Source: Cytophagaceae bacterium
Lineage (GTDB): Bacteria > Bacteroidota > Bacteroidia > Cytophagales > Spirosomataceae
Reading direction: 5' to 3'
Length of the DNA stretch: 64,000 nucleotides
Assembly: GCA_027486845.1 (NCBI GenBank)
Contig: JAIXOL010000078.1
Span: 62,001 to 126,000 of the forward strand
In this document: positions 1-64,000 of the stretch, in pieces
Layout: every line of letters begins with the position of its first letter
Numbering within the stretch: position 1 is the first letter of the stretch
Program-made: the position numbers and the translations under genes
Notes under the pieces: generated by a model
What the model saw: the letters and a program-made list of their open reading frames with translations, nothing else
The model's database searches: none
Told to the model about the DNA's origin: nothing

Positions 1-368
1 AATTCATCAGTTTGACGTCCTTGTTTTACACCACCAAAAATTACTGTATGGCGGAGGTCTGTATTTGCTCCGTAAGCAGCAATACTTTCATCAATTTGAA
101 TGGCTAGTTCACGAGTTGGAGTTACGATTAATGCCTTTATTTTTCTACGACCTTTACGGTTTATATCTCTGTTTTGATAAAGTTTCTGTATGATTGGAAT
201 GGAAAAAGCGGCTGTTTTTCCAGTACCAGTTTGGGCTACGCCTAGTAAGTCTTTTCCTGCTAAAACTATTGGTATTGCTTGTTGTTGAATGGGTGTTGGA
301 GTTGTGTAACCTTGGGCAGCAAGTGCTAGCTTGATTGGCTCAATTAAATTTAATGATTCAAATGACAT
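1..368 (-). CDS. DEAD-box RNA helicase, RhlE-like (C-terminus outside window)
   Basis: Reverse-strand translation [60 protein letters not shown]...[11 protein letters not shown] has Q-motif, motif I (AQTGTGKT) and motif Ia (PTREL); runs off the left edge. Confidence 0.93.
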
Positions 369-386
369 AGATTGGTGCTAAAGCAC

Positions 387-574
387 AATTAAGAATGTAG
401 AATTAAGAATTAAGAATGGTGGTTTTTATATGATTTTAAACCATAATCAATCAAAAATCTTGTTTATTCAATAATAAAATGAAAATAATTCACAAAGATA
501 GCTATTTTTTATGCTTATCCCTAAAATGCTTTTTTGAGAAAAATACTCAATTCTACATTCTTAATTCTTAATTA
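387..574. repeat. Inverted pair of heptad-repeat arms (aattaag aatgtag aattaag aattaag / aattcta cattctt aattctt)
   Basis: 387-421 in 7-bp units; 549-574 in 7-bp units; 18-bp perfect inverted match 387-404 vs 549-566. Confidence 0.75.
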
Positions 575-581
575 AAGAAAG

Positions 582-589
582 TATCTTTG
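582..589 (+). promoter_or_regulatory. Bacteroidota-type -7 promoter element TATCTTTG upstream of the amidase gene
   Basis: Matches TAnnTTTG, 17 nt before the ATG at 607. Confidence 0.6.
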
Positions 590-606
590 CGAAAAAATGG
601 AGAAAC

Positions 607-1488
607 ATGCGTAGAGTAAATATCGGATTAGTACAGATGTCTTGCTCGGCTGATGTGGCCGAAAATACCCAAAAAGCAACCAAAGGAATAAGAGAGGCTG
701 CCGAAAAAGGAGCAAATATAGTTTGTTTGCAAGAGTTGTTTACCTCACTTTATTTTTGTGATGTAGAAGACCATGCTAATTTTAATTTAGCAGAAGCCAT
801 TCCTGGCCCAACGACAGATTTATTATCGTCAGTTGCCAAAGAATGTAATGTGGTAATCATTGCTTCCTTATTTGAAAAACGTGCAGCTGGACTTTACCAC
901 AATACAACTGCCGTACTTGACTCGGATGGGAAATATTTGGGGAAATACCGCAAAATGCATATTCCAGACGATCCAGGATATTACGAAAAATTTTATTTTA
1001 CTCCTGGTGATGCCTCGGCTGATGATTTAGGTTATAAAATTTTTGAAACAAAATACGGAAAATTGGGCGTTTTGATTTGCTGGGACCAGTGGTATCCCGA
1101 AGCAGCACGAATCACTGCTTTGATGGGTGCAGAGATTTTGTTTTATCCAACGGCTATTGGTTGGGACACGAACGAGACAGACGAAACTATGAACAAAGAG
1201 CAGTACAATGCTTGGCAGACTATTCAACGAAGTCATGCAGTGGCAAATGGCTTGCACGTAGTTTCGGTAAACAGAGTAGGACGTGAAGCAGACCAACAGT
1301 TTTGGGGCGGAAGTTTCGTTGCAAATCCTTTCGGAAGTTTGCTTTATTTGGCTTCGCATGATAGCGAAGAAACCCACGTGCAGGAAATTGACTTAGATTT
1401 AACCGAAAAATACCGCACTACTTGGCCTTTTTTACGAGATAGGAGAGTGGATAGCTATGGGCCGATTTTGAAGAGGTTTATTGATTAG
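607..1488 (+). CDS. aguB: Carbon-nitrogen hydrolase, N-carbamoylputrescine amidase-like
   Basis: Nitrilase fold: catalytic E in CLQELF, K in YRKMHIPDDPGYYEKFYFTPGD, C in LICWDQWYPEAAR. Confidence 0.88.
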   Translation: MRRVNIGLVQMSCSADVAENTQKATKGIREAAEKGANIVCLQELFTSLYFCDVEDHANFNLAEAIPGPTTDLLSSVAKECNVVIIASLFEKRAAGLYHNTTAVLDSDGKYLGKYRKMHIPDDPGYYEKFYFTPGDASADDLGYKIFETKYGKLGVLICWDQWYPEAARITALMGAEILFYPTAIGWDTNETDETMNKEQYNAWQTIQRSHAVANGLHVVSVNRVGREADQQFWGGSFVANPFGSLLYLASHDSEETHVQEIDLDLTEKYRTTWPFLRDRRVDSYGPILKRFID

Positions 1489-1619
1489 AGTATAGTGCAA
1501 TTTATCCGAAATCGCTATGTCAAACAGTTTCGATTTAAAATCGTACTTAAAGTCAAAGTTAGCATAATTTAAAAAATCATGCTAAATTCAAATTTATAAT
1601 TAACAATTAATCATACAAA

Positions 1620-3527
1620 GTGCTTACAATCAGTAATTTATCGTTTTATTTTGGTGGAAGACCGATATTCGACGGAGCAAATTTACAAATAAAACCAAAG
1701 GACAAAATTGGTTTAATCGGTTTAAACGGAATGGGTAAATCGACGCTTTTGCGTCTGATAGTTGGAGAATATCAAGCCGATGCAGGAAATATCTCGAAGG
1801 CGGGTGACTGTTCAATTGGATTCTTGAATCAAGATTTATTGTCGTACCAAACCCAAGATTCTATTTTGCAAGTAGCAATGCAGGCATTCGAGCGTGAAAA
1901 TTATTTGCAACTCGAAATTGACAAGGTTTTGCATGAAATGGAGGTCAATTATAAAGATGAATTGGTGGATAGATTGGGGCTTTTGCAAGAAGAATTCGAC
2001 CATTTGGGTGGTTATACGATACAATCGAAAGCTGAGGAGATTTTAGAGGGTTTGGGTTTTAAAACTGAAGAATTATCAAAACCGCTAAAGGAGTTTTCGG
2101 GAGGTTGGCGAATGCGTGTTATGCTAGCCAAGTTACTTTTACAAAAACCTGCATTATTGTTACTCGATGAGCCTACCAACCACTTGGATTTGCCTTCTAT
2201 TCAGTGGGTTGAAAAGTATATTCTGAACTACGAAAACTCGGTAATTGTGGTTTCTCACGATAGAGAGTTTTTGGATAATGTTTGTAATACTACCGTTGAA
2301 GTTACTGGAGCAAAATTAGTTTCTTATGCAGGAAATTACTCTTATTATGTGGAAGAAAAGGCTCTTCGTAGCGAAATTCAGAAGGGAGCTTATGAAAATC
2401 AGCAATCTCAGATTCGTCAAACGGAGCGTTTTATTGAGCGATTCAAAGCAAAAGCGACTAAGGCTCGTCAAGTTCAATCAAGAGTGAAAGCTCTCAATCG
2501 AATGGATATGATTGACGATGTAATTGATGCTACGGCACGCGTACATTTCAAGTTTAAATTTGGTGTAAATCCAGGCCGAAATGTATTTTCTTTAGAGAAT
2601 GTCAATAAAGCTTATGGCGAGAAAGTTATCTTAAATAATAGTACTGCAATTATCGAAAGAGGTGACAAAATCGCTTTAATTGGTGCAAATGGTAAAGGAA
2701 AATCAACTTTACTTAGAATCATTGCGGGTGATGAAAATGTAGATGGTGAGCGAAAATTGGGACATAATGTAAATTTCTCTTTTTTTGCACAGCATCAAAT
2801 GGAATCTCTGCACTTGGAAGAAACGCTCTTGGAAGAACTTAAATACGCCGATGGAGGAAAATCAGACACTGAATTGCGTTCGGTTTTAGGTTGCTTTTTG
2901 TTTAATGGTGAGGATGTTTTCAAGAAAATAAAAGTACTTTCTGGAGGGGAAAAATCTCGTGTTGCTTTAGCAAAAGTATTGATTTCTGAAGCCAATTTTT
3001 TGTTGCTCGATGAGCCTACCAATCACTTGGATATGCAATCCGTCAACATTTTGATTCAAGCCCTTGACCAATATGAAGGCACTTATGTGGTAGTTTCCCA
3101 CGACCGTCATTTTGTAAGTCAAGTTGCTAATAAAATTTGGTACATCGAAGATTACGAAATCAAAGAATACCCAGGCACTTACGACGAGTTTGAGGAGTGG
3201 TATGAAGTAAACAAGCAATCAACGGCAAGTAACTCCCAGTCACCAGCAAACGTTTCGCAGCCTGTAAAGAAGGTTGAAGCCGTTACAAACAAGCCAATTG
3301 CGAATGCTAATACAATCAAGAAATTGGAACGTGAGGTGGCCGAAATCGAAGCAAAAATCACTGAATTGGAGCGACAAATGGCACTTTTGGAAGGAAAACT
3401 CGCCGACCCAGCAGTTTTTACTGATAATCATGCTTTACAGCGAACAAACAGCGACTACGAACTCGTAAAAATGGATTTAAAACAGAAGAATGAATTGTGG
3501 GAAGCTAAAATGCTTGAAATAGGGTAG
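1620..3527 (+). CDS. ABC-F family ATP-binding protein (duplicated ATPase), GTG start
   Basis: Two Walker A (GLNGMGKST, GANGKGKST), two signature motifs (FSGGWRMR, LSGGEKSR), two LLLDEPTNHLD; C-terminal coiled coil. Confidence 0.93.
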   Translation: MLTISNLSFYFGGRPIFDGANLQIKPKDKIGLIGLNGMGKSTLLRLIVGEYQADAGNISKAGDCSIGFLNQDLLSYQTQDSILQVAMQAFERENYLQLEIDKVLHEMEVNYKDELVDRLGLLQEEFDHLGGYTIQSKAEEILEGLGFKTEELSKPLKEFSGGWRMRVMLAKLLLQKPALLLLDEPTNHLDLPSIQWVEKYILNYENSVIVVSHDREFLDNVCNTTVEVTGAKLVSYAGNYSYYVEEKALRSEIQKGAYENQQSQIRQTERFIERFKAKATKARQVQSRVKALNRMDMIDDVIDATARVHFKFKFGVNPGRNVFSLENVNKAYGEKVILNNSTAIIERGDKIALIGANGKGKSTLLRIIAGDENVDGERKLGHNVNFSFFAQHQMESLHLEETLLEELKYADGGKSDTELRSVLGCFLFNGEDVFKKIKVLSGGEKSRVALAKVLISEANFLLLDEPTNHLDMQSVNILIQALDQYEGTYVVVSHDRHFVSQVANKIWYIEDYEIKEYPGTYDEFEEWYEVNKQSTASNSQSPANVSQPVKKVEAVTNKPIANANTIKKLEREVAEIEAKITELERQMALLEGKLADPAVFTDNHALQRTNSDYELVKMDLKQKNELWEAKMLEIG

Positions 3528-3543
3528 ATTCAATTAGACAATA

Positions 3544-3630
3544 ATCAGTGAACAATTATCAATTAATCTTCGAGTATTAAATTTTGTTTTTAAAACATCT
3601 CTGTGTGATAATTGATAATTGTTCATTGAT
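3544..3630. repeat. Inverted heptad-repeat element between convergent genes
   Basis: Arms 3544-3565 and 3609-3630, 21/22 complementary; units cagtgaa caattat caattaa / tgtgata attgata attgttc attgata. Confidence 0.7.
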
Positions 3631-3638
3631 ATTTGAAA

Positions 3639-6440
3639 CTATTTCTTTTCAGGCAAAAGCACAAATTTGGCGAAGTTTTCTGCACAGAATTGATTAGCTG
3701 CTTTCTTTACACTTTCGATGCTAATTTTGTCAATCAACTGACTTTGGTAGCGATTGATGTAGTTCAAATCTTCGCCATCAGCATATTGGTCCAGTAAATA
3801 TGAATTCCAGAAACCATTTTCTTTTACTTGTAGTTCAATCTCTCGTTTTTCTTCGGCAACTACTTTTTCAACATCAACCTTTTCTGGACCGTTTGCTTTT
3901 ATTTTAGCAATTTCATCCAAAGTTATTTTGACTAATTTGTCAACATTAGCTGGTGAACAACCAAACGAAACTGTAAGATTATAAGTAGCTTTTGGGAGTT
4001 TTTCGTAAGACGAACGAATACTTGGCGTATAGACTCCACCTGCTTCCTCACGGAGCTTTTCGGTGAGTTTAATATCTAAAACTTCGGCCAAAGCATCTAA
4101 ATTTACCAATTCTTCTTCCGAATAACCAAAATCACCATTAAACTGTAAGCTTACACGAGCTTTATCTTCTAAGCCTTTATATACATTTTTCTCAACTTTG
4201 CCTTTTACTTTACTAATTCCCAAATCTTTGAATGTTTCTTGGCGTTTTGTCGAAGGCAGTCCTCCAATATATTTTTCGAGTAATGGCTTAATTTTTTCGA
4301 TTTCAAAAGTACCAACAAAAACAAAAGTAAAATCACTGAAATCGGCAAAACGCTCTTTGTAGATTTCAACGGCACGGTCAATATTTACTTTATCAATATC
4401 TTCTGGCTTGTTTGGTGTACGTCGGAAGTGATTTTGATACAAAATCGTGGTTACGGTATCACCAAAAACCTTTTCGGGCGTTAGTGTTTTGATTGAATTT
4501 GCCAGTAATTCTTTCTCATTTTTTAAGAAATTCTTTACAACTTCATCATCACGGCGAGGTTGGGTTACGTAGGCATACATTAATTGTAGGGCAGTTTCTA
4601 AATCTTTTGGAGTTGTGTTTCCACCTAAACCTTCGGTCAATTCGCCCACATAGGTGTAAACTTGAGCAACTTTGCCTGCTAATGCTTTATCTAATTGAGT
4701 ATCGGATAGTTTACTTACACCACCTTGAGACATGATTGTTGAAGCTAGTTCGGCAGAGAAATAATCGGCATCATTGTATAGCGAAGTACCACCCTTGCTA
4801 CTTGCAGAAAATATAATTTGGTCATTTTTGAAGTTTGTTGGTTTTAAAGCAACTTTTACACCATTGGCAAACACTAATTCAGTAACACCAATTTCGTTAA
4901 TTTTCTTTTCTGAAACAACCTTTGTTCCTTCTGGAATTTTTTCAAGGATTGGCGTAAGAGCAACTTCCTCATCTAAAGGCTTTAAGTCAGGATTTTTATA
5001 ACTAAGTAGTTCTTTTAATTTTGCTTCGTTAGGAAGTTTTTCTTTGTCTTTTTCTGAGCCAACAATTAAACCTACTCGGTTTTCTTCTTTTATAACCTTT
5101 TTTGTAATCGCATTTACTTCGTCGAGAGTGATGCCTTCGAGTTGTTTTTGTGCAAATTCATAACGGAAATCTGCATTTGTGAAAGCCGAACCTTGCAAAT
5201 AATTTTGGACAAAGCCATTTACAAAATTTGCCGATTTGGTTTTATCTTTTTCTTTAAAACCTTTTTCAACGCCAACCATATATTCTTTTTTGGCCCGTTC
5301 TAATTCACCTTTCGTAAAACCAAAACGTTTTAAACGCTCTTGTTCATCCATGATTGCTTTAATTGCCGCTTCCATACCTTCTGCATTTTTTGGCAAAACG
5401 ATTGTTTGAAATACATCCAAACCCCCCATGAATGGACTATAACCCATGATTCCAAATACGAATGCGGCGTTTGGTTTTTTAGAAGCATCCTGCAAGCGAG
5501 TGCTAATCATTTGATTGAAAAGATTTTCGGCAATGTCTGTGCGATAATCAGCCTGCGTAATTGTTTTTTCTCTCGGCAAACGGCCAAACATCTGAAAAGT
5601 TGATTGCGGAATTTCTTTATCTAAAATTTGGTAAGTTTCTGTTCCTACCGATGCTGGAATCTTATATACGGTTCTTTTTGGAGCATTTTTAGGCGATTTA
5701 ATAGGTGAAAACTTTTCTTTGATTAAGTTTTCAACTTGAGCCTCATCAAAATCTCCAACGGCAACAACCGCCATCAAATCTGGGCGATACCAATCTTTAT
5801 AAAATTTTACGATTTCCTCGGCTGGAAAAGTCTTGATAATATCAGTTTTTCCAATCGGGAGACGTTTTGAATAAATTGAATTATTGAATAAAATAGGCAA
5901 TAATTTTTGTTGAATACGTGATTGTGCATTTTTGCCTCGTGTACGTTCTTCTTCCAAAATAATTCCTCGCTCTTTATTTATTTCGACGGTGTCGAGCGTT
6001 GCATAGTTTGACCAATCTGCTAAAATCTGAAATGCTCTTTCAAACAATTTTGAAGAATCGGTTGGAACTTGAAGTTGATAAATAGTTTCATCGAAACTCG
6101 TTGATGCATTTAAATCCGCACCGAATTTCATACCAGATTTTTGCAAGAAATTGACTAGTTCGTTTTTCGGAAATTCTTTTGTACCATTAAAATTCATGTG
6201 TTCCAGAAAGTGTGCAAGACCTTGTTGGTTTTCGGTCTCCAGCACTGAACCAGCATTTACGACTAAGCGTAACTCCATACGGTTTTTGGGCTCTGTATTT
6301 TTTAGGATGTAATACTTTATTCCGTTTTTCAAAGTTCCAACTTTAACCGCAGGGTTATTAGGAATCGGAATATTAAGTTTTTGGGCAAAAATTTGCGTAG
6401 AAACAGCAAATAAGGCAATTAGTTGGATGATTTTTTTCAT
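3639..6440 (-). CDS. M16 family (pitrilysin/insulinase-like) metallopeptidase, secreted
   Basis: HFLEHMNFNGT (HxxEH) motif, two peptidase halves, signal peptide MKKIIQLIALFAVSTQIFAQ; start moved from 6509 to 6440. Confidence 0.92.
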   Translation of the reverse strand: MKKIIQLIALFAVSTQIFAQKLNIPIPNNPAVKVGTLKNGIKYYILKNTEPKNRMELRLVVNAGSVLETENQQGLAHFLEHMNFNGTKEFPKNELVNFLQKSGMKFGADLNASTSFDETIYQLQVPTDSSKLFERAFQILADWSNYATLDTVEINKERGIILEEERTRGKNAQSRIQQKLLPILFNNSIYSKRLPIGKTDIIKTFPAEEIVKFYKDWYRPDLMAVVAVGDFDEAQVENLIKEKFSPIKSPKNAPKRTVYKIPASVGTETYQILDKEIPQSTFQMFGRLPREKTITQADYRTDIAENLFNQMISTRLQDASKKPNAAFVFGIMGYSPFMGGLDVFQTIVLPKNAEGMEAAIKAIMDEQERLKRFGFTKGELERAKKEYMVGVEKGFKEKDKTKSANFVNGFVQNYLQGSAFTNADFRYEFAQKQLEGITLDEVNAITKKVIKEENRVGLIVGSEKDKEKLPNEAKLKELLSYKNPDLKPLDEEVALTPILEKIPEGTKVVSEKKINEIGVTELVFANGVKVALKPTNFKNDQIIFSASSKGGTSLYNDADYFSAELASTIMSQGGVSKLSDTQLDKALAGKVAQVYTYVGELTEGLGGNTTPKDLETALQLMYAYVTQPRRDDEVVKNFLKNEKELLANSIKTLTPEKVFGDTVTTILYQNHFRRTPNKPEDIDKVNIDRAVEIYKERFADFSDFTFVFVGTFEIEKIKPLLEKYIGGLPSTKRQETFKDLGISKVKGKVEKNVYKGLEDKARVSLQFNGDFGYSEEELVNLDALAEVLDIKLTEKLREEAGGVYTPSIRSSYEKLPKATYNLTVSFGCSPANVDKLVKITLDEIAKIKANGPEKVDVEKVVAEEKREIELQVKENGFWNSYLLDQYADGEDLNYINRYQSQLIDKISIESVKKAANQFCAENFAKFVLLPEKK

Positions 6441-6507
6441 AAAAAACAGTTGTTTTGTGTTTGGAAAAACTTTTAATGGTGGGAAAATGTTATAATTTTT
6501 GTAAAAC

Positions 6508-7134
6508 ATGCCAATTTATTTAAAATTATTGAAAATGCAAGAAAGAACCATAATTAGTCGATTACTTTCATATTTCATAAGAGGTTTGCTTTTTGTTGCA
6601 CCAATTGGTTTTACAATTTTCATTCTTTTGGGTGCGTTCGATTTTGTAGATAATATTATCAGAATACGCATCCCTACAGATGATCCTAGCCGTGACCTTA
6701 TTATTCCAGGACTTGGCTCGTTGATTGTCATTCTCGGAACCATAATTACAGGCTTTACTTTTTCGGTACTTTTGCCACAAACTATTCAAAATCTCATTGA
6801 AAACGCTATAAGTCATTTGCCATTAGTGCGAATTTTCTATTTTGCTTTCAAAGATTTGATTTCCGCTTTTGTGGGCGATAAACGAAAATTTACGCAAGCC
6901 GCCATAGTTTTGATAAATAAAGAAGCGGGTGTGCATAAAATAGGGTTCGTCACACAAAATGATTTGACGAATTTGGGCGTTAGTAATATGGTTGCGGTAT
7001 ATTTTCCGCATAGTTATGCTTTTTCGGGAGAATTGATGCTTGTTCCAAAAGAAAATGTACAAATGCTTGATATGCCAAGTGCCGAAGTGATGAAATTGAT
7101 TGTTTCGGGTGGTGTTTCGGTTAAAGAATCATAA
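6508..7134 (+). CDS. DUF502 family membrane protein
   Basis: Two TM helices near N-terminus, IPGLGSLIVILGTIITG and LVRIFYFAFKDLISAFVGDKRKF pattern. Confidence 0.85.
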   Translation: MPIYLKLLKMQERTIISRLLSYFIRGLLFVAPIGFTIFILLGAFDFVDNIIRIRIPTDDPSRDLIIPGLGSLIVILGTIITGFTFSVLLPQTIQNLIENAISHLPLVRIFYFAFKDLISAFVGDKRKFTQAAIVLINKEAGVHKIGFVTQNDLTNLGVSNMVAVYFPHSYAFSGELMLVPKENVQMLDMPSAEVMKLIVSGGVSVKES

Positions 7135-7138
7135 TAAA

Positions 7139-7723
7139 ATGCAATATAAATACTACGCACTGATACTGTTTTTGGTGGTTTACTCAACCTCATTTGCTCA
7201 AGATTTTCATCAACGAAAAGCCGATTCGGTGGAAGACCTGCTTTATAAAAAAGACCGTAACAAAGCTCTTGCTTTGTTTAATAGGGAAAAGTTTTTGGTT
7301 ATTGAAAACTTACGTTCAAACCAAAGAAATCGATTTTATGTTGGCGATTTGTTAAGATTTAAAACCAAAGATGATTTTGTGTTTGAAGATGAAATTTATG
7401 AAGTAAAAGACTCTTCGTTTGTAGTAACTGCTCTTAATGAAACCACCAACCGTTACGAGTACATAGAAATAAAACTTAACGAAGTAACACGTATTTATAA
7501 AAGATCGAAAAGAAAAGTTGGCATTGGTTGGCAAACACTTTCACCTTTTGGATATTTAGTTTTCGAGTGGGCAGCATGGGGTGTTTCACCGCTTCAAAAC
7601 AATAAATGGCCAATAGCAGCTGCATTGACTGTTGCACAGCCACTTTTTACTATTGTTTCAAACCAATTTAGGAGTAGAAAAATCACCGAAAACTATCGAC
7701 TTAGAGTTTTTCAATCATTTTGA
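7139..7723 (+). CDS. Hypothetical secreted/membrane protein
   Basis: ORF with signal peptide MQYKYYALILFLVVYSTSFAQ; start moved from 7100 to 7139. Confidence 0.7.
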   Translation: MQYKYYALILFLVVYSTSFAQDFHQRKADSVEDLLYKKDRNKALALFNREKFLVIENLRSNQRNRFYVGDLLRFKTKDDFVFEDEIYEVKDSSFVVTALNETTNRYEYIEIKLNEVTRIYKRSKRKVGIGWQTLSPFGYLVFEWAAWGVSPLQNNKWPIAAALTVAQPLFTIVSNQFRSRKITENYRLRVFQSF

Positions 7724-7772
7724 TTTTGGAAACATTCCTCTGTTATCAATTTTACATTTTCCATTAAATAAG

Positions 7773-7780
7773 TATCTTTG
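7773..7780 (+). promoter_or_regulatory. -7 promoter element TATCTTTG upstream of aroA
   Basis: TAnnTTTG match 29 nt before the start at 7809. Confidence 0.55.
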
Positions 7781-7808
7781 CGACTAAATAAAGAACCAAA
7801 GCAAATTA

Positions 7809-9053
7809 ATGGATAAGATACTCCTCCGTAAAAGCACCAGCCCATTAGACGTAAAAATAGCCTTAGCTTCTTCAAAATCTGAAAGCAATCGAGCTTTAAT
7901 CATCAATGCTTTAGCCAGAGACAGTAGCGAAAATTTATTAAATCTTTCTACTGCCCGCGATACCCAAACAATGATTCGGTTGCTTCAATCAACTGACCAA
8001 ACAGCTGATGTAATTGATGCAGGTACAACGATGCGATTTTTGACGGCCTATTTTACGGCAACTAACCAAAATAAAATAATGACTGGCACCCCTCGAATGT
8101 GTGAGCGTCCGATTGGAATTTTGGTTGATGCACTTCGTACGCTTGGAGCAGACATTGAATATATTGCTAAGGATGGTTTTCCGCCATTGCATATTAAAGG
8201 TTTTTCTGAGCAAAAAACAAGTGAGGTGACGATTCGTGGCGATGTAAGTAGTCAATATATTTCGGCTTTGTTAATGATTGCTCCAATTTTACCACAAGGA
8301 TTAACTATCCATTTGACTGGCGATTTAGGCTCAATTCCGTATATTAAAATGACGCTTGAACAAATGCGGTCTTTTGGTGTAAGTTATGCTGCTAATTGGG
8401 TAGAAAAAACGATAAAAATATCGCCAAGTGCTTATCAATCAACAGTTTATAAAATAGAATCCGACTGGTCAGGAGCGAGTTATTGGTATAGTATTGTAGC
8501 ACTTTCAGCATTTGAAAGTACTCAGGTTGAATTACTTGGGTTGAAAGAAAATTCCTTACAAGGTGATAGCGACATTGTGAAAATAATGAATCATTTAGGT
8601 GTAAAGAGTATATTTACCGATGAAGGCGTTTTATTAAGTAAAATACCTGCTGAAACAACTCTAAATTGGGACTTTACTAACTGCCCAGACCTTGCCCAAA
8701 CAGTTGCGGTAACTTGTGCAGCCAAAGGAATAGAGGCAACTTTTACGGGTATCGAAAGCCTAAAAATCAAAGAAACTGACCGAGTTTTGGCACTTCAAAA
8801 TGAACTTAAGAAATTTGGTGGTGATTTAATTGAGGTTGAAAAAAACATAAAATACAAAGTAATTCCCAATCAATCAGTAACTAGTAACCAATCACCAGTC
8901 ACAATAGCAACTTACGATGACCACCGCATGGCAATGGCCTTTGCCCCATTAGCGATGTTGATGGATGTAACAATCGAAGAACCAAATGTTGTTGTGAAAT
9001 CTTACCCAAGTTTTTGGGAGGATATTAAAAAAGTGTTAACTGTAGAATATTGA
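7809..9053 (+). CDS. aroA: 3-phosphoshikimate 1-carboxyvinyltransferase (EPSP synthase)
   Basis: SKSESNRALI, DAGTTMRFLTAYF, GTPRMCERPIG, KIKETDR, YDDHRMAMAFA motifs. Confidence 0.95.
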   Translation: MDKILLRKSTSPLDVKIALASSKSESNRALIINALARDSSENLLNLSTARDTQTMIRLLQSTDQTADVIDAGTTMRFLTAYFTATNQNKIMTGTPRMCERPIGILVDALRTLGADIEYIAKDGFPPLHIKGFSEQKTSEVTIRGDVSSQYISALLMIAPILPQGLTIHLTGDLGSIPYIKMTLEQMRSFGVSYAANWVEKTIKISPSAYQSTVYKIESDWSGASYWYSIVALSAFESTQVELLGLKENSLQGDSDIVKIMNHLGVKSIFTDEGVLLSKIPAETTLNWDFTNCPDLAQTVAVTCAAKGIEATFTGIESLKIKETDRVLALQNELKKFGGDLIEVEKNIKYKVIPNQSVTSNQSPVTIATYDDHRMAMAFAPLAMLMDVTIEEPNVVVKSYPSFWEDIKKVLTVEY

Positions 9054-9067
9054 ATTTGGAGTTGATA

Positions 9068-9113
9068 TATGAGTAAACTCATAAACTAAAACTCATAACC
9101 GCACGGGCGGACA
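9068..9113. repeat. Heptad array (tatgagt aaactca taaacta aaactca) ending in GC-rich core ccgcacgggcggac
   Basis: 7-bp periodicity with inverted tatgagt/actcata; core resembles those near 58.29 and 58.33 kb. Confidence 0.6.
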
Positions 9114-9158
9114 AGTGAGAATTCTTTTTAACTTTGTAAAATCTTTTTCAAAAACACA

Positions 9159-10082
9159 ATGCAAGCAATTAGTACAAAGCATCTACTCGGAATAAAAGAC
9201 CTTACAGCTAACGACATAAATTTGATTTTAGAAACAGCTAAAGAATTTAAAGACGTTATCAACCGACCGATTAAAAAAGTGCCTTCTCTGCGTGATGTAA
9301 CGATTGCTAATGTTTTTTTTGAAAACTCAACTCGTACTCGTCTTTCTTTTGAATTAGCGGAAAAACGACTCTCTGCTGATGTTGTAAACTTCTCAGCATC
9401 AGGTAGTTCTGTAAAAAAAGGTGAAACATTGCTTGATACTGTGAATAACATTTTAGCGATGAAAGTGGATATGGTAGTAATGCGACACAGTAGCCCAGGA
9501 GCTCCGCATTATTTATCAAAACACATCAAGGCTAATATTGTAAATGCAGGAGATGGCACGCACGAACACCCAACGCAAGCATTATTGGATGCCTTTTCGA
9601 TGCAGGAAAAAATTGGTGATTTAGCTGGCAAAAAAATTGCTATCATTGGCGATATTCTTCATTCGCGAGTAGCTTTATCAAATATTTTTTGTTTGCAAAA
9701 ACTCGGTGCAGAAGTCATGGTGTGTGGTCCAAATACGCTTTTGCCAAAATATATTAGAGAAATCGGCGTAAAAGTAGAGCATAATGTGCAAAATGCCCTC
9801 AAATGGTGTGATGTGGCGAACGTACTTCGTATTCAGCTCGAACGCCAACAAATTAAGTATTTTCCTTCGTTGCGTGAATATTCTTTATATTTTGGAATCA
9901 ACAAAAAAATGCTTGATGAGTTGAATAAAGAAATAGTTTTGATGCATCCAGGCCCTATTAATAGGGGAGTTGAACTAACATCTGATGCTGCGGATTCGCA
10001 TCATTCAATTATTCTTGACCAAGTTGAAAATGGAGTTGCAGTAAGAATGGCAGTGCTTTATTTATTGGCTCAACAAAATTGA
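9159..10082 (+). CDS. pyrB: Aspartate carbamoyltransferase catalytic subunit
   Basis: FFENSTRTRLSFELAEKRL, HPTQALLDAF, HPGPINRGVEL motifs. Confidence 0.96.
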   Translation: MQAISTKHLLGIKDLTANDINLILETAKEFKDVINRPIKKVPSLRDVTIANVFFENSTRTRLSFELAEKRLSADVVNFSASGSSVKKGETLLDTVNNILAMKVDMVVMRHSSPGAPHYLSKHIKANIVNAGDGTHEHPTQALLDAFSMQEKIGDLAGKKIAIIGDILHSRVALSNIFCLQKLGAEVMVCGPNTLLPKYIREIGVKVEHNVQNALKWCDVANVLRIQLERQQIKYFPSLREYSLYFGINKKMLDELNKEIVLMHPGPINRGVELTSDAADSHHSIILDQVENGVAVRMAVLYLLAQQN

Positions 10083-10104
10083 TTTGTTAGATTTTATATC
10101 TTTA

Positions 10105-10131
10105 TAGGAACGTCCAATTCAGACGTTCCTA
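10105..10131. repeat. REP-like palindrome TAGGAACGTCCAATTCAGACGTTCCTA
   Basis: 10-bp stem; 25/27 identical to the palindrome at 19837-19863; convergent intergenic. Confidence 0.75.
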
Positions 10132-10155
10132 AGAGAATCATTTGAAAATTTAAAA

Positions 10156-10593
10156 TTATCTCTTTCCTCTTCTTCCTTTTCTGCCTTTTTGCATTTCAGA
10201 TTTGCGTTTTTCCTGCTCTTCTTTAAACTTCTTTAATTGTTCAGGAGTAAGGATAGATTCATATTTTTTCCTTAAATCCAATCGTTGAGCTTTCATTTTT
10301 TCATGAGCAGCCATCATTTCTGCTTTGTGTGCGGCACGTAATTCTTCTTGCTTTTTTACCTGCTCAATATTGATAGCTAAGACCTTTTTGAACTGTTCAT
10401 CAGTCAAATTTAGATTTTTTTGCATACGTTTTGCGTAAACTTCTGCACGTTCCTCGGCAGTAAAACCTCCACCTTGTCTTGGTCCTAGATTTTTATATTG
10501 AGGTCTTTCTTTACGAGCAGGTTTTGCATCTTGGGCATAAGTTCCAAAGCCGATTCCTGCGATTAATAACGAAACCAAAATTCCTTTTTTCAT
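10156..10593 (-). CDS. Secreted Spy/CpxP-like helical protein, Lys/Arg-rich
   Basis: Signal peptide; LNLTDEQFKKVLAI and YESILTPEQLKKFKEEQEKR helices; basic tail KGRKGRRGKR. Confidence 0.7.
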   Translation of the reverse strand: MKKGILVSLLIAGIGFGTYAQDAKPARKERPQYKNLGPRQGGGFTAEERAEVYAKRMQKNLNLTDEQFKKVLAINIEQVKKQEELRAAHKAEMMAAHEKMKAQRLDLRKKYESILTPEQLKKFKEEQEKRKSEMQKGRKGRRGKR

Positions 10594-10682
10594 TGTAGTA
10601 TATTTGTTTATATAATGAACACTTATAGGATTTAGAGTGAATAATAAGACAATAGTTTAAACGTACTCTGAACAAAAACTGT

Positions 10683-10690
10683 TATTTTTG
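10683..10690 (+). promoter_or_regulatory. -7 promoter element TATTTTTG upstream of nuoC
   Basis: TAnnTTTG match 30 nt before the start at 10720. Confidence 0.5.
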
Positions 10691-10719
10691 TTTAAATTAA
10701 CATTTTTTAAGAAATAGAA

Positions 10720-11220
10720 ATGAGTTATAGGGAGATTAAAGAATTGATAATCAATATGTTTGGCGAAGAAATTGTTTTGAAAGAAGATTCAACTTCACTG
10801 CAGCATAGCATAACTGTACCGAACGAACGTCTGCTTGAAGTTTGTCAGTTTCTACACGTTAATCCCAATTTATATTTTGATTTTTTAGCTTGTATTACAG
10901 GTATTGATAATGGCTCAGTTGTCGGAACTATGGAAGTTGTTTATCAATTGACATCAATTCCTTATGAGCATAATTTTGTATTGAAAGTAGAAGTTCCTCG
11001 AAATCAAGAAGGCGAACCATTACCAAAAGTATATTCACTCACGCCAATTTGGAAAACCGCCGATTGGCACGAAAGAGAAGCTTTTGATTTATTAGGAATT
11101 GATTTTGTGGGGCATCCTGACTTACGGAGGATTTTATTGCCAGCCGATTGGGAAGGATATCCGCTAAGAAAAGATTATCAAGAACAAGAAATCTATCACG
11201 GAATAAAAGTAAAATACTAA
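10720..11220 (+). CDS. nuoC: NADH-quinone oxidoreductase subunit C
   Basis: [38 protein letters not shown] signature. Confidence 0.95.
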
Positions 11221-11237
11221 AATAGAATTTATGTGCG

Positions 11238-11337
11238 TATTGCTTATGCACAGTGCCAAATTGTTATAAATCGACAGGGCAAATACATATTTGCTGGGGC
11301 GTAAACATTACGCCCCAGCATTGAAATGATAAATGCT
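11238..11337. repeat. Cluster of nested palindromes including tgctggggcgtaaacattacgccccagca
   Basis: 13-bp perfect stem 11292-11304/11108+200-offset arm ending 11320 with 3-nt loop; adjacent gcaaatacatatttgc and gcattgaaatgataaatgc. Confidence 0.7.
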
Positions 11338-11343
11338 TTTGTT

Positions 11344-12939
11344 CTAATACTGTAATGCAGTTTTAAACTCTGAGGTAGTATGAAACTGAATATCAGCATT
11401 GTTTTGAATATTCATTCTTAAAATCCAATCAGTTTCGGCCAAAAATACAGGATTTTGGTCTTTGTCATAGGCAATAAAATTGCTTTTTAGTCGAATAAAT
11501 TCTGCCAATTTTGTTTTATCTTCACAAGTAATCCAACACGCTTTTGAGAAAGGACGATGCTCGAAAATACAACTAGCAGAGTATTCATTCAATAAACGGT
11601 GCTGAATTACTTCAAATTGAAGCTCGCCAACCGTGCCAATAATCTTTCTATTGCCAGGTTGAATCGTAAATAACTGAGCTACACCTTCATCGGTCAATTG
11701 TTGCACGCCTTTTTCCAGTTGCTTTGATTTCATTGGGTCTTTATTGATTACCTCTTTAAAAATCTCAGGTGAAAAACTTGGGATACCAATAAATTGCAGT
11801 TCCTCGCCTTCGGTTAATGTATCACCAATTTTGAAAGTGCCAGTATCATACAAACCAATTACATCACCAGGGAAACCTTCTTCAATTACGTCTTTGCGGT
11901 CAGCCAAAAATGCAAATGGACTCGCAAAACGAATATCTTTATTCAAACGCACGTGCTTGTAGAATTTTCCACGTTCAAACTGCCCACTGCAAATACGCAA
12001 AAAGGCGATTCTGTCTCGGTGGCGTGGGTCGATATTTGCGTGGATTTTAAAGACAAAACCGCTAAATTTATTTTCATCAGGCTCAACCATGCGTTTATCG
12101 GTCATTCGATGAACTGGCAATGGCGAAACATCACAAAAAGTATTCAATAGCTCCATTACACCAAAATTACTTACTGCACTACCAAAAAACACTGGTGCTA
12201 AATCGCCGTTTAGGTAAGCTTCATTATCGAAAGTGTCATAAATTCCATCAATCAACTCTACGTCTTCACGCAATTGAGCAGCATCTTTTTCACCAACTTT
12301 TTGGTCTAAAATCGCAGATTCTAACTCAATTACATCAATATCATCCTCCAAACGAGTTTTGTTGATGGCAAAGTGATTCATTTTCTTTTCTAGCAAATGA
12401 TACACACCTTTGAAACTTGAACCGCCATTGACAGGCCATGTTATAGGTCGAACTCTCAAATTCAACTTTTTCTCCAACTCATCCAACAAATCAAATGGAT
12501 TCTGACCTTCTCTATCCATTTTATTGATAAAAATTATCACAGGTGTTTTTCGCATTCTGCAAACTTCCATCAATCTTTCGGTTTGCTCCTCAACTCCTTT
12601 GACACAGTCAATCACCAAAATTACGCTATCTACAGCCGTAAGCGTCCGATAAGTATCTTCGGCAAAATCTTTGTGACCAGGAGTATCCAGAATATTGATT
12701 TTAAGTTCTCGATATTCAAAAGTCATAACCGATGTAGCCACCGAAATACCACGTTGTTTTTCGATTTCCATAAAATCGGATGTCGTTGACTTCTTGATTT
12801 TATTTGATTTTACAGCTCCAGCAGTTTGAATCGCACCACCAAAAAGAAGTAATTTTTCGGTCAATGTGGTTTTTCCTGCATCGGGGTGGGCAATGATGGC
12901 GAATGTACGGCGTTTATGTAATTCTTCAGTAAATGACAT
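11344..12939 (-). CDS. prfC: Peptide chain release factor 3
   Basis: [52 protein letters not shown] motifs. Confidence 0.96.
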
Positions 12940-12988
12940 TTTTGAATCTTAATTTTTTAAAACAAGTGCAAAATTAGTCAAAATTTTC

Positions 12989-13078
12989 CGTGGAGCGAAC
13001 TTACAGTTCGCCTTTGTTTCAAAAATTAAGGAAAATGGCAAAGTGAATTGGAAGCGACCGAGCGTCGGCCGCCGTCAC
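12989..13078. repeat. Intergenic palindrome gtggaGCGAACTtacAGTTCGCc followed by a GC-rich block
   Basis: 7-bp perfect stem with 3-nt loop; related gtggtgcgaacattctattcgct near 20945. Confidence 0.5.
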
Positions 13079-13094
13079 CCCAATTAGCTTCGTA

Positions 13095-13691
13095 TTAGAA
13101 TTCTGGAGCAAATTTATTCCAAAGTTTATTGGCTTGGTCTTGAATTGCTTTTGGTAGTTTTTTGAAAGCGGCATCGGCAACTTTTTCTTTTGGAAAACCA
13201 AATCCTCTTGGTTGTGTTTTTCCTCTGACACCAGCTTTGTTACCATTTTCAATTACCATCAATTTTAATCCAATCGGACTGACATCGCTTCGGCAACCAA
13301 CTTTATATAAAAAGGTGATTTCTGCATAATTATTTTTGTCTAAATCAGTAATTCTGAGCGATTCTGTCATAAATTGTAAATCATTATCAAGTTCGCAATG
13401 GTCTTCATTATCAGTGATTTGTCTTATCAAAACTAGCTTTTTATTGCTTTTTTCTATGTAATGTTGCACTAAAATGGCTTTTGATGCCCATTCGTCTGAC
13501 CTATTTTGTAGGGTTGTAGCTACCAAATAGTTTTTTCCATTTTTATCCTCAAATTGCAATGCCTTGTCTACAATTGCATCATCTGATACAATTTTTCGGA
13601 GTACTGATGGTTGAATGGCTTTTGTGGCAATTTGCTGCGAAAAACCATTAAAACTGAGAATGAAATTAAAAAATAAAACTATTTTCTTCAT
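13095..13691 (-). CDS. Hypothetical secreted protein (possibly M949_RS01915-type family)
   Basis: Signal peptide MKKIVLFFNFILSFNGFSQ and body AIQPSVLRKIVSDDAIVDKALQFEDKNGKNYLVATT. Confidence 0.65.
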   Translation of the reverse strand: MKKIVLFFNFILSFNGFSQQIATKAIQPSVLRKIVSDDAIVDKALQFEDKNGKNYLVATTLQNRSDEWASKAILVQHYIEKSNKKLVLIRQITDNEDHCELDNDLQFMTESLRITDLDKNNYAEITFLYKVGCRSDVSPIGLKLMVIENGNKAGVRGKTQPRGFGFPKEKVADAAFKKLPKAIQDQANKLWNKFAPEF

Positions 13692-13695
13692 GTTT

Positions 13696-14544
13696 TTATA
13701 ATGCTCCCCAATATCTTGAAGCTTCTTTTATGGTTACAAATCTATTTTTGTTGGCTTTTGCAAATTCGATATTTGCACCTTCGGCTCCAGCCCATTCCGT
13801 AATTATTTCTAATTCACCCACTTTGTTTCGAAATACTGCCAAAATTTTGATTGCATCATTCGGGAATTCACCGCCATCATCCACTCGCCAGGTTGAACCA
13901 ACGTCATATTTGGCTGGATAATCTCGATAAATAAATTCTTGATTACCTATAACCAAACTTGCTAAAACACTATCTTTTTTAGGTTCGAATATTACGATGT
14001 ATGCACTTTCGTTGTCAAAATCGGCAATTTTCCATGCTTCTTTAATTTTTCGTTTACGTTCGGCTGATATCTTATTTTTGTTGGTTTCGTCGATATTTAT
14101 TGCTTGGCTTAGAGTTTTGACACTTATAAAAGAATGGTTTTTAAGAAAGGCATCATTGAAAATGACATTTGAAAGGTCGTTTTGCACCTTTTTATTATCA
14201 GAAACTAAAAAAACTTGACCAGCACAATTTTTGAAATTAGATGAAACTAAATTTACACCACTTTCAGTATATTTTTGAAAGCCTTCAAATTTGATTGGCG
14301 TTATATTGTTTTGATTATCAATTGTTTGTGTAAAATATTCTGGCTTTACGCCTTCTTCAAAAACTAAAATTTTACTGCCACTTTCGTTGCTAAAGCCAAA
14401 TGCCAAAAATTCTTTTGTATTGTCTGTATTGAGAATTGTGGCTGTTGAAACTGTGTCGGTTTGTTTTTTGTTTTGACTTGTTTCTTTTTTTGATTGACAA
14501 GCAATCAGTGAGACTAAAATTGATAAGTAAACAATACTTTTCAT
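13696..14544 (-). CDS. Hypothetical lipoprotein
   Basis: Lipobox-like MKSIVYLSILVSLIACQSKK; 282 aa. Confidence 0.7.
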   Translation of the reverse strand: MKSIVYLSILVSLIACQSKKETSQNKKQTDTVSTATILNTDNTKEFLAFGFSNESGSKILVFEEGVKPEYFTQTIDNQNNITPIKFEGFQKYTESGVNLVSSNFKNCAGQVFLVSDNKKVQNDLSNVIFNDAFLKNHSFISVKTLSQAINIDETNKNKISAERKRKIKEAWKIADFDNESAYIVIFEPKKDSVLASLVIGNQEFIYRDYPAKYDVGSTWRVDDGGEFPNDAIKILAVFRNKVGELEIITEWAGAEGANIEFAKANKNRFVTIKEASRYWGAL

Positions 14545-14556
14545 GTTTTATTTCTT

Positions 14557-15600
14557 TTATAGATTTTTAAAATATTCTTTCAAAACATCTTCCCCAATCT
14601 TACCCTGTGGTGTGTATTTATCTCTGTATTTGTATTTTTTACTTTCATCGTTTTCTCTCTTCATTTCAGGAAACCATTTCCAAATAAAACAACCAGCCAA
14701 CCAACGTTCTTTCCAAACTTCTTCAAAAAATGCTTTGTAGGCTGCGGCTTGGAGAGTATCATTATCGGGATGTTTAGAATATGATTCCCAAGGCTTTTGA
14801 GTTGTAAAATCGGTACTTTGATAACCTATTTCTGTGAAGAGTATAGGTTTTTGTAATTTTCTACTAAATTTCTCCAATTTATTTCGGTGGTTTTCCCAGC
14901 CTTTTTTGATGTTTTCTAAAGAAGGAGATTTTTCTTCGGCTAATGGAAAATAGCCATCTACGCCAACAAAATCGAGTTCATTCCAAAATGGTACTTTTTC
15001 GTAGCTATCCCAGTTTTCGGCATAAGTTAGTTTTCCTTTATATACGCTTCTGATTTCTTTTATTATTTTGTACCAAAACTCGGGGCGTTTCTCTACAAAA
15101 TTTTCAAACTCGGTAGCAATACAATAGACTTCAATTTTTGAAGAGTCTGCCACTTTTGCAAAATCCAATAGATATTCGCCGAAATATTTTTCAAATGTTT
15201 GCCAGTTGGCTTCAGTTTTAAAATCTAAATCACCTGTAAATGTACTTCCTGAGTTGGATTGTACCCATGCATGAGGCTTGAGCATTACTTTTAAGCCTTT
15301 TTGATGAGCCATTTTTGCACATTCACTCACACCTTTTGGTGATTCTCCCCACCAATGTCCATCCGAAGACTTGTTATACTTAAATTCAGGACTCCCATCA
15401 CGGGTAAAACCATATGGCGTCAGAGCAACCCATTCGGCGTTTACACGCTTTATATTTTCAAATTCTGATGCTTCGATTTCTTTTGGAGGTGCAACAAAGC
15501 AAACACCTTTTAATTTCGAATCTTCAAAAACCACGGCTTTATTTTGGCAACTGATAATTCCAATCAAAAAAAGGAAGTATAATAGATTTTTTTCGAACAT
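14557..15600 (-). CDS. Lipoprotein glycoside hydrolase, TIM-barrel, GH113-like
   Basis: Lipobox IGIISCQ; NAEWVALTPYGF, GLKVMLKPHAWVQ, IATEFENF, LFTEIGYQS blocks. Confidence 0.78.
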   Translation of the reverse strand: MFEKNLLYFLFLIGIISCQNKAVVFEDSKLKGVCFVAPPKEIEASEFENIKRVNAEWVALTPYGFTRDGSPEFKYNKSSDGHWWGESPKGVSECAKMAHQKGLKVMLKPHAWVQSNSGSTFTGDLDFKTEANWQTFEKYFGEYLLDFAKVADSSKIEVYCIATEFENFVEKRPEFWYKIIKEIRSVYKGKLTYAENWDSYEKVPFWNELDFVGVDGYFPLAEEKSPSLENIKKGWENHRNKLEKFSRKLQKPILFTEIGYQSTDFTTQKPWESYSKHPDNDTLQAAAYKAFFEEVWKERWLAGCFIWKWFPEMKRENDESKKYKYRDKYTPQGKIGEDVLKEYFKNL

Positions 15601-15698
15601 TTTGGATAGTTGACAAATTGAAAAAAGTAAAATATTTGTTATAAAATTGAGAAATAGTCAATAGTTTTGCAAATAAACTTTTCCATAATCGAAAAAGA

Positions 15699-15878
15699 AT
15701 GACTTTTGACGAATATCTCCTTGCCAAGAAAATAGATGCTGATAAATTTAAAGATTCAGAACCACAAAGATTTGATGAATGGAAGCACCTTTTTTTTCAA
15801 ATGCACGCCGATAGTTTTACTGCACAAAAGAAATTTTTGATTAACCCTACTCGAAGAAAATACCAGATTGAGAAATAA
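15699..15878 (+). CDS. Small conserved-looking protein, 59 aa (absent from supplied ORF track)
   Basis: ATG..TAA: MTFDEYLLAKKIDADKFKDSEPQRFDEWKHLFFQMHADSFTAQKKFLINPTRRKYQIEK. Confidence 0.6.
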   Translation: MTFDEYLLAKKIDADKFKDSEPQRFDEWKHLFFQMHADSFTAQKKFLINPTRRKYQIEK

Positions 15879-16056
15879 CTCAAGATGGGGAATGTTATAT
15901 TTTTTGTGTTTAATTCTTGCTATTTTCTTGCTACCCTTAATATTTTACTTCTTTGCATGTCGATTATTAGATGCCTTTCGTCTATTTATTTCAGCCGCTT
16001 GTAAATTATACAAATCATTTAGTACTAAATTTAGTTTTATAAGGGTAAATAAGCTT

Positions 16057-16064
16057 TAATTTTG
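16057..16064 (+). promoter_or_regulatory. -7 promoter element TAATTTTG upstream of outer-membrane protein gene
   Basis: TAnnTTTG match. Confidence 0.5.
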
Positions 16065-16131
16065 CACTTATTCAAGATTTTCGCGGTTTATAAACTTCAC
16101 CGCAGACATGATTATCTATCAAAAAAACAAT

Positions 16132-18735
16132 ATGAAAAAACTGAATTTTTTATTACTATTACTTTTAGGAACTGTTAGTTTGACATTCGCTCAATTTGGC
16201 GGTGGTGGCGGTGGAGGAATGCGTATGGGTGGCGGTGGCTTCCCAGGAATGAATCAACAGCAGCAACAAATCCCACAAGAAGAAATTCCGAGAGGTTCGG
16301 CAAAAATTTCTGGAAAACTTATTGATTCTACGACCAATAAAGCTGTAGAGTTTGCGTCAGTAGCTGTTTATGATAAAAATAATAAAGTAGTTGATGGTGC
16401 CATGACTGATATGAACGGCTCTTTTACCGTCAAAAACCTAGCAAAAGGCACGTATAAAGTAGTGGGTTCATTTATAGGCTACAAAAATACTGTTGTTTCG
16501 AAAGTAGAAATCAAGGCCAATAAAGAAGAAGTTAATGTTGGTAATTTGATGATGTCAACAGACACAAAAGTTTTAGGAGAGGTAACTGTAACGGGTCAAG
16601 CCTCACTAATTGAAGATAAAGTTGACCGCTTAGTGTATAATGCGGACAAAGATATTACTAGCAAGGGCGGAACTGCCGAAGATGTTCTGCGTAAAGTTCC
16701 GATGCTAACAGTTGATATGGACGGAAACGTGCAAATGCGAGGAAGTGGAAATATCAAGGTTTTGATTAATAACAAACCTTCGAGTATTTTGGCAAGTAAT
16801 GTAGCCGATGCTATTAAGCAAATTCCTGCCGATATGATTAAGCAAGTAGAAGTAATTACTTCACCATCAGCTAAATATGATGCTGAAGGTACTGCTGGTA
16901 TAATTAATATCATTACTAAGAAAAATAATCTTCAAGGCTTAACAGGTTTTGTCAATGCTGGTGCGGGTGTTCGTGGTGCAAATGCTTTTGGTAATGTAAA
17001 TTTACGAAAAAAGAAAATTGGAACGGCATTGAATTTTGGTGGAAATAGCTCATACAATACACCAGGCGATGGCTCATCTGAGCGTACTTCATCTGTTAGA
17101 GGAATTGAAACTAAATTTAAACAAACAGATAAAAATGATGTAAGACGTTTGTTTGCAAACTCACAATTGTCGATTGATTATGACATCAATCCTAAAAACT
17201 CAATGAGTTTGAGTGCAAGATATGGCGTTGGGAATTTTAATACAAGTGGCCTTCAAACTAGTTTGTTGCAAAACACGACTGGGACAATATTACAGCAATT
17301 CACGCAGGATTCTAAGAATATCCGTGGCAATAAAAGTATTGATGTTGATTTCAATTATACCAAAACATTTAAGGAGCAGGGACATGAATTGGCATTATTA
17401 GCTCAACATGGTCGTAACGTAAGAGTAACTGATTTTACTAATGATCGTTTGGGTTTGCCATTTAATAAAAGCAATAACGATGGTATAAATGGTGAAACTA
17501 CATTGCAATTAGATTATACTTATCCATTTAAGAAAAATATTTTTGAGGTTGGTGCTAAATACATTAATCGCGATGTAACAAGTAATTTTGACTTTTTCAA
17601 TTATAATAGTCAAACTGGTCAATTTGTCATTCAAGCGAATAGAACAAATAACTTTAGTTATAATCAAGACGTAGCATCAGCTTATTCAACTTTCACAATT
17701 TCCTTGCCTAAAAAATGGGGAATAAAAGCTGGAGTACGTTATGAAAATACGCAAATTACAGCTAAGTTTCAAACTTCTGATAGTAAAATCACAATTCCTT
17801 CTTACGAGAATTTTATTCCAAGTTTGTCGATTTCAAAAGATTTTCCGAAAAATCATAAGTTTAGAACAAGTTATACGCAACGTATTCAACGTCCATCTCT
17901 TGAATTCTTGAATCCATTTGTCAATTACTCTGACCCATTGAATATTTCTTACGGTAACCCATTATTAAAACCAGAATTAAGTCACAGTTTTGAATTAAAT
18001 TACAGTACTTACTTTAAAGCCAATTCGGTCAATGTGTCTGTGTTTAGAAGATTTACTGATAATAATATTACAAGTGTAAGGTCAGTAAACGAACAAGGTA
18101 TTACGACTTCTACATTCGATAATATTGGTAAAACAAACTTTTATGGTGGAAGTGTCTTTATTAACTTACAGCCGACGAAGAGTTTGAGAATTGGCGGTGG
18201 AACAAATATTACAAACAATTTGTTGAATGGCTCAATTGTAATTCCAGTATTGCAAGCTGACAAAACTTACAAAAGTACAGTTGTAGCAATATCGAACGAA
18301 GGATGGAATGCTAGCGTAAACTTCAATGCTTCTTATAATTTTACAAATGGTTGGGGAGCCCAAGCCTTTGGTTTTATGGGTAGTCGTCAAATTCAATTGC
18401 AAGGTTATCAAGGTTCTTTCCGTTATTATAATTTGGGATTGAAGAAAGAAAAAAAAAAAAAAAAAGGTAGTTTTACTTTAGGACTTGATAACCCTTTCAC
18501 GAAATCACTTAAAATATCAAGCGAATCAGGTGACCCAACTTATAAAAGTGTATCAGTACGTAATATTTACAACCGTGGAGCTCGTTTTTCAATCAATTAT
18601 ATGTTTGGTAAAATGGACTTTAACGGCGGAAATATGTTCCGTAGCAAGAAAAAAGTTAGTAATGATGATGCTAAAGCGGGTGAAGGTGATGGTGCAGCTA
18701 CCCAACAACCGGCTGGTGGTGGTCGTCCAAGATAA
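16132..18735 (+). CDS. TonB-dependent-receptor-like outer-membrane beta-barrel protein with CarboxypepD_reg-like N-terminus
   Basis: Signal peptide, Gly-rich stretch, GKLIDSTTNKAVEFASVAVYD, plug-like RKVPMLTVDMDGNVQMRGSGNIKVLINNKP and PSAKYDAEGTAGIINIITKK. Confidence 0.87.
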   Translation: MKKLNFLLLLLLGTVSLTFAQFGGGGGGGMRMGGGGFPGMNQQQQQIPQEEIPRGSAKISGKLIDSTTNKAVEFASVAVYDKNNKVVDGAMTDMNGSFTVKNLAKGTYKVVGSFIGYKNTVVSKVEIKANKEEVNVGNLMMSTDTKVLGEVTVTGQASLIEDKVDRLVYNADKDITSKGGTAEDVLRKVPMLTVDMDGNVQMRGSGNIKVLINNKPSSILASNVADAIKQIPADMIKQVEVITSPSAKYDAEGTAGIINIITKKNNLQGLTGFVNAGAGVRGANAFGNVNLRKKKIGTALNFGGNSSYNTPGDGSSERTSSVRGIETKFKQTDKNDVRRLFANSQLSIDYDINPKNSMSLSARYGVGNFNTSGLQTSLLQNTTGTILQQFTQDSKNIRGNKSIDVDFNYTKTFKEQGHELALLAQHGRNVRVTDFTNDRLGLPFNKSNNDGINGETTLQLDYTYPFKKNIFEVGAKYINRDVTSNFDFFNYNSQTGQFVIQANRTNNFSYNQDVASAYSTFTISLPKKWGIKAGVRYENTQITAKFQTSDSKITIPSYENFIPSLSISKDFPKNHKFRTSYTQRIQRPSLEFLNPFVNYSDPLNISYGNPLLKPELSHSFELNYSTYFKANSVNVSVFRRFTDNNITSVRSVNEQGITTSTFDNIGKTNFYGGSVFINLQPTKSLRIGGGTNITNNLLNGSIVIPVLQADKTYKSTVVAISNEGWNASVNFNASYNFTNGWGAQAFGFMGSRQIQLQGYQGSFRYYNLGLKKEKKKKKGSFTLGLDNPFTKSLKISSESGDPTYKSVSVRNIYNRGARFSINYMFGKMDFNGGNMFRSKKKVSNDDAKAGEGDGAATQQPAGGGRPR
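18449..18465 (+). repeat. A17 homopolymer inside coding sequence (encodes KEKKKKKG)
   Basis: gaagaaag followed by 17 A then ggtag. Confidence 0.85.
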
Positions 18736-18775
18736 TTTTAAAAAATTACACTTCAGAAATAAATTTTTATCAACT

Positions 18776-18805
18776 AAAAGCCATGCAGATTTGCATGGCT
18801 TTTTT
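18776..18805 (+). terminator. Rho-independent terminator
   Basis: aaaagccatgca-gatt-tgcatggctttt, 12-bp stem and T run. Confidence 0.88.
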
Positions 18806-18825
18806 GCTTTTAAGCGATTAACTTT

Positions 18826-18833
18826 TATTTTTG
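18826..18833 (+). promoter_or_regulatory. -7 promoter element TATTTTTG upstream of serine hydrolase
   Basis: TAnnTTTG match between terminator and start at 18862. Confidence 0.5.
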
Positions 18834-18861
18834 TTAACTTCATCATAAACCCTTAAAAATC

Positions 18862-19770
18862 GTGAAAAAGAAACTCTCTATTCTATTAGTGTTCTGCCTA
18901 AACATAACGGTATTTGCCCAAACTTCTAAAGAAGATAAAATTTTAGAAGGCAAACTTCAAGAAACCATTGATAGATTTCGAGGGGTTGTTGGGGTTTATG
19001 TAAAAAACCTGAAAACCAATAAATTTGTGGCAATCAACGCAGATTCCATTTTTCCGACTGCGAGCATGATTAAAATTCCAATTATGGTTGGAACCGTCGA
19101 TAAAATATTAAAAGGTCAGTTAAAATACGACCAAGAAATAGTCTACAAAGATTCACTTGATTATGATGATGGTATCGTTGGCTCGCTAAAAGATGGAGCT
19201 AAATTACCACTTAATGAGGTCATGATGTTGATGTGTACCGTAAGCGATAATACTGGTAGTCTTTGGTTGCAAGCACTTGCGGGTGGTGGAATACGAATAA
19301 ATTCAATCATGGATTCCTTAGGCCTAAAAAGTACCCGTGTAAATTCTCGGACTTTAGGCCGAGAGGCAAATCGAACTGAATATGGTTGGGGACAAACAAC
19401 GCCAAGAGAAATGGCTGAATTGCTTACGATGATTCGTCAAAGAAAGGTTTTTACTCCTGATGCTTCTGATAGAATGTACAGAAATCTTGGTCGTCAATTT
19501 TGGGATGGTGAAGGTTTATCGCAATTGCCCGAAAATATTAAATATGGTAGTAAAAACGGAGCGGTTAATCGTTCACGTTCGGAAGTAGTTTTAGTACACG
19601 CACCGCACGGTGAATACGTTTATTGTCTAATTACGAAAAAACAAACTGACGAATCTTGGACACGAGAAAACGAAGGATTTGAATTGTTAAGAAAAGTAAG
19701 TGCCTTACTTTGGAATTATTACGAGCCAAAATCTAAATTCAAGCCAGTGGAAGGCTATGAAAAATGGTAA
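18862..19770 (+). CDS. Serine hydrolase / class A beta-lactamase-like protein, GTG start
   Basis: SxxK in TASMIKIP, SDN in CTVSDNTG, Glu-containing loop, K-N-G in YGSKNGAV. Confidence 0.85.
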   Translation: MKKKLSILLVFCLNITVFAQTSKEDKILEGKLQETIDRFRGVVGVYVKNLKTNKFVAINADSIFPTASMIKIPIMVGTVDKILKGQLKYDQEIVYKDSLDYDDGIVGSLKDGAKLPLNEVMMLMCTVSDNTGSLWLQALAGGGIRINSIMDSLGLKSTRVNSRTLGREANRTEYGWGQTTPREMAELLTMIRQRKVFTPDASDRMYRNLGRQFWDGEGLSQLPENIKYGSKNGAVNRSRSEVVLVHAPHGEYVYCLITKKQTDESWTRENEGFELLRKVSALLWNYYEPKSKFKPVEGYEKW

Positions 19771-19836
19771 GGTTGGCGAATGTGATTATTTGGAAAGAAA
19801 TATCATCACCCACAGTCAAACAAGATAATAAATTTG

Positions 19837-19863
19837 TAGGAACGTCCAATTTGGACGTTCCTA
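19837..19863. repeat. REP-like palindrome TAGGAACGTCCAATTTGGACGTTCCTA
   Basis: 12-bp stem with 3-nt loop; 25/27 identical to 10105-10131; convergent intergenic. Confidence 0.78.
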
Positions 19864-19867
19864 GACG

Positions 19868-20938
19868 TTAAAATTTTACCCCAAATCTTTCACCAAGTCC
19901 TTTCAAATCTTCTATAACTTTTTCATTAAGCGGAATTCCATTTGCTAAACGTTCTTTTTCAAGTTCACGCTCTGGGTCACCAGGAATAATAACTGATTGA
20001 TTTTCAATGTGTTTGGCACTTCGGAAGCGTTCAATCCAAGTATCCATGCTTGCCTTAAATTCTTCTTTTGGGCGAAAACCATCAATTCTCATAGCTCCTA
20101 AAAAATGTCCCGTTCCTTTTCCTACTTGTTCGGCAGCTACTCCATGAAATCCAGCAGTGGCAAAAGGAGGAACCCACGGGCCAAAATTTGCTCCCGAAAG
20201 AACACCTGAAAAAATATCTACAATTGCACCTAAACCATAACCTTTGTGGCTACCATGCTCACGGTCGCCACCGAGTGGGAGCAAACCACCACCATTTTTT
20301 ACTGCATTGGCATCATCAGTTGGATTCCCTTTGGCATCTTGTACCCAACCAATTGGAGCTGATAAACCTTTTCGTTGCAATATCTCCATTTTGCCATAAG
20401 CAACGGCAGTTGAGGCAAAATCTGCTACAAAAGGTGGTTGATTGCCAGCAGGAACAGATACCGCTATCGGATTTGTACCAAGCATTTTTTCAACCGCAAA
20501 TGTCGGAACTACTAATGGTGCAGCATTGGTCATTGCCCAACCAATCATGTCGTGATGCAAAGCCAACATTGAATGATAACCAGCAATTCCGAAATGATTA
20601 GAGTTTTGTACTGAAATCCAGCCAGAACCGTAGCGTTTTGCTTTTTTTATGGCCACCTTCATAGCAAAAGGAGCAACAACCAGCCCTAAACCTTTATCGC
20701 CATCAATTACAGCCGTAGAAGGTGATTCATGTATGATTTTAATTTCGGGATTTGGATTCAGACGACCATTATCGTATAAACGAACATAACCAACCAATCG
20801 AGCAGTTCCGTGAGAATCAATGCCTCTTAAATCGGCTGAAATTAGTACATCGGCTGCAAGTTTCGCATCTTTTTTAGGGCAACCAATACTCAAAAAGATA
20901 TTTTCTGTAAAACGTCGAAGATTTTTTTCTTTAATCAT
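19868..20938 (-). CDS. Ldh family (malate/L-lactate dehydrogenase) oxidoreductase
   Basis: ADLRGIDSHGTARL, NSNHFGIAGYHSMLA, GTNPIAVSVPAG motifs; start taken at MIKEKNLRRF. Confidence 0.88.
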   Translation of the reverse strand: MIKEKNLRRFTENIFLSIGCPKKDAKLAADVLISADLRGIDSHGTARLVGYVRLYDNGRLNPNPEIKIIHESPSTAVIDGDKGLGLVVAPFAMKVAIKKAKRYGSGWISVQNSNHFGIAGYHSMLALHHDMIGWAMTNAAPLVVPTFAVEKMLGTNPIAVSVPAGNQPPFVADFASTAVAYGKMEILQRKGLSAPIGWVQDAKGNPTDDANAVKNGGGLLPLGGDREHGSHKGYGLGAIVDIFSGVLSGANFGPWVPPFATAGFHGVAAEQVGKGTGHFLGAMRIDGFRPKEEFKASMDTWIERFRSAKHIENQSVIIPGDPERELEKERLANGIPLNEKVIEDLKGLGERFGVKF

Positions 20939-21168
20939 ATACTGTGGTGCGAACATTCTATTCGCTAAATAATGTGGAGCATAAAAATTCTGTTTTGTAG
21001 AACTACTAATAAAACCACCCTTAAATAATTTCAAGCAAAATAATAAATGTTTTACAGCTAAAGCAAAGAATTTTTCTTAAAATTGTCTTTCGTTTGTGAT
21101 TATTTACAACCTATTCATATAATTAACCGTTTTGCTGACGTTTTTACAAAAACAAAAATATTCTTATT

Positions 21169-22812
21169 ATGAAAATTTATTTGCAATCGATGCTAACTTT
21201 ATTTTTTTCTAAAACAACTATTCTTAATTCCACTCTTGGGCTTGGAGCATTACTTTTTGGCTTTCATTTTCCGATTTTTTCGCAAGGACAAGTAAAAGTG
21301 GAGGCAGAAAATCAACATATTACAGTTTTCTTGAATCGTGCTCAAATTGAAGCCCATGTAAAAATGACTGTTCAAGCAGGAACTACTAAAATGATTATTG
21401 GCAATGTAGCTACTACCACAGATCCAAATAGTATTCAGATTGGTGGTAAAGGCGATGTCCTGATTATGGGTGTAAAATTTAAACAAAATTATTTGGGTAA
21501 TAAAAAACGTAGTGTTTTAGAAGATTCACTGAAAATGGCTAAAACTGAGTTTGAAGTTATTGATGTTTTGGTGAAAGTAGCTGATAATGAGCGAAATATG
21601 CTCATGGCAAATTCAAATATAAAAAATGAAAAAGACGGAGCAACTCCTGAAGATTTGAAAGAAATGTTGGATTTTTTTAGAACAAAGCTTACAGAAATTG
21701 GTACTCGACAAATGCAATTGGTTCGTCAATCGAAAGATTTACAAGATAAAATCAATCGTTTTCAGCAACAGCTTGATTCTCAAGGGACAAACCTCAATCA
21801 ACCAGCTGGCGAAATTGAATTGACATTGCAAGCAAAATCTTATTCGGCAGTTGAATTAAATTTAACTTATATCGCTAACAATGCAGGTTGGTCGCCAGTT
21901 TATGATATTCGTGCAAAAGATGTAAAAAGTAACATTGATTTGGCTTACCGTGCCAATGTTTATCAAAGTACAGGTATTGACTGGAAAAATGTAAAACTAA
22001 CGCTCTCAACGGCAAATCCATCTGAAGGTGGCACAAAACCTGAATTATATACTCAGAATGTAAGTATTTATGAGCCAGTGGTTGTTCAGACAAAAAATGT
22101 ACGTATGATGAAATTTGAAGCTCCACAGGCGATGGCTATGGAAGCCGCACCTGCAATGGCAGATGTTGCAACTTCTGCTTCAATTGTAAACACCGTCCAA
22201 TCAACTTTAGCTGTAAACTTTGATATTTCAATTCCTTACAATATTCCATCCGGTGGAAATGCTGAAATGGTTGATATTCAAAATCATTCATTACGCTCTA
22301 CTTTTAAATATTACACAGTTCCGAAATTTGATAAAGATGCTTTCTTGACTGCGATTATTACTGATTGGGAAAAATATAATTTGTTGCCAGGAACAGCCAA
22401 TGTGTATTTTGAAGGAACATTTGTAGGCACAACCGATATTGTAGGAGGCGAAGCCAAAGATTCGCTATTGATTTCGATGGGAAGAGACAAAAAGATTATT
22501 TCAAAGCGTGAAACAATTGAAGAGTTTAAATCAAGAAAGAATGTCGGTTCAAATATCCGTGAGTCGTTTGGTTATAGAATTACGCTTAGAAACACGAAGA
22601 ATGAACCAATTTCTATCGTGATGGAAGATCAAGTGCCAATTTCTCAAGATAGCCGTATTGAAGTTGAACTCGAAGATGCCATCGGAGCAGATTTCAATCG
22701 TGAAACTGGAAAACTAACTTGGAAACTAACACTCCAACCGCTCGAAAACAAAGAAGTTTTATTGAAATACAGCGTAAAGTATCCAAAAGGAAAAAATATT
22801 CAAGGACTTTAA
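21169..22812 (+). CDS. DUF4139 / mucoidy inhibitor MuiA-like protein
   Basis: TYIANNAGWSPVYDIRA, LTLSTANPSEGG, C-terminal GKLTWKLTLQPLENKEVLLKYSVKYPKGK. Confidence 0.85.
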   Translation: MKIYLQSMLTLFFSKTTILNSTLGLGALLFGFHFPIFSQGQVKVEAENQHITVFLNRAQIEAHVKMTVQAGTTKMIIGNVATTTDPNSIQIGGKGDVLIMGVKFKQNYLGNKKRSVLEDSLKMAKTEFEVIDVLVKVADNERNMLMANSNIKNEKDGATPEDLKEMLDFFRTKLTEIGTRQMQLVRQSKDLQDKINRFQQQLDSQGTNLNQPAGEIELTLQAKSYSAVELNLTYIANNAGWSPVYDIRAKDVKSNIDLAYRANVYQSTGIDWKNVKLTLSTANPSEGGTKPELYTQNVSIYEPVVVQTKNVRMMKFEAPQAMAMEAAPAMADVATSASIVNTVQSTLAVNFDISIPYNIPSGGNAEMVDIQNHSLRSTFKYYTVPKFDKDAFLTAIITDWEKYNLLPGTANVYFEGTFVGTTDIVGGEAKDSLLISMGRDKKIISKRETIEEFKSRKNVGSNIRESFGYRITLRNTKNEPISIVMEDQVPISQDSRIEVELEDAIGADFNRETGKLTWKLTLQPLENKEVLLKYSVKYPKGKNIQGL

Positions 22813-22819
22813 AAATTTT

Positions 22820-22868
22820 GACAAGAGATATTAGACAATGACATCTATTGTCCCTTGTCTAATATCTC
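22820..22868. repeat. Seven-unit heptad hairpin (gacaaga gatatta gacaatg acatcta ttgtccc ttgtcta atatctc)
   Basis: 14-bp perfect stem 22825-22838/22855-22868, 16-nt loop, 12 nt before an ATG. Confidence 0.75.
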
Positions 22869-22879
22869 GCTTCACAAAT

Positions 22880-23674
22880 ATGAATTTACAAGAAATTTGC
22901 CAACAAACAGTAGAAGTGGCTCAAGAAGCTGGGGCATTTATTGCCCAAGAATCAGCTAAATTTAATCGAAATTCGGTTGAGTATAAAGATGTAAACAACG
23001 TAGTATCTTATGTTGACAAAGAAACTGAAAAGTTAATCGTCAGCCGTCTGCGTGAGATTTTACCAACAGCAGGTTTCATAACAGAAGAAGGCACAGCTGA
23101 CTCCTCAGACCTTGAAGGTTTAAATTGGATTATAGATCCACTCGATGGAACAGCCAATTTTATTCATGGTTTACCCAATTATTCTGTAAGTTTGGCCTTG
23201 GCTCGTGGAAAAGAGGTTTTAGTGGGAGTGGTATATAATGTTTGTACAAAAGAAACATTTTCGGCGATTAAAGGTGGTGGTGCATTTAAAAATGGTGAAA
23301 AAATACAAGTTTCGCCAATTAAACATTTGGGGGAAAGCCTACTCGCTACTGGATTTCCGTATTATAAATTTGAAAATCAAGATAAATACTTGCTTATTTT
23401 GGAATCATTAATGCAAAAAACGCACGGTTTACGCCGAATGGGTTCAGCAGCAATTGATTTGGCTTATACAGCTTGTGGATATTTTGATGGTTTTTATGAA
23501 TACAACCTAAATTCGTGGGATATGGCCGCAGGAATTTTACTCGTAACTGAAGCGGGTGGTTTTGCCACCGATTTTTTAGGTGGAGATAACCATCTTTTTG
23601 GTGGTGATGTCGTTGTTGGTTCAGCCGTACATGCCGAACTATTGGCCGAAATTCAACGTTATTGGATAAAATAG
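22880..23674 (+). CDS. Inositol monophosphatase family protein
   Basis: GFITEEG, WIIDPLDGTANFIHGLPNYSVS, NSWDMAAGILLVTEAGG motifs; start moved to 22880. Confidence 0.92.
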   Translation: MNLQEICQQTVEVAQEAGAFIAQESAKFNRNSVEYKDVNNVVSYVDKETEKLIVSRLREILPTAGFITEEGTADSSDLEGLNWIIDPLDGTANFIHGLPNYSVSLALARGKEVLVGVVYNVCTKETFSAIKGGGAFKNGEKIQVSPIKHLGESLLATGFPYYKFENQDKYLLILESLMQKTHGLRRMGSAAIDLAYTACGYFDGFYEYNLNSWDMAAGILLVTEAGGFATDFLGGDNHLFGGDVVVGSAVHAELLAEIQRYWIK

Positions 23675-23731
23675 TCAATTAATAATTGTGATTAGCAAAT
23701 TGATATTTTTGAATTAAAAATTTTCAAGTTT

Positions 23732-24265
23732 ATGGATTTAGAGAAATCGGGCTTCGTGTTGCTAAAATACCCAATTGGTGATTTTGAATATGGAAAGAAA
23801 TATTCAAAGTCTGATACTCGTATGCATATTAAAGTTTTAGAGGAATTACCCCAAAGATTAAAGGCTTTGACTGCAAAACTATCTGATGCTCAATTAGATA
23901 CACCATATCGACCCGATGGTTGGACGGTTCGTCAAGTAGTACATCACATTGCAGATAGCCATATCAATATGTTTACTCGTGTGCGTTTTGCCTTGACCGA
24001 AGAAAATCCGCCAATTAAAGGTTATGACGAAGCTGCTTGGGCATTATTACCCGACCATTCTTTGCCTATTAAGCCATCTTTGCAGATTATTGAAGGTTTA
24101 CACAAACGTATGGTAGTACTTTTCAAAAGCCTTGATAAGGAAGGTTTAAAGCAAACTTATTACCATGCAGGCTACAAGAAAACGTTTGAAATTCAGGAAG
24201 TCATTGCCATGTATGCTTGGCATTCGGAGCATCATTTTCAACACATTATTCAGGCATTAAAATGA
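23732..24265 (+). CDS. YfiT/BstA-like DinB-superfamily bacillithiol transferase
   Basis: YRPDGWTVRQVVHHIADSHINMFTR and AMYAWHSEHHFQHI metal-binding His pattern. Confidence 0.87.
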   Translation: MDLEKSGFVLLKYPIGDFEYGKKYSKSDTRMHIKVLEELPQRLKALTAKLSDAQLDTPYRPDGWTVRQVVHHIADSHINMFTRVRFALTEENPPIKGYDEAAWALLPDHSLPIKPSLQIIEGLHKRMVVLFKSLDKEGLKQTYYHAGYKKTFEIQEVIAMYAWHSEHHFQHIIQALK

Positions 24266-24411
24266 TAGAAAATATATTTATTGGACTTGTTTTCTTGGGG
24301 GCGGTAGCTTATTTAGTGAATACTGTACGAAAACAATTTTCCCCAAAATCTTCTGGTTGTGCTAGTTGTGCAGGCAATTGTCAAGTTGGTAAAATAGAGA
24401 ATCCTATTTAA
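24262..24411 (+). CDS. FeoB-associated Cys-rich membrane protein
   Basis: MIENIFIGLVFLGAVAYLVNTVRKQFSPKSSGCASCAGNCQVGKIENPI, one TM plus CxxCxxxC. Confidence 0.8.
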   Translation: MIENIFIGLVFLGAVAYLVNTVRKQFSPKSSGCASCAGNCQVGKIENPI

Positions 24412-24412
24412 A

Positions 24413-24457
24413 ATTCATAAAAAAAGTGCATCTTGTGATGGCACTTTTTTTATGAAT
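24413..24457. terminator. Bidirectional terminator between convergent genes
   Basis: attcataaaaaaagtgc ... gcactttttttatgaat, 17-bp perfect stem, 11-nt loop. Confidence 0.88.
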
Positions 24458-24465
24458 CGCGTATC

Positions 24466-25248
24466 TTACATTTGAGTAAAAGTCCCTTCATCCAAAATCT
24501 GATAAGCGTGTTCTTTTCCTAAATATTTGTCAATAATATTATGAGCCAAATAGATTAATGGTGTAAGTAAAATTGCCACTGCAAATTTATAAATATAATT
24601 ATTTGTACCAGTAGTAAGTACTTCTGTAATAGTCCAATTGCCAAAAACATAAAATGCTATAAAAACCACAACAAAACTATCAATTAGTTGAGAAACTAAT
24701 GTAGAACCTGTAGCTCTCAGCCAAATCATTTTATTGTTGGTATATTTTCTAAGCCAATGAAAAACGGTAGCGTCTAAGATTTGTCCAACCAAAAAGGCCG
24801 TAATTGACCCCAAGATAATTCCAAGTCCTTGTCGGAAAATGATACCATACGCATCATTGATATTCAAGAAATTTCCTGCTTTATCTTTATTGTTATGATT
24901 TACCCAAAAATCAGCGGGTGAAACAATCGTAGAAATATAGATAATGATAAAAGCATAAGCTATCAAAATGGCTGTTAAATAAGAAATTTTCTTTACACCA
25001 CTTTTCCCAAAATACTCATTAATAATATCAGAGGTAATAAAAACAAATGGCCAGTTCAGAACCCCAGCCGACATATTAAAATTAAATTTTTGCCCAAAAA
25101 GCGGTATTTGCAATGGGTCAATGCCAAGAGTGGCTTCAACCGAAAAGATTTTAGCACCAATCACCTCCGCCACGACGGCATTGGTCAAGAAAATCCCGCA
25201 CAAAACAAGATAAAGTGTTTGTTTTTTAGTTTTTAGTGATTCTGACAT
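24466..25248 (-). CDS. Queuosine precursor transporter (VUT/YhhQ family)
   Basis: Multi-TM; FVFITSDIINEYFGKSGVKKISYLTA, GQILDATVFHWLRKYT, STLVSQLIDSFVVVFIAF. Confidence 0.9.
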   Translation of the reverse strand: MSESLKTKKQTLYLVLCGIFLTNAVVAEVIGAKIFSVEATLGIDPLQIPLFGQKFNFNMSAGVLNWPFVFITSDIINEYFGKSGVKKISYLTAILIAYAFIIIYISTIVSPADFWVNHNNKDKAGNFLNINDAYGIIFRQGLGIILGSITAFLVGQILDATVFHWLRKYTNNKMIWLRATGSTLVSQLIDSFVVVFIAFYVFGNWTITEVLTTGTNNYIYKFAVAILLTPLIYLAHNIIDKYLGKEHAYQILDEGTFTQM

Positions 25249-25259
25249 TTTTTATTTAA

Positions 25260-25325
25260 TGTAGAGTGATGAATGTAGAGTTTAGAATGAAGTGATACAT
25301 TCTTCATTCTAAACTCTACACTAAT
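25260..25325. repeat. Heptad-repeat hairpin overlapping the stop codon of the ABC ATPase gene
   Basis: tgtagag tgatgaa tgtagag tttagaa tgaagtg / cattctt cattcta aactcta; 19-bp perfect stem 25274-25292/25302-25320. Confidence 0.78.
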
Positions 25326-25969
25326 ATAATTCCATCTTGCATAACCAATTTTCGGTCGGCCATATTTGCCAAATGTTCGTTATGAGTAATAATAACAAAT
25401 GTCTGATTGAATTGTTTTCTTAGTTCAAAAAACAATTGATGTAATTCTTCCGCATTTTTTGAGTCGAGATTTCCACTTGGTTCATCGGCAAAAACCACCG
25501 CTGGAGAGTTGATTAATGCCCTCGCAACCGCTACACGCTGTTGTTCGCCCCCCGAAAGCTCCGATGGAAAATGTTTAGCTCTATCTTTCAGTCCCAGCAA
25601 TTGAAGCAAATCTTCTGCTCTTTTAGTTGTATCTGCATTATCTTTTCCACCAATCCAAGCTGGTAAACATACATTTTCGATGGCAGTAAATTCGGGCATA
25701 AGATTATGAAACTGAAAAATAAAACTAATTTTTTCGTTTCTAAACTTGGCCAGTTCTTTGTCTTTTAAGGCACTATAATTAATTCCATTGAGTAGAACCT
25801 CGCCAGAATCTGCCTTATCAAGCGTGCCTAAAATTTGTAAAAGTGTAGTTTTTCCTGCTCCAGATGCTCCCACAATCGAGATTACTTCTCCTTGATTTAT
25901 CTCTAAATCTATTCCTTTTAAAACTTGTAAGTTTCCGTAGTTTTTCTTAATGTTCTTAGCTGTTAGCAT
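25316..25969 (-). CDS. ABC transporter ATP-binding protein, LolD-like
   Basis: [45 protein letters not shown]. Confidence 0.92.
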
Positions 25970-25979
25970 ATATTTTATT

Positions 25980-27863
25980 TTACCAATTGGTGAATAAGGT
26001 GATTTTCTCCAAATTTGTTTTGTTTATTTCAAAAAGTCCATTCTGTGACCCAACATATATATATGAATTACAGACACAGAAGCAAGTTATGCCTTCTTTA
26101 AAATTGTCAATTATTGGATTTTTTAATACTTCAAATTTTTCACTTGTTGACTTTATGATATTTCCATTTCCAAGTAAAATCCATAACGTATTATTATCAA
26201 AGTACATTTTATAAAAACTGGTATTTTTAAAAGTTGGAAGCTTATAGTCAGGAATACAAATAACACCATTTGAGGTTGTTAAAATATTTTTATTTGTTAG
26301 AAAGAAAAGGTTGTTTTTTATATCGTTTTGTGATTGAATTACTGTTTGATTCTGGAATTCAAATTTACCATTTAACGCATCGTATTTATAGACTAATGAT
26401 GAATATTCGCCTTTTCCTGCCCAAATAAAACCTTCCTTATCTTTTTTGACAAAATTGATATATTCATCGTGCCTCTGATTTGGATTTAGTTGAAACCTCT
26501 CTGGTATGAAACTTCGATTATACCTAAAAAGTCCTTCTCTGGTTCCAATCCACAAGTTTTTATCATTATCAAATATAAATGAATTTATTTCGTCGTTGTT
26601 GAGACCGTTGTTATTTCTATCAAAAACTTCCCAATTGTTGTTTTTTAATTTTAATAAACCCGTGGATGTTCCAAACCACCGAGTTCCATCATTTGAGCTC
26701 GAAAAATCATGAACATATTTGTAATTGAAATTTCCTATTTTTTCCAAATCATAGCTTACCCAATCTTTTCCATTGAATTTGTGTAATCCTTTAGAAGCAT
26801 TAATCCAAAGGGTATCATTATTGCAGAAAAAATTTGAAATAGTATTGCTTTCGAGTGGATTGTCTGATGGGATAACGCTTTTAAAGGTGTTGTTTTCAAA
26901 TTTATAAACACTTCCCAAAGTATAGCTCACATAAGCATTATTGGCTTCATCCAACTTAATTTGAGATGCCATATTAGAGGTTTCGTCATTGTAAAAAAAC
27001 GTCCAATCTTTATTATTGTATTGTAAAATACCGTTGGAACTAGCAAACCATTTAGTATCATTTTTGTCTATTACGATTTCATTTACACCCGCAAAATTAG
27101 GGTTATCGTCAAACCGTATTTTACTCCATTTAGCGGTTTTGCTATCATAAAATCCAATTGCACTTTTTGGAATGATACCTACCCATATATTGTCGTTCTG
27201 GTCAATTCCATGGGAAATTATTGAAATTCGACTCCCAAGTTCCTTGAAAAGACCATCTGTATCAATTTTGGTTAATGTGCTGAATTTTAAATCAAATTTA
27301 TAGATTTCTTTGTAAGTTGATAACCATAAATTTTGTTTGAAGTCAATACTAACACTCGAAATATTCTCAATTTTATTTATTCCTGTGTTTTTGAATATTT
27401 TTACATCTTTTCGGTTGAAAACGAAAAGCTGTCCCAATGAGTCAATAATCCATTTCTGTTTATTTCTATCAATGACAAATAGTTTTAATTTTTTGAGTGG
27501 AAGGATGACTAAATGTTGCTTTAACGTATCAATCGGACGAAAGGTCTCCCCATCATATATTGTGTATTTGGGTGCTGATGTGTTTTGTATCCATAATTTA
27601 CCTTCTTCATCCATTCCGGTGAAATAACTTCTTTGTGAATGCCTAGAAAAATTCTGTTTGATTAGCTCATTTTTTTGCGTTTTCAGGTTTTTCTTAAAAA
27701 TTCCAATCGTGTTTTCCCAGTAAAAATCACTTTCACTGACGAAATAAGACCCAACTTCCTTTTTAGTGTAATAATGCTTATACTTATTTACTTGTGCAAA
27801 AACTTTGGTAACATGGAGTAACAGAAATATTAAAGCCAGAAGTAATATGTTTGGTTTTTTCAT
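25980..27863 (-). CDS. Secreted two-component-regulator-type beta-propeller protein lacking a kinase domain
   Basis: Repeated IWx[39 protein letters not shown] blades; ends without TM or histidine-kinase segment. Confidence 0.75.
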
Positions 27864-28005
27864 AAATTAGGATTTTCAATCACTACTTGTAAGAATCGCT
27901 GTTATTAAATTTGTTATAAATCTAAATGATAAAATTTTGCTTAAAAATAAGCCTTTTTTGCATATAATTTTTCGTAAATTTTAATCTTACAGCAAATTAG
28001 CAATA

Positions 28006-28047
28006 AATTGATAATTGATAATTGATAATTCATAATTGTTCACTAAT
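28006..28047. repeat. Heptad array aattgat x3, aattcat, aattgtt, cactaat
   Basis: Direct 7-bp periodicity upstream of sucC. Confidence 0.75.
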
Positions 28048-28086
28048 TTAGCAAAAAATTTAAAACTAAAAAAAATCCTACTTTAC

Positions 28087-29301
28087 ATGAACGTTCACGA
28101 GTATCAAGGTAAAGAAATACTAAGCCGTTATGGTGTACGAATCCAGCGTGGTATCGTAGCCGAAACACCTGAGCAGGCAGTAGCTGCCTATCAGCAAATT
28201 GCCGAAATGACTAACTCTAAGTTTGCCGTTGTGAAATCTCAAATTCATGCAGGCGGACGTGGTAAAGGAAGTATCGTAGGCACTGAGCAAAGAGGTGTGC
28301 AATTAGCAAAATCTGCTGATGATGTAACAAGAATCTCAACAAATTTGCTTGGAAATGTATTAGTAACTATCCAAACTGGTGCAGAAGGCAAGAGAGTAAA
28401 CAAGATTTTGGTTGCTGAAGATGCTTATTATCCTGGTGAGAGCGAGCCAAAAGAATATTATATGGGAATTTTGCTTGATAGAGCAAAAGGCTGCAATGTA
28501 ATCATGGCCTCGACTGAAGGTGGAATGGATATCGAAGAAGTTGCTGATCATACTCCTGAGAAAATATTCAAAGAGTGGATTGACCCGCGTGTTGGTTTAC
28601 AGGCTTTTCAAGCTCGTAAAATCGCCGATAAATTAGGGCTTTCTGGTACTGCAAATAAAGAAATGGTGAAGTTTGTGACTTCATTGTATCAGGCTTATGT
28701 TGAGTCAGATTCTTCGATGTTTGAAATAAATCCAGTTCTGAAAACATCTGATAATAAAATTTTAGCAGTTGATGCTAAAGTAAATATAGATGATAATGCC
28801 CTTTATCGCCATCCAGCTTTAGCGGCGATGCGTGATGTGGAAGAAGAAGATCCATTAGAAGTTGAGGCGTCAAATAATGATTTAAATTATGTAAAACTTG
28901 ACGGAAACGTTGGTTGCATGGTAAATGGTGCTGGTTTGGCAATGGCTACAATGGATATTATCAAATTAGCTGGTGGTGAACCTGCAAACTTTTTAGACGT
29001 AGGCGGTGGAGCAAATGCAAAAACTGTTGAAGCTGGTTTCAGAATTATTTTGAAAGACCCGAACGTGAAAGCGATTTTGATTAATATCTTTGGTGGAATT
29101 GTTCGTTGCGACCGTGTTGCTACTGGTGTTGTTGAGGCTTACAAAGCTATCGGCGAAATCCCAGTGCCAATCATTGTTCGTTTACAAGGAACAAACGCTG
29201 CTGAAGGTGCTGCTATCATCAACGAATCTGGTCTGAAAGTATATTCAGCAATTGTTTTAAAAGAGGCAGCTGAGTTAGTTGAAAAAGTATTGAAGGACTA
29301 A
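28087..29301 (+). CDS. sucC: Succinate-CoA ligase (ADP-forming) subunit beta
   Basis: MNVHEYQGKEILSRYGV, KSQIHAGGRGKG, FEINPV, NIFGGIVRCD motifs; start moved to 28087. Confidence 0.96.
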   Translation: MNVHEYQGKEILSRYGVRIQRGIVAETPEQAVAAYQQIAEMTNSKFAVVKSQIHAGGRGKGSIVGTEQRGVQLAKSADDVTRISTNLLGNVLVTIQTGAEGKRVNKILVAEDAYYPGESEPKEYYMGILLDRAKGCNVIMASTEGGMDIEEVADHTPEKIFKEWIDPRVGLQAFQARKIADKLGLSGTANKEMVKFVTSLYQAYVESDSSMFEINPVLKTSDNKILAVDAKVNIDDNALYRHPALAAMRDVEEEDPLEVEASNNDLNYVKLDGNVGCMVNGAGLAMATMDIIKLAGGEPANFLDVGGGANAKTVEAGFRIILKDPNVKAILINIFGGIVRCDRVATGVVEAYKAIGEIPVPIIVRLQGTNAAEGAAIINESGLKVYSAIVLKEAAELVEKVLKD

Positions 29302-29340
29302 AAAAAGTCCACATTTATCCTTGGGTAAGTTTTCTGTATA

Positions 29341-29376
29341 AAAAAATCCTGATAGGTTTACTTATCAGGATTTTTT
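29341..29376 (+). terminator. Rho-independent terminator after sucC
   Basis: aaaaaatcctgata-ggtttact-tatcaggatttttt, 14-bp stem. Confidence 0.88.
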
Positions 29377-29420
29377 ATTAATTTATGTTGATTGCACTGT
29401 TGATTGTCGATTGCAAACAT

Positions 29421-29777
29421 TTAATCTTTGTGAGCAGCGGCTGACTTTTGGCAACAGCCCGGAAGTGCATCGTGAGATTTTTGGTTGGCTACTACCTCAT
29501 CTGCATCGTATCCAATTTTTGAAATCACTTCTTTGATTTTTGCTGGACTTGTCTTTTTGGTGTTGTATGTAATCGTTACAACTTTATCATCCAAGTTTAA
29601 ATTCGAATTTACAATTCCTTTAGAAACACCTAAATCACGTTCGATGCGTTTTTTACACATACCACATTTAGCTGAAGTTTTAATTTTTAACTCAGCAGTT
29701 TTTGGCGGTTCTACCGCTAAGCTTACTAATGTGCTGATTATCAGTATAATAGCTAAAATTGAAATGGTTTTTTTCAT
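29421..29777 (-). CDS. Secreted heavy-metal-associated (HMA) domain protein
   Basis: Signal peptide; KIKTSAKCGMCKKRIERDLGVSKGIVNSNLNLDDKVVTITYN (CxxC HMA); C-terminal PGCCQK. Confidence 0.85.
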   Translation of the reverse strand: MKKTISILAIILIISTLVSLAVEPPKTAELKIKTSAKCGMCKKRIERDLGVSKGIVNSNLNLDDKVVTITYNTKKTSPAKIKEVISKIGYDADEVVANQKSHDALPGCCQKSAAAHKD

Positions 29778-29821
29778 TGTTTTAGTGCGGTACGTCGCCA
29801 CGATTTTTTATTTGTAAAAAT

Positions 29822-30895
29822 TTATTCTTTTAAAACTATTCCGTTTGGTAAGCTTCCAACCGAAATATCTTTAGATTTTAAATGAGTGATTGCATCAATG
29901 ACCGAAACTGTATTTCCTTTTTGATTAACCACAAATGCCCTTTTCATATCTTTTGAAAAAGTAATTGCATGTGCATCATTGCCTGAAATAATTGTACCTT
30001 TTAAACTCCAAAGATTACTTTTTCGTTCAAAATAAGCAACTTTATTTTCCCCTGCTTGGCAAACCCATAGTTCATTAAGTGTTTGATTATAAGCGATTTG
30101 ACCAGGTGTAAACACCACATCTAAATAATCAATTACGGTTAAGGTTTTTGCATCAATGATATTTATAGTATGAGCAACTTTGTTCTCAACATAAATTTTA
30201 TCATCCACACCTGCCCAAACATTTGTTGGGAAAGCATCTACTTTTATGGTTTTTATAATAGCTTTCGTTTGAGAATTTATCACATATACAAAACTACTTT
30301 CACCTAAAGCAACAAAAACATATTTTCCGTCTTTTGAAAATACTACCTCACTTGGGTCTGCCCCGAGTACAATTTTGGTTTTTAAAACTCCATTTGTGGC
30401 ATTATAAATGAACATTTCGCCTGAATGAGTTGCACTTGCCGACCAAATTTCACTACCATCCACATTAAAAGCAGCATTGAAATTAGTATTCGGTAATGCT
30501 ATTTTCAATAATGTTGAACCTGTTTTTGTATCAATGACTGCAATTCCCCCTTTTTTGTCAGTAGCATTGTGTAGGGCTGCGTGTCCGAGCGTAAAATCAT
30601 GCTCAGGTGTTGCCACTACCAGCTTTTTGCCATCAGTCGACAGATTAATGTGATGAGGAAAACGACCAATCTCTGTCAATTGAATGATGTTTTTAACGCT
30701 TAATTCATTCAAATCTAAAACTGAAATCGTGTTGCTGCCTCCATTTACAACATAAGCTTTAGGATAATCTGTTTCTACTAATGGAACGAGTTCTTCAACA
30801 ACTTTTTTTGATTTACACGAAAATAAAATTCCTCCCCAAATCAAACTGCCACCAATAAAAGCAATTATTGAATAAAATTTCCTTTTCAAGACCAT
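29822..30895 (-). CDS. YncE-like beta-propeller lipoprotein (copy 1)
   Basis: AYVVNGGSNTISVLDL, SEVVFSKDGKYVFVALGE, AFVVNQKGNTVSVIDA blades; LFSCKSKK lipobox-like. Confidence 0.83.
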   Translation of the reverse strand: MVLKRKFYSIIAFIGGSLIWGGILFSCKSKKVVEELVPLVETDYPKAYVVNGGSNTISVLDLNELSVKNIIQLTEIGRFPHHINLSTDGKKLVVATPEHDFTLGHAALHNATDKKGGIAVIDTKTGSTLLKIALPNTNFNAAFNVDGSEIWSASATHSGEMFIYNATNGVLKTKIVLGADPSEVVFSKDGKYVFVALGESSFVYVINSQTKAIIKTIKVDAFPTNVWAGVDDKIYVENKVAHTINIIDAKTLTVIDYLDVVFTPGQIAYNQTLNELWVCQAGENKVAYFERKSNLWSLKGTIISGNDAHAITFSKDMKRAFVVNQKGNTVSVIDAITHLKSKDISVGSLPNGIVLKE

Positions 30896-30982
30896 TATTT
30901 TTGTTTTCTATTATTACAAAACGAATCTACTTAGTTTATCTATATATCAAGAATAAAATATATTGGTTTATGGTTTAGAAAA

Positions 30983-33229
30983 TTAAATTCTACCTCCAAG
31001 TTTGTAGCGGGTTCCGAAATAAATAACACGACCTACAACTGGACCCCATGCACTTCCTGCATCAAATCTACTTCCAAATGGATTATCTGGAGTGACAATT
31101 GGGTCTTTTTGACGGAAATTTGTTAAGTTTTCTCCACCAAGATAAATATCCCATCTTCTAAATGAACGACTTATTTGAGCATTAAGATTCACAAAAGCTG
31201 GGGCGTATTGTATCGGCATAGCTTCGTAACTTGTGTGAACATAAGCTGTTGATAAATTTGGAATTCTACGTTGGCCATTGTATTGTAATGTTATATCAAA
31301 TTTCCATTTATCAAAGGGTAGGGCATAGCCGGCATTAAACAAAATTCTATCTCTTGGTACAAACATTTTTTGCACCGTTATTTCTTGATTTAAAGATTTT
31401 CCAAGTGTTTGCCAAACATCTGAATAGCGATAAGCAACCTTCAACTCAAGTCGAGGAATTGGCATAAGATTTAGTTCAACTTGTGCTGAATTTGCATAAT
31501 TATTGCCTTGTGAATTATAAAAATATAAGAAATTTGGATGTTCGGTATCGCCAATTAATTGATTTTGGAAGCGAGTATGATATAAATCAATAATCAAATT
31601 AGATTTGCCAAAAGTTTTGGTTAAGCTTACGCCATAATTCCACGAAACCTCGGGTCTGATATTTTCTAAGATGCGTACTGTTCTTGAACTCACTAAATTT
31701 CCAAAATATTCGGCAAATGGGTTGGCAGTTCGAAAGCCTTTTCCTGCCGAAAGACGTAAGGCTGTATTTTCGGTTGCATTATATAATACGTGTAGGCGAG
31801 GCGTAAAAATCGTACCATAAAGATTATGGAAATCGAGCCTAGAACCTGCTACTGCGGTTAATTTTTCGAGGTTTTTATAGGTATATTCAAAAAAACCACC
31901 TTTTACTATTTCTTCTCTTTTGAAAATCAAGTCAGCAAATTTTTCATCGTAATTATCATATAAAAAACTTAATCCGGCTTTGTATGAATGATTGGTATTA
32001 CCAAAAATATCTTGATAAATCAAATTACCGTAAAGAGTTTGTTGTTTTCCATCATACGGTCGAAAACCGAACTGTGATTTTGAATCATGAAGGACGCCGT
32101 TAACTATTAATCCTAAGCCTCGATATGGTTTTGACTGATAAAGTTTGGCAGTTTTTGAAAAAAACTCAGCTCGATTTGTCGTATTAGAGAATCTATAAAT
32201 AAGGTTATCAAGCGATAAAGGATTTTTACTGATTTGACCGCCCAAACGTGTATCATAGAGGTATTTTACACCAAATTGAGCCACCATTTTATCAGATTCG
32301 TATTTCCAACGATTGATAAAATTAGCTTGCGTGTATTTTGGCAAGTCATAAAAATTATCGTTGTTTTTATCAATTGTGGTTTGCATCGTAGAGCCATGAG
32401 TAAGTAAGGCTACTGACCATTTGGGCTTAATTTCTGTTTTTTGTTTAAAAATATGTGCTAAATTTAGGTTTATTTCTCCACGTCCTAAGCTATTAACGTA
32501 GGTATTTAAGTAGACTTTCTCAGCCAAATCTGGTTTTTGAAGCTCAACATTGATTTGTCCTGTCATCGACTCATAACCATTCACTACCGAACCTGCACCT
32601 TTCCCAATGTCAATTGATTGAATCCATGTGCCAGGAATATAATTTAAGCCGAAAGTGGTTGCCAATCCTCTAATTGAGGGTATATTTTCCACGTTAGTTT
32701 GAACATAAGTTCCAGCCAAACCTAAAAGTTGGATTTGCTTTGCACCCGTAACTGCATCGGCATAACTGACTGAAACTGAGGCGTTTGTCTCGAAACTTTC
32801 AGAAAGGTTACAACAAGCAGCTTTTGCTAAAGCCTTTGAAGTTAAGATTTCAGTATGAATCGGTGAAAGTCTATCAATCGAGGTAGAACTGCTACGAACG
32901 ACTACTTCCTGCAATTGGTTTTCGGATTGAAGATAAACTCTTAAATCTGTTTCATTACTTATTTCTAGCGTATCAGATTTATAGCCTACAAAGCTGATAA
33001 TCAGTTTCTTAGACTTGGTACGTGCAATCGAAAATTTTCCTTCATTATCGGTTGTTGTTGCTATTTTTGTGCCAAGCCAGTTTACTGTCGCTCCAATGAT
33101 TGCTTCTTCTTTATTATTACTTTTATCTAAAACTACACCGTTTACGTTTTGGGCAAAGCATGTACTTCCTGTTATAAGTAGAAGCATGAGGAATTGCCAA
33201 TTTGTACTTTGTCGAATGTGATTCCTCAT
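30983..33229 (-). CDS. TonB-dependent receptor with CarboxypepD_reg-like domain and Cys-Cys plug motif
   Basis: N-terminal GVVLDKSNNKEEAIIGATVNWLGT; plug AACCNLSESFETNASVSVSYADAVTGAKQIQLLGL; barrel C-terminus ending in aromatic/hydrophobic residues. Confidence 0.92.
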   Translation of the reverse strand: MRNHIRQSTNWQFLMLLLITGSTCFAQNVNGVVLDKSNNKEEAIIGATVNWLGTKIATTTDNEGKFSIARTKSKKLIISFVGYKSDTLEISNETDLRVYLQSENQLQEVVVRSSSTSIDRLSPIHTEILTSKALAKAACCNLSESFETNASVSVSYADAVTGAKQIQLLGLAGTYVQTNVENIPSIRGLATTFGLNYIPGTWIQSIDIGKGAGSVVNGYESMTGQINVELQKPDLAEKVYLNTYVNSLGRGEINLNLAHIFKQKTEIKPKWSVALLTHGSTMQTTIDKNNDNFYDLPKYTQANFINRWKYESDKMVAQFGVKYLYDTRLGGQISKNPLSLDNLIYRFSNTTNRAEFFSKTAKLYQSKPYRGLGLIVNGVLHDSKSQFGFRPYDGKQQTLYGNLIYQDIFGNTNHSYKAGLSFLYDNYDEKFADLIFKREEIVKGGFFEYTYKNLEKLTAVAGSRLDFHNLYGTIFTPRLHVLYNATENTALRLSAGKGFRTANPFAEYFGNLVSSRTVRILENIRPEVSWNYGVSLTKTFGKSNLIIDLYHTRFQNQLIGDTEHPNFLYFYNSQGNNYANSAQVELNLMPIPRLELKVAYRYSDVWQTLGKSLNQEITVQKMFVPRDRILFNAGYALPFDKWKFDITLQYNGQRRIPNLSTAYVHTSYEAMPIQYAPAFVNLNAQISRSFRRWDIYLGGENLTNFRQKDPIVTPDNPFGSRFDAGSAWGPVVGRVIYFGTRYKLGGRI

Positions 33230-33230
33230 T

Positions 33231-34289
33231 TTATTGATTTTTTATGACAATTCCGTTTGGTTTTTGTCCAACCTGAACATCTTTGATTTTTGTATGACTA
33301 GTAGTATTAACTATTGAAACACTAAGGTTTTTTTGATTTGTTACATAAGCAAGTTTCCCATCTTTTGAGAAAGCAATTGCATGTGCATCTAAACCAGTTT
33401 GTATGCTGCCAGCCTTTTTCCATTTATTGTTTTCTCTCACAAAATAATATACAAAACTTTGACCTGCATTGCTCACCCACATTTCGTTTAATAATTGATT
33501 GTAAGCAACATAACCGGGTATAAAACCTAAATCAACAGTTTCTATAACCTCTAATTTATCGACATTAATTACACTGACTGTCTTTCCGACTTCATTATCG
33601 ACATACATATTTCCATCTGCTCCTGTCCAAGCTCCGACTGGTTCAGAACCCACAGCTATTGTTTTTATAACTTTTTTTGTTTGAATATCAATTACCGAAA
33701 CCGAATTACTGCCACCATTGGCTGCAAAAGCATATTTTTCGTTGGCCGAAAATGTTACTTCTGCTGGTTCTTTTCCGACTGCAATACTATTTTTTAGCAC
33801 CATTGATGTGGCATCAAATACCAAAGTTTTACCATCATGTTCCATTGATGTAGTCCAAATTTCAGTTCCATTTGGAGAGAAAATAGAATTATGATTTGGT
33901 TTAGACAGTTCTTTAGTTGAGAGTACTTTTCCAGTTTTTGCATCAACAATCAATATTTTTCCTCTTGTTTCATGTGTTTCTGTATGGCCTTCAGTTAAAT
34001 CAACTCCTGGAACGCCTATACTCAATTTTGTTCCATCTGGTGAGAGATAGATATGGTGAGGAAATACAACATCGTCCGCCATATTATGAGTTGCGTGCTT
34101 ACTTACAGTATGGTTAAGTTTGATTGTACTTGTTTGGTCACTACTTAAGTCAATGACCGAAATTGTTGTGCTTTCGCCATTGATAACAAAGGCAGACGGA
34201 GACGTAATATTTAGTAATGGCTGTGTCTCATCAGTCGAACAAGAAAAAGCTACAACTATTAGGAACAAGGATATTGCTATTTTTTTCAT
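33231..34289 (-). CDS. YncE-like beta-propeller lipoprotein (copy 2, paralogue of 29822-30895)
   Basis: AFVINGESTTISVIDLS, AEVTFSANEKYAFAANGGSNSVSVIDIQTKKVIKTI blades; VAFSCSTDE lipobox. Confidence 0.85.
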   Translation of the reverse strand: MKKIAISLFLIVVAFSCSTDETQPLLNITSPSAFVINGESTTISVIDLSSDQTSTIKLNHTVSKHATHNMADDVVFPHHIYLSPDGTKLSIGVPGVDLTEGHTETHETRGKILIVDAKTGKVLSTKELSKPNHNSIFSPNGTEIWTTSMEHDGKTLVFDATSMVLKNSIAVGKEPAEVTFSANEKYAFAANGGSNSVSVIDIQTKKVIKTIAVGSEPVGAWTGADGNMYVDNEVGKTVSVINVDKLEVIETVDLGFIPGYVAYNQLLNEMWVSNAGQSFVYYFVRENNKWKKAGSIQTGLDAHAIAFSKDGKLAYVTNQKNLSVSIVNTTSHTKIKDVQVGQKPNGIVIKNQ

Positions 34290-34340
34290 ATTTAATATTT
34301 TTTGATGAGGAATAATCCCTTGATTATTAGTCGATTAAGT

Positions 34341-34901
34341 TTACATATTTTCAAAATCGAAAACGATGCTTAAATATTCCCAAGTCATCTTGATTGTGCC
34401 TTTCTTCATATTTTTCGCAATTATTTCATAAGTAAGGGCTTCTGTTAACTCTTTATTTTTCTTAGGTTTAACTATTATTCGGATAACATCATTTTCGGCT
34501 TTATAATCGTCGGCTAGATGCATATCCCAAGTTTTGCTTAAAATCACCGTCCATTTATCTTTATTTGGAATAGTAAAGAAACCATACTTGCCTTTTGGTA
34601 GGTGTTTGCCTTCAATCATGATATCTTTAGAGAAATCAATCCATGTAGCTTTGTGAGCTCCTGTTGACCAAACTTGGTTATATGCAACTAAACCATTCCA
34701 AATATTGCGACCACGTACACTAGGTGAACCGTATTCAATATGTACGTGATTATCACCTATCATTTCCATTTTTACCATTTTTGGGCTTTTCGGCTTTGTC
34801 GCTATTGTGTTGGTGTCAACTTTTAGTTGATGATTTTCATGTTGAGCGAAAGAAACAATTGCTGAAAGTAGACAAAAAGTGATTGTTGATATTTTTTTCA
34901 T
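34341..34901 (-). CDS. DUF2911 domain-containing secreted protein
   Basis: IEYGSPSVRGRNIWNGLVAYNQVWSTGAHKATWIDFSKDIMIEGKHLPKGKYGFFTIP. Confidence 0.87.
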   Translation of the reverse strand: MKKISTITFCLLSAIVSFAQHENHQLKVDTNTIATKPKSPKMVKMEMIGDNHVHIEYGSPSVRGRNIWNGLVAYNQVWSTGAHKATWIDFSKDIMIEGKHLPKGKYGFFTIPNKDKWTVILSKTWDMHLADDYKAENDVIRIIVKPKKNKELTEALTYEIIAKNMKKGTIKMTWEYLSIVFDFENM

Positions 34902-34907
34902 CTTATT

Positions 34908-35651
34908 TTAATTTTTATTTGAAATTGTCTTTTGGCTTATAAAAAACAAGGTAAAACCACTGATGATTGTAAATAACCCAAATATAGAAAAAGCTCTGAG
35001 TAGCCAATTCGAAATATTATCACGGCTCTGATAATCCATTGTGTGAAGCATCCATAAGAAATCGAATATTCTCCATTTACTATTTCTAAATTTTTGCACC
35101 GTTCCGAGTTCACTTGCCACATAAACAGTAGTGTTTGTTGGATGTGAAAACGTAATAGCAAAAGCGGGTAGAGGTTGCTCTCGGTATTCATGATGTCCAT
35201 TTGTATTTGTTAAATATTCGACAGACTTTACTGGAGTATCATTCGTGAAATTTTTCTTGGCAATTTCAATTGCCTCTTCTTTGCTTAAAGCTGTTCGTAA
35301 CTCACCAGTTTTAGCATTGGCCAATTGTGTTTTTTTGCCTCTATCATGCTCTTTTGAGTAGGTAATTTGATAAAATGGACGATTCAGAATTTGTATCAGT
35401 CGAATATCAAAAAGGAAATTTATCGAATCCCTTAACTTAATTTGGTCGATTATTTCTTTTGGATTTACAAGGTCTATATCTGCACTAACTGGATGAATAT
35501 GTGCTTTTTGGTGGTCGCCGTGTACCTCATCCATATCTGACCAACTAAAGTACAGTCCTCCGATTGTCCATAAAAAAAATTGGATACCTAAGATTACACC
35601 CATCCAACGGTGTGTTTTTCTGATTTTTCGCTGAAATACTCCTTTTTTCAT
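34908..35651 (-). CDS. PepSY-associated TM helix protein
   Basis: KTHRWMGVILGIQFFLWTIGGLYFSWSD; His-rich HGDHQKAHIHP; C-terminal LHTMDYQSRDNISNWLLRAFSIFGLFTIISGFTLFF. Confidence 0.8.
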   Translation of the reverse strand: MKKGVFQRKIRKTHRWMGVILGIQFFLWTIGGLYFSWSDMDEVHGDHQKAHIHPVSADIDLVNPKEIIDQIKLRDSINFLFDIRLIQILNRPFYQITYSKEHDRGKKTQLANAKTGELRTALSKEEAIEIAKKNFTNDTPVKSVEYLTNTNGHHEYREQPLPAFAITFSHPTNTTVYVASELGTVQKFRNSKWRIFDFLWMLHTMDYQSRDNISNWLLRAFSIFGLFTIISGFTLFFISQKTISNKN

Positions 35652-35657
35652 GTTTTT

Positions 35658-36395
35658 TTAGATAATAATCATCAAAATCGCCATCCCGACCATTAATAAA
35701 TCCTCAATAATTGTAACCGTACTCATTGGTAAATTAAAAACTGTTCCTAAGCAAGCACACCGAATTTTTCGCTTATCGACAACACTTTGTATAACTCCAA
35801 TCGTACTGAACCCCATAATTATTACTGTAGCCCAATTCGTAAATGTGGGTTGAAATGCTGTCAAATAAGCTAAACCCAAGCCTAATTCAATGAATGGATA
35901 AACGAATCCATAAGTAGGAACTTTCATTGCTAATAAATCATACATAGCATAACTTTCGGCAAAAGCTTTTAGATTTAGAAACTTAAAAAATGAAAATACA
36001 ATAAAAAAGCCCGCCATGAAATTATTCATAAAGTGCATCCAACTAAAATGTTCGGTTTCAAAAATATTGCTATGAAAAGCTTTAATTATTGAAACACCCG
36101 TAATGAACGAAAATATTAATAGAAGTGGGCGATAAGTCTCAAACCAAGTTTTTGCAACTTCTTCTTTAATAAGCGTTGGTGTTGTTGTTTTTTCATTCAC
36201 CCCATATTTTGGATATGGCTTAACAAGTTCTTGAAATTTTTTTAGAGGAATATTCTTTTCCATTACAACAGTTGCCGTATTGGTTGTTTTATCAACAACT
36301 ACGGATTTGACACCTTCAACTCCTGAAAATAAATGCTGAATCTTATATTCACAGGCTTCGCAAGTCATTCCTGTTACTTCAAATGTATGTGTCAT
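35658..36395 (-). CDS. Fusion of HMA domain and MauE/DoxX-like membrane domain
   Basis: MTHTFEVTGMTCEACEYKIQHLF (CxxC), then multi-TM segment with RCACLGTVFNLPMSTVTIIEDLLM. Confidence 0.85.
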   Translation of the reverse strand: MTHTFEVTGMTCEACEYKIQHLFSGVEGVKSVVVDKTTNTATVVMEKNIPLKKFQELVKPYPKYGVNEKTTTPTLIKEEVAKTWFETYRPLLLIFSFITGVSIIKAFHSNIFETEHFSWMHFMNNFMAGFFIVFSFFKFLNLKAFAESYAMYDLLAMKVPTYGFVYPFIELGLGLAYLTAFQPTFTNWATVIIMGFSTIGVIQSVVDKRKIRCACLGTVFNLPMSTVTIIEDLLMVGMAILMIII

Positions 36396-36584
36396 AATAA
36401 TTGTTTGTTAATGAAGTTTAACGATTTTACGCTAACATACTTGATAATTATGTAGGTAATTTAGCCTAAGAATTACCACTTTTATTTGCATAGAAGCGTA
36501 ATATTGAATATCTTATTTGATGTTCAAAAATGAAATTTGCAAGATTTATGATAAAAACTTGTAAAAAAAAGACAGAATTTTATC

Positions 36585-37016
36585 TCAAATCAAGAAGGAT
36601 TGGATGAAAATCAAGATGGTTCGACCATCAGAAGGGGGAGAAGATGAATTGTTTTTGGAAGAAATATTATCTAAAATTTCTTCTACGATTGTTTTTAAAA
36701 ATGAATATACTAAAGTTTTTGTCCAATCTAAGCCAATTTGAACAAATTTAGCTAGACCTTGAGAAGCCGATGAAGAATAATCAATATTTTCGTATTTTTC
36801 TTTCTCAGTACAGCACTTAGATTTTTTTACGGTAGTTTTCTGCGGAGAAGAATCTTTTTGAGAAGTTTTATTGCAGCAAGCACTGCCAATTTTGTGTAAA
36901 GAAGTTTGTTTACCTTTTACTGTGCATGAATGTTCAACCAAACCAAAGCCAGTACTACTTAGTAGCACTACTATTGCCATCATCACATTAAATATGCGGA
37001 ATATAGCCTTTTTCAT
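36585..37016 (-). CDS. HYC_CC_PP-like Cys-rich secreted protein
   Basis: VEHSCTVKGKQTSLHKIGSACCNK...KKSKCCTEKEKYENID...SSPPSD; start moved to MKKAIFRIFN. Confidence 0.75.
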   Translation of the reverse strand: MKKAIFRIFNVMMAIVVLLSSTGFGLVEHSCTVKGKQTSLHKIGSACCNKTSQKDSSPQKTTVKKSKCCTEKEKYENIDYSSSASQGLAKFVQIGLDWTKTLVYSFLKTIVEEILDNISSKNNSSSPPSDGRTILIFIQSFLI

Positions 37017-37037
37017 TGACTTGATTGAAATAAAGTA

Positions 37038-37045
37038 CAAATGTA
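37038..37045 (-). promoter_or_regulatory. -7 promoter element TACATTTG (minus strand) for the 29.4-37.0 kb gene cluster
   Basis: Minus-strand TTG-N21-TACATTTG just upstream of the ATG at 37016. Confidence 0.5.
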
Positions 37046-37084
37046 AAAATTAATAAACCAAATTAGCAAGAAAAAGTTCATGAT

Positions 37085-37426
37085 TTAAGCCAAAAGACTC
37101 CCATTAGGTACTTTTTGTTGTGGTTCGGATAAAACTACTTCGCCATTTTCTAAAATAAAACCAGTAGTAAGTACTTCCGACATAAAATCGGCGATTTGAC
37201 GTGGCGGAAAATTCGTCACACAAATTACTTGTTTACCGAGTAATTGTTGCTTTGTATAAAGTTTTGTTATCTGTGCAGAAGAGCGTTTGATTCCGATTTC
37301 GATTCCGAAATCAATCATTAGTTTGAAAGCTGGTTTACGTGCCTTGGGAAAATCATTTACTTCGATAATAGTTCCAGCACGGAGTTCTACTTTTTCAAAA
37401 TCTTTCCACGTGATAGTTTCGCTCAT
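37085..37426 (-). CDS. tRNA-binding domain protein, CsaA-like
   Basis: DFEKVELRAGTIIEVNDFPKARKPAFKLMIDFG, QVICVTNFPPRQIADFMSEVLTTGF. Confidence 0.92.
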   Translation of the reverse strand: MSETITWKDFEKVELRAGTIIEVNDFPKARKPAFKLMIDFGIEIGIKRSSAQITKLYTKQQLLGKQVICVTNFPPRQIADFMSEVLTTGFILENGEVVLSEPQQKVPNGSLLA

Positions 37427-37433
37427 TTTTATT

Positions 37434-37500
37434 GATATTAGATGTTCGAGTTTTGATGCTTTGAGAAACTAAAATTCGAACATCAAAACCCAAACATAAA
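37434..37500. repeat. Heptad-repeat inverted element between fumC and csaA-like gene
   Basis: gatatta gatgttc gagtttt gatgctt / aactaaa attcgaa catcaaa acccaaa; 13/14 stem 37441-37454/37471-37484. Confidence 0.7.
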
Positions 37501-37504
37501 TGGT

Positions 37505-38905
37505 TTATTTCAAACTTCCCACCATATCTTCTGGTTTTACCCAAGCATCAAATTCTTCTGCTGTTAAATAACCCAAGTTAATGGCTGTTTCTTTCAAAGT
37601 TGAACCATTTCTATGGGCAGTTTGAGCAATTTCTGCCGATTTATAATAACCAATTTTTGTATTTAATGCTGTTACAAGCATTAAAGAGTTATTTACATGC
37701 TTCTTGATATTCTCTTCGATTGGAGCTAAACCAATAGCACATTTATCATTAAATGAAACACAACCTTCGCCAATCAAACGTGCTGAATGCAAAAAGTTAA
37801 AAATCATAACAGGCTTAAATACATTTAGTTCAAAGTGCCCCATTGCACCTCCAAAATTGATAGCAACATCATTTCCCATTACTTGTGCTGCAATCATGGT
37901 GAGGGCTTCGCACTGAGTTGGATTTACCTTTCCAGGCATGATTGATGAACCTGGTTCGTTGTCTGGAATAAACAATTCGCCTATACCAGCACGTGGACCA
38001 GATGAAAGCATACGAACATCGTTAGCGATTTTCATCAAACTTGCTGCTACTGTTTTCAATGCCCCGTGTGCTTCCACAATAGCGTCATGAGCTGCCAAAG
38101 CCTCAAATTTATTTTCGGCTGTGATAAATGGAAGACCAGTCAAGTCAGCAATTTGTTTTGCTACATTTTCCGAATAACCTTCTGGTGTATTGATTCCCGT
38201 ACCAACGGCAGTTCCACCAAGAGCTAATTCAGAGAGGTGTTCTAAAGTGTTTTTGATGGCTTTCAAACCATGATTTAACTGAGAAACATATCCCGAAAAC
38301 TCTTGTCCAACTGTCAAAGGAGTTGCATCCATGAAATGAGTACGACCGATTTTTACAACGTGCATAAACTCAGCCGATTTTGTAGCTAAAGTGTCACGCA
38401 GTTTTTCAACACCCGGAATTGTCACTTCCATCAACATTTTATACGCAGCAATGTGCATGGCTGTTGGGAATGTATCATTCGAAGATTGGGATTTATTTAC
38501 ATCATCATTTGGGTGCAAATACTTTTGTTTGTCAGATAAATCTCCACCTTGCAATACGTGACCTCTATAAGCAATTACCTCATTGCAGTTCATATTAGAT
38601 TGTGTGCCCGAGCCAGTTTGCCAAACAACCAAAGGAAATTGGTCATCCAATTTCCCTGCCAAAATCTCATTACATACAGTTCCAATCAAATCAGCTTTTT
38701 CCTTTGGTAAAACTCCTAATTCGTTATTGGCCAAAGCTGCTCCATGTTTTAAATAAGCAAATGCCTTAATAATTTCTTTTGGCATTTTGTTTATATCTTG
38801 AGCTATTTTAAAGTTTTCGATTGAGCGTTGAGTTTGAGCTCCCCAATATACATCAGCAGGTACCTGTACCTCGCCCATCGTATCTTTTTCTATTCTGTAT
38901 TGCAT
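37505..38905 (-). CDS. fumC: Fumarate hydratase class II
   Basis: [43 protein letters not shown] motifs. Confidence 0.96.
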
Positions 38906-39012
38906 GATTTATTGTTAATTATGAATAAGAGTGTTTTGAAAATTAATCAATATGCAAAATTAACTTAGAATTGAATATAGTTTTGAAAAACTGTATTTTT
39001 TTTACATTTTAA

Positions 39013-39044
39013 ATAAAAAAAAAGCACGGTATAAGCCGTGCTTT
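39013..39044 (-). terminator. Rho-independent terminator for apaG (minus strand)
   Basis: Minus strand aaagcacgg-cttata-ccgtgctttttttttt. Confidence 0.85.
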
Positions 39045-39059
39045 GAATTGTATCTATTT

Positions 39060-39449
39060 TTAGTTTAGTCGGTAAGGAACAATCAGGTTAAACTCTGGAA
39101 TTTCTACGTAAAACTGTTTACCATCAATCATTCGTTCCATGAGATAGCTACCCATCATTTTGCCAATTGTAGTTTTTAGATTGCAACCTGAAACATATTC
39201 ATGAATTTCGCTTGGTTCTAAAACTGGCTGTACTCCAATAATGCCTTCACCTTCTACTTCTCTTACGGTGCCATTAGTATCAAAAATGAACCATTGTCGA
39301 CGTAACAATTGAATGGTGTTTTCGCTGTTATTTTCGATACAAATTCGATATGTAAAAACAAAATGTTCTTGAAGCGGGTTCGAATACGAAGGCTGATATT
39401 CCGTTTTTACTGTTACTTTAACACCAGCAGTTACGGCGGTTGTTGTCAT
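39060..39449 (-). CDS. apaG: ApaG-family protein
   Basis: FVFTYRICIENNSENTIQLLRRQWFIFDTNGTVREVEGEGIIGVQPVLEPSEIHEYVSGCNLKTTIGKMMGSY. Confidence 0.95.
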   Translation of the reverse strand: MTTTAVTAGVKVTVKTEYQPSYSNPLQEHFVFTYRICIENNSENTIQLLRRQWFIFDTNGTVREVEGEGIIGVQPVLEPSEIHEYVSGCNLKTTIGKMMGSYLMERMIDGKQFYVEIPEFNLIVPYRLN

Positions 39450-39628
39450 AATGTTTTTGTATAGGTTTTATAATTATACAGGGTTTATTTCGCAAGTTAA
39501 AAATTAAATGATATTTAATTGTATTAAATTTGCTCAAACTTGTTTAAAGGATACATAAAAGTGTGTTTTTATTGATTTAATTAAGTAAAAATACAAAAAA
39601 TATTCAAATCATCTTATTTTTTTATTGT

Positions 39629-40294
39629 ATGGATGTAAAAATTGAAAAAAGCTGGAATTTTAGATTAAGAAAAGAATTTGAAAAGCCTTATTTTGAAAGT
39701 TTAATGGCTTTTGTAAAGGATGCCTTTAAGACTACCGTATGTTATCCGCCTGTAGGTTTGATTTTTAATGCCTTCGATAGGTGTTCATTTGAAAAAACAG
39801 GAATCGTTATTTTAGGTCAAGACCCTTATCATGGTCCTCGTCAAGCCAACGGGTTAAGTTTTTCAGTCAATGATGGTGTTACATTTCCTCCATCATTAAT
39901 CAATATTTTCAAAGAACTGAATAACGATTTAGGTGTGCCTTTTCCCAAAAGTGGAAATCTTGAGCGGTGGGCTGAACAAGGTGTTCTTTTATTAAATTCA
40001 ACATTGACAGTTCAGGCATCGAGTGCAGGTTCGCATCAAAATAAGGGCTGGGAGCAGTTTACTGATGCCGTAATCCGATGTATTAATGATGAGAAAGAAA
40101 GTGTAGTGTTTTTGCTTTGGGGGAAGTATGCTCAAGATAAAGGTAAGATAATTGATACTTCCAAGCATTTCGTACTGAAATCAAAGCACCCATCGCCAAT
40201 GTCGGCTAATTTTGGAGGTTGGTTTGGAAATAAACACTTTAGTCAAGCCAATAATTATTTAAGAAGTAAGGGATTAGCGGAGATTGAGTGGTAG
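39629..40294 (+). CDS. ung: Uracil-DNA glycosylase
   Basis: VILGQDPYHGPRQANGLSFSV, GVLLLNSTLTV, KSKHPSPMSA motifs. Confidence 0.96.
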   Translation: MDVKIEKSWNFRLRKEFEKPYFESLMAFVKDAFKTTVCYPPVGLIFNAFDRCSFEKTGIVILGQDPYHGPRQANGLSFSVNDGVTFPPSLINIFKELNNDLGVPFPKSGNLERWAEQGVLLLNSTLTVQASSAGSHQNKGWEQFTDAVIRCINDEKESVVFLLWGKYAQDKGKIIDTSKHFVLKSKHPSPMSANFGGWFGNKHFSQANNYLRSKGLAEIEW

Positions 40295-40368
40295 GGAGGG
40301 GCAAAGTCACAAAGAGGGAAGGTACTAAGAGCTCAAAAATATTTTGGTATAACTTCTTTGGAAAGAAA

Positions 40369-40400
40369 AAAGGCACAAAGAAACTTTTCTTTGTGCCTTT
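40369..40400. terminator. Hairpin between convergent ung and lepB
   Basis: aaaggcacaaaga / tctttgtgccttt, 13-14 bp stem, short loop. Confidence 0.75.
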
Positions 40401-40421
40401 GCTACTTTGTATCTTAGTGCA

Positions 40422-41561
40422 TTATCGAATTATTGAAAACAATCTACTCCAACGTATTTTGTTCAAGAAACTTCCTTCGCTATCGATTGACATCCATATA
40501 AATACAGCTTTTCCCACAATATGGTCTTCAGGCACAAATCCCCAAAAACGAGAATCATCCGAACCATGACGGTTATCACCCATCATGAAGAAATAATCTT
40601 GCTTGAAAGTATATGAGGTGATTACTTTGCCATCCAAAGTGATTTTTCCATCTACGTATTTTGCATTATCGTTCCCATCAAAAGTTGTAATTACGCCTTT
40701 GTAGAGAGCAATATTTTTTTCATCTAAAGCTATTGTCATTCCTTTTTTCGGAATAGTAATTGGGCCAAAATTATCTCTATTAAATGGGAAAAGTTTTGGA
40801 TTGTGCGGAAATGTCGGAAAACGCATATCTGCCGAATCGCTTTTGGGCATAATCATCGGCGTTACACTCTTTACAAAATCCAAATTTTTCATATCACTCA
40901 CTGCCTTAGCTGATGCCGTAACATAATAAATCGTTTTATCGGTCATTCGCATATCTTGCTCAAATTCAGTGATTTGGTATTTCTTGAAAATCTTTTCATT
41001 TACTTGTGTATTGGTTTCGATTGCATATTCCATTTGCATATTCTCAGGATTATCCGACATTTTTCCATTGATAAATACTTGGCCATCACGAACTTCGAGT
41101 ACATCACCAGCAATACCTACACAACGTTTGATATAGTTGGTACGTAAATCAACAGGGTATTTGTCAAATCCACCAAATTCATCAGGTCGTTCAGGGCAAC
41201 CTGGATAATTGAAAACTACTACATCATTATTTTTTACACTCGTAAAGCCTGGTAAACGAAATTGTGGTAGTTGAATAAGAGTAGAATAGGAAGGTATTTC
41301 TGTAAACCAAATTTTTTGGTGCGTGAGCGGCACTTGTAAGATTGTTTTTGGTGTACGAGAACCGTAGTGCAATTTGCTCACAAAAAGGAAGTCATTGATT
41401 AATAGGCTTTTTTCCATTGAAGCCGTTGGAATTGTATAAGCTTCCAAAAACATCCATCTGATGAGAGTCGCAGCTACAACTGCAAATAACACCGAATCCC
41501 ACCATTCTCTAAAAGCTGATTTTTGCTTTTTTGTTTTTTTATTAGTTAGTACTTCTGCCAT
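40422..41561 (-). CDS. lepB: Signal peptidase I
   Basis: TIPTASMEKSLL catalytic Ser, DVVVFNYP, YIKRCVGIAGD, FMMGDNRHGSDDSRFWG. Confidence 0.95.
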   Translation of the reverse strand: MAEVLTNKKTKKQKSAFREWWDSVLFAVVAATLIRWMFLEAYTIPTASMEKSLLINDFLFVSKLHYGSRTPKTILQVPLTHQKIWFTEIPSYSTLIQLPQFRLPGFTSVKNNDVVVFNYPGCPERPDEFGGFDKYPVDLRTNYIKRCVGIAGDVLEVRDGQVFINGKMSDNPENMQMEYAIETNTQVNEKIFKKYQITEFEQDMRMTDKTIYYVTASAKAVSDMKNLDFVKSVTPMIMPKSDSADMRFPTFPHNPKLFPFNRDNFGPITIPKKGMTIALDEKNIALYKGVITTFDGNDNAKYVDGKITLDGKVITSYTFKQDYFFMMGDNRHGSDDSRFWGFVPEDHIVGKAVFIWMSIDSEGSFLNKIRWSRLFSIIR

Positions 41562-41610
41562 TGATATAAGTTTTAATACTTTAGAATCTGTTTATGATTA
41601 TTTTTAATGG

Positions 41611-42330
41611 TTATTTTAATCCCAAAAGCTCGTTCATTCCAAATATTCCTTGCTTGCAATTGAGCCATTCAGCTGCAATAACTGCTCCAATTGCAAATCC
41701 ATGACGACTATTTGCAGTATGTGTGATTTCTATTTGGTCAACGTCTGAAATGTATTTTACAGTATGCGTTCCCGGAACTTTTCCTTCTCTCGACGACCAA
41801 ATTGGTACTTCATTTTCTGCCGCAATTTGATTATTTACCCAAGCATTTTTAAATGAAAGATTATCAATTATTCCTTCTGCCAATGTAATAGCCGTACCAC
41901 TTGGAGCATCTTTTTTCTCTGTATGGTGAATCTCATTGCTAGAAACCTTGAATTCTTTATATGGATTCATTAAACGAGCTAAAGTTTTATTTAGCTCAAA
42001 GAAAAGATTTACACCAATACTATAATTCGAAGCGTAGAAAAACGCAGACTTATTTTCAATACAAAGTTTTTCGATTTCAGGTTTATGTTGAAGCCAACCC
42101 GTTGTACCGCATACTGTCGGTATGCCGAACTCCATACAATATTTTAAATTTCCGTAGGCCGATTCGGGTGAACTAAACTCAATAACGACATCGGTGTTTT
42201 CACGGCTAAGTGAAAGGATTTCGGTACGGTTACTAATATCAATTTTTAATGATATTTCGTGACCTCTTTCTAAAGCAATTTGTTCGATTACTTTACCCAT
42301 TTTTCCGTAGCCTAAAAGTGCAATTCGCAT
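41611..42330 (-). CDS. dapB: 4-hydroxy-tetrahydrodipicolinate reductase
   Basis: GYGKMGKVIEQIA, EIHHTEKKDAPSGTAITLAEGI motifs. Confidence 0.95.
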   Translation of the reverse strand: MRIALLGYGKMGKVIEQIALERGHEISLKIDISNRTEILSLSRENTDVVIEFSSPESAYGNLKYCMEFGIPTVCGTTGWLQHKPEIEKLCIENKSAFFYASNYSIGVNLFFELNKTLARLMNPYKEFKVSSNEIHHTEKKDAPSGTAITLAEGIIDNLSFKNAWVNNQIAAENEVPIWSSREGKVPGTHTVKYISDVDQIEITHTANSRHGFAIGAVIAAEWLNCKQGIFGMNELLGLK

Positions 42331-42358
42331 ACTTCCAACTTGTAATTTATTTGAAATA

Positions 42359-42979
42359 TTAAAAGTTTAATCTAAGTTTTACACCAGCGGATGTACCGAA
42401 TGATGAATACTCTAATTCAGGTTCAAAATTCAACGTAATGTCTTCTGTCATGTCGAAACCTTTTAGATGAGCAGAAACATTTGCTTGTACTGCCTGTAAG
42501 GTCCAACCAACTGCTAATCCTATCCACGAAAGGTCACGTTGGCGACGGTAGGCCTTAACCGCTGGTTCGATTTGTGTCTGCACAAATGGGCCTCGTAACT
42601 CACCTTTCACAGGAATATAAACCTCAGTTTTTTTATCTACAATGATTTGCGATAAATAACCTTTATAAAATTTATATTTATCATTATTCCACCAAATGGT
42701 ATAAACTCCGCCTGCAGCGGCTGCATAAACAATCGGAATTACCCAATATTGTCTGTTGGTGGCTTGGCCCCAACCAGGAAGTACTAAAGAGCGTAGCAAA
42801 ACAGTTCGCGGTATACTTCTTTTGTTGGAAGAATCTGTATTGAATACGCTCTTAAGAAAACTTGATTTCTTTGTTGTGTCAACTAACACTTTTGTTGTAC
42901 TTAATATTTTGGTTGTATCAAGTTTTTGTGCAAAAGCAGTGGCTGAAACGAAGAAAAAGACAATTAAAATCCTTATCAT
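42359..42979 (-). CDS. DUF5683 domain-containing protein
   Basis: RTVLLRSLVLPGWGQATNRQYWVIPIVYAAAAGGVYTIWWNNDKY; next to dapB/parB. Confidence 0.85.
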   Translation of the reverse strand: MIRILIVFFFVSATAFAQKLDTTKILSTTKVLVDTTKKSSFLKSVFNTDSSNKRSIPRTVLLRSLVLPGWGQATNRQYWVIPIVYAAAAGGVYTIWWNNDKYKFYKGYLSQIIVDKKTEVYIPVKGELRGPFVQTQIEPAVKAYRRQRDLSWIGLAVGWTLQAVQANVSAHLKGFDMTEDITLNFEPELEYSSFGTSAGVKLRLNF

Positions 42980-42983
42980 TTTA

Positions 42984-43050
42984 CAGAATGACGACGGGGT
43001 CGCCCGTGCGATTTAGAATGACGATATACGAATTATAAATTGGCAAAAAC
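42984..43050. repeat. GC-rich core cgacggggtcgcccgtgcg flanked by repeated agaatgacga units
   Basis: agaatgacga at both flanks; reverse complement cgcacgggcgacc resembles the core at 9098. Confidence 0.55.
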
Positions 43051-43177
43051 TAGTAATGATTTTGGATTTGGACAAATAAACGGATTAATTCATTTGAAAT
43101 TCTTTATTATGTTTGAAAATAAGAATTTTTCATTCATCATTCGTAACTCGTAATTGGTCAATTTTATTTAGTCAAAA

Positions 43178-44113
43178 TCAATCGTTAACTTTAATTGCAT
43201 TAAGAATTTTGTCGAGTTCTTCTTTTGAGGTAAATGGAATTTTAATTTCGCCTTTGTGTTTATCATCGGCTTTTACTAAAACTTTTGTGCCAAAATAACC
43301 CTGTAATCTGAATTGTAAAGAAGAAATTTCTTGTTTTATCGTTACTTGACGAGTTGCTTTCCCTTCTTCTGGAAAAATCAAAGTCAATCTTCGTACTTCG
43401 TCTTCAACTTTTCTTACCGACCAATTTTCTTGAACAATTTTATTGAAAAGCTTAATTTGCGTTTCGTGATTATCAATATTAATCAAGGCACGTGCATGAC
43501 CCATCGATATTTCACTATCCCTTACAGCCGCCTGAATCACATCGGGCAATTTCAAAAGTCTAAGATAATTATTTACTGTTGTACGGTTTTTTCCAACTCT
43601 ATCACCTAATTCTTCTTGTTTCAATTGGAATTCGCTTAACAAACGGTGATAACTTAGAGCAATCTCGATGGCATTCAAATTTTCACGTTGAATGTTTTCG
43701 ATGAGAGCCATTTCGAGCATTTGCTGGTCGTTGGCAGTTCGAATATAGGCTGGTATTTTACTAAATCCTGCCAATTTCGACGCTTGTAAACGTCTTTCAC
43801 CCGAAATAAGGGTATATTTTCCCGGACTTGATTCTTTAACAGTGATGGGCTGTATAATCCCTAAAACTTTTATAGACTCGGCTAATTCTTGTAATGCTTC
43901 TTGGTCGAAGTGTGTACGTGGTTGAAATGGATTGGTTTCTACAGACTCAATCATTATTTCGTGCATCGAACTCATGGCTTCCATACGGCGAGGTACGGGT
44001 GTTTCAAAACTTTTTTCTGAGCCTTTTTCCGAACCCGAATCCGAGAGTAATGCACCTAGACCTCTTCCGAGTCCGGTCATGCTTTTTTTTGTATTTCCTA
44101 ACCTAGGCTCCAT
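43178..44113 (-). CDS. parB: ParB/Spo0J chromosome partitioning protein
   Basis: VETNPFQPRTHFDQEALQELAESIKVLGIIQPITVK, GERRLQASKLAG, ALIENIQRENLNAIE, RVGKNRTTVNNYLRLL HTH. Confidence 0.96.
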   Translation of the reverse strand: MEPRLGNTKKSMTGLGRGLGALLSDSGSEKGSEKSFETPVPRRMEAMSSMHEIMIESVETNPFQPRTHFDQEALQELAESIKVLGIIQPITVKESSPGKYTLISGERRLQASKLAGFSKIPAYIRTANDQQMLEMALIENIQRENLNAIEIALSYHRLLSEFQLKQEELGDRVGKNRTTVNNYLRLLKLPDVIQAAVRDSEISMGHARALINIDNHETQIKLFNKIVQENWSVRKVEDEVRRLTLIFPEEGKATRQVTIKQEISSLQFRLQGYFGTKVLVKADDKHKGEIKIPFTSKEELDKILNAIKVND

Positions 44114-44160
44114 ATATCTTTAAAATAAGTAAAGTAGCAAAGTCGCTTTTTACTCACTTG

Positions 44161-44188
44161 CTAATTGTTGATTGATAATCGTTAATTG
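44161..44188. repeat. Heptad array ctaattg ttgattg ataatcg ttaattg overlapping the parA stop codon
   Basis: Four consecutive 7-bp units of shared word nnaattg. Confidence 0.6.
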
Positions 44189-44964
44189 TCAGCACTGAGT
44201 TTTCCATTTTTGACCAAAATTTCACGTGCCAGGTTTAGATAACTAATTGCACCTTTACTATCCGCATCTTGAGCAAGTGCGGGTACTCCATAGCTAGGAG
44301 ATTCTGAAAGTCGGATATTTCGTGGAATTAGCGTTTGAAAAACCATATTTTTGAAGTGCGTCGTAACTTCATGCACAACTTGATTTGATAATCTAACCCT
44401 CAAATCATACATTGTCAATAAAATGCCTTCAATCGTTAGGGCAGGGTTGAGGCGTTGTTGAATAATTTTAATGGTATTCAATAACTTCCCGAGTCCTTCT
44501 AAGGCAAAATATTCGCATTGAACAGGTACAATAACTGAATCTGCAGCTGTTAGGCTATTGATAACAATTAATCCCAACGATGGCGAGCAGTCAATAATGA
44601 TAAAATCGTACATGTCTTTTACATCCATGAGCGACTCTTTCATTTTTTCTTCACGTTTAGGAAGGTTAATCATCTCAATTTCAGCACCAACTAAATCGAT
44701 ATGCGATGGGAGCAAATCAAGATTGGGAAAATCGGTTTCAATGATTATATCACGTGGACGAATATCGTCTACCATACATTCATATATACTGTTTTCAACC
44801 TCCTTTGGATTAAAACCCAATCCAGAAGTGGCATTAGCCTGAGGGTCTGCATCAATGATGAGCGTACGGAATTCTAAAGCAGCCAAGCTGGCTGCAAGAT
44901 TAATTGTGGTTGTGGTTTTGCCTACACCACCTTTTTGATTGGCAATTGCTATTATTTTTCCCAT
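44182..44964 (-). CDS. parA: ParA/Soj chromosome partitioning ATPase
   Basis: NQKGGVGKTTTTINLAASLA, DADPQANATSGLG, DCSPSLGLIVINSL. Confidence 0.97.
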   Translation of the reverse strand: MGKIIAIANQKGGVGKTTTTINLAASLAALEFRTLIIDADPQANATSGLGFNPKEVENSIYECMVDDIRPRDIIIETDFPNLDLLPSHIDLVGAEIEMINLPKREEKMKESLMDVKDMYDFIIIDCSPSLGLIVINSLTAADSVIVPVQCEYFALEGLGKLLNTIKIIQQRLNPALTIEGILLTMYDLRVRLSNQVVHEVTTHFKNMVFQTLIPRNIRLSESPSYGVPALAQDADSKGAISYLNLAREILVKNGKLSADN

Positions 44965-45025
44965 TTCTTGTGGTTAGAGAAAATTACTGACCCAAATATC
45001 ATACTTTTTATGTTAAGAAACAATT

Positions 45026-45068
45026 AAATGTTCCACGCTGTGGGTAAAATGTTCCACGATGTGGATAA
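45026..45068. repeat. Two tandem 21-bp repeats aaatgttccacgMtgtggRta: parS-like half site plus DnaA-box-like half
   Basis: TGTTCCACGCTGTGGGTAA at 45029 and TGTTCCACGATGTGGATAA at 45050; TGTGGATAA is the reverse complement of TTATCCACA. Confidence 0.75.
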
Positions 45069-45252
45069 GATTTTTCTTCAATTTACGATTTATTAATGGT
45101 GAATTATTCGTAAATGTGGATTTTAATAAATTTTTTTTAAGCTATCTTTTTGATAGTCAAGTAGTTGTGTATTTTTGATAATTTAAAATTAAAATTTATG
45201 ATTATACCTACGATTTTTTCTTTTTAAATTGGTAAATCGTCTTTGTAAATCG

Positions 45253-45260
45253 TAAATTTG
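45253..45260 (+). promoter_or_regulatory. -7 promoter element TAAATTTG 4 nt before the truA ATG
   Basis: TAnnTTTG match; gtaaatttgcaacATG. Confidence 0.5.
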
Positions 45261-45264
45261 CAAC

Positions 45265-45999
45265 ATGCGTTATTTAATTGAATGTTCATACAGAGGTAGT
45301 TCGTTTCACGGTTGGCAGATTCAACCAAACGCAACGACCGTACAAGAATGTATTGAAAAAGGATTGTCAATGGTGCTTAAAGAAAAGATTGCAATTACGG
45401 GAAGCAGTAGAACGGATACTGGTGTACACGCGGCCCAACAATTTGCTCATTTTGACTTTGAAAAAGTTATCGAAAACCCTGACAGGATTTTAAATAGTCT
45501 AAATGGAATTTTGTCGAAAGATATTGCTATTCATCAAATAAAGCTTGTTTCAAATGAGTTTCATTCGAGATTTGATGCTATACATCGACGATATATTTAT
45601 AGAATTCAACAAAAAAAAACACCGTTTGATTATGAAACTTCGTATTTTTTCAAATCTAAGTTAAATATTGATTTAATGAACAAAGCAGGAGAGTTAATGA
45701 AAAGTCATTTTGATTTTCAGTGCTTTAGTAAGGTAAAAACCGATGTGCAGACTTTTAATTGTAAGATTGAGTTTGCCTATTGGGAACAACAAGAACAAAC
45801 TTTGTTATTTCATATAAAAGCCGATAGGTTTTTGAGGGGAATGGTAAGGGCGATTGTCGGAACGATGATTGAAATTGGTGCTGATAGATTAAGTTTGCCC
45901 GATTTTGAACAAATAATTGTTTCCAAAAATAGAAATTTTGCGGGCAGGGCAGTTCCTCCCGAAGGTTTGACATTGGTTGAGGTTGGCTATAAATTTTAA
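45265..45999 (+). CDS. truA: tRNA pseudouridine synthase A
   Basis: YRGSSFHGWQIQPNATTVQ, GSSRTDTGVHAAQQFAHFD, FLRGMVRAIVGTMIEIG. Confidence 0.95.
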   Translation: MRYLIECSYRGSSFHGWQIQPNATTVQECIEKGLSMVLKEKIAITGSSRTDTGVHAAQQFAHFDFEKVIENPDRILNSLNGILSKDIAIHQIKLVSNEFHSRFDAIHRRYIYRIQQKKTPFDYETSYFFKSKLNIDLMNKAGELMKSHFDFQCFSKVKTDVQTFNCKIEFAYWEQQEQTLLFHIKADRFLRGMVRAIVGTMIEIGADRLSLPDFEQIIVSKNRNFAGRAVPPEGLTLVEVGYKF

Positions 46000-46002
46000 G
46001 TA

Positions 46003-46476
46003 ATGAAAAAGATTGAAATAGAAAAAATAAGCAATACACAAGATTTAGAAGATGTAAAGCAGCTTTTTCGAGAATACGTTGAGTTTTTGCAGGTGAACCT
46101 TGATTTTCAAGACTTTGAGAACGAATTGGCGAAGTTGCCAGCTAAATATGCTGAACCTGAAGGTTCAATTTTTTTGGCCAAAGTAGGGGGTCAGGCAGTT
46201 GGTTGTATTGCACTTTGGAAACTTGAAATTGGAGTTTGTGAAATGAAGCGTTTGTTTGTGAAATCTGAGTTTCAAGGTTTGGGACTTGGAAAAATGTTAG
46301 CTAATAAATTGATGGAGGAAGCAAAAATTAAAGGTTATTCAATAATAAAATTGGATACTTTAAGGCGGTTAGAATCAGCCAATTATCTTTATGCTTCTTT
46401 GGGTTTTAGAGAAACTAAGCCCTATAATTTCAACCCCGAACCCGATATTGTTTATTTTGAAAATGAATTAGTTTGA
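46003..46476 (+). CDS. GNAT family N-acetyltransferase
   Basis: MKRLFVKSEFQGLGLGKMLANKLMEEAK acetyl-CoA binding motif. Confidence 0.9.
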   Translation: MKKIEIEKISNTQDLEDVKQLFREYVEFLQVNLDFQDFENELAKLPAKYAEPEGSIFLAKVGGQAVGCIALWKLEIGVCEMKRLFVKSEFQGLGLGKMLANKLMEEAKIKGYSIIKLDTLRRLESANYLYASLGFRETKPYNFNPEPDIVYFENELV

Positions 46477-47432
46477 TGGCAATAATAGGAAAAGATATAA
46501 AACATGCAATTGAGGTGTTGATGTCTGGTGATGTGGTTGGTTTACCCACCGAAACAGTTTATGGATTGGCCGGGAATGCTTATAGTTTGGAAGCAATCAC
46601 CAAGATTTTTACTGTAAAAAATCGCCCGACTTTCGATCCACTAATTGTGCATACATCAAGTATTGAGCGAGTGCAGGAATTTGTAAAGGAGATTCCTGAA
46701 CAAGCACAGCTTTTAGCAAAGCATTTTATGCCAGGTCCATTGACTTTACTCTTACCAAAAAAAGAAATCATTTCTGATTTAGTCACCGCAGGTCTTGGTA
46801 ATGTTGCTGTCAGAATACCAAATCATCCTTTGGCCATTGAATTATTACAAAACTTGGATTTTCCATTAGCTGCCCCAAGTGCTAATCCTTTTGGATATAT
46901 TTCGCCAACGTCTGCTTACCACGTTGAAAATCAGTTAGGTGATAAGGTCAAGTATATTTTAAATGGCGGAGAATGTAATGTTGGAATTGAATCTTCGATT
47001 ATTGGATTTTTTGATGGTGAAATCGTAGTACTTAGGAAAGGAGGTTTAGCGATTGAAGAAATTGAGCGGATAATTGGAAAGGTTAGAATTGAAGAGCATT
47101 CTTCGTCAAACCCGAAAGCTCCTGGGATGCTCAAAAGTCATTATGCTCCACGGACTCGGTTGCTGCTTATTGATGATTGGTTTTTGGCTGAATCAAACAC
47201 AGAACGAATAGGTTTTTTGGGTTTTGATAAATTTGATTCAAACATTCTGAATGAAAACCAACTTTTACTTTCACCAACTGGCGATTTGAGTGAAGCAGCC
47301 AAAAACTTATTTGCCTATATGCGACTGCTAGATGCTCGTGGTTTTGATAAAATTTATACTAAATTGCTTCCCGAAAAAGGCTTAGGTCGAGCAATAAACG
47401 ACCGTATAAAAAGAGCAACGACCCAAGAATGA
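46476..47432 (+). CDS. L-threonylcarbamoyladenylate synthase (Sua5/YciO/YrdC)
   Basis: GDVVGLPTETVYGLAGNAYS, KNRPTFDPLIVH, AAPSANPFGYISPTSA, SSNPKAPGMLKSHYAP (Sua5 domain). Confidence 0.94.
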   Translation: MAIIGKDIKHAIEVLMSGDVVGLPTETVYGLAGNAYSLEAITKIFTVKNRPTFDPLIVHTSSIERVQEFVKEIPEQAQLLAKHFMPGPLTLLLPKKEIISDLVTAGLGNVAVRIPNHPLAIELLQNLDFPLAAPSANPFGYISPTSAYHVENQLGDKVKYILNGGECNVGIESSIIGFFDGEIVVLRKGGLAIEEIERIIGKVRIEEHSSSNPKAPGMLKSHYAPRTRLLLIDDWFLAESNTERIGFLGFDKFDSNILNENQLLLSPTGDLSEAAKNLFAYMRLLDARGFDKIYTKLLPEKGLGRAINDRIKRATTQE

Positions 47433-47447
47433 TATTCATGGGTCGTT
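47417..47447 (+). terminator. Terminator overlapping the end of the Sua5-family gene
   Basis: aacgaccca ... tgggtcgtttta, 9-bp stem spanning the stop codon. Confidence 0.7.
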
Positions 47448-47469
47448 TTATAAATTCTACTTTTATATT

Positions 47470-50400
47470 TTAGTTTTCGATAAACACAAATTCAACTCGT
47501 CGATTTTTTATACGATTTTCTTCAGTATCATTTGGAGCAATTGGCTCTTCTTGTCCTTTACCAATTGCTTTTATTCGATTTGAGGATATTCCTTTATTAA
47601 ATAGATAATTCGATACAACCGTTGCTCTAAAATGGGATAGTGCAAGGTTTAAGCGTGGGTCTCCATTGTTATCAGTATATCCAATAATTTCGAGTTTTAC
47701 GTTAGGGTTTAACTGCATGATATTAAACAATTTATCAAGTTGAGATAATGATTTAAGTTCAATTTGTGTACTACCTTGCTCGAAATACAGATTACTCAGT
47801 CTGAATTTTTTTCCAACTCCTAAATTCTCAAACATTTCAACTTTAACATTAAAATCTTCGTCTGTGATAACTTTTGCCTTATCTATATACCTTTTTTTAT
47901 CTTTCTTTTCGATTTTTTGAGAATCAGACTCTGGCTTTTTCTCGACAGATTTTTCAGTAGTCATCGCTACTACTTCGATATTCTTTTCAATTTGTGTTAC
48001 AGCTTCTGGTTTTTGCTCTACTATTTTTGGCTCTTCTTGCTTAAGTTCTATTTTTGGTTCAACTTTCTGTTCAATCTCTTTTTTTAGCATAAACAACTCA
48101 CGCTTGAAATCAGAAGTCGAGGCTAAACTTGTTACATCAACTGTATCAGTATAAATCTCATAGCCAGGGGCTTCAACTTCTAGGTTGTATTTTTTGTCAG
48201 GAATTAGATTTGCCTCAAAATCTTGTGTTTCGATGGAATATGTGACCATAAAAGATTGATTTGTCTCATCAGTCAATTTAAGTGTTACATTCGGTATCGG
48301 CTGATTCTTTTTTGAGTCGAGAGCCTTAAAGTTAAAAGCATAAGTTTCTTTTTTTAGTGGAATTGTTATCAATCCATTTATAGCATTGGCAAAGTTTACG
48401 GTATCTTTATAAGCTTTATAGCCGCTTGGGTTCAGTTCAATTTCATAAAATTTATCTTTTATAAAAGTTGCTTTCATTCGTGTGCCACCTTTTGAAAGCG
48501 TACCGTTTACTACTTCACCGCTATTTGTAATTTTAAATTCTGCAATTATACCTTTTTTTGTCAAAGCGTCAATTGGTGCGAATGTTATATCTTGAGTTGG
48601 TACTTTTTTGAGTTTCAGCTTAATGGTTTTATTCAAAGGGATTTTTGGCAAACTTCCTTTGTATGGCAAGTAGCCATCGGCTTTAATTTCAACATTATAT
48701 GACTCATCATTTTTGAGTTCGGCCAACCATTCTGTAGAAAGGAGATTTGCTACTATTGGAATTGGCTCATTATTGGTATTGAAAACTTTGACACTAGCAT
48801 TTGCAACGAATCCACCTTTATCATCATCTTTTACCATCAACTTAGTTTTATCAAAGTCATTTTTAAAAAGTGGAATTTCATGGTCAAATAGGTTTTTTGA
48901 TGCCAATGCCTTAACATTTATTTTTTGTAAAGTTTTCTCATATCCTTCTGCTTCAACTGTCACATAATAAGTTTCTGTGACAGGTAAATTTACAGTAAAA
49001 CTATTTTTATTGTTGGTTGAAACAACCGGTTGGTTTGTATCGAAATTCAGAACTGATAATTTGGCATTGTTTAGGGCTTGTTTCTTTTGAGCATCAACAA
49101 TTTTGAATGTGAAAGAATAATTATCTTTTTGTAGTTCAACTAATTTTGATCTAACTTTTTCAGTTTTTGCAACATCAAAAAATGGGTTTTCGGTGATTGT
49201 TTTATAACCTTCTGCCGAAATTTCCAAGACATAATTTTTCTGAGGAAAAAGGTCGATTTTGTATTGTTTGGTTGCATCAGAAGTTCCAAATAATGTTTCT
49301 TTACCCGAACGCATTAACTTATACTTTGCTTCGATTTGTCTTTTGGATAAACCATCAATTGAATTATAGAACAAAGTTTGGTATTCCTTCTCCATACTGA
49401 TACTTATCAATTTGCTTGGGCTGCGTTGAAGTATACCGGATTTCTCCATGTATCCAATGGCTTCAATTTTTTGGAAATAATCTTTGTTTTTTTCTAAAAC
49501 TATCTTGTATTCTCCTGTTTTAGCATTTAATTTTATAGGAACTGGCTGATTTAAAGCATCAAAAATTTTCAAATCAACCCCTTGAATCATCTGCTTATCT
49601 TCACCATCGACCACTAAAATCACATATTCATCAACTGAGCTTTCGAGCATTATTTTATGATTTAGTTTGCCAGCACTTAGATTTTCTACATTGTATGGTT
49701 GTTTCTTAGTAGTATAGTTTGGATGGCTTACTTCTACGGTATAAATTCCCGCTTCCGTTGCTTTAAATTTTATATCAGAGTCTGTAGTACCTAGTATTTC
49801 TTCGGTTTTATCTTTAAACGAAATTTTAAAATTTGCAGGAAGACGTTTTCCCGATACTCTATCATAAGCACCAAAAGAAAAGAAACTCTCAGAAGGCATC
49901 GTTATTACTAATTCTTTCTGATTTGTGGCTTTTAAATCTAATTTTAATGAGGTGTAGCTAGATTGTTCGATTGAAACTAAGTATCTTTTTGCTGGGTCGA
50001 ACTCTACAACGGCTTCACCTTCTGGTAGAAGATTATCAATTAAAGGCAAGTTATCAGTTGTATTGGTCACTTTCAATCTTACACCTTTCAATAGTTTTTT
50101 TGTATCATCACCAACGATTTGAATCTTTACACTATTCAAGGGCTTTTCGAGTCTAATTTCCTTGTTGTAAGACCTTGCCGAATCGCTAATTTCAATGGTA
50201 AAACTTTCACGTTTTGGCTTATGGCTAGTTGAAGTTACTTCAACTGTATATAAATCAGTTTTTGTTAGAATCATTCTATAATATGGTACACTTTTACTGG
50301 TTTTTCCAGAGTAAGATTTATCCCCAGCTGTAACCGTGAAAGTAGCATCTACATCGTCACCTGTTGTTCCGTCGAGGGCTTTTAAAATCAAAGAAGCAGA

Positions 50401-50772
50401 AGGTTGAGGTTCTAATTCGAGTATAACATTTAAACCTTCTTTATCTTGCTCAGCATCAATATTTTGGATTTTTTCTTTGGTATAATAACCATCTAATTGA
50501 GCTGTGATTTTATATGATTCACCACTCTTTACAATGACTGTAAATCTTCCAGCTACCTCTTGTATAGGAATAGCCTTACCATCTTTAATTAAAATTACAG
50601 TAAATTTGGGCTGTAATTGAATATTATTACGTTTATCTTTTGCCGATAAATTGAGCGGAATGTCAATAAAAGCTGTGTTTTTACTTGTTTTACTAGAAAA
50701 GTTTAAAGTTTCCAAAATAGGAAAGTTAATAGAGGCAAGCAGTAAATAAAAGTAAGTAATAATTCTTGTCAT
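47470..50772 (-). CDS. OmpA-family protein with about ten tandem beta-sandwich (PEGA/CarboxypepD_reg-like) repeats
   Basis: C-terminal OmpA domain VKLEIIGYTDNNGDPRLNLALSHFRATVVSNYL...NRIKNRRVEFVFI; repeated Y.VEV.A.GY..Y... units; start moved to 50772. Confidence 0.9.
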   Translation of the reverse strand: MTRIITYFYLLLASINFPILETLNFSSKTSKNTAFIDIPLNLSAKDKRNNIQLQPKFTVILIKDGKAIPIQEVAGRFTVIVKSGESYKITAQLDGYYTKEKIQNIDAEQDKEGLNVILELEPQPSASLILKALDGTTGDDVDATFTVTAGDKSYSGKTSKSVPYYRMILTKTDLYTVEVTSTSHKPKRESFTIEISDSARSYNKEIRLEKPLNSVKIQIVGDDTKKLLKGVRLKVTNTTDNLPLIDNLLPEGEAVVEFDPAKRYLVSIEQSSYTSLKLDLKATNQKELVITMPSESFFSFGAYDRVSGKRLPANFKISFKDKTEEILGTTDSDIKFKATEAGIYTVEVSHPNYTTKKQPYNVENLSAGKLNHKIMLESSVDEYVILVVDGEDKQMIQGVDLKIFDALNQPVPIKLNAKTGEYKIVLEKNKDYFQKIEAIGYMEKSGILQRSPSKLISISMEKEYQTLFYNSIDGLSKRQIEAKYKLMRSGKETLFGTSDATKQYKIDLFPQKNYVLEISAEGYKTITENPFFDVAKTEKVRSKLVELQKDNYSFTFKIVDAQKKQALNNAKLSVLNFDTNQPVVSTNNKNSFTVNLPVTETYYVTVEAEGYEKTLQKINVKALASKNLFDHEIPLFKNDFDKTKLMVKDDDKGGFVANASVKVFNTNNEPIPIVANLLSTEWLAELKNDESYNVEIKADGYLPYKGSLPKIPLNKTIKLKLKKVPTQDITFAPIDALTKKGIIAEFKITNSGEVVNGTLSKGGTRMKATFIKDKFYEIELNPSGYKAYKDTVNFANAINGLITIPLKKETYAFNFKALDSKKNQPIPNVTLKLTDETNQSFMVTYSIETQDFEANLIPDKKYNLEVEAPGYEIYTDTVDVTSLASTSDFKRELFMLKKEIEQKVEPKIELKQEEPKIVEQKPEAVTQIEKNIEVVAMTTEKSVEKKPESDSQKIEKKDKKRYIDKAKVITDEDFNVKVEMFENLGVGKKFRLSNLYFEQGSTQIELKSLSQLDKLFNIMQLNPNVKLEIIGYTDNNGDPRLNLALSHFRATVVSNYLFNKGISSNRIKAIGKGQEEPIAPNDTEENRIKNRRVEFVFIEN

Positions 50773-50885
50773 GCTTTTTGTAAAGTATAGGCGTTTGATT
50801 AACAAATTTCAGAAAAAATCCATACATTTTAACAGTTTTGCTTAAATGAATTGCATATTTTTTTTAAAATATGTTTTTTTGCTAA

Positions 50886-51527
50886 ATGAATACATTTGAT
50901 AAACAGTCAGTTTTGATTGAATTGCAATATTTGCCCTGTATAGAGTTTTTTAGTTGCATCCAATCTTTCAATGAAATAATACTTGAATCTAACGAAAACT
51001 TCGTCAAGCAATCTTATCGAAATCGTAGTTATATTTTGGGTTCAAACAAAACCGAAATGTTGGTTATACCAGTAATTGATGGCAATAAAAAGGTTTTGAT
51101 AAAAGACATAAAAATTGATTACAGCCAAAGGTGGGACGTGAATCATTGGAGAACAATGAGTGCGGCTTATGGAAAATCTCCATTTTACGAGTTTTATTCA
51201 GATTATTTTAAAAATATTTATGATAAAAAACATTCTTTTATATGGGAATTGAATTTTGAAATACTGACAATGTGTCTGAAATTACTTCGTGTAGACAGGA
51301 CAATTCGTCAGACGCTGCGGTATGAAAAAGAAGTCAATTCGACTGTTTTTGATGCTCGAAATCTAATAAGTCCTAAAAACGAATCAATAAGTGGTCAATT
51401 TTATCAATCTAGTCCATATCAACAAAATTTTGGCAATGAATTTGTTCCAAATCTTTCCATTATTGATTTATTATTTTGCCGTGGAAACCAAGCCTCAGAA
51501 ATTTTAAAAAAATCTAGGCCGATTTGA
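50886..51527 (+). CDS. WbqC-like family protein
   Basis: ELQYLPCIEFFSCIQSFNEIILESNENFVKQSYRNRSYILGSN, IDYSQRWDVNHWRTMSAAYGKSPFYEFY. Confidence 0.82.
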   Translation: MNTFDKQSVLIELQYLPCIEFFSCIQSFNEIILESNENFVKQSYRNRSYILGSNKTEMLVIPVIDGNKKVLIKDIKIDYSQRWDVNHWRTMSAAYGKSPFYEFYSDYFKNIYDKKHSFIWELNFEILTMCLKLLRVDRTIRQTLRYEKEVNSTVFDARNLISPKNESISGQFYQSSPYQQNFGNEFVPNLSIIDLLFCRGNQASEILKKSRPI

Positions 51528-51562
51528 ACACACTTTATCAATAATCCGTTATATTGCAGTTA

Positions 51563-51684
51563 GACAATGAGTAAATGAGTGAATGATTGAATTTGCGAAT
51601 TAAATTTTTCGCCAAAATAGAAATTCAATTCTCCTTATCACAATCTAAATAGTTTACTCATTCTCTCAATCAATCATTCAAAAT
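51563..51684. repeat. Octad-repeat arms in opposite orientation upstream of clpC
   Basis: gacaatga gtaaatga gtgaatga ttgaattt (51563-51594) and tttactca ttctctca atcaatca ttcaaaat (51653-51684). Confidence 0.7.
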
Positions 51685-51692
51685 TATTTCAA

Positions 51693-54233
51693 ATGGAGCC
51701 TAAATTTTCACAGAAAGTCAAAGAAATCATAACCTTAGCCCGTGAAGAAGCATTACGACTGGGGCATGATTATATCGGAACCGAACACTTGATTTTGGGG
51801 ATGATAAGGGATGGTGAGGGAATTGCTCTAAATCTATTGAGAGATTCAGGCGTACAACTTGACGAACTACGCATCACTATTGAGCAAGCCACAAAAGGCA
51901 CTGCAACCAACAATATTAAAAATTTGGCGAATATTCCGCTTACTCGCCAGTCTGAAAAAGTTTTGAAAATTACTCATCTTGAGGCTAAAATTTTTAAATC
52001 ACAATTGATAGGTACTGAGCATTTGTTGTTAGCCATTTTGCGTGATGGTGATAACCTAGGCGGACAAATTTTGCAAAAGTTCCAACTTAATTACGAACAA
52101 ACAAAAGAAATGCTTGAGTATCAACTAACTGGTCAGAAACCTGTGATGGAACGTCCAGAGACTGACGATGATGATGAAAGAATCTTCGGCGGCGGTACGG
52201 GTGGATATCAGCAAAAAGGAGAACAGAAAAATCCTGAAAAATCTAAAACTCCTGTTTTAGATAACTTCGGACGTGACCTTACTAAATTTGCCGAAGCTGG
52301 TAAACTCGACCCGATTGTAGGACGTGAAAAAGAAATTGAGCGTGTTGCTCAAATTCTTTCAAGACGTAAGAAAAATAACCCGATTTTGATTGGTGAGCCT
52401 GGTGTTGGTAAAACCGCCATTGCTGAAGGTTTAGCTCTCAGAATTGTGCAAAAAAAAGTTTCAAGAATTTTATTCGGGAAACGTGTCGTGACGCTAGATT
52501 TAGCTTCATTGGTAGCGGGAACAAAATACCGTGGCCAGTTTGAAGAGCGGATGAAGGCTGTAATGAATGAGTTGGAGAAATCACCAGATGTGATTTTGTT
52601 CATTGATGAGATTCATACAATTGTAGGTGCAGGTGGTGCAAGTGGCTCACTCGATGCCTCAAATATGTTTAAACCTGCTTTGGCTCGTGGCGATATTCAA
52701 TGTATTGGTGCAACAACCCTTGATGAGTACCGTCAGTATATTGAAAAAGATGGAGCTTTGGCTCGTCGTTTCCAAATGGTTATGGTTGAAGCAACTTCAA
52801 TCGACGAAACCATCGAAATCTTGAATAACATTAAAGATAAGTATGAAGACCATCATCATGTTAGTTATACGCAAGGTGCTTTAGAAGCTGCTGTAAAATT
52901 ATCAGAAAGGTATATTACTGATCGCTATTTACCTGACAAAGCCATTGACGTTTTGGATGAAGTTGGTGCGAGAGTACACATTAATAATATTTCTGTTCCA
53001 CAAGATATTTTGTTTTTGGAAGAACAAGTTGAGTTAATAAAGAAAGAGAAAAACCAGGTGGTGAAGAGCCAACGCTACGAAGAAGCTGCTCAACTCCGTG
53101 ATCGTGAGAAAAAACTTTTAGAACAACTCGACAAAGCCAAATTGTCTTGGGAAGAAGAAGCGAAATCAAAGCGTTATACTGTAACAGAAGATCACGTTGG
53201 CGATGTTGTGGCAATGATGACGGGTATTCCAGTGAAGCGTGTCAACATGAATGATGGCGAGAAAATTTTGAATATGGGCGACGCTCTTCGTGGTAGAATC
53301 GTTGGTCAAGACCCAGCAGTTGAGAAACTCGTAAAATCAATTCAGCGGACTCGTGTTGGATTGAAAGACCCTAAAAAACCAATCGGTTCGTTTATTTTTT
53401 TAGGGCCAACGGGTGTAGGAAAAACCGAATTAGCTAAGACACTTGCAACGTATCTTTTCGATAAAGAAGATGCTTTAGTAAGAATTGATATGAGTGAATA
53501 CATGGAGAAATTCAGTATTTCTCGTTTGGTTGGAGCACCTCCAGGCTATGTTGGCTACGAAGAAGGTGGTCAATTAACCGAGAAAATCCGTAGAAAACCG
53601 TATTCTGTTATTTTACTTGATGAGATTGAAAAAGCACACCCAGATGTTTATAATATCTTATTGCAGGTACTTGACGATGGTATTCTGACTGATAGCCTTG
53701 GTAGACGAGTAGATTTTCGTAATACAATCATTATCATGACTTCAAATATTGGAGTTCGTGACTTGAAAGATTTTGGTACAGGCATTGGTTTCGCAACTAA
53801 ATCACGGACAGATAATCAAGATGATATTGTGAAAAGTACGATTCAAAATGCTTTGAAGAAAACTTTCTCGCCCGAATTCTTGAACCGGCTTGATGATGTA
53901 ATTGTGTTCAATTCATTGAGCCGTGAAGACATTCATAAGATTATTGACATCGCTCTTGGTCGTTTAATTGCTCGCATTACAAACATTGGTTATAATATTT
54001 CTTTGACAGATAAAGCAAAAGATTTTTTGTCTGAAAAAGGGTATGACCAACAATATGGTGCAAGACCATTGAACCGTGCGATTCAGAAATATGTGGAAGA
54101 TCCATTGGCAGAAGAAATTTTGAAAGGAGATGTTCAAGAAGGAGATACTATCGTTGTCGATTATATCGGAGAAGGAGAAACACTTTCGTTTGGGCGTGCC
54201 AAAATAGAAGAGTCAATCGAAAATAATCAGTAA
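51693..54233 (+). CDS. clpC: ATP-dependent Clp protease ATP-binding subunit ClpC
   Basis: Clp_N repeats, GEPGVGKTAIAEGLA, UVR-like NQVVKSQRYEEAAQLRDREKKL, GPTGVGKTELAKTLA, ARPLNRAIQKYVEDPLAEEIL. Confidence 0.97.
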   Translation: MEPKFSQKVKEIITLAREEALRLGHDYIGTEHLILGMIRDGEGIALNLLRDSGVQLDELRITIEQATKGTATNNIKNLANIPLTRQSEKVLKITHLEAKIFKSQLIGTEHLLLAILRDGDNLGGQILQKFQLNYEQTKEMLEYQLTGQKPVMERPETDDDDERIFGGGTGGYQQKGEQKNPEKSKTPVLDNFGRDLTKFAEAGKLDPIVGREKEIERVAQILSRRKKNNPILIGEPGVGKTAIAEGLALRIVQKKVSRILFGKRVVTLDLASLVAGTKYRGQFEERMKAVMNELEKSPDVILFIDEIHTIVGAGGASGSLDASNMFKPALARGDIQCIGATTLDEYRQYIEKDGALARRFQMVMVEATSIDETIEILNNIKDKYEDHHHVSYTQGALEAAVKLSERYITDRYLPDKAIDVLDEVGARVHINNISVPQDILFLEEQVELIKKEKNQVVKSQRYEEAAQLRDREKKLLEQLDKAKLSWEEEAKSKRYTVTEDHVGDVVAMMTGIPVKRVNMNDGEKILNMGDALRGRIVGQDPAVEKLVKSIQRTRVGLKDPKKPIGSFIFLGPTGVGKTELAKTLATYLFDKEDALVRIDMSEYMEKFSISRLVGAPPGYVGYEEGGQLTEKIRRKPYSVILLDEIEKAHPDVYNILLQVLDDGILTDSLGRRVDFRNTIIIMTSNIGVRDLKDFGTGIGFATKSRTDNQDDIVKSTIQNALKKTFSPEFLNRLDDVIVFNSLSREDIHKIIDIALGRLIARITNIGYNISLTDKAKDFLSEKGYDQQYGARPLNRAIQKYVEDPLAEEILKGDVQEGDTIVVDYIGEGETLSFGRAKIEESIENNQ

Positions 54234-54260
54234 TATAAGTTTTTATCTTGCGAATAATCA

Positions 54261-54289
54261 AAAAGCACGGCAATCTGTCGTGCTTTTTT
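54261..54289 (+). terminator. Terminator after clpC
   Basis: aaaagcacg gcaatctgt cgtgcttttttg. Confidence 0.85.
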
Positions 54290-54291
54290 GC

Positions 54292-54299
54292 TATTTTTG
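54292..54299 (+). promoter_or_regulatory. -7 promoter element TATTTTTG 4 nt before the ATG at 54304
   Basis: ctatttttgcagtATG. Confidence 0.45.
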
Positions 54300-54303
54300 C
54301 AGT

Positions 54304-55074
54304 ATGATTCTTGATTATCTTAAATATTTTTTCAAAGCGAAAGACGAACATTCGCTGCATTCTCCATTTGTTTTTGAATTTTATACCCAAGTTTTAAAAG
54401 ATAAGACTTATTATACGGAATATGATGCAATTGAAAAATTAAGAAAACAACTCTTGAGCGATAAACGCATCGTACATATTAAGGATTTTGGTGCAGGAGC
54501 AAAATCCAACAAAAATATTCAACGTACGGTTGAAGATATTGCTCGTAAATCGCTCAAAAATCCAAGTTTAGCACAGTTGTTTTTTAGAATTGTTAAGAAT
54601 TATCAATACAAAAATATTTTCGATTTAGGCACTTCTTTGGGACTTACGACTGCATATTTAGGCAAATCAGACAAAAATATTAAAGTTTGTAGTTTTGAAG
54701 GTTGTGATGAAACCGCAAAAATTGCCCAAGAAAATCTCGATAAACTAGCTTTGAAAAATGTTGAAATCATAGTCGGAAATATTGACAAAACTTTACCCGA
54801 AAAGTTAAATAAAACTGCACAATTAGATTTTGTTTTTTTCGATGCAAATCATCGTTATGAGCCTACAATCGGATATTTTCAACAATGTCTTGCGAAAGCC
54901 CATGATGAAAGTTGCTTTATTTTTGATGACATTTACTGGTCGGAAGAAATGAAACAAGCTTGGAAAACAATTCAGAACCATGAATCAGTCAGTATTAGCA
55001 TTGATTTATTTTGGGTCGGAATTGTCTTTTTTAGAAAGAAACAACCCAAGCAACATTTCGTTTTAAAATTTTGA
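54304..55074 (+). CDS. Class I SAM-dependent methyltransferase
   Basis: IFDLGTSLGLTTAYLGKSDKNIKVCSFEG, DFVFFDANHRYEPTIGYF; start moved to 54304. Confidence 0.85.
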   Translation: MILDYLKYFFKAKDEHSLHSPFVFEFYTQVLKDKTYYTEYDAIEKLRKQLLSDKRIVHIKDFGAGAKSNKNIQRTVEDIARKSLKNPSLAQLFFRIVKNYQYKNIFDLGTSLGLTTAYLGKSDKNIKVCSFEGCDETAKIAQENLDKLALKNVEIIVGNIDKTLPEKLNKTAQLDFVFFDANHRYEPTIGYFQQCLAKAHDESCFIFDDIYWSEEMKQAWKTIQNHESVSISIDLFWVGIVFFRKKQPKQHFVLKF

Positions 55075-55227
55075 TTTAATTTAGAATTATTCCAAACTAA
55101 AAACTATACTTGCTTGTTATAACGTGGGGCGATTGGGCAACACTAGCTCTCCATTATCGCTGATTTATGGAGAAATAACAGTATAAATGAAAAGATTGAA
55201 AAATCTTTTTTTGAAAATTAAGAAAAT

Positions 55228-56451
55228 ATGTCACTATTAGATATTAATAAAATTCGTCAAGATTTTCCGATTCTTGATGAAAAAATAAATGGTCGAGATT
55301 TAGTATATTTTGATAATGCTGCCACAACTCAAAAACCATTCGTTGTTTTAGAGGCTTTAGCAAACTATTACGGTCATTATAACGCCAATATTCACCGTGG
55401 AATCCACTTTTTGGCTGAAAAAGCTACATCTGCATTTGAAGATTCTCGCACCACTATCCAAAAATTTTTAAATGCTGCTCACAAGGAAGAAATTATTTTT
55501 ACTTACGGTACAACCGATGGAATCAATTTAGTAGCTCAAACTTACGGACGTAAATTTCTGAAAGAAGGTGATGAAATTATCATTTCAACATTAGAGCATC
55601 ACTCTAACATAGTGCCTTGGCAAATGCTTTGTGAAGAAAAGGGTTGTGTTTTAAGAGTTATTCCGATTGATGACAAAGGCGATTTGATTTTGGAAGAATA
55701 TGAAAAAATGCTTTCTGAAAAAACCAAATTCGTTTCGGTCGTTCACGTTTCAAACGCTTTGGGAACAATCAACGATGTGAAATTTATTATCGACAAAGCA
55801 CACGAAGTTGGAGCAAAGGTTTTGATTGATGGAGCTCAAGCATCATCTCATATTACGATTGATGTCCAAACTTTAGATGCTGATTTCTATGCTTTTTCGG
55901 CACACAAATTGTTTGGGCCAACTGGTATGGGCGTACTTTACGGTAAATTAGATATTTTAAATGCCATGCCGCCATATCGTGGTGGTGGAGAAATGATTAA
56001 GGAGGTAACTTTTGAGAAAACCACTTATAACGAACTTCCCTATAAATTTGAAGCTGGAACTCCAAATATCGCTGATGTTGTGGCAGTTAAATTTGCCATT
56101 GATTATATCAATGAATTAGGCAAAGAAAACATTGCGGCTTACGAAGATGAACTTTTGAAATATGCTACCGACCAATTATCCGAAATCAGCGGATTGAGAA
56201 TTGTTGGTCAAGCAAAAGAGAAGGTTTCGGTAGTTTCGTTTGTGTTAGAAGGCATTCACCCGCAAGATGTAGGTGTTATTCTTGACCAACAAGGTATTGC
56301 CATACGAACAGGACATCACTGTACTCAACCGCTAATGAACCGTTTAGGTCTTCCCGGAACTTCAAGAGCCTCATTTGCTGTTTATAATACAAAGTCTGAA
56401 ATTGACAAATTAGTAGCTGGAATACATAAAGTAAAGAAAATGGTACTTTAA
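55228..56451 (+). CDS. sufS: SufS-type cysteine desulfurase
   Basis: YFDNAATTQKP, HHSNIVPWQ, FSAHKLFGPTGMGVLYGK, RTGHHCTQPLM. Confidence 0.95.
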   Translation: MSLLDINKIRQDFPILDEKINGRDLVYFDNAATTQKPFVVLEALANYYGHYNANIHRGIHFLAEKATSAFEDSRTTIQKFLNAAHKEEIIFTYGTTDGINLVAQTYGRKFLKEGDEIIISTLEHHSNIVPWQMLCEEKGCVLRVIPIDDKGDLILEEYEKMLSEKTKFVSVVHVSNALGTINDVKFIIDKAHEVGAKVLIDGAQASSHITIDVQTLDADFYAFSAHKLFGPTGMGVLYGKLDILNAMPPYRGGGEMIKEVTFEKTTYNELPYKFEAGTPNIADVVAVKFAIDYINELGKENIAAYEDELLKYATDQLSEISGLRIVGQAKEKVSVVSFVLEGIHPQDVGVILDQQGIAIRTGHHCTQPLMNRLGLPGTSRASFAVYNTKSEIDKLVAGIHKVKKMVL

Positions 56452-56464
56452 AATCGATAAAATT

Positions 56465-56651
56465 ATGGTAACTCTCAAGACAATTAAAGAAACGGTAAAT
56501 TCTATGGCTGAAAACGCCACAATTGATGGTGTTATTGAGCGTTTAATTTATTTGCAAAAAAATTGACGAGGCTCTTATAGATGTAGAAAAAGGCCACTTT
56601 TATACTCATGATGAAATGAAAGAATATATAAAAAAATGGTTGAAAAGGTAA
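56465..56651 (+). pseudogene. Frameshifted antitoxin of a type II toxin-antitoxin module
   Basis: MVTLKTIKETVNSMAENATIDGVIERLIYLQK then A7 tract frameshift; removing one A restores IDEALIDVEKGHFYTHDEMKEYIKKWLKR*. Confidence 0.75.
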
Positions 56652-56927
56652 TTTGGTCATTAAAGGCACGAACTGACTTGGATGAAATTTATTTATCTCT
56701 TTCTGAATATTCCGAAAAATATGCAAATCAATGGGTTTAAAGATTATTCAGTAAAATAGAACTTTAAGAAAAACTTCCTAAGATTGGGGCAATTGTTCCG
56801 AAGAAAGAAATACGTTTTATTCGAGAAAAATACAATTGGAAACTTTAAGATTGCATATAGTTACTTTAACAATCAATTAATAATTTTAAGAATAGTTCAC
56901 AAAGGTTCTCCATTTGGCAAAATATGA
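56636..56927 (+). pseudogene. Decayed ParE/RelE-superfamily toxin
   Basis: MVEKVIWSLKARTDLDEIYLSLSEYSEKYANQWV*RLFSKIEL*EKLPKIGAIVPKKEIRFIREKYNWKL(frameshift)KIAYSYFNNQLIILRIVHKGSPFGKI*. Confidence 0.82.
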
Positions 56928-57346
56928 CAATAAATGAAATACAAGACGAAATTATCGAAGAGTTTGAGCTCTTTGATGATTGGGAAGGGAAATATGAGTA
57001 CATTATTGATTTAGGAAAAAAGTTACCTAAACTCGGAGACGAACATAAAAATGAAGATAATATTATCAAAGGTTGTCAGTCAATAGTTTGGCTTCATGCT
57101 TATAAAAAAGATGACAAATTACACTTTGAGGCTGATAGTGAGGCAATTATTGTAAAAGGTTTGGTGAGTATGCTCGTAAAAGTCATGACAAATCATACTC
57201 CAGAAGAGATATTAAAATCAGATTTATATTTTATTGATAAAGTGGGTTTGGCAAGCCATTTGGCACAAACTCGTTCTAATGGATTGGCTTCTATGGTCAA
57301 GCAAATGAGAGCTTATGCTGTGGCATATCAGGCAAAAGACAACTAA
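56924..57346 (+). CDS. sufE: SufE family protein
   Basis: EFELFDDWEGKYEYIIDLGKKLPKL, IKGCQSIVWL. Confidence 0.93.
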   Translation: MTINEIQDEIIEEFELFDDWEGKYEYIIDLGKKLPKLGDEHKNEDNIIKGCQSIVWLHAYKKDDKLHFEADSEAIIVKGLVSMLVKVMTNHTPEEILKSDLYFIDKVGLASHLAQTRSNGLASMVKQMRAYAVAYQAKDN

Positions 57347-57371
57347 TTGAAACATTTTTCATAAATAAAAA

Positions 57372-57683
57372 ATGACCGAGCAAGAATTAAAAGAAAGCGT
57401 AATAGTAGCAATCAAGCAGGTTTATGACCCTGAGATTCCCGTTGATGTTTATGAGCTGGGCTTAATATATGACATAAAGATTTTTCCTGTAAATAATGTC
57501 TATGTATTAATGACTCTTACCTCGCCGTCTTGTCCATCAGCAGAGTCAATACCTGTGGAAGTTGAACAGAAAATTCGTGAAATAGAAGGTGTTAGCGATG
57601 TAAGTGTTGAACTTACTTTCGACCCACCTTATGCAACCGATATGATGTCGGAAGTAGCTCAATTGGAGCTTGGGTTTATGTAA
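57372..57683 (+). CDS. MIP18/DUF59 family Fe-S assembly protein (SufT-like)
   Basis: VYDPEIPVDVYELGLIYDI, LTSPSCPSAESIPVEVEQKIREIEGVSDVSVELTFDPPY. Confidence 0.92.
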   Translation: MTEQELKESVIVAIKQVYDPEIPVDVYELGLIYDIKIFPVNNVYVLMTLTSPSCPSAESIPVEVEQKIREIEGVSDVSVELTFDPPYATDMMSEVAQLELGFM

Positions 57684-57796
57684 TACCTAATCCAGAAATA
57701 GAGCGAAAAAAACAATAAAAAAATGTTGAATACCCCAGCAACATCAAAACCATTAATTCAAAGCTTCCCCTTAGGGGCAGGGGAGCGATTTATTTT

Positions 57797-58222
57797 ATGT
57801 ATCCTCCTCATTTAGTGTCTCCAATGAAAGCTGATTTAGTTAATGTCGGCTTTCAAGAATTATTATCTGCATCTGATGTAGATAACTTTATTACTAACCA
57901 ACAAGGTACGTCGTTGGTTGTTATTAACTCAGTATGTGGTTGTGCAGCAGGTACTTGTCGCCCAGGTGTGAAGTTGGCGTTGCAACGCTCAGAGGCTAAA
58001 CCTGAAAGTTTAGTTACTGTTTTTGCAGGCGTTGATACTGATGCGGTACAACAAATGCGTACATACATCCCATTTCCTCCATCATCACCAGCTATTGCGA
58101 TTTTTAAAAATGGAGAGGTTGTTCACTTTATTGAAAGACACCATATAGAAGGACGTTCTGCTGAAATGATTGCTACACATTTAGTAGCTGTTTTAGAAGA
58201 AGTTGTAGGCGAGGAAGCATAA
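57797..58222 (+). CDS. BrxA/BrxB family bacilliredoxin
   Basis: NSVCGCAAGTCRPGVKLAL, CGC active site. Confidence 0.93.
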   Translation: MYPPHLVSPMKADLVNVGFQELLSASDVDNFITNQQGTSLVVINSVCGCAAGTCRPGVKLALQRSEAKPESLVTVFAGVDTDAVQQMRTYIPFPPSSPAIAIFKNGEVVHFIERHHIEGRSAEMIATHLVAVLEEVVGEEA

Positions 58223-58229
58223 CTTTAGT

Positions 58230-58345
58230 TTTGACCGGACCGCCGCAGTGGTTCTGAATTATGGGTTCTTAGTTTAATACTCAGTTTTAACCGCTTTGGC
58301 GGACTACTCAGGATTCAGAACTCTCAACCCCGCTACGGCGGACCG
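58230..58345. repeat. Composite palindromic intergenic element: heptads plus three GC-rich cores
   Basis: Outer arms accgccgcagtggttctgaatt / attcagaactctcaaccccgctacggcggac; central aaccgctttggcggac; gttctga attatgg gttctta gtttaat actcagt heptads. Confidence 0.72.
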
Positions 58346-58355
58346 TTCAAAAGTT

Positions 58356-59084
58356 TTAGAAGTTTGGTTTCAATAAGTATTTACCATAGAAGTCATTAAT
58401 TACTTTTACCGCATCATCGGCTGTATCCACCAATTTTATTAAGTTCAAATCTTCAGGGTTGATGTTTTTTTCCCGCTCACACATTGTTTGTTTTAGCCAA
58501 TCAATAAGGCCTTTCCAATACTCTGTTCCTACCATAACGATTGGAAATCTTGCAATCTTTTTTGTCTGAATTAATGTTAATGCTTCAAAAAGTTCATCAA
58601 GTGTTCCGAATCCGCCGGGCATAATTACAAATCCTTGCGAATATTTCATAAAACATACTTTTCTTGCAAAAAAGTAGTCAAAATTAATGCTCTTATCTGG
58701 GTCAACAAATCTATTTGGCACTTGTTCGAAAGGTAATTTTATATTCAAACCTACCGATTTTCCCCCGTTTTCCGCAGCACCTTTATTGCCTGCTTCCATG
58801 ACTCCTGGTCCACCGCCTGTAATTATACCATAGCCTTTAGCCACTAATTTGGCTGCAATTTCTTCCGAAAGTAAATAATATTTGTGGTCAGGTTTTGTTC
58901 TTGCCGAACCATATATAGTTACGCATGGGCCGATTTTGGCCAAACGGTCGAAACCATCAACAAATTCAGCTACGGTTTTTAATATTTGCCATGAATCTTG
59001 ACTTTGGATTTCGTTCCATCCTTTTTCTACAAATGCCTCACGAATTAATTCTTCTTCATTTAATACGATTTCTTTTTCTGCCAT
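58356..59084 (-). CDS. LOG family (TIGR00730-type Rossmann fold) protein
   Basis: TGGGPGVMEAGNKGA, PGGFGTLDELFEALTLIQT. Confidence 0.94.
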   Translation of the reverse strand: MAEKEIVLNEEELIREAFVEKGWNEIQSQDSWQILKTVAEFVDGFDRLAKIGPCVTIYGSARTKPDHKYYLLSEEIAAKLVAKGYGIITGGGPGVMEAGNKGAAENGGKSVGLNIKLPFEQVPNRFVDPDKSINFDYFFARKVCFMKYSQGFVIMPGGFGTLDELFEALTLIQTKKIARFPIVMVGTEYWKGLIDWLKQTMCEREKNINPEDLNLIKLVDTADDAVKVINDFYGKYLLKPNF

Positions 59085-59147
59085 ATTTTTTTTGTTTGTG
59101 GTACAACATAGTTTTTATGAGGTAATTTAATATCTAGTTCAATCAAT

Positions 59148-59177
59148 CAATTCTTCTTTATTTTTTGAGAAGAATTG
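59148..59177. repeat. Hairpin caattcttct ... agaagaattg upstream of rpiB
   Basis: 10-bp perfect stem, 10-nt loop. Confidence 0.55.
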
Positions 59178-59307
59178 GATAATGAAAACGTATATTTGCA
59201 AAAAAAAGTTTAGAATACCAAAAATGAATTTTTCTTGACTAATACATCCTCCAAAAGAGAAGTTCAGCTTATATTTTTTTAATCAATTAATTGGGGAATA
59301 AATCATT

Positions 59308-59736
59308 ATGAAAGTAGCAATTGCAGGTGACCACGCTGGGTTTGAGTATAAAAAAGTAATTCTTCGTTGGCTTCAAGAACAAAATTTTGAAACCGCTGAT
59401 TATGGTCCTTATACGCCCGAAGCAGTCGATTACCCTGATACGGCACATCAATTGGCAAGTTCCGTTGAAAGTGGGCAATATGAGTTTGGAGTCTTAATTT
59501 GCGGCAGTGGAAATGGAGTTTGTATGACCGCCAATCATCATCAAGGTATTAGAGCAGGTTTAGTTTGGAATTTGGAAGTGGCAGAATTGATTCGCCAACA
59601 TAATAATGCAAATGTTATCTGTTTGCCTGCACGATTTATTGATATTGAATTAGCACTAGAATGTGTGAAAACCTTCTTAAAAACTGAATTTGAAGGAGGC
59701 CGTCATGCACGAAGAGCTGATAAAATTTCTTGTTAA
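59308..59736 (+). CDS. rpiB: Ribose-5-phosphate isomerase B
   Basis: AIAGDHAGFEYKK, CGSGNGVCMTANHHQGIRAGL, ANVICLPARFI. Confidence 0.93.
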   Translation: MKVAIAGDHAGFEYKKVILRWLQEQNFETADYGPYTPEAVDYPDTAHQLASSVESGQYEFGVLICGSGNGVCMTANHHQGIRAGLVWNLEVAELIRQHNNANVICLPARFIDIELALECVKTFLKTEFEGGRHARRADKISC

Positions 59737-59780
59737 AATAAAAAGAGGCTATAGAATTTAATTCATAGCCTCTTTTTATT
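59737..59780. terminator. Bidirectional terminator between convergent genes
   Basis: aataaaaagaggctat ... atagcctctttttatt, 16-bp perfect stem, 12-nt loop. Confidence 0.9.
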
Positions 59781-61188
59781 AAAATTTTCTTTGATATATT
59801 CCTTCAATATTGGTTTTCTGATAGTTGGATGCTAAAGCAGGAATTCTCTTAAATATTTTGGGGATAACGTTTTGTTTATCAATAATAATGGTTGGAGGGT
59901 CTTTCTTGAAATTATCAAAAATATTGATGATACTCTCATAATTATCTGGATTTTCTAAGTCGATTTTTGAAAGGTCCCAATTGAGATAACAAGTAGCTGA
60001 TTCTCCATAAGTATACTCATCAATTCTTTCGCCAATTACCAACATTTTTTGGCCCTTCATTCTTTCTGGAATTTCCTTTGGTTTTACTCGCATATCTGCC
60101 AATTGTTCAAAACCTTTACCAAATAAGGGCGTAACTCCTTGGTATTGAACAAAAACAATAAAAAGAAATAATAATGTAAAGAGTAACTCTGGCAAGAAAA
60201 CCCCTTTTAAGTGCAAGAAAAACCCAGTAATAAAGAATGCAAAAAATGGCACAAAAATAATAAACTGCATTGGAGCCACATTTGGAGAAAGAAATAATGC
60301 TATCAGTGAAACAATCCCCCAAATGAGCATAATTTGCTGTGTACGTTGTTGATAGCTATTATATTTGCTTACTTGTGTTTGCCTCAAAAAGCCAAAAACT
60401 GCCAAAGCGGAGGGGACAGTTATGGCAATAAAAGCACTCTTAAAGTCTTCTAAACTATATTGTTTAATTTTGAAAATACCATTAAACCAGTTGTATTTAA
60501 ACTCATCAAGACTACCATAGAGATAAAAGTAAAGTCCAGTCAAAAATAGCGGTAAACCAAAACCTAACATTGCCAAAAAGTGCTGACGAAGATTGGCATT
60601 AGTAAAAAATACAAGGCTCGCCATGCTCCAAAATATAAAAACCATCGTTGGTTGATGAAAGAGCGATGCCATACCGATGTAGAGTCCAACCTCAAAGACT
60701 TCATCTGAAACACCTTCACGGCGTTCCATTTGTTTCACGAGTTTATTGAATGCAAAAAGTAAAAATGTGGTTGAAAGTAAAACTGGCGAAAGTTTACTCA
60801 TATCAAACGATAGACTCATCAAAAGAACATAAATCAGGCCTGGAGCGTAGTTTTTTTCGAGATAAGTTTGACGAGTATTACAAACAAAAGTAAAATACAA
60901 GGCTTGGAAATAAGTTACTAGTATAGCTATAAACTCATAAACAAATTGTGAACGCCCAAACGAAACATCTATTGCCCAATAGATAAAAGATGCCAAAGGC
61001 CCAACATTTGTCCAAACTTCTTTGTATAAAAATTGACCATTATGAATTTTTTCGCCGACCAACATCCATTCGAGTTCTGGAAGGAGCATCGGGAGTTTAT
61101 GCCCCCAAAAAGGCACTTTAATAATCACGACTAGGAAAAGCAGTGAAAAAATATGAAACAGGGAGTTTAACCTAAAAAATGTTAACAA
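59779..61188 (-). CDS. Polytopic membrane protein, GT-C-like or DUF6427-like
   Basis: About ten hydrophobic segments; PMLLPELEWMLVGEKIHNGQFLYKEVWTNVGPLASFIYW and SLFHQPTMVFIFW. Confidence 0.7.
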   Translation of the reverse strand: MLTFFRLNSLFHIFSLLFLVVIIKVPFWGHKLPMLLPELEWMLVGEKIHNGQFLYKEVWTNVGPLASFIYWAIDVSFGRSQFVYEFIAILVTYFQALYFTFVCNTRQTYLEKNYAPGLIYVLLMSLSFDMSKLSPVLLSTTFLLFAFNKLVKQMERREGVSDEVFEVGLYIGMASLFHQPTMVFIFWSMASLVFFTNANLRQHFLAMLGFGLPLFLTGLYFYLYGSLDEFKYNWFNGIFKIKQYSLEDFKSAFIAITVPSALAVFGFLRQTQVSKYNSYQQRTQQIMLIWGIVSLIALFLSPNVAPMQFIIFVPFFAFFITGFFLHLKGVFLPELLFTLLFLFIVFVQYQGVTPLFGKGFEQLADMRVKPKEIPERMKGQKMLVIGERIDEYTYGESATCYLNWDLSKIDLENPDNYESIINIFDNFKKDPPTIIIDKQNVIPKIFKRIPALASNYQKTNIEGIYQRKF

Positions 61189-61292
61189 GGCTTTGAAAGA
61201 TTAGTTTACAGCACAAAGTTATGAAAAAACTAACTGATGTGAGAAACTTTACTTTATTTAACCCAAAAATTTGCGGATATTTGTATAAAATT

Positions 61293-61386
61293 AATGATTG
61301 AATGCCTTTATGATTGAATGATAGAATAATTATTTATAGATTAACTTAATTTTCCATTCACTCATTCAAACATTTACTCATTCAAA
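61293..61386. repeat. Octad-repeat arms in opposite orientation upstream of rbfA
   Basis: aatgattg aatgcctt tatgattg aatgatag and cattcact cattcaaa catttact cattcaaa. Confidence 0.7.
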
Positions 61387-61394
61387 ATTAGAAA

Positions 61395-61772
61395 ATGATG
61401 GAATCCAAAAGACAAAGACAAGTAGCAAAACAGATTCAAAAAGATTTAGGTGAGATTTTTCAAAAGGACTTGAAACAATTATTTAATGGAGCCTTTGTAA
61501 CAATCACAGACGTGAAAACAACGCCAGATTTGGCTATTGCAAGGGTTTATTTGAGTTTTTTATTAGCAAAAGATAGAGAAGGCGTTTTACAAATAATCAG
61601 AGAAAATACCAAAGTTATTAGAAATCTATTGGGTGAGAGAGTGCGTCACCAACTACGAATTGTGCCGAATTTGCAGTTTTTTATTGATGATACAGCTGAA
61701 TATGCTCAAAAAATGGATGCTCTTTTTGCAGGAATTGTAATTCCCCCCGCACCGGTTGAGGACGAAGAATAA
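61395..61772 (+). CDS. rbfA: 30S ribosome-binding factor RbfA
   Basis: RQRQVAKQIQKDLGEIFQ, ITDVKTTPDLAIARVYLSFL, RHQLRIVPNLQFFIDDTAEYAQKMDALF. Confidence 0.93.
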   Translation: MMESKRQRQVAKQIQKDLGEIFQKDLKQLFNGAFVTITDVKTTPDLAIARVYLSFLLAKDREGVLQIIRENTKVIRNLLGERVRHQLRIVPNLQFFIDDTAEYAQKMDALFAGIVIPPAPVEDEE

Positions 61773-61802
61773 AAAATAAAATAAACTAATTCTTTTCAAA
61801 TT

Positions 61803-63005
61803 GTGAATCTTTCGTTTCTAATCGCTAAAAAATATTTTTTTTCAAAAAAGAAAAAGAGTTTCATCAATTTCATCTCTATTATTTCTATGCTTGGCATCGG
61901 CATCGGAACAATGGCGTTGGTGATTGTGTTGTCGGTTTTTAATGGCTTAGAAGAGCTTAATCGCAAAATTTTTAAATCTTTTGATGCTGATATTAAGATT
62001 TCGCCGAAAAGTGGAAAAAGTTTTTTGCTTGATAAAACCAAAATAGCCCAAATAAAAGCAATAAAAGATGTCTGGTATGTAACTGAAGTGATTCAAGATA
62101 ATGCACTCGTGAAATACCAAAACTCACAAATGGTGGTCACCCTTAAAGGTGTAGATGAAACATTTCAAGCTTATAGTCCTCTGAAGAAATCATTGGTAGA
62201 GGGGGATTTTGTATTGTCAAAAGATAGTGTTGATTATGCATTTATTGGTGGAAATGTTTATGCGGCCTTGAATATTTCCTTACAAAATATTATTGAACCT
62301 ATTGAAATTTGGTATCCACGGAATCGAAAATCTATTTCTTTAAATCCAGAAGATGATATTAATCGTGAGATTCTAAATATTTCGGGAGTTTATTCATTGG
62401 AGCAACTTCACGATGATTTCATTTATGTTCCGCTTGAGGTAGCAAAACAACTGACCGAGTATGAAGACAAAAGAAGTGCTATTGAGATTCAGGTAAAACC
62501 CAATGCTGATATCTTTCAAATTCAGGCATCAGTAAAAAGTATTTTAGATGAAAATTTCTTAGTTCAAAATCAAGATGAACAAAATGCTTCATTATTTAGG
62601 GCAATCAAAATCGAAAAATTATTTATTTTTATTGCTTTGTTGTTTATCATTTGCATTGCTTCATTTAATATTTTCTTCTCTTTGACAATGCTTGTGATTG
62701 ACAAACAACAAGATTTGAAAACACTTTTCGCAATGGGGGCAGATGAAGGATTAGTAAAGCGTATTTTTTATTCAGAGGGAGCATTAGTTTCATTTATTGG
62801 AGCTATAGTTGGCCTTGTTTTGGGTGGATTGATTTGCTATTTTCAAGAACGATATGGTATTATAAAAATAGGAATTGAAAGTTCATTTATTGATGCTTAT
62901 CCAGTAAAAATGCAATTAAGTGATTTTTTATTAACTGCCATTTCTATAATTGTTATTACACTTTTAGCTTCTTATTTGCCAGCAAAAAGAGCTGCAAAGA
63001 ATTAA
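61803..63005 (+). CDS. ABC transporter permease, LolC/LolE/FtsX-like, GTG start
   Basis: NLSFLIAKKYFFSKKKKSFINFISIISMLGIGIGTMALVIVLSVFNGLEEL; C-terminal four-TM FtsX topology. Confidence 0.9.
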   Translation: MNLSFLIAKKYFFSKKKKSFINFISIISMLGIGIGTMALVIVLSVFNGLEELNRKIFKSFDADIKISPKSGKSFLLDKTKIAQIKAIKDVWYVTEVIQDNALVKYQNSQMVVTLKGVDETFQAYSPLKKSLVEGDFVLSKDSVDYAFIGGNVYAALNISLQNIIEPIEIWYPRNRKSISLNPEDDINREILNISGVYSLEQLHDDFIYVPLEVAKQLTEYEDKRSAIEIQVKPNADIFQIQASVKSILDENFLVQNQDEQNASLFRAIKIEKLFIFIALLFIICIASFNIFFSLTMLVIDKQQDLKTLFAMGADEGLVKRIFYSEGALVSFIGAIVGLVLGGLICYFQERYGIIKIGIESSFIDAYPVKMQLSDFLLTAISIIVITLLASYLPAKRAAKN

Positions 63006-63121
63006 TAATTAAAAATTAAGGATTTAATGTAGATTATCGGTTGAATTGTTTTTTCAGAAATCAAGCCTTACAAAATTATATTGAGAACGATACGCTTAAA
63101 TCGTAATTTGTAAAACCCAAA

Positions 63122-64000
63122 ATGAATAAAATTTTTATAACTGCTGTTTTCTTACAAATTTTTTCACAATCATTTTCACAGCAGATTCCCCTGCTTGATA
63201 ATTCTAATCGCTGGATATTAGTTAATAATAAGATTGACAAAAATGAAGTTTTTTTGTCTTCATATAAAAAAGCTAAGGTTAAATTAAATACTTTAGTTTT
63301 GACATTTGCTGAAAATGGTAAAATCATTTATGATTACGAAACTAATTCAAAATATGCTGGAAATCTAGATATAAAATACCTCGATATTAATGTCAATGAA
63401 AGTTTTTGGGCCTACGATTCGTTAGCTAAAACACTTATATTAACAATTCAAGGTGGTTATTTTACTTTAGATGATTTTAAATTTCAGCGTGAATACACAA
63501 TAGATGAAGTGCATGATGGTTATATTTTAATGAAAAGCAAAGAGCTAATTTTTGAAGATTTGCGAAAAAAGAAGGTATTGGTTAATGAGGGTAGAAATAC
63601 TGCTCTAACAAGAGTTTCTCCAAATGTTGAAATTCCCCAAATTTTAAGTGAGAATAAAGTTTCAATCGAAAACCGTGCAAAAACTCCTAAAGTTTTGGCC
63701 GACCCTATAAATGTTCAAACAAATTCAACTAAGCCAAAATTAAATTTTTCAGAAGAAAAAACAACAGGGTTTGTTGAAAACGATAAAACTGTAGCTGCAG
63801 CAACTTTATTTTCCTCCGTAAATGTTCCTGCGGTTAAAATGAATTATTTCGAGTTAAATAAAGCTTTGTTTGATAAAACAAAACGCTGGATTTTGGTTAG
63901 GAATAAAATTGAAAGAGGAGATATATATCTAACTCCTTATCATGAATCTAAGCTGACTATCAATAATTTAGTGCTAAATTTATCAGAAAGCGGGAAAATT
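63122..64000 (+). CDS. Hypothetical secreted protein with duplicated domain, truncated by window end (absent from ORF track)
   Basis: MNKIFITAVFLQIFSQSFSQQIPLLDNSNRWILVNNKIDKNEVFLSSYKKAKVKLNTLVLTFAENGKI... repeats as LFDKTKRWILVRNKIERGDIYLTPYHESKLTINNLVLNLSESGKI; open to 64000. Confidence 0.75.
   Translation, partial: MNKIFITAVFLQIFSQSFSQQIPLLDNSNRWILVNNKIDKNEVFLSSYKKAKVKLNTLVLTFAENGKIIYDYETNSKYAGNLDIKYLDINVNESFWAYDSLAKTLILTIQGGYFTLDDFKFQREYTIDEVHDGYILMKSKELIFEDLRKKKVLVNEGRNTALTRVSPNVEIPQILSENKVSIENRAKTPKVLADPINVQTNSTKPKLNFSEEKTTGFVENDKTVAAATLFSSVNVPAVKMNYFELNKALFDKTKRWILVRNKIERGDIYLTPYHESKLTINNLVLNLSESGKI

Follow-up and report, generated by a model that had tools for sequence, protein, structure and literature searches.

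Intergenic heptamer arrays in a Cytophagaceae bacterium often keep their period and site while the repeat word differs between related species

Introduction

Short arrays with a period of 7 bp, sometimes 8 bp, recur between the genes of a Cytophagaceae bacterium, often as two inverted arms and with different words at different loci. An earlier note on a 64,000-nt stretch of contig JAIXOL010000078.1 (the window) had taken these arrays for a possibly undescribed repeat class united by its period alone, and had pointed to slippage combined with template switching rather than the spread of one mobile sequence. An excess of heptamers in bacterial genomes has been on record since 2007, to our knowledge without any cause having been tested.

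Materials and Methods

Coordinates of loci are positions within the window. Lag analyses were performed on stretches of this genome amounting to about 12% of the whole, first on 464 kb and then on 664 kb, and local lag-7 segments were counted at a score of at least 12 with dinucleotide shuffles as baseline. Phrasing at single loci was tested with 500 shuffles per locus. Relatives were genomes of the same genus, among them G003, G004, G006, G007, G008, and G010, and site retention was compared for lag-7 segments with a score of at least 9.

Results

In the 464-kb sample, 27 intergenic lag-7 segments were found compared to 1.8 ± 1.2 in shuffled DNA, together with 20 segments at lag 14 (0.8 shuffled) and five at lag 8 (1.6 shuffled), and other lags were close to background. 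Lag-7 segments reached 41 per 100 kb in intergenic DNA vs. 1.7 per 100 kb in coding DNA; coding DNA excludes heptad arrays. The 664-kb sample showed 37 intergenic lag-7 segments (1.2 shuffled), 29 at lag 14 (1.0) and 12 at lag 21 (0.6), and a weak octad series with seven at lag 8 (2.4) and eight at lag 16 (1.4), and non-harmonic periods outside 8 and 16, including lags 5, 6, 9, and 11, stayed near background. Plain autocorrelation gave z-values of 6.0, 5.0, and 5.8 for lags 7, 14, and 21 and 5.2 for lag 8. The lag comparison of coding and intergenic DNA proposed in the earlier note thereby showed the periodicity to be real and intergenic, and in their period-7 excess with harmonics and their concentration between genes the arrays correspond to tandem heptameric simple sequence repeats. 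A 50-kb E. coli control, little informative with its 3.6 kb of intergenic DNA, contained no segments at any lag.

That the rhythm is a chance periodicity of A+T-rich intergenic DNA, picked out by eye, is exceedingly improbable. Three of the nine heptad loci listed originally did fail to beat their shuffles, but the segment excess in both samples refutes such an origin, as do the harmonics at lags 14 and 21, and G008, a genome of the same genus with lower G+C, is without the rhythm (1 vs. 0.8). The units are A+T-rich (25% G+C), and for 64% of the arrays a gene boundary is 10 bp away or closer, a share that drops to 31% when arrays are placed at random within those regions; these boundaries were stop codons in 19 cases and starts in 10, at variable orientation and distance.

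Within the window, heptad phrasing was strong (0 of 500 shuffles) at 387–574, 3544–3630, 25260–25325, and 28006–28047, moderate at 44161–44188 (P 0.002) and weak at 37434–37500 (P 0.046), and it was not significant in 500 shuffles each at 22820–22868 (P 0.08), 58251–58290 (P 0.25), and 9068–9095 (score 0). Both listed octad loci held, 51563–51684 (0 of 500 shuffles) and 61293–61386 (P 0.018). Strong hairpins were present at 22820–22868 and 37434–37500 despite their poor phrasing. The features of the window are collected in Table 1.

Table 1. Period-7 and period-8 features of the window, with their surroundings and the orthologous sites in same-genus genomes.
Position	Strand	Feature	Measurement	Surroundings and relatives
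387–417	+	Heptad arm AATTAAG/AATGTAG, left of inverted pair, divergent intergenic region	Lag-7 score 16	G004 ortholog AATGTAG-rich
542–573	−	Heptad arm, reverse-complement vocabulary of 387–417	Lag-7 score 15	Directly upstream of TANNTTTG-like promoter box and gene at 607; one extra 7-bp unit in G006; mostly ATTCTAC in G010 and G004
3544–3570	+	Left arm of inverted pair between convergent genes, pairs with 3606–3636	RNA fold z of pair −4.7/−4.8 (two strands)	Pair region 3528–3638: G008 and G007 orthologs resemble classical bidirectional terminators with flanking A/T runs
3606–3636	+	Heptad array TGATAAT/TGTTCAT, right arm	Lag-7 score 14; inverted rank 0.00	
22824–22868	.	Hairpin, perfect 14-bp stem (GAGATATTAGACAA), weak heptad phrasing	RNA fold z −8.1	Hairpins of other sequence in G010 and G008; GACAGGTT palindrome in G006 and G004
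25260–25320	−	Heptad hairpin TGTAGAG/TTTAGAA/TGAAGAA	RNA fold z −7.9	Between ABC-transporter ATPase gene 25316–25969 and downstream neighbor; similar in G006; 3′ arm 7 bp shorter in G010
28006–28037	+	Single AATTGAT array, no inverted partner	Lag-7 score 23; fold z +0.27	Upstream of sucC-like gene; no array at the site in G010
37434–37496	−	Hairpin, weak heptad phrasing GATGTTC/GAGTTTT	Fold z −6.4	Unrelated hairpins in G004, G008, and G007
43125–43158	−	Heptad array ATTTTTCATTCATCATTCGTAACTCGTAATT	Lag-7 score 13	Absent from G004, G008, G007, G006, and G010
44161–44188	+	Short heptad-phrased stretch TTGTTGATTGATAATCG	Lag-7 score 8, P 0.002	Not seen in G004, G008, and G007
51566–51601	+	Octad arm AATGAGTG/AATGATTG	Lag-8 score 16	Heptads AATTAAG/AATGTAG instead of octads in G004
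51657–51681	−	Octad arm, reverse-complement vocabulary		About 11 bp upstream of start codon at 51693; CTACATT/CTTCATT heptads in G004
58245–58330	.	Inverted pair, TTCTGAA/TTCAGAA fragments, between convergent genes	Fold z −4.6	Heptads decayed here (not significant), clear in G004
61293–61330	+	Octad arm AATGATTG	Lag 8 and lag 16	
61355–61386	−	Octad arm CATTCACT/CATTCAAA	Shuffle test of octad locus	Adjoins start codon of gene at 61395
62997–63024	+	Heptad array AATTAAA	Lag-7 score 13	Overlaps stop codon of gene 61803–63005

The inverted pairs described originally were shown to be real: arrays scored 13.8 on average against their own flanks in reverse complement vs. 10.05 against those of other arrays, and the arms were often reverse complements with units permuted. 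The inverted partner ranked in the top 5% for 17 of 45 arrays, and more than half had no clear inverted partner. Five paired loci showed RNA fold z-values of −4.6 to −8.1 and thereby the stable intergenic stem-loop that characterizes a bidirectional intrinsic terminator, and the 28006 array, strictly periodic though unpaired, showed no such stem-loop (fold z +0.27). Strong inverted repeats (z > 3) were found in 62–100% of the convergent regions in the four genomes having at least 10 such regions, and some heptad hairpins occupy sites of terminator-like hairpins in relatives.

Comparison of orthologous intergenic regions showed changed words at a conserved period. Where this genome has a lag-7 segment, the orthologous region also had one in 39 of 81 comparisons; at other sites the figure was 12 of 219 (odds ratio 16, P 3e-16). 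At site C3 142045, TTCTGAG in this genome corresponds to AATGAAG in G006 and AATGGAG-GATAATG in G010, with both arms altered; site C14b 136031 showed a change from TTCTGAG to TTATGAG, also in both arms, and the words AATTGAT, AATTTTT, and AATTCGT were found at site C44 72833. Since the two arms at the latter site carry different words in G010, homogenization of arms is not universal. Among 42 site pairs, consensus words differed at two or more of seven positions in 18, and units within each array agreed by about 66–100%. Identity between the two arms within a genome was 0.73–0.78, and that of the same arm between species was lower, from 0.68 (closest relative) to 0.48 (G008), a difference that is partly selection bias, as arms had been chosen for high mutual identity. 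Gain or loss of units was seen at single sites, and overall 7-bp indels were only marginally enriched compared to G006 (P 0.046) and not with three relatives taken together (P 0.44). Some sites have arrays in one species only. Besides this species, G004 is rich in heptads, and G008 and G003 are nearly free of them; loss of mismatch repair was rejected as a cause, since a MutS_I match in one long ORF was present in all eight same-genus genomes tested, heptad-rich or not. More widely, 36 arrays were found in 148 kb of intergenic DNA from 80 named Bacteroidota loci, with lag-7 densities of 24 per 100 kb intergenic vs. 1.1 coding, 1.3–6.1 per 100 kb for lags belonging to neither the 7 nor the 8 series, and inverted partners in the top 5% for 11 of the 36.

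The claim that loci share only their period proved wrong. Three word families (AATTAAG/AATGTAG, TTCTGAG, and AATTGAT), largely genus-specific, recur at dozens of loci, 25 of 38 loci have an exact 14-mer in common with another locus, and 80 locus pairs shared a word compared to a mean of 42 (maximum 72) in 500 permutations of the columns of each array. Words differ between genera, which rejects one fixed mobile sequence; TTYTGAG triplets were present in 14 of 247 Bacteroidota genomes and GATTDCA repeats in two of 16 genomes. Three-frame stop codons as a selected feature were also rejected: a stop on either strand was contained in 89% of units and in 84% of shuffled ones, which gives no clear signal.

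Discussion

What the analysis establishes is the period of the arrays, their location between genes and their pairing, the retention of sites with replacement of the word, and the potential to fold. The best-fitting explanation, which we consider somewhat better than an even bet, is that heptamers made by slippage are homogenized by slippage within arms and by template switching between arms, and act as interchangeable intergenic stem-loops. Slippage would create tandem repeats of heptamers, less often octamers, in intergenic DNA, many of them as two inverted arms. Within an arm, units may then be kept alike by slippage of the replicating strands or by unequal exchange, in steps of 7 bp. The two arms may be kept alike by template switching from one inverted repeat to the other as the DNA is replicated, a process that homogenizes inverted-repeat arms (PMC8604942). 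Given both processes, a change in one unit could spread until both arms carry a new word, with period and place persisting between species of 77–90% nucleotide identity. At gene ends, many paired arrays probably function as intergenic stem-loops or stand in for them, possibly in a terminator-like way, because they fold strongly and occupy sites where relatives have terminator-like stem-loops or other palindromic repeats. Against local slippage as a sufficient mechanism, word families across dozens of unlinked loci need ectopic copying or parallel origin. As a whole, the original observation was borne out for the genome-level period and the inverted pairing but not for several listed loci, and its interpretation stood in preferring a process over a single mobile sequence, not in the points that only the period is shared and that the class is undescribed.

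An explanation by compensatory evolution alone, acting on functional terminator hairpins and leaving the 7-bp rhythm as a by-product of A+T-rich stems, agrees with the strong inverted repeats in most convergent regions and with the alternation of heptad pairs and terminator-like hairpins at several sites; it is nevertheless unlikely, as strictly periodic arrays without a partner exist (28006–28037), pairs also flank promoters in divergent regions, and the rhythm is specific to lag 7 rather than 5, 6, 9, or 11 and missing from dinucleotide-matched shuffles. Slightly less probable still are selected regulatory elements, that is, heptad-spaced sites, close to start or stop codons, at which a regulator would bind RNA or DNA, a role proposed for the TAACTGA repeats of Beggiatoaceae. 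Closeness to gene boundaries and retention of sites between species support them, but replacement of the word between close relatives would not readily be permitted by a sequence-specific binder, and the boundaries are stops as well as starts, with orientation and distance varying.

We give the same low credence as to regulatory sites to a dispersed mobile family (MITE-, REP-, or RAYT-mobilized) with decayed copies. The largely genus-specific vocabulary common to dozens of loci per genome, arrays restricted at some sites to single species, and the presence of Y1_Tnp (RAYT-like) genes (1–10 matches per genome) would fit it, but fixed element ends or a core were not seen, the words are widely different, and heptads showed no significant correlation with Y1_Tnp number (Spearman 0.62, P 0.14, n = 7). 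RAYT/REP mobilization was rejected, as heptads flanked none of 18 inspected Y1_Tnp loci. Many inspected Y1_Tnp loci had short palindromes of their own instead. An Rfam search of the window gave no match at the gathering score; with this, the missing RAYT flanking and the differing sequences, the view of the earlier note that the loci did not arise by spread of one mobile sequence was supported. Very unlikely, finally, is that an unrecognized process (polymerase, primase, or repair) advancing in intrinsic steps of 7 nt writes the heptads, copying words within an arm, into its inverted partner, and now and then to unlinked loci, and so gives each lineage a vocabulary of its own.

A genus with dozens of sites at which words are rewritten under an unchanged period, and with rich and poor species, is a natural comparison, which would allow the 7-bp step, slippage, and template switching to be measured; replacement of stem-loops at gene ends could be followed species by species. 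The STRR heptamers of filamentous cyanobacteria are likewise intergenic with a period of 7, and unlike the arrays here have fixed words and belong to another phylum. The class is not undescribed: intergenic heptamer excess, also as inverted pairs, is reported from cyanobacteria, Beggiatoaceae, Xanthomonas, and a few Bacteroidetes (PMC4679880, PMC4692102). Mrazek 2007, as cited in both papers, found heptanucleotides to be the most abundant class of long simple sequence repeats in most prokaryote genomes and proposed polymerase slippage as cause; as cited, that work concerns long simple repeats and does not describe imperfect, inverted, species-rewritten arrays. The TAACTGA repeats of Beggiatoaceae, Cyanobacteria, and five Bacteroidetes are described as intergenic tandem heptamers too, sometimes over stop codons or just before starts, with other heptamers mixed in and 7-nt-increment indels between close strains (MacGregor, 2015; PMC4679880). 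That system is presented as one fixed word whose copies in the main species are mainly direct repeats lying upstream of starts, whereas the arrays here have several genus-specific words, are often inverted pairs and have the word replaced at orthologous sites; neither TAACTGA doublets nor arrays with this word were found in 664 kb. The GGGAATC and GGGGAYT heptamers of Xanthomonas and Nostoc (Rehm, 2015; PMC4692102) are likewise reported as an intergenic excess with some inverted pairs and extensive length and sequence variation in close species between the same gene pairs, but they are described as G-rich and quadruplex-forming, in contrast to the A+T-rich arrays here, where their doublets were not found. 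Template-switch homogenization (PMC8604942; E. coli quasipalindromes, PMC7202029) likewise lets one arm template the other with concerted change, in single short inverted repeats without heptad units, unlike here. What is new here is that orthologous regions of same-genus genomes often retain a heptad array or hairpin at the same position but with another word, on both arms in several cases.

Intergenic 7-bp periodicity

The draft genome (G000; 5.36 Mb, 82 contigs; window at C14:62001-126000, G+C 34.7%) was set beside 10 genomes of the same genus; among the named genomes searched, its SucC matched Dyadobacter and Larkinella best (80% protein identity), on which basis the genome is assigned to the Cytophagales. 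Periodicity was measured as a local score for identity between positions a set distance (lag) apart (+1 per match, −1 per mismatch, cut-off 12), and intergenic pieces were compared with their own dinucleotide shuffles. The intergenic 7-bp period claimed in an earlier note was confirmed: 664 kb of G000 contained 37 lag-7 segments compared to 1.2 in shuffles, with harmonics at lag 14 (29 vs. 1.0) and lag 21 (12 vs. 0.6). Lags 8 and 16 were mildly raised (7 vs. 2.4 and 8 vs. 1.4), lags 10, 13, and 22 gave 3–5 segments compared to 0.8–2.2, and lags 4–6, 9, 11, 12, 15, and 17–20 were at or close to background. The lag-7 signal was almost missing from coding DNA of G000. Both octad (8-bp) loci put forward in that note were borne out, and its nine heptad loci ranged from clear periodicity to none beyond that of shuffles.

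Arrays in G000, with periodicity and folding compared to shuffles, and structures at orthologous sites in relatives
Locus	Array pair or region	Unit	Periodicity	Fold z	Orthologous site
387-574		7 bp	clear		
3544-3630	3528-3638	7 bp	clear	-4.7	terminator-like hairpin with A/T runs in G008 and G007
9068-9095		7 bp	no better than shuffles		
22820-22868	22813-22880	7 bp	no better than shuffles	-8.1	
25260-25325	25249-25320	7 bp	clear	-7.9	
28006-28047	unpaired	7 bp	clear	+0.27	
37434-37500	37427-37504	7 bp	weak	-6.4	plain hairpin instead of array
44161-44188		7 bp	moderate		
51563-51684	51528-51692	8 bp	borne out		heptads in both arms in G004
58251-58290	58223-58355	7 bp	no better than shuffles	-4.6	
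61293-61386		8 bp	borne out		
C44 62917		7 bp			retained in G006, small changes only
C3 133529		7 bp			retained in G006, small changes only
C3 142045		TTCTGAG/TTCAGAA			AATGAAG/AATAAAG in G006; AATGGAG/GATAATG in G010
C14b 136031		TTCTGAG			TTCTGAG also in G006; both arms TTATGAG in G010
C14b 58223		TTCTGAA, decayed			clean TTCTGAG pairs in G004
C61 39827		7 bp			another dispersed palindrome in G006

In a wider sample of 80 named Bacteroidota loci around sucC, intergenic DNA contained 24 lag-7, 12 lag-8, 13.5 lag-14, and 7.4 lag-16 segments per 100 kb, the remaining lags giving 1.3 to 6.1; lag 7 in coding DNA gave 1.1. An inverted partner ranking in the top 5% was found for 11 of 36 of these arrays. 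Within the genus, abundance differs sharply: G000 and G004 are rich in heptads, with 37 lag-7 segments in 98 kb and 8 in 26 kb of intergenic DNA, respectively, and G008, G007, and G003 are poor, with 1 in 21.5 kb, 2 in 21.7 kb, and 1 in 33.7 kb.

Word families

The earlier claim that loci have the period alone in common did not hold. An exact 14-mer was shared with another locus at 25 of 38 loci, and 80 locus pairs shared words, compared to a mean of 42 (maximum 72) in 500 rounds in which the seven columns of each array were permuted. AATTAAG, AATGTAG, and AATGAAG recur as units in G000, which also contains AATTGAT and TTCTGAG families. The AATKWAGAATKWAGAAT pattern was counted 47 times in G000, 36 in G006, 43 in G010, 94 in G004, 23 in G007, 8 in G008, and 0 in G003, its reversed control giving 0 to 6 in each genome of the genus set. 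Among eight genomes outside the genus it was absent from four, occurred 1–6 times in three and 17 times in one. GATTDCA repeats were limited to two other genomes among the 16 examined. Since AATKWAGAATKWAGAAT is mostly confined to the genus and GATTDCA to two genomes, the vocabulary is a property of the lineage, and the 7-bp period is more widespread.

Orthologous sites

Orthologous intergenic regions were located via flanking genes in G006, G010, G004, G008, and G007; where alignable, intergenic DNA of G006 showed about 89% identity to G000. Three outcomes were found: the array was retained with small changes, its word was replaced while site and 7-bp period were kept (in both arms in the clearest cases: C3 142045, C14b 136031, and C14b 58223), or another structure stood in its place. 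Among 42 same-site array pairs, consensus words were identical in 16, one position apart in 8, and two or more apart in 18, unit agreement inside each array being about 66 to 100%.

Several other elements were seen. The 22813-22880 hairpin corresponds to a dispersed palindrome, GACAGGTTxxAACCTGTC, in G006 and G004, which is repeated within G006. Dispersed intergenic repeats of the CCCCTAACCCCCAGAGGGGGAA or CTCCCCTCTCATGTGGAGAGGGG type occur in the G006 orthologs of C14b 123554 and C61 39827 (L230, L238), at sites of G000 heptad pairs, and also in G000 itself at C61 6496-7237 (L175). The G007 ortholog of 369-606 (L144) contains an insertion of about 1 kb in the divergent region, whose complement encodes a putative transposase. 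At 45026-45068, upstream of the 44182-44964 gene, a 21-bp tandem repeat (AAATGTTCCACGATGTGGATA) is retained in G004, G008, and G007.

Position and folding

Of the arrays, 64% were no more than 10 bp away from a gene boundary, random placement inside those regions gave 31%, and 0 of 1000 placements reached 64%; the boundaries were 19 stops and 10 starts, distances to starts being rough as genes were simple ORF calls from the first ATG. Density per 10 kb was 4.5 in tandem, 5.3 in convergent, and 2.5 in divergent regions. Paired arrays folded far more stably than shuffles, and the unpaired array at 28006 showed no excess folding. Because of this folding, and because most convergent regions of the genus contain an inverted repeat, heptad pairs appear to occupy stem-loop sites at which different stem-loops are present in other species. 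Transcription termination is a plausible role for those pairs with a short loop that separate convergent or tandem genes, and a doubtful one for wider-spaced pairs around promoters or leaders (387/542, 51566/51657).

Origin and maintenance of the arrays

An ortholog contained a lag-7 segment in 39 of 81 cases where G000 has one compared to 12 of 219 elsewhere (odds ratio 16, P 3e-16), pooled over three relatives in non-independent comparisons, the G006 and G010 loci having been picked for arrays in G000. Lags 8 and 9 also showed retention, in far smaller numbers. Descent alone accounts for part of this retention, above all in G006. Same-arm identity between species fell from 0.68 (G006) through 0.63 (G010) and 0.54 (G004) to 0.48 (G008), as expected from divergence; arm-to-arm identity within a genome stayed at about 0.75 whatever the species distance, a level biased upward by the choice of arms for high mutual identity.

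The species comparison suggests that arrays arise by slippage or unequal exchange combined with template switching. Slippage or unequal exchange would keep units homogeneous and changing jointly within one arm. Joint change of both arms would result from template switching between the inverted repeats, a process known from phage, yeast, and E. coli (PMC8604942, PMC7202029). The same words at unlinked loci would need an extra step, either ectopic template switching or parallel origin. Slippage directly predicts an excess of 7-bp indels, for which support was marginal: among 5–9 bp indels between G006 and G000, 7 of 18 in arrays were of 7 bp compared to 20 of 113 elsewhere (P 0.046), and pooling three relatives gave P 0.44, alignment of diverged repeats blurring the signal. 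For the 7-bp step itself, PMC4679880 cites Mrazek's proposal of a polymerase contact length.

Relation to known repeats

RAYT-like Y1_Tnp genes (PF01797) were found at loci L262–L279 of G000, G004, G007, and G006, many surrounded by short palindromes (CCTCCAGCTTTAGCTGGAGG, GGGTTTGCAAACCC, CTCCGTCAGGAG, TTTCACCTACGG, and others). The motif varies from gene to gene, and several distinct RAYT-REP families are therefore predicted within one genus.

Heptamer excess, intergenic siting, inverted pairs, and variability between species have each been reported (PMC4679880, PMC4692102). The words that define the families there (TAACTGA; GGGAATC and GGGGAYT) were absent from the G000 stretches searched. 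Compared to those families, the arrays of this genus add lineage vocabularies, word replacement affecting both arms of conserved sites, and interchange with terminator-like hairpins.
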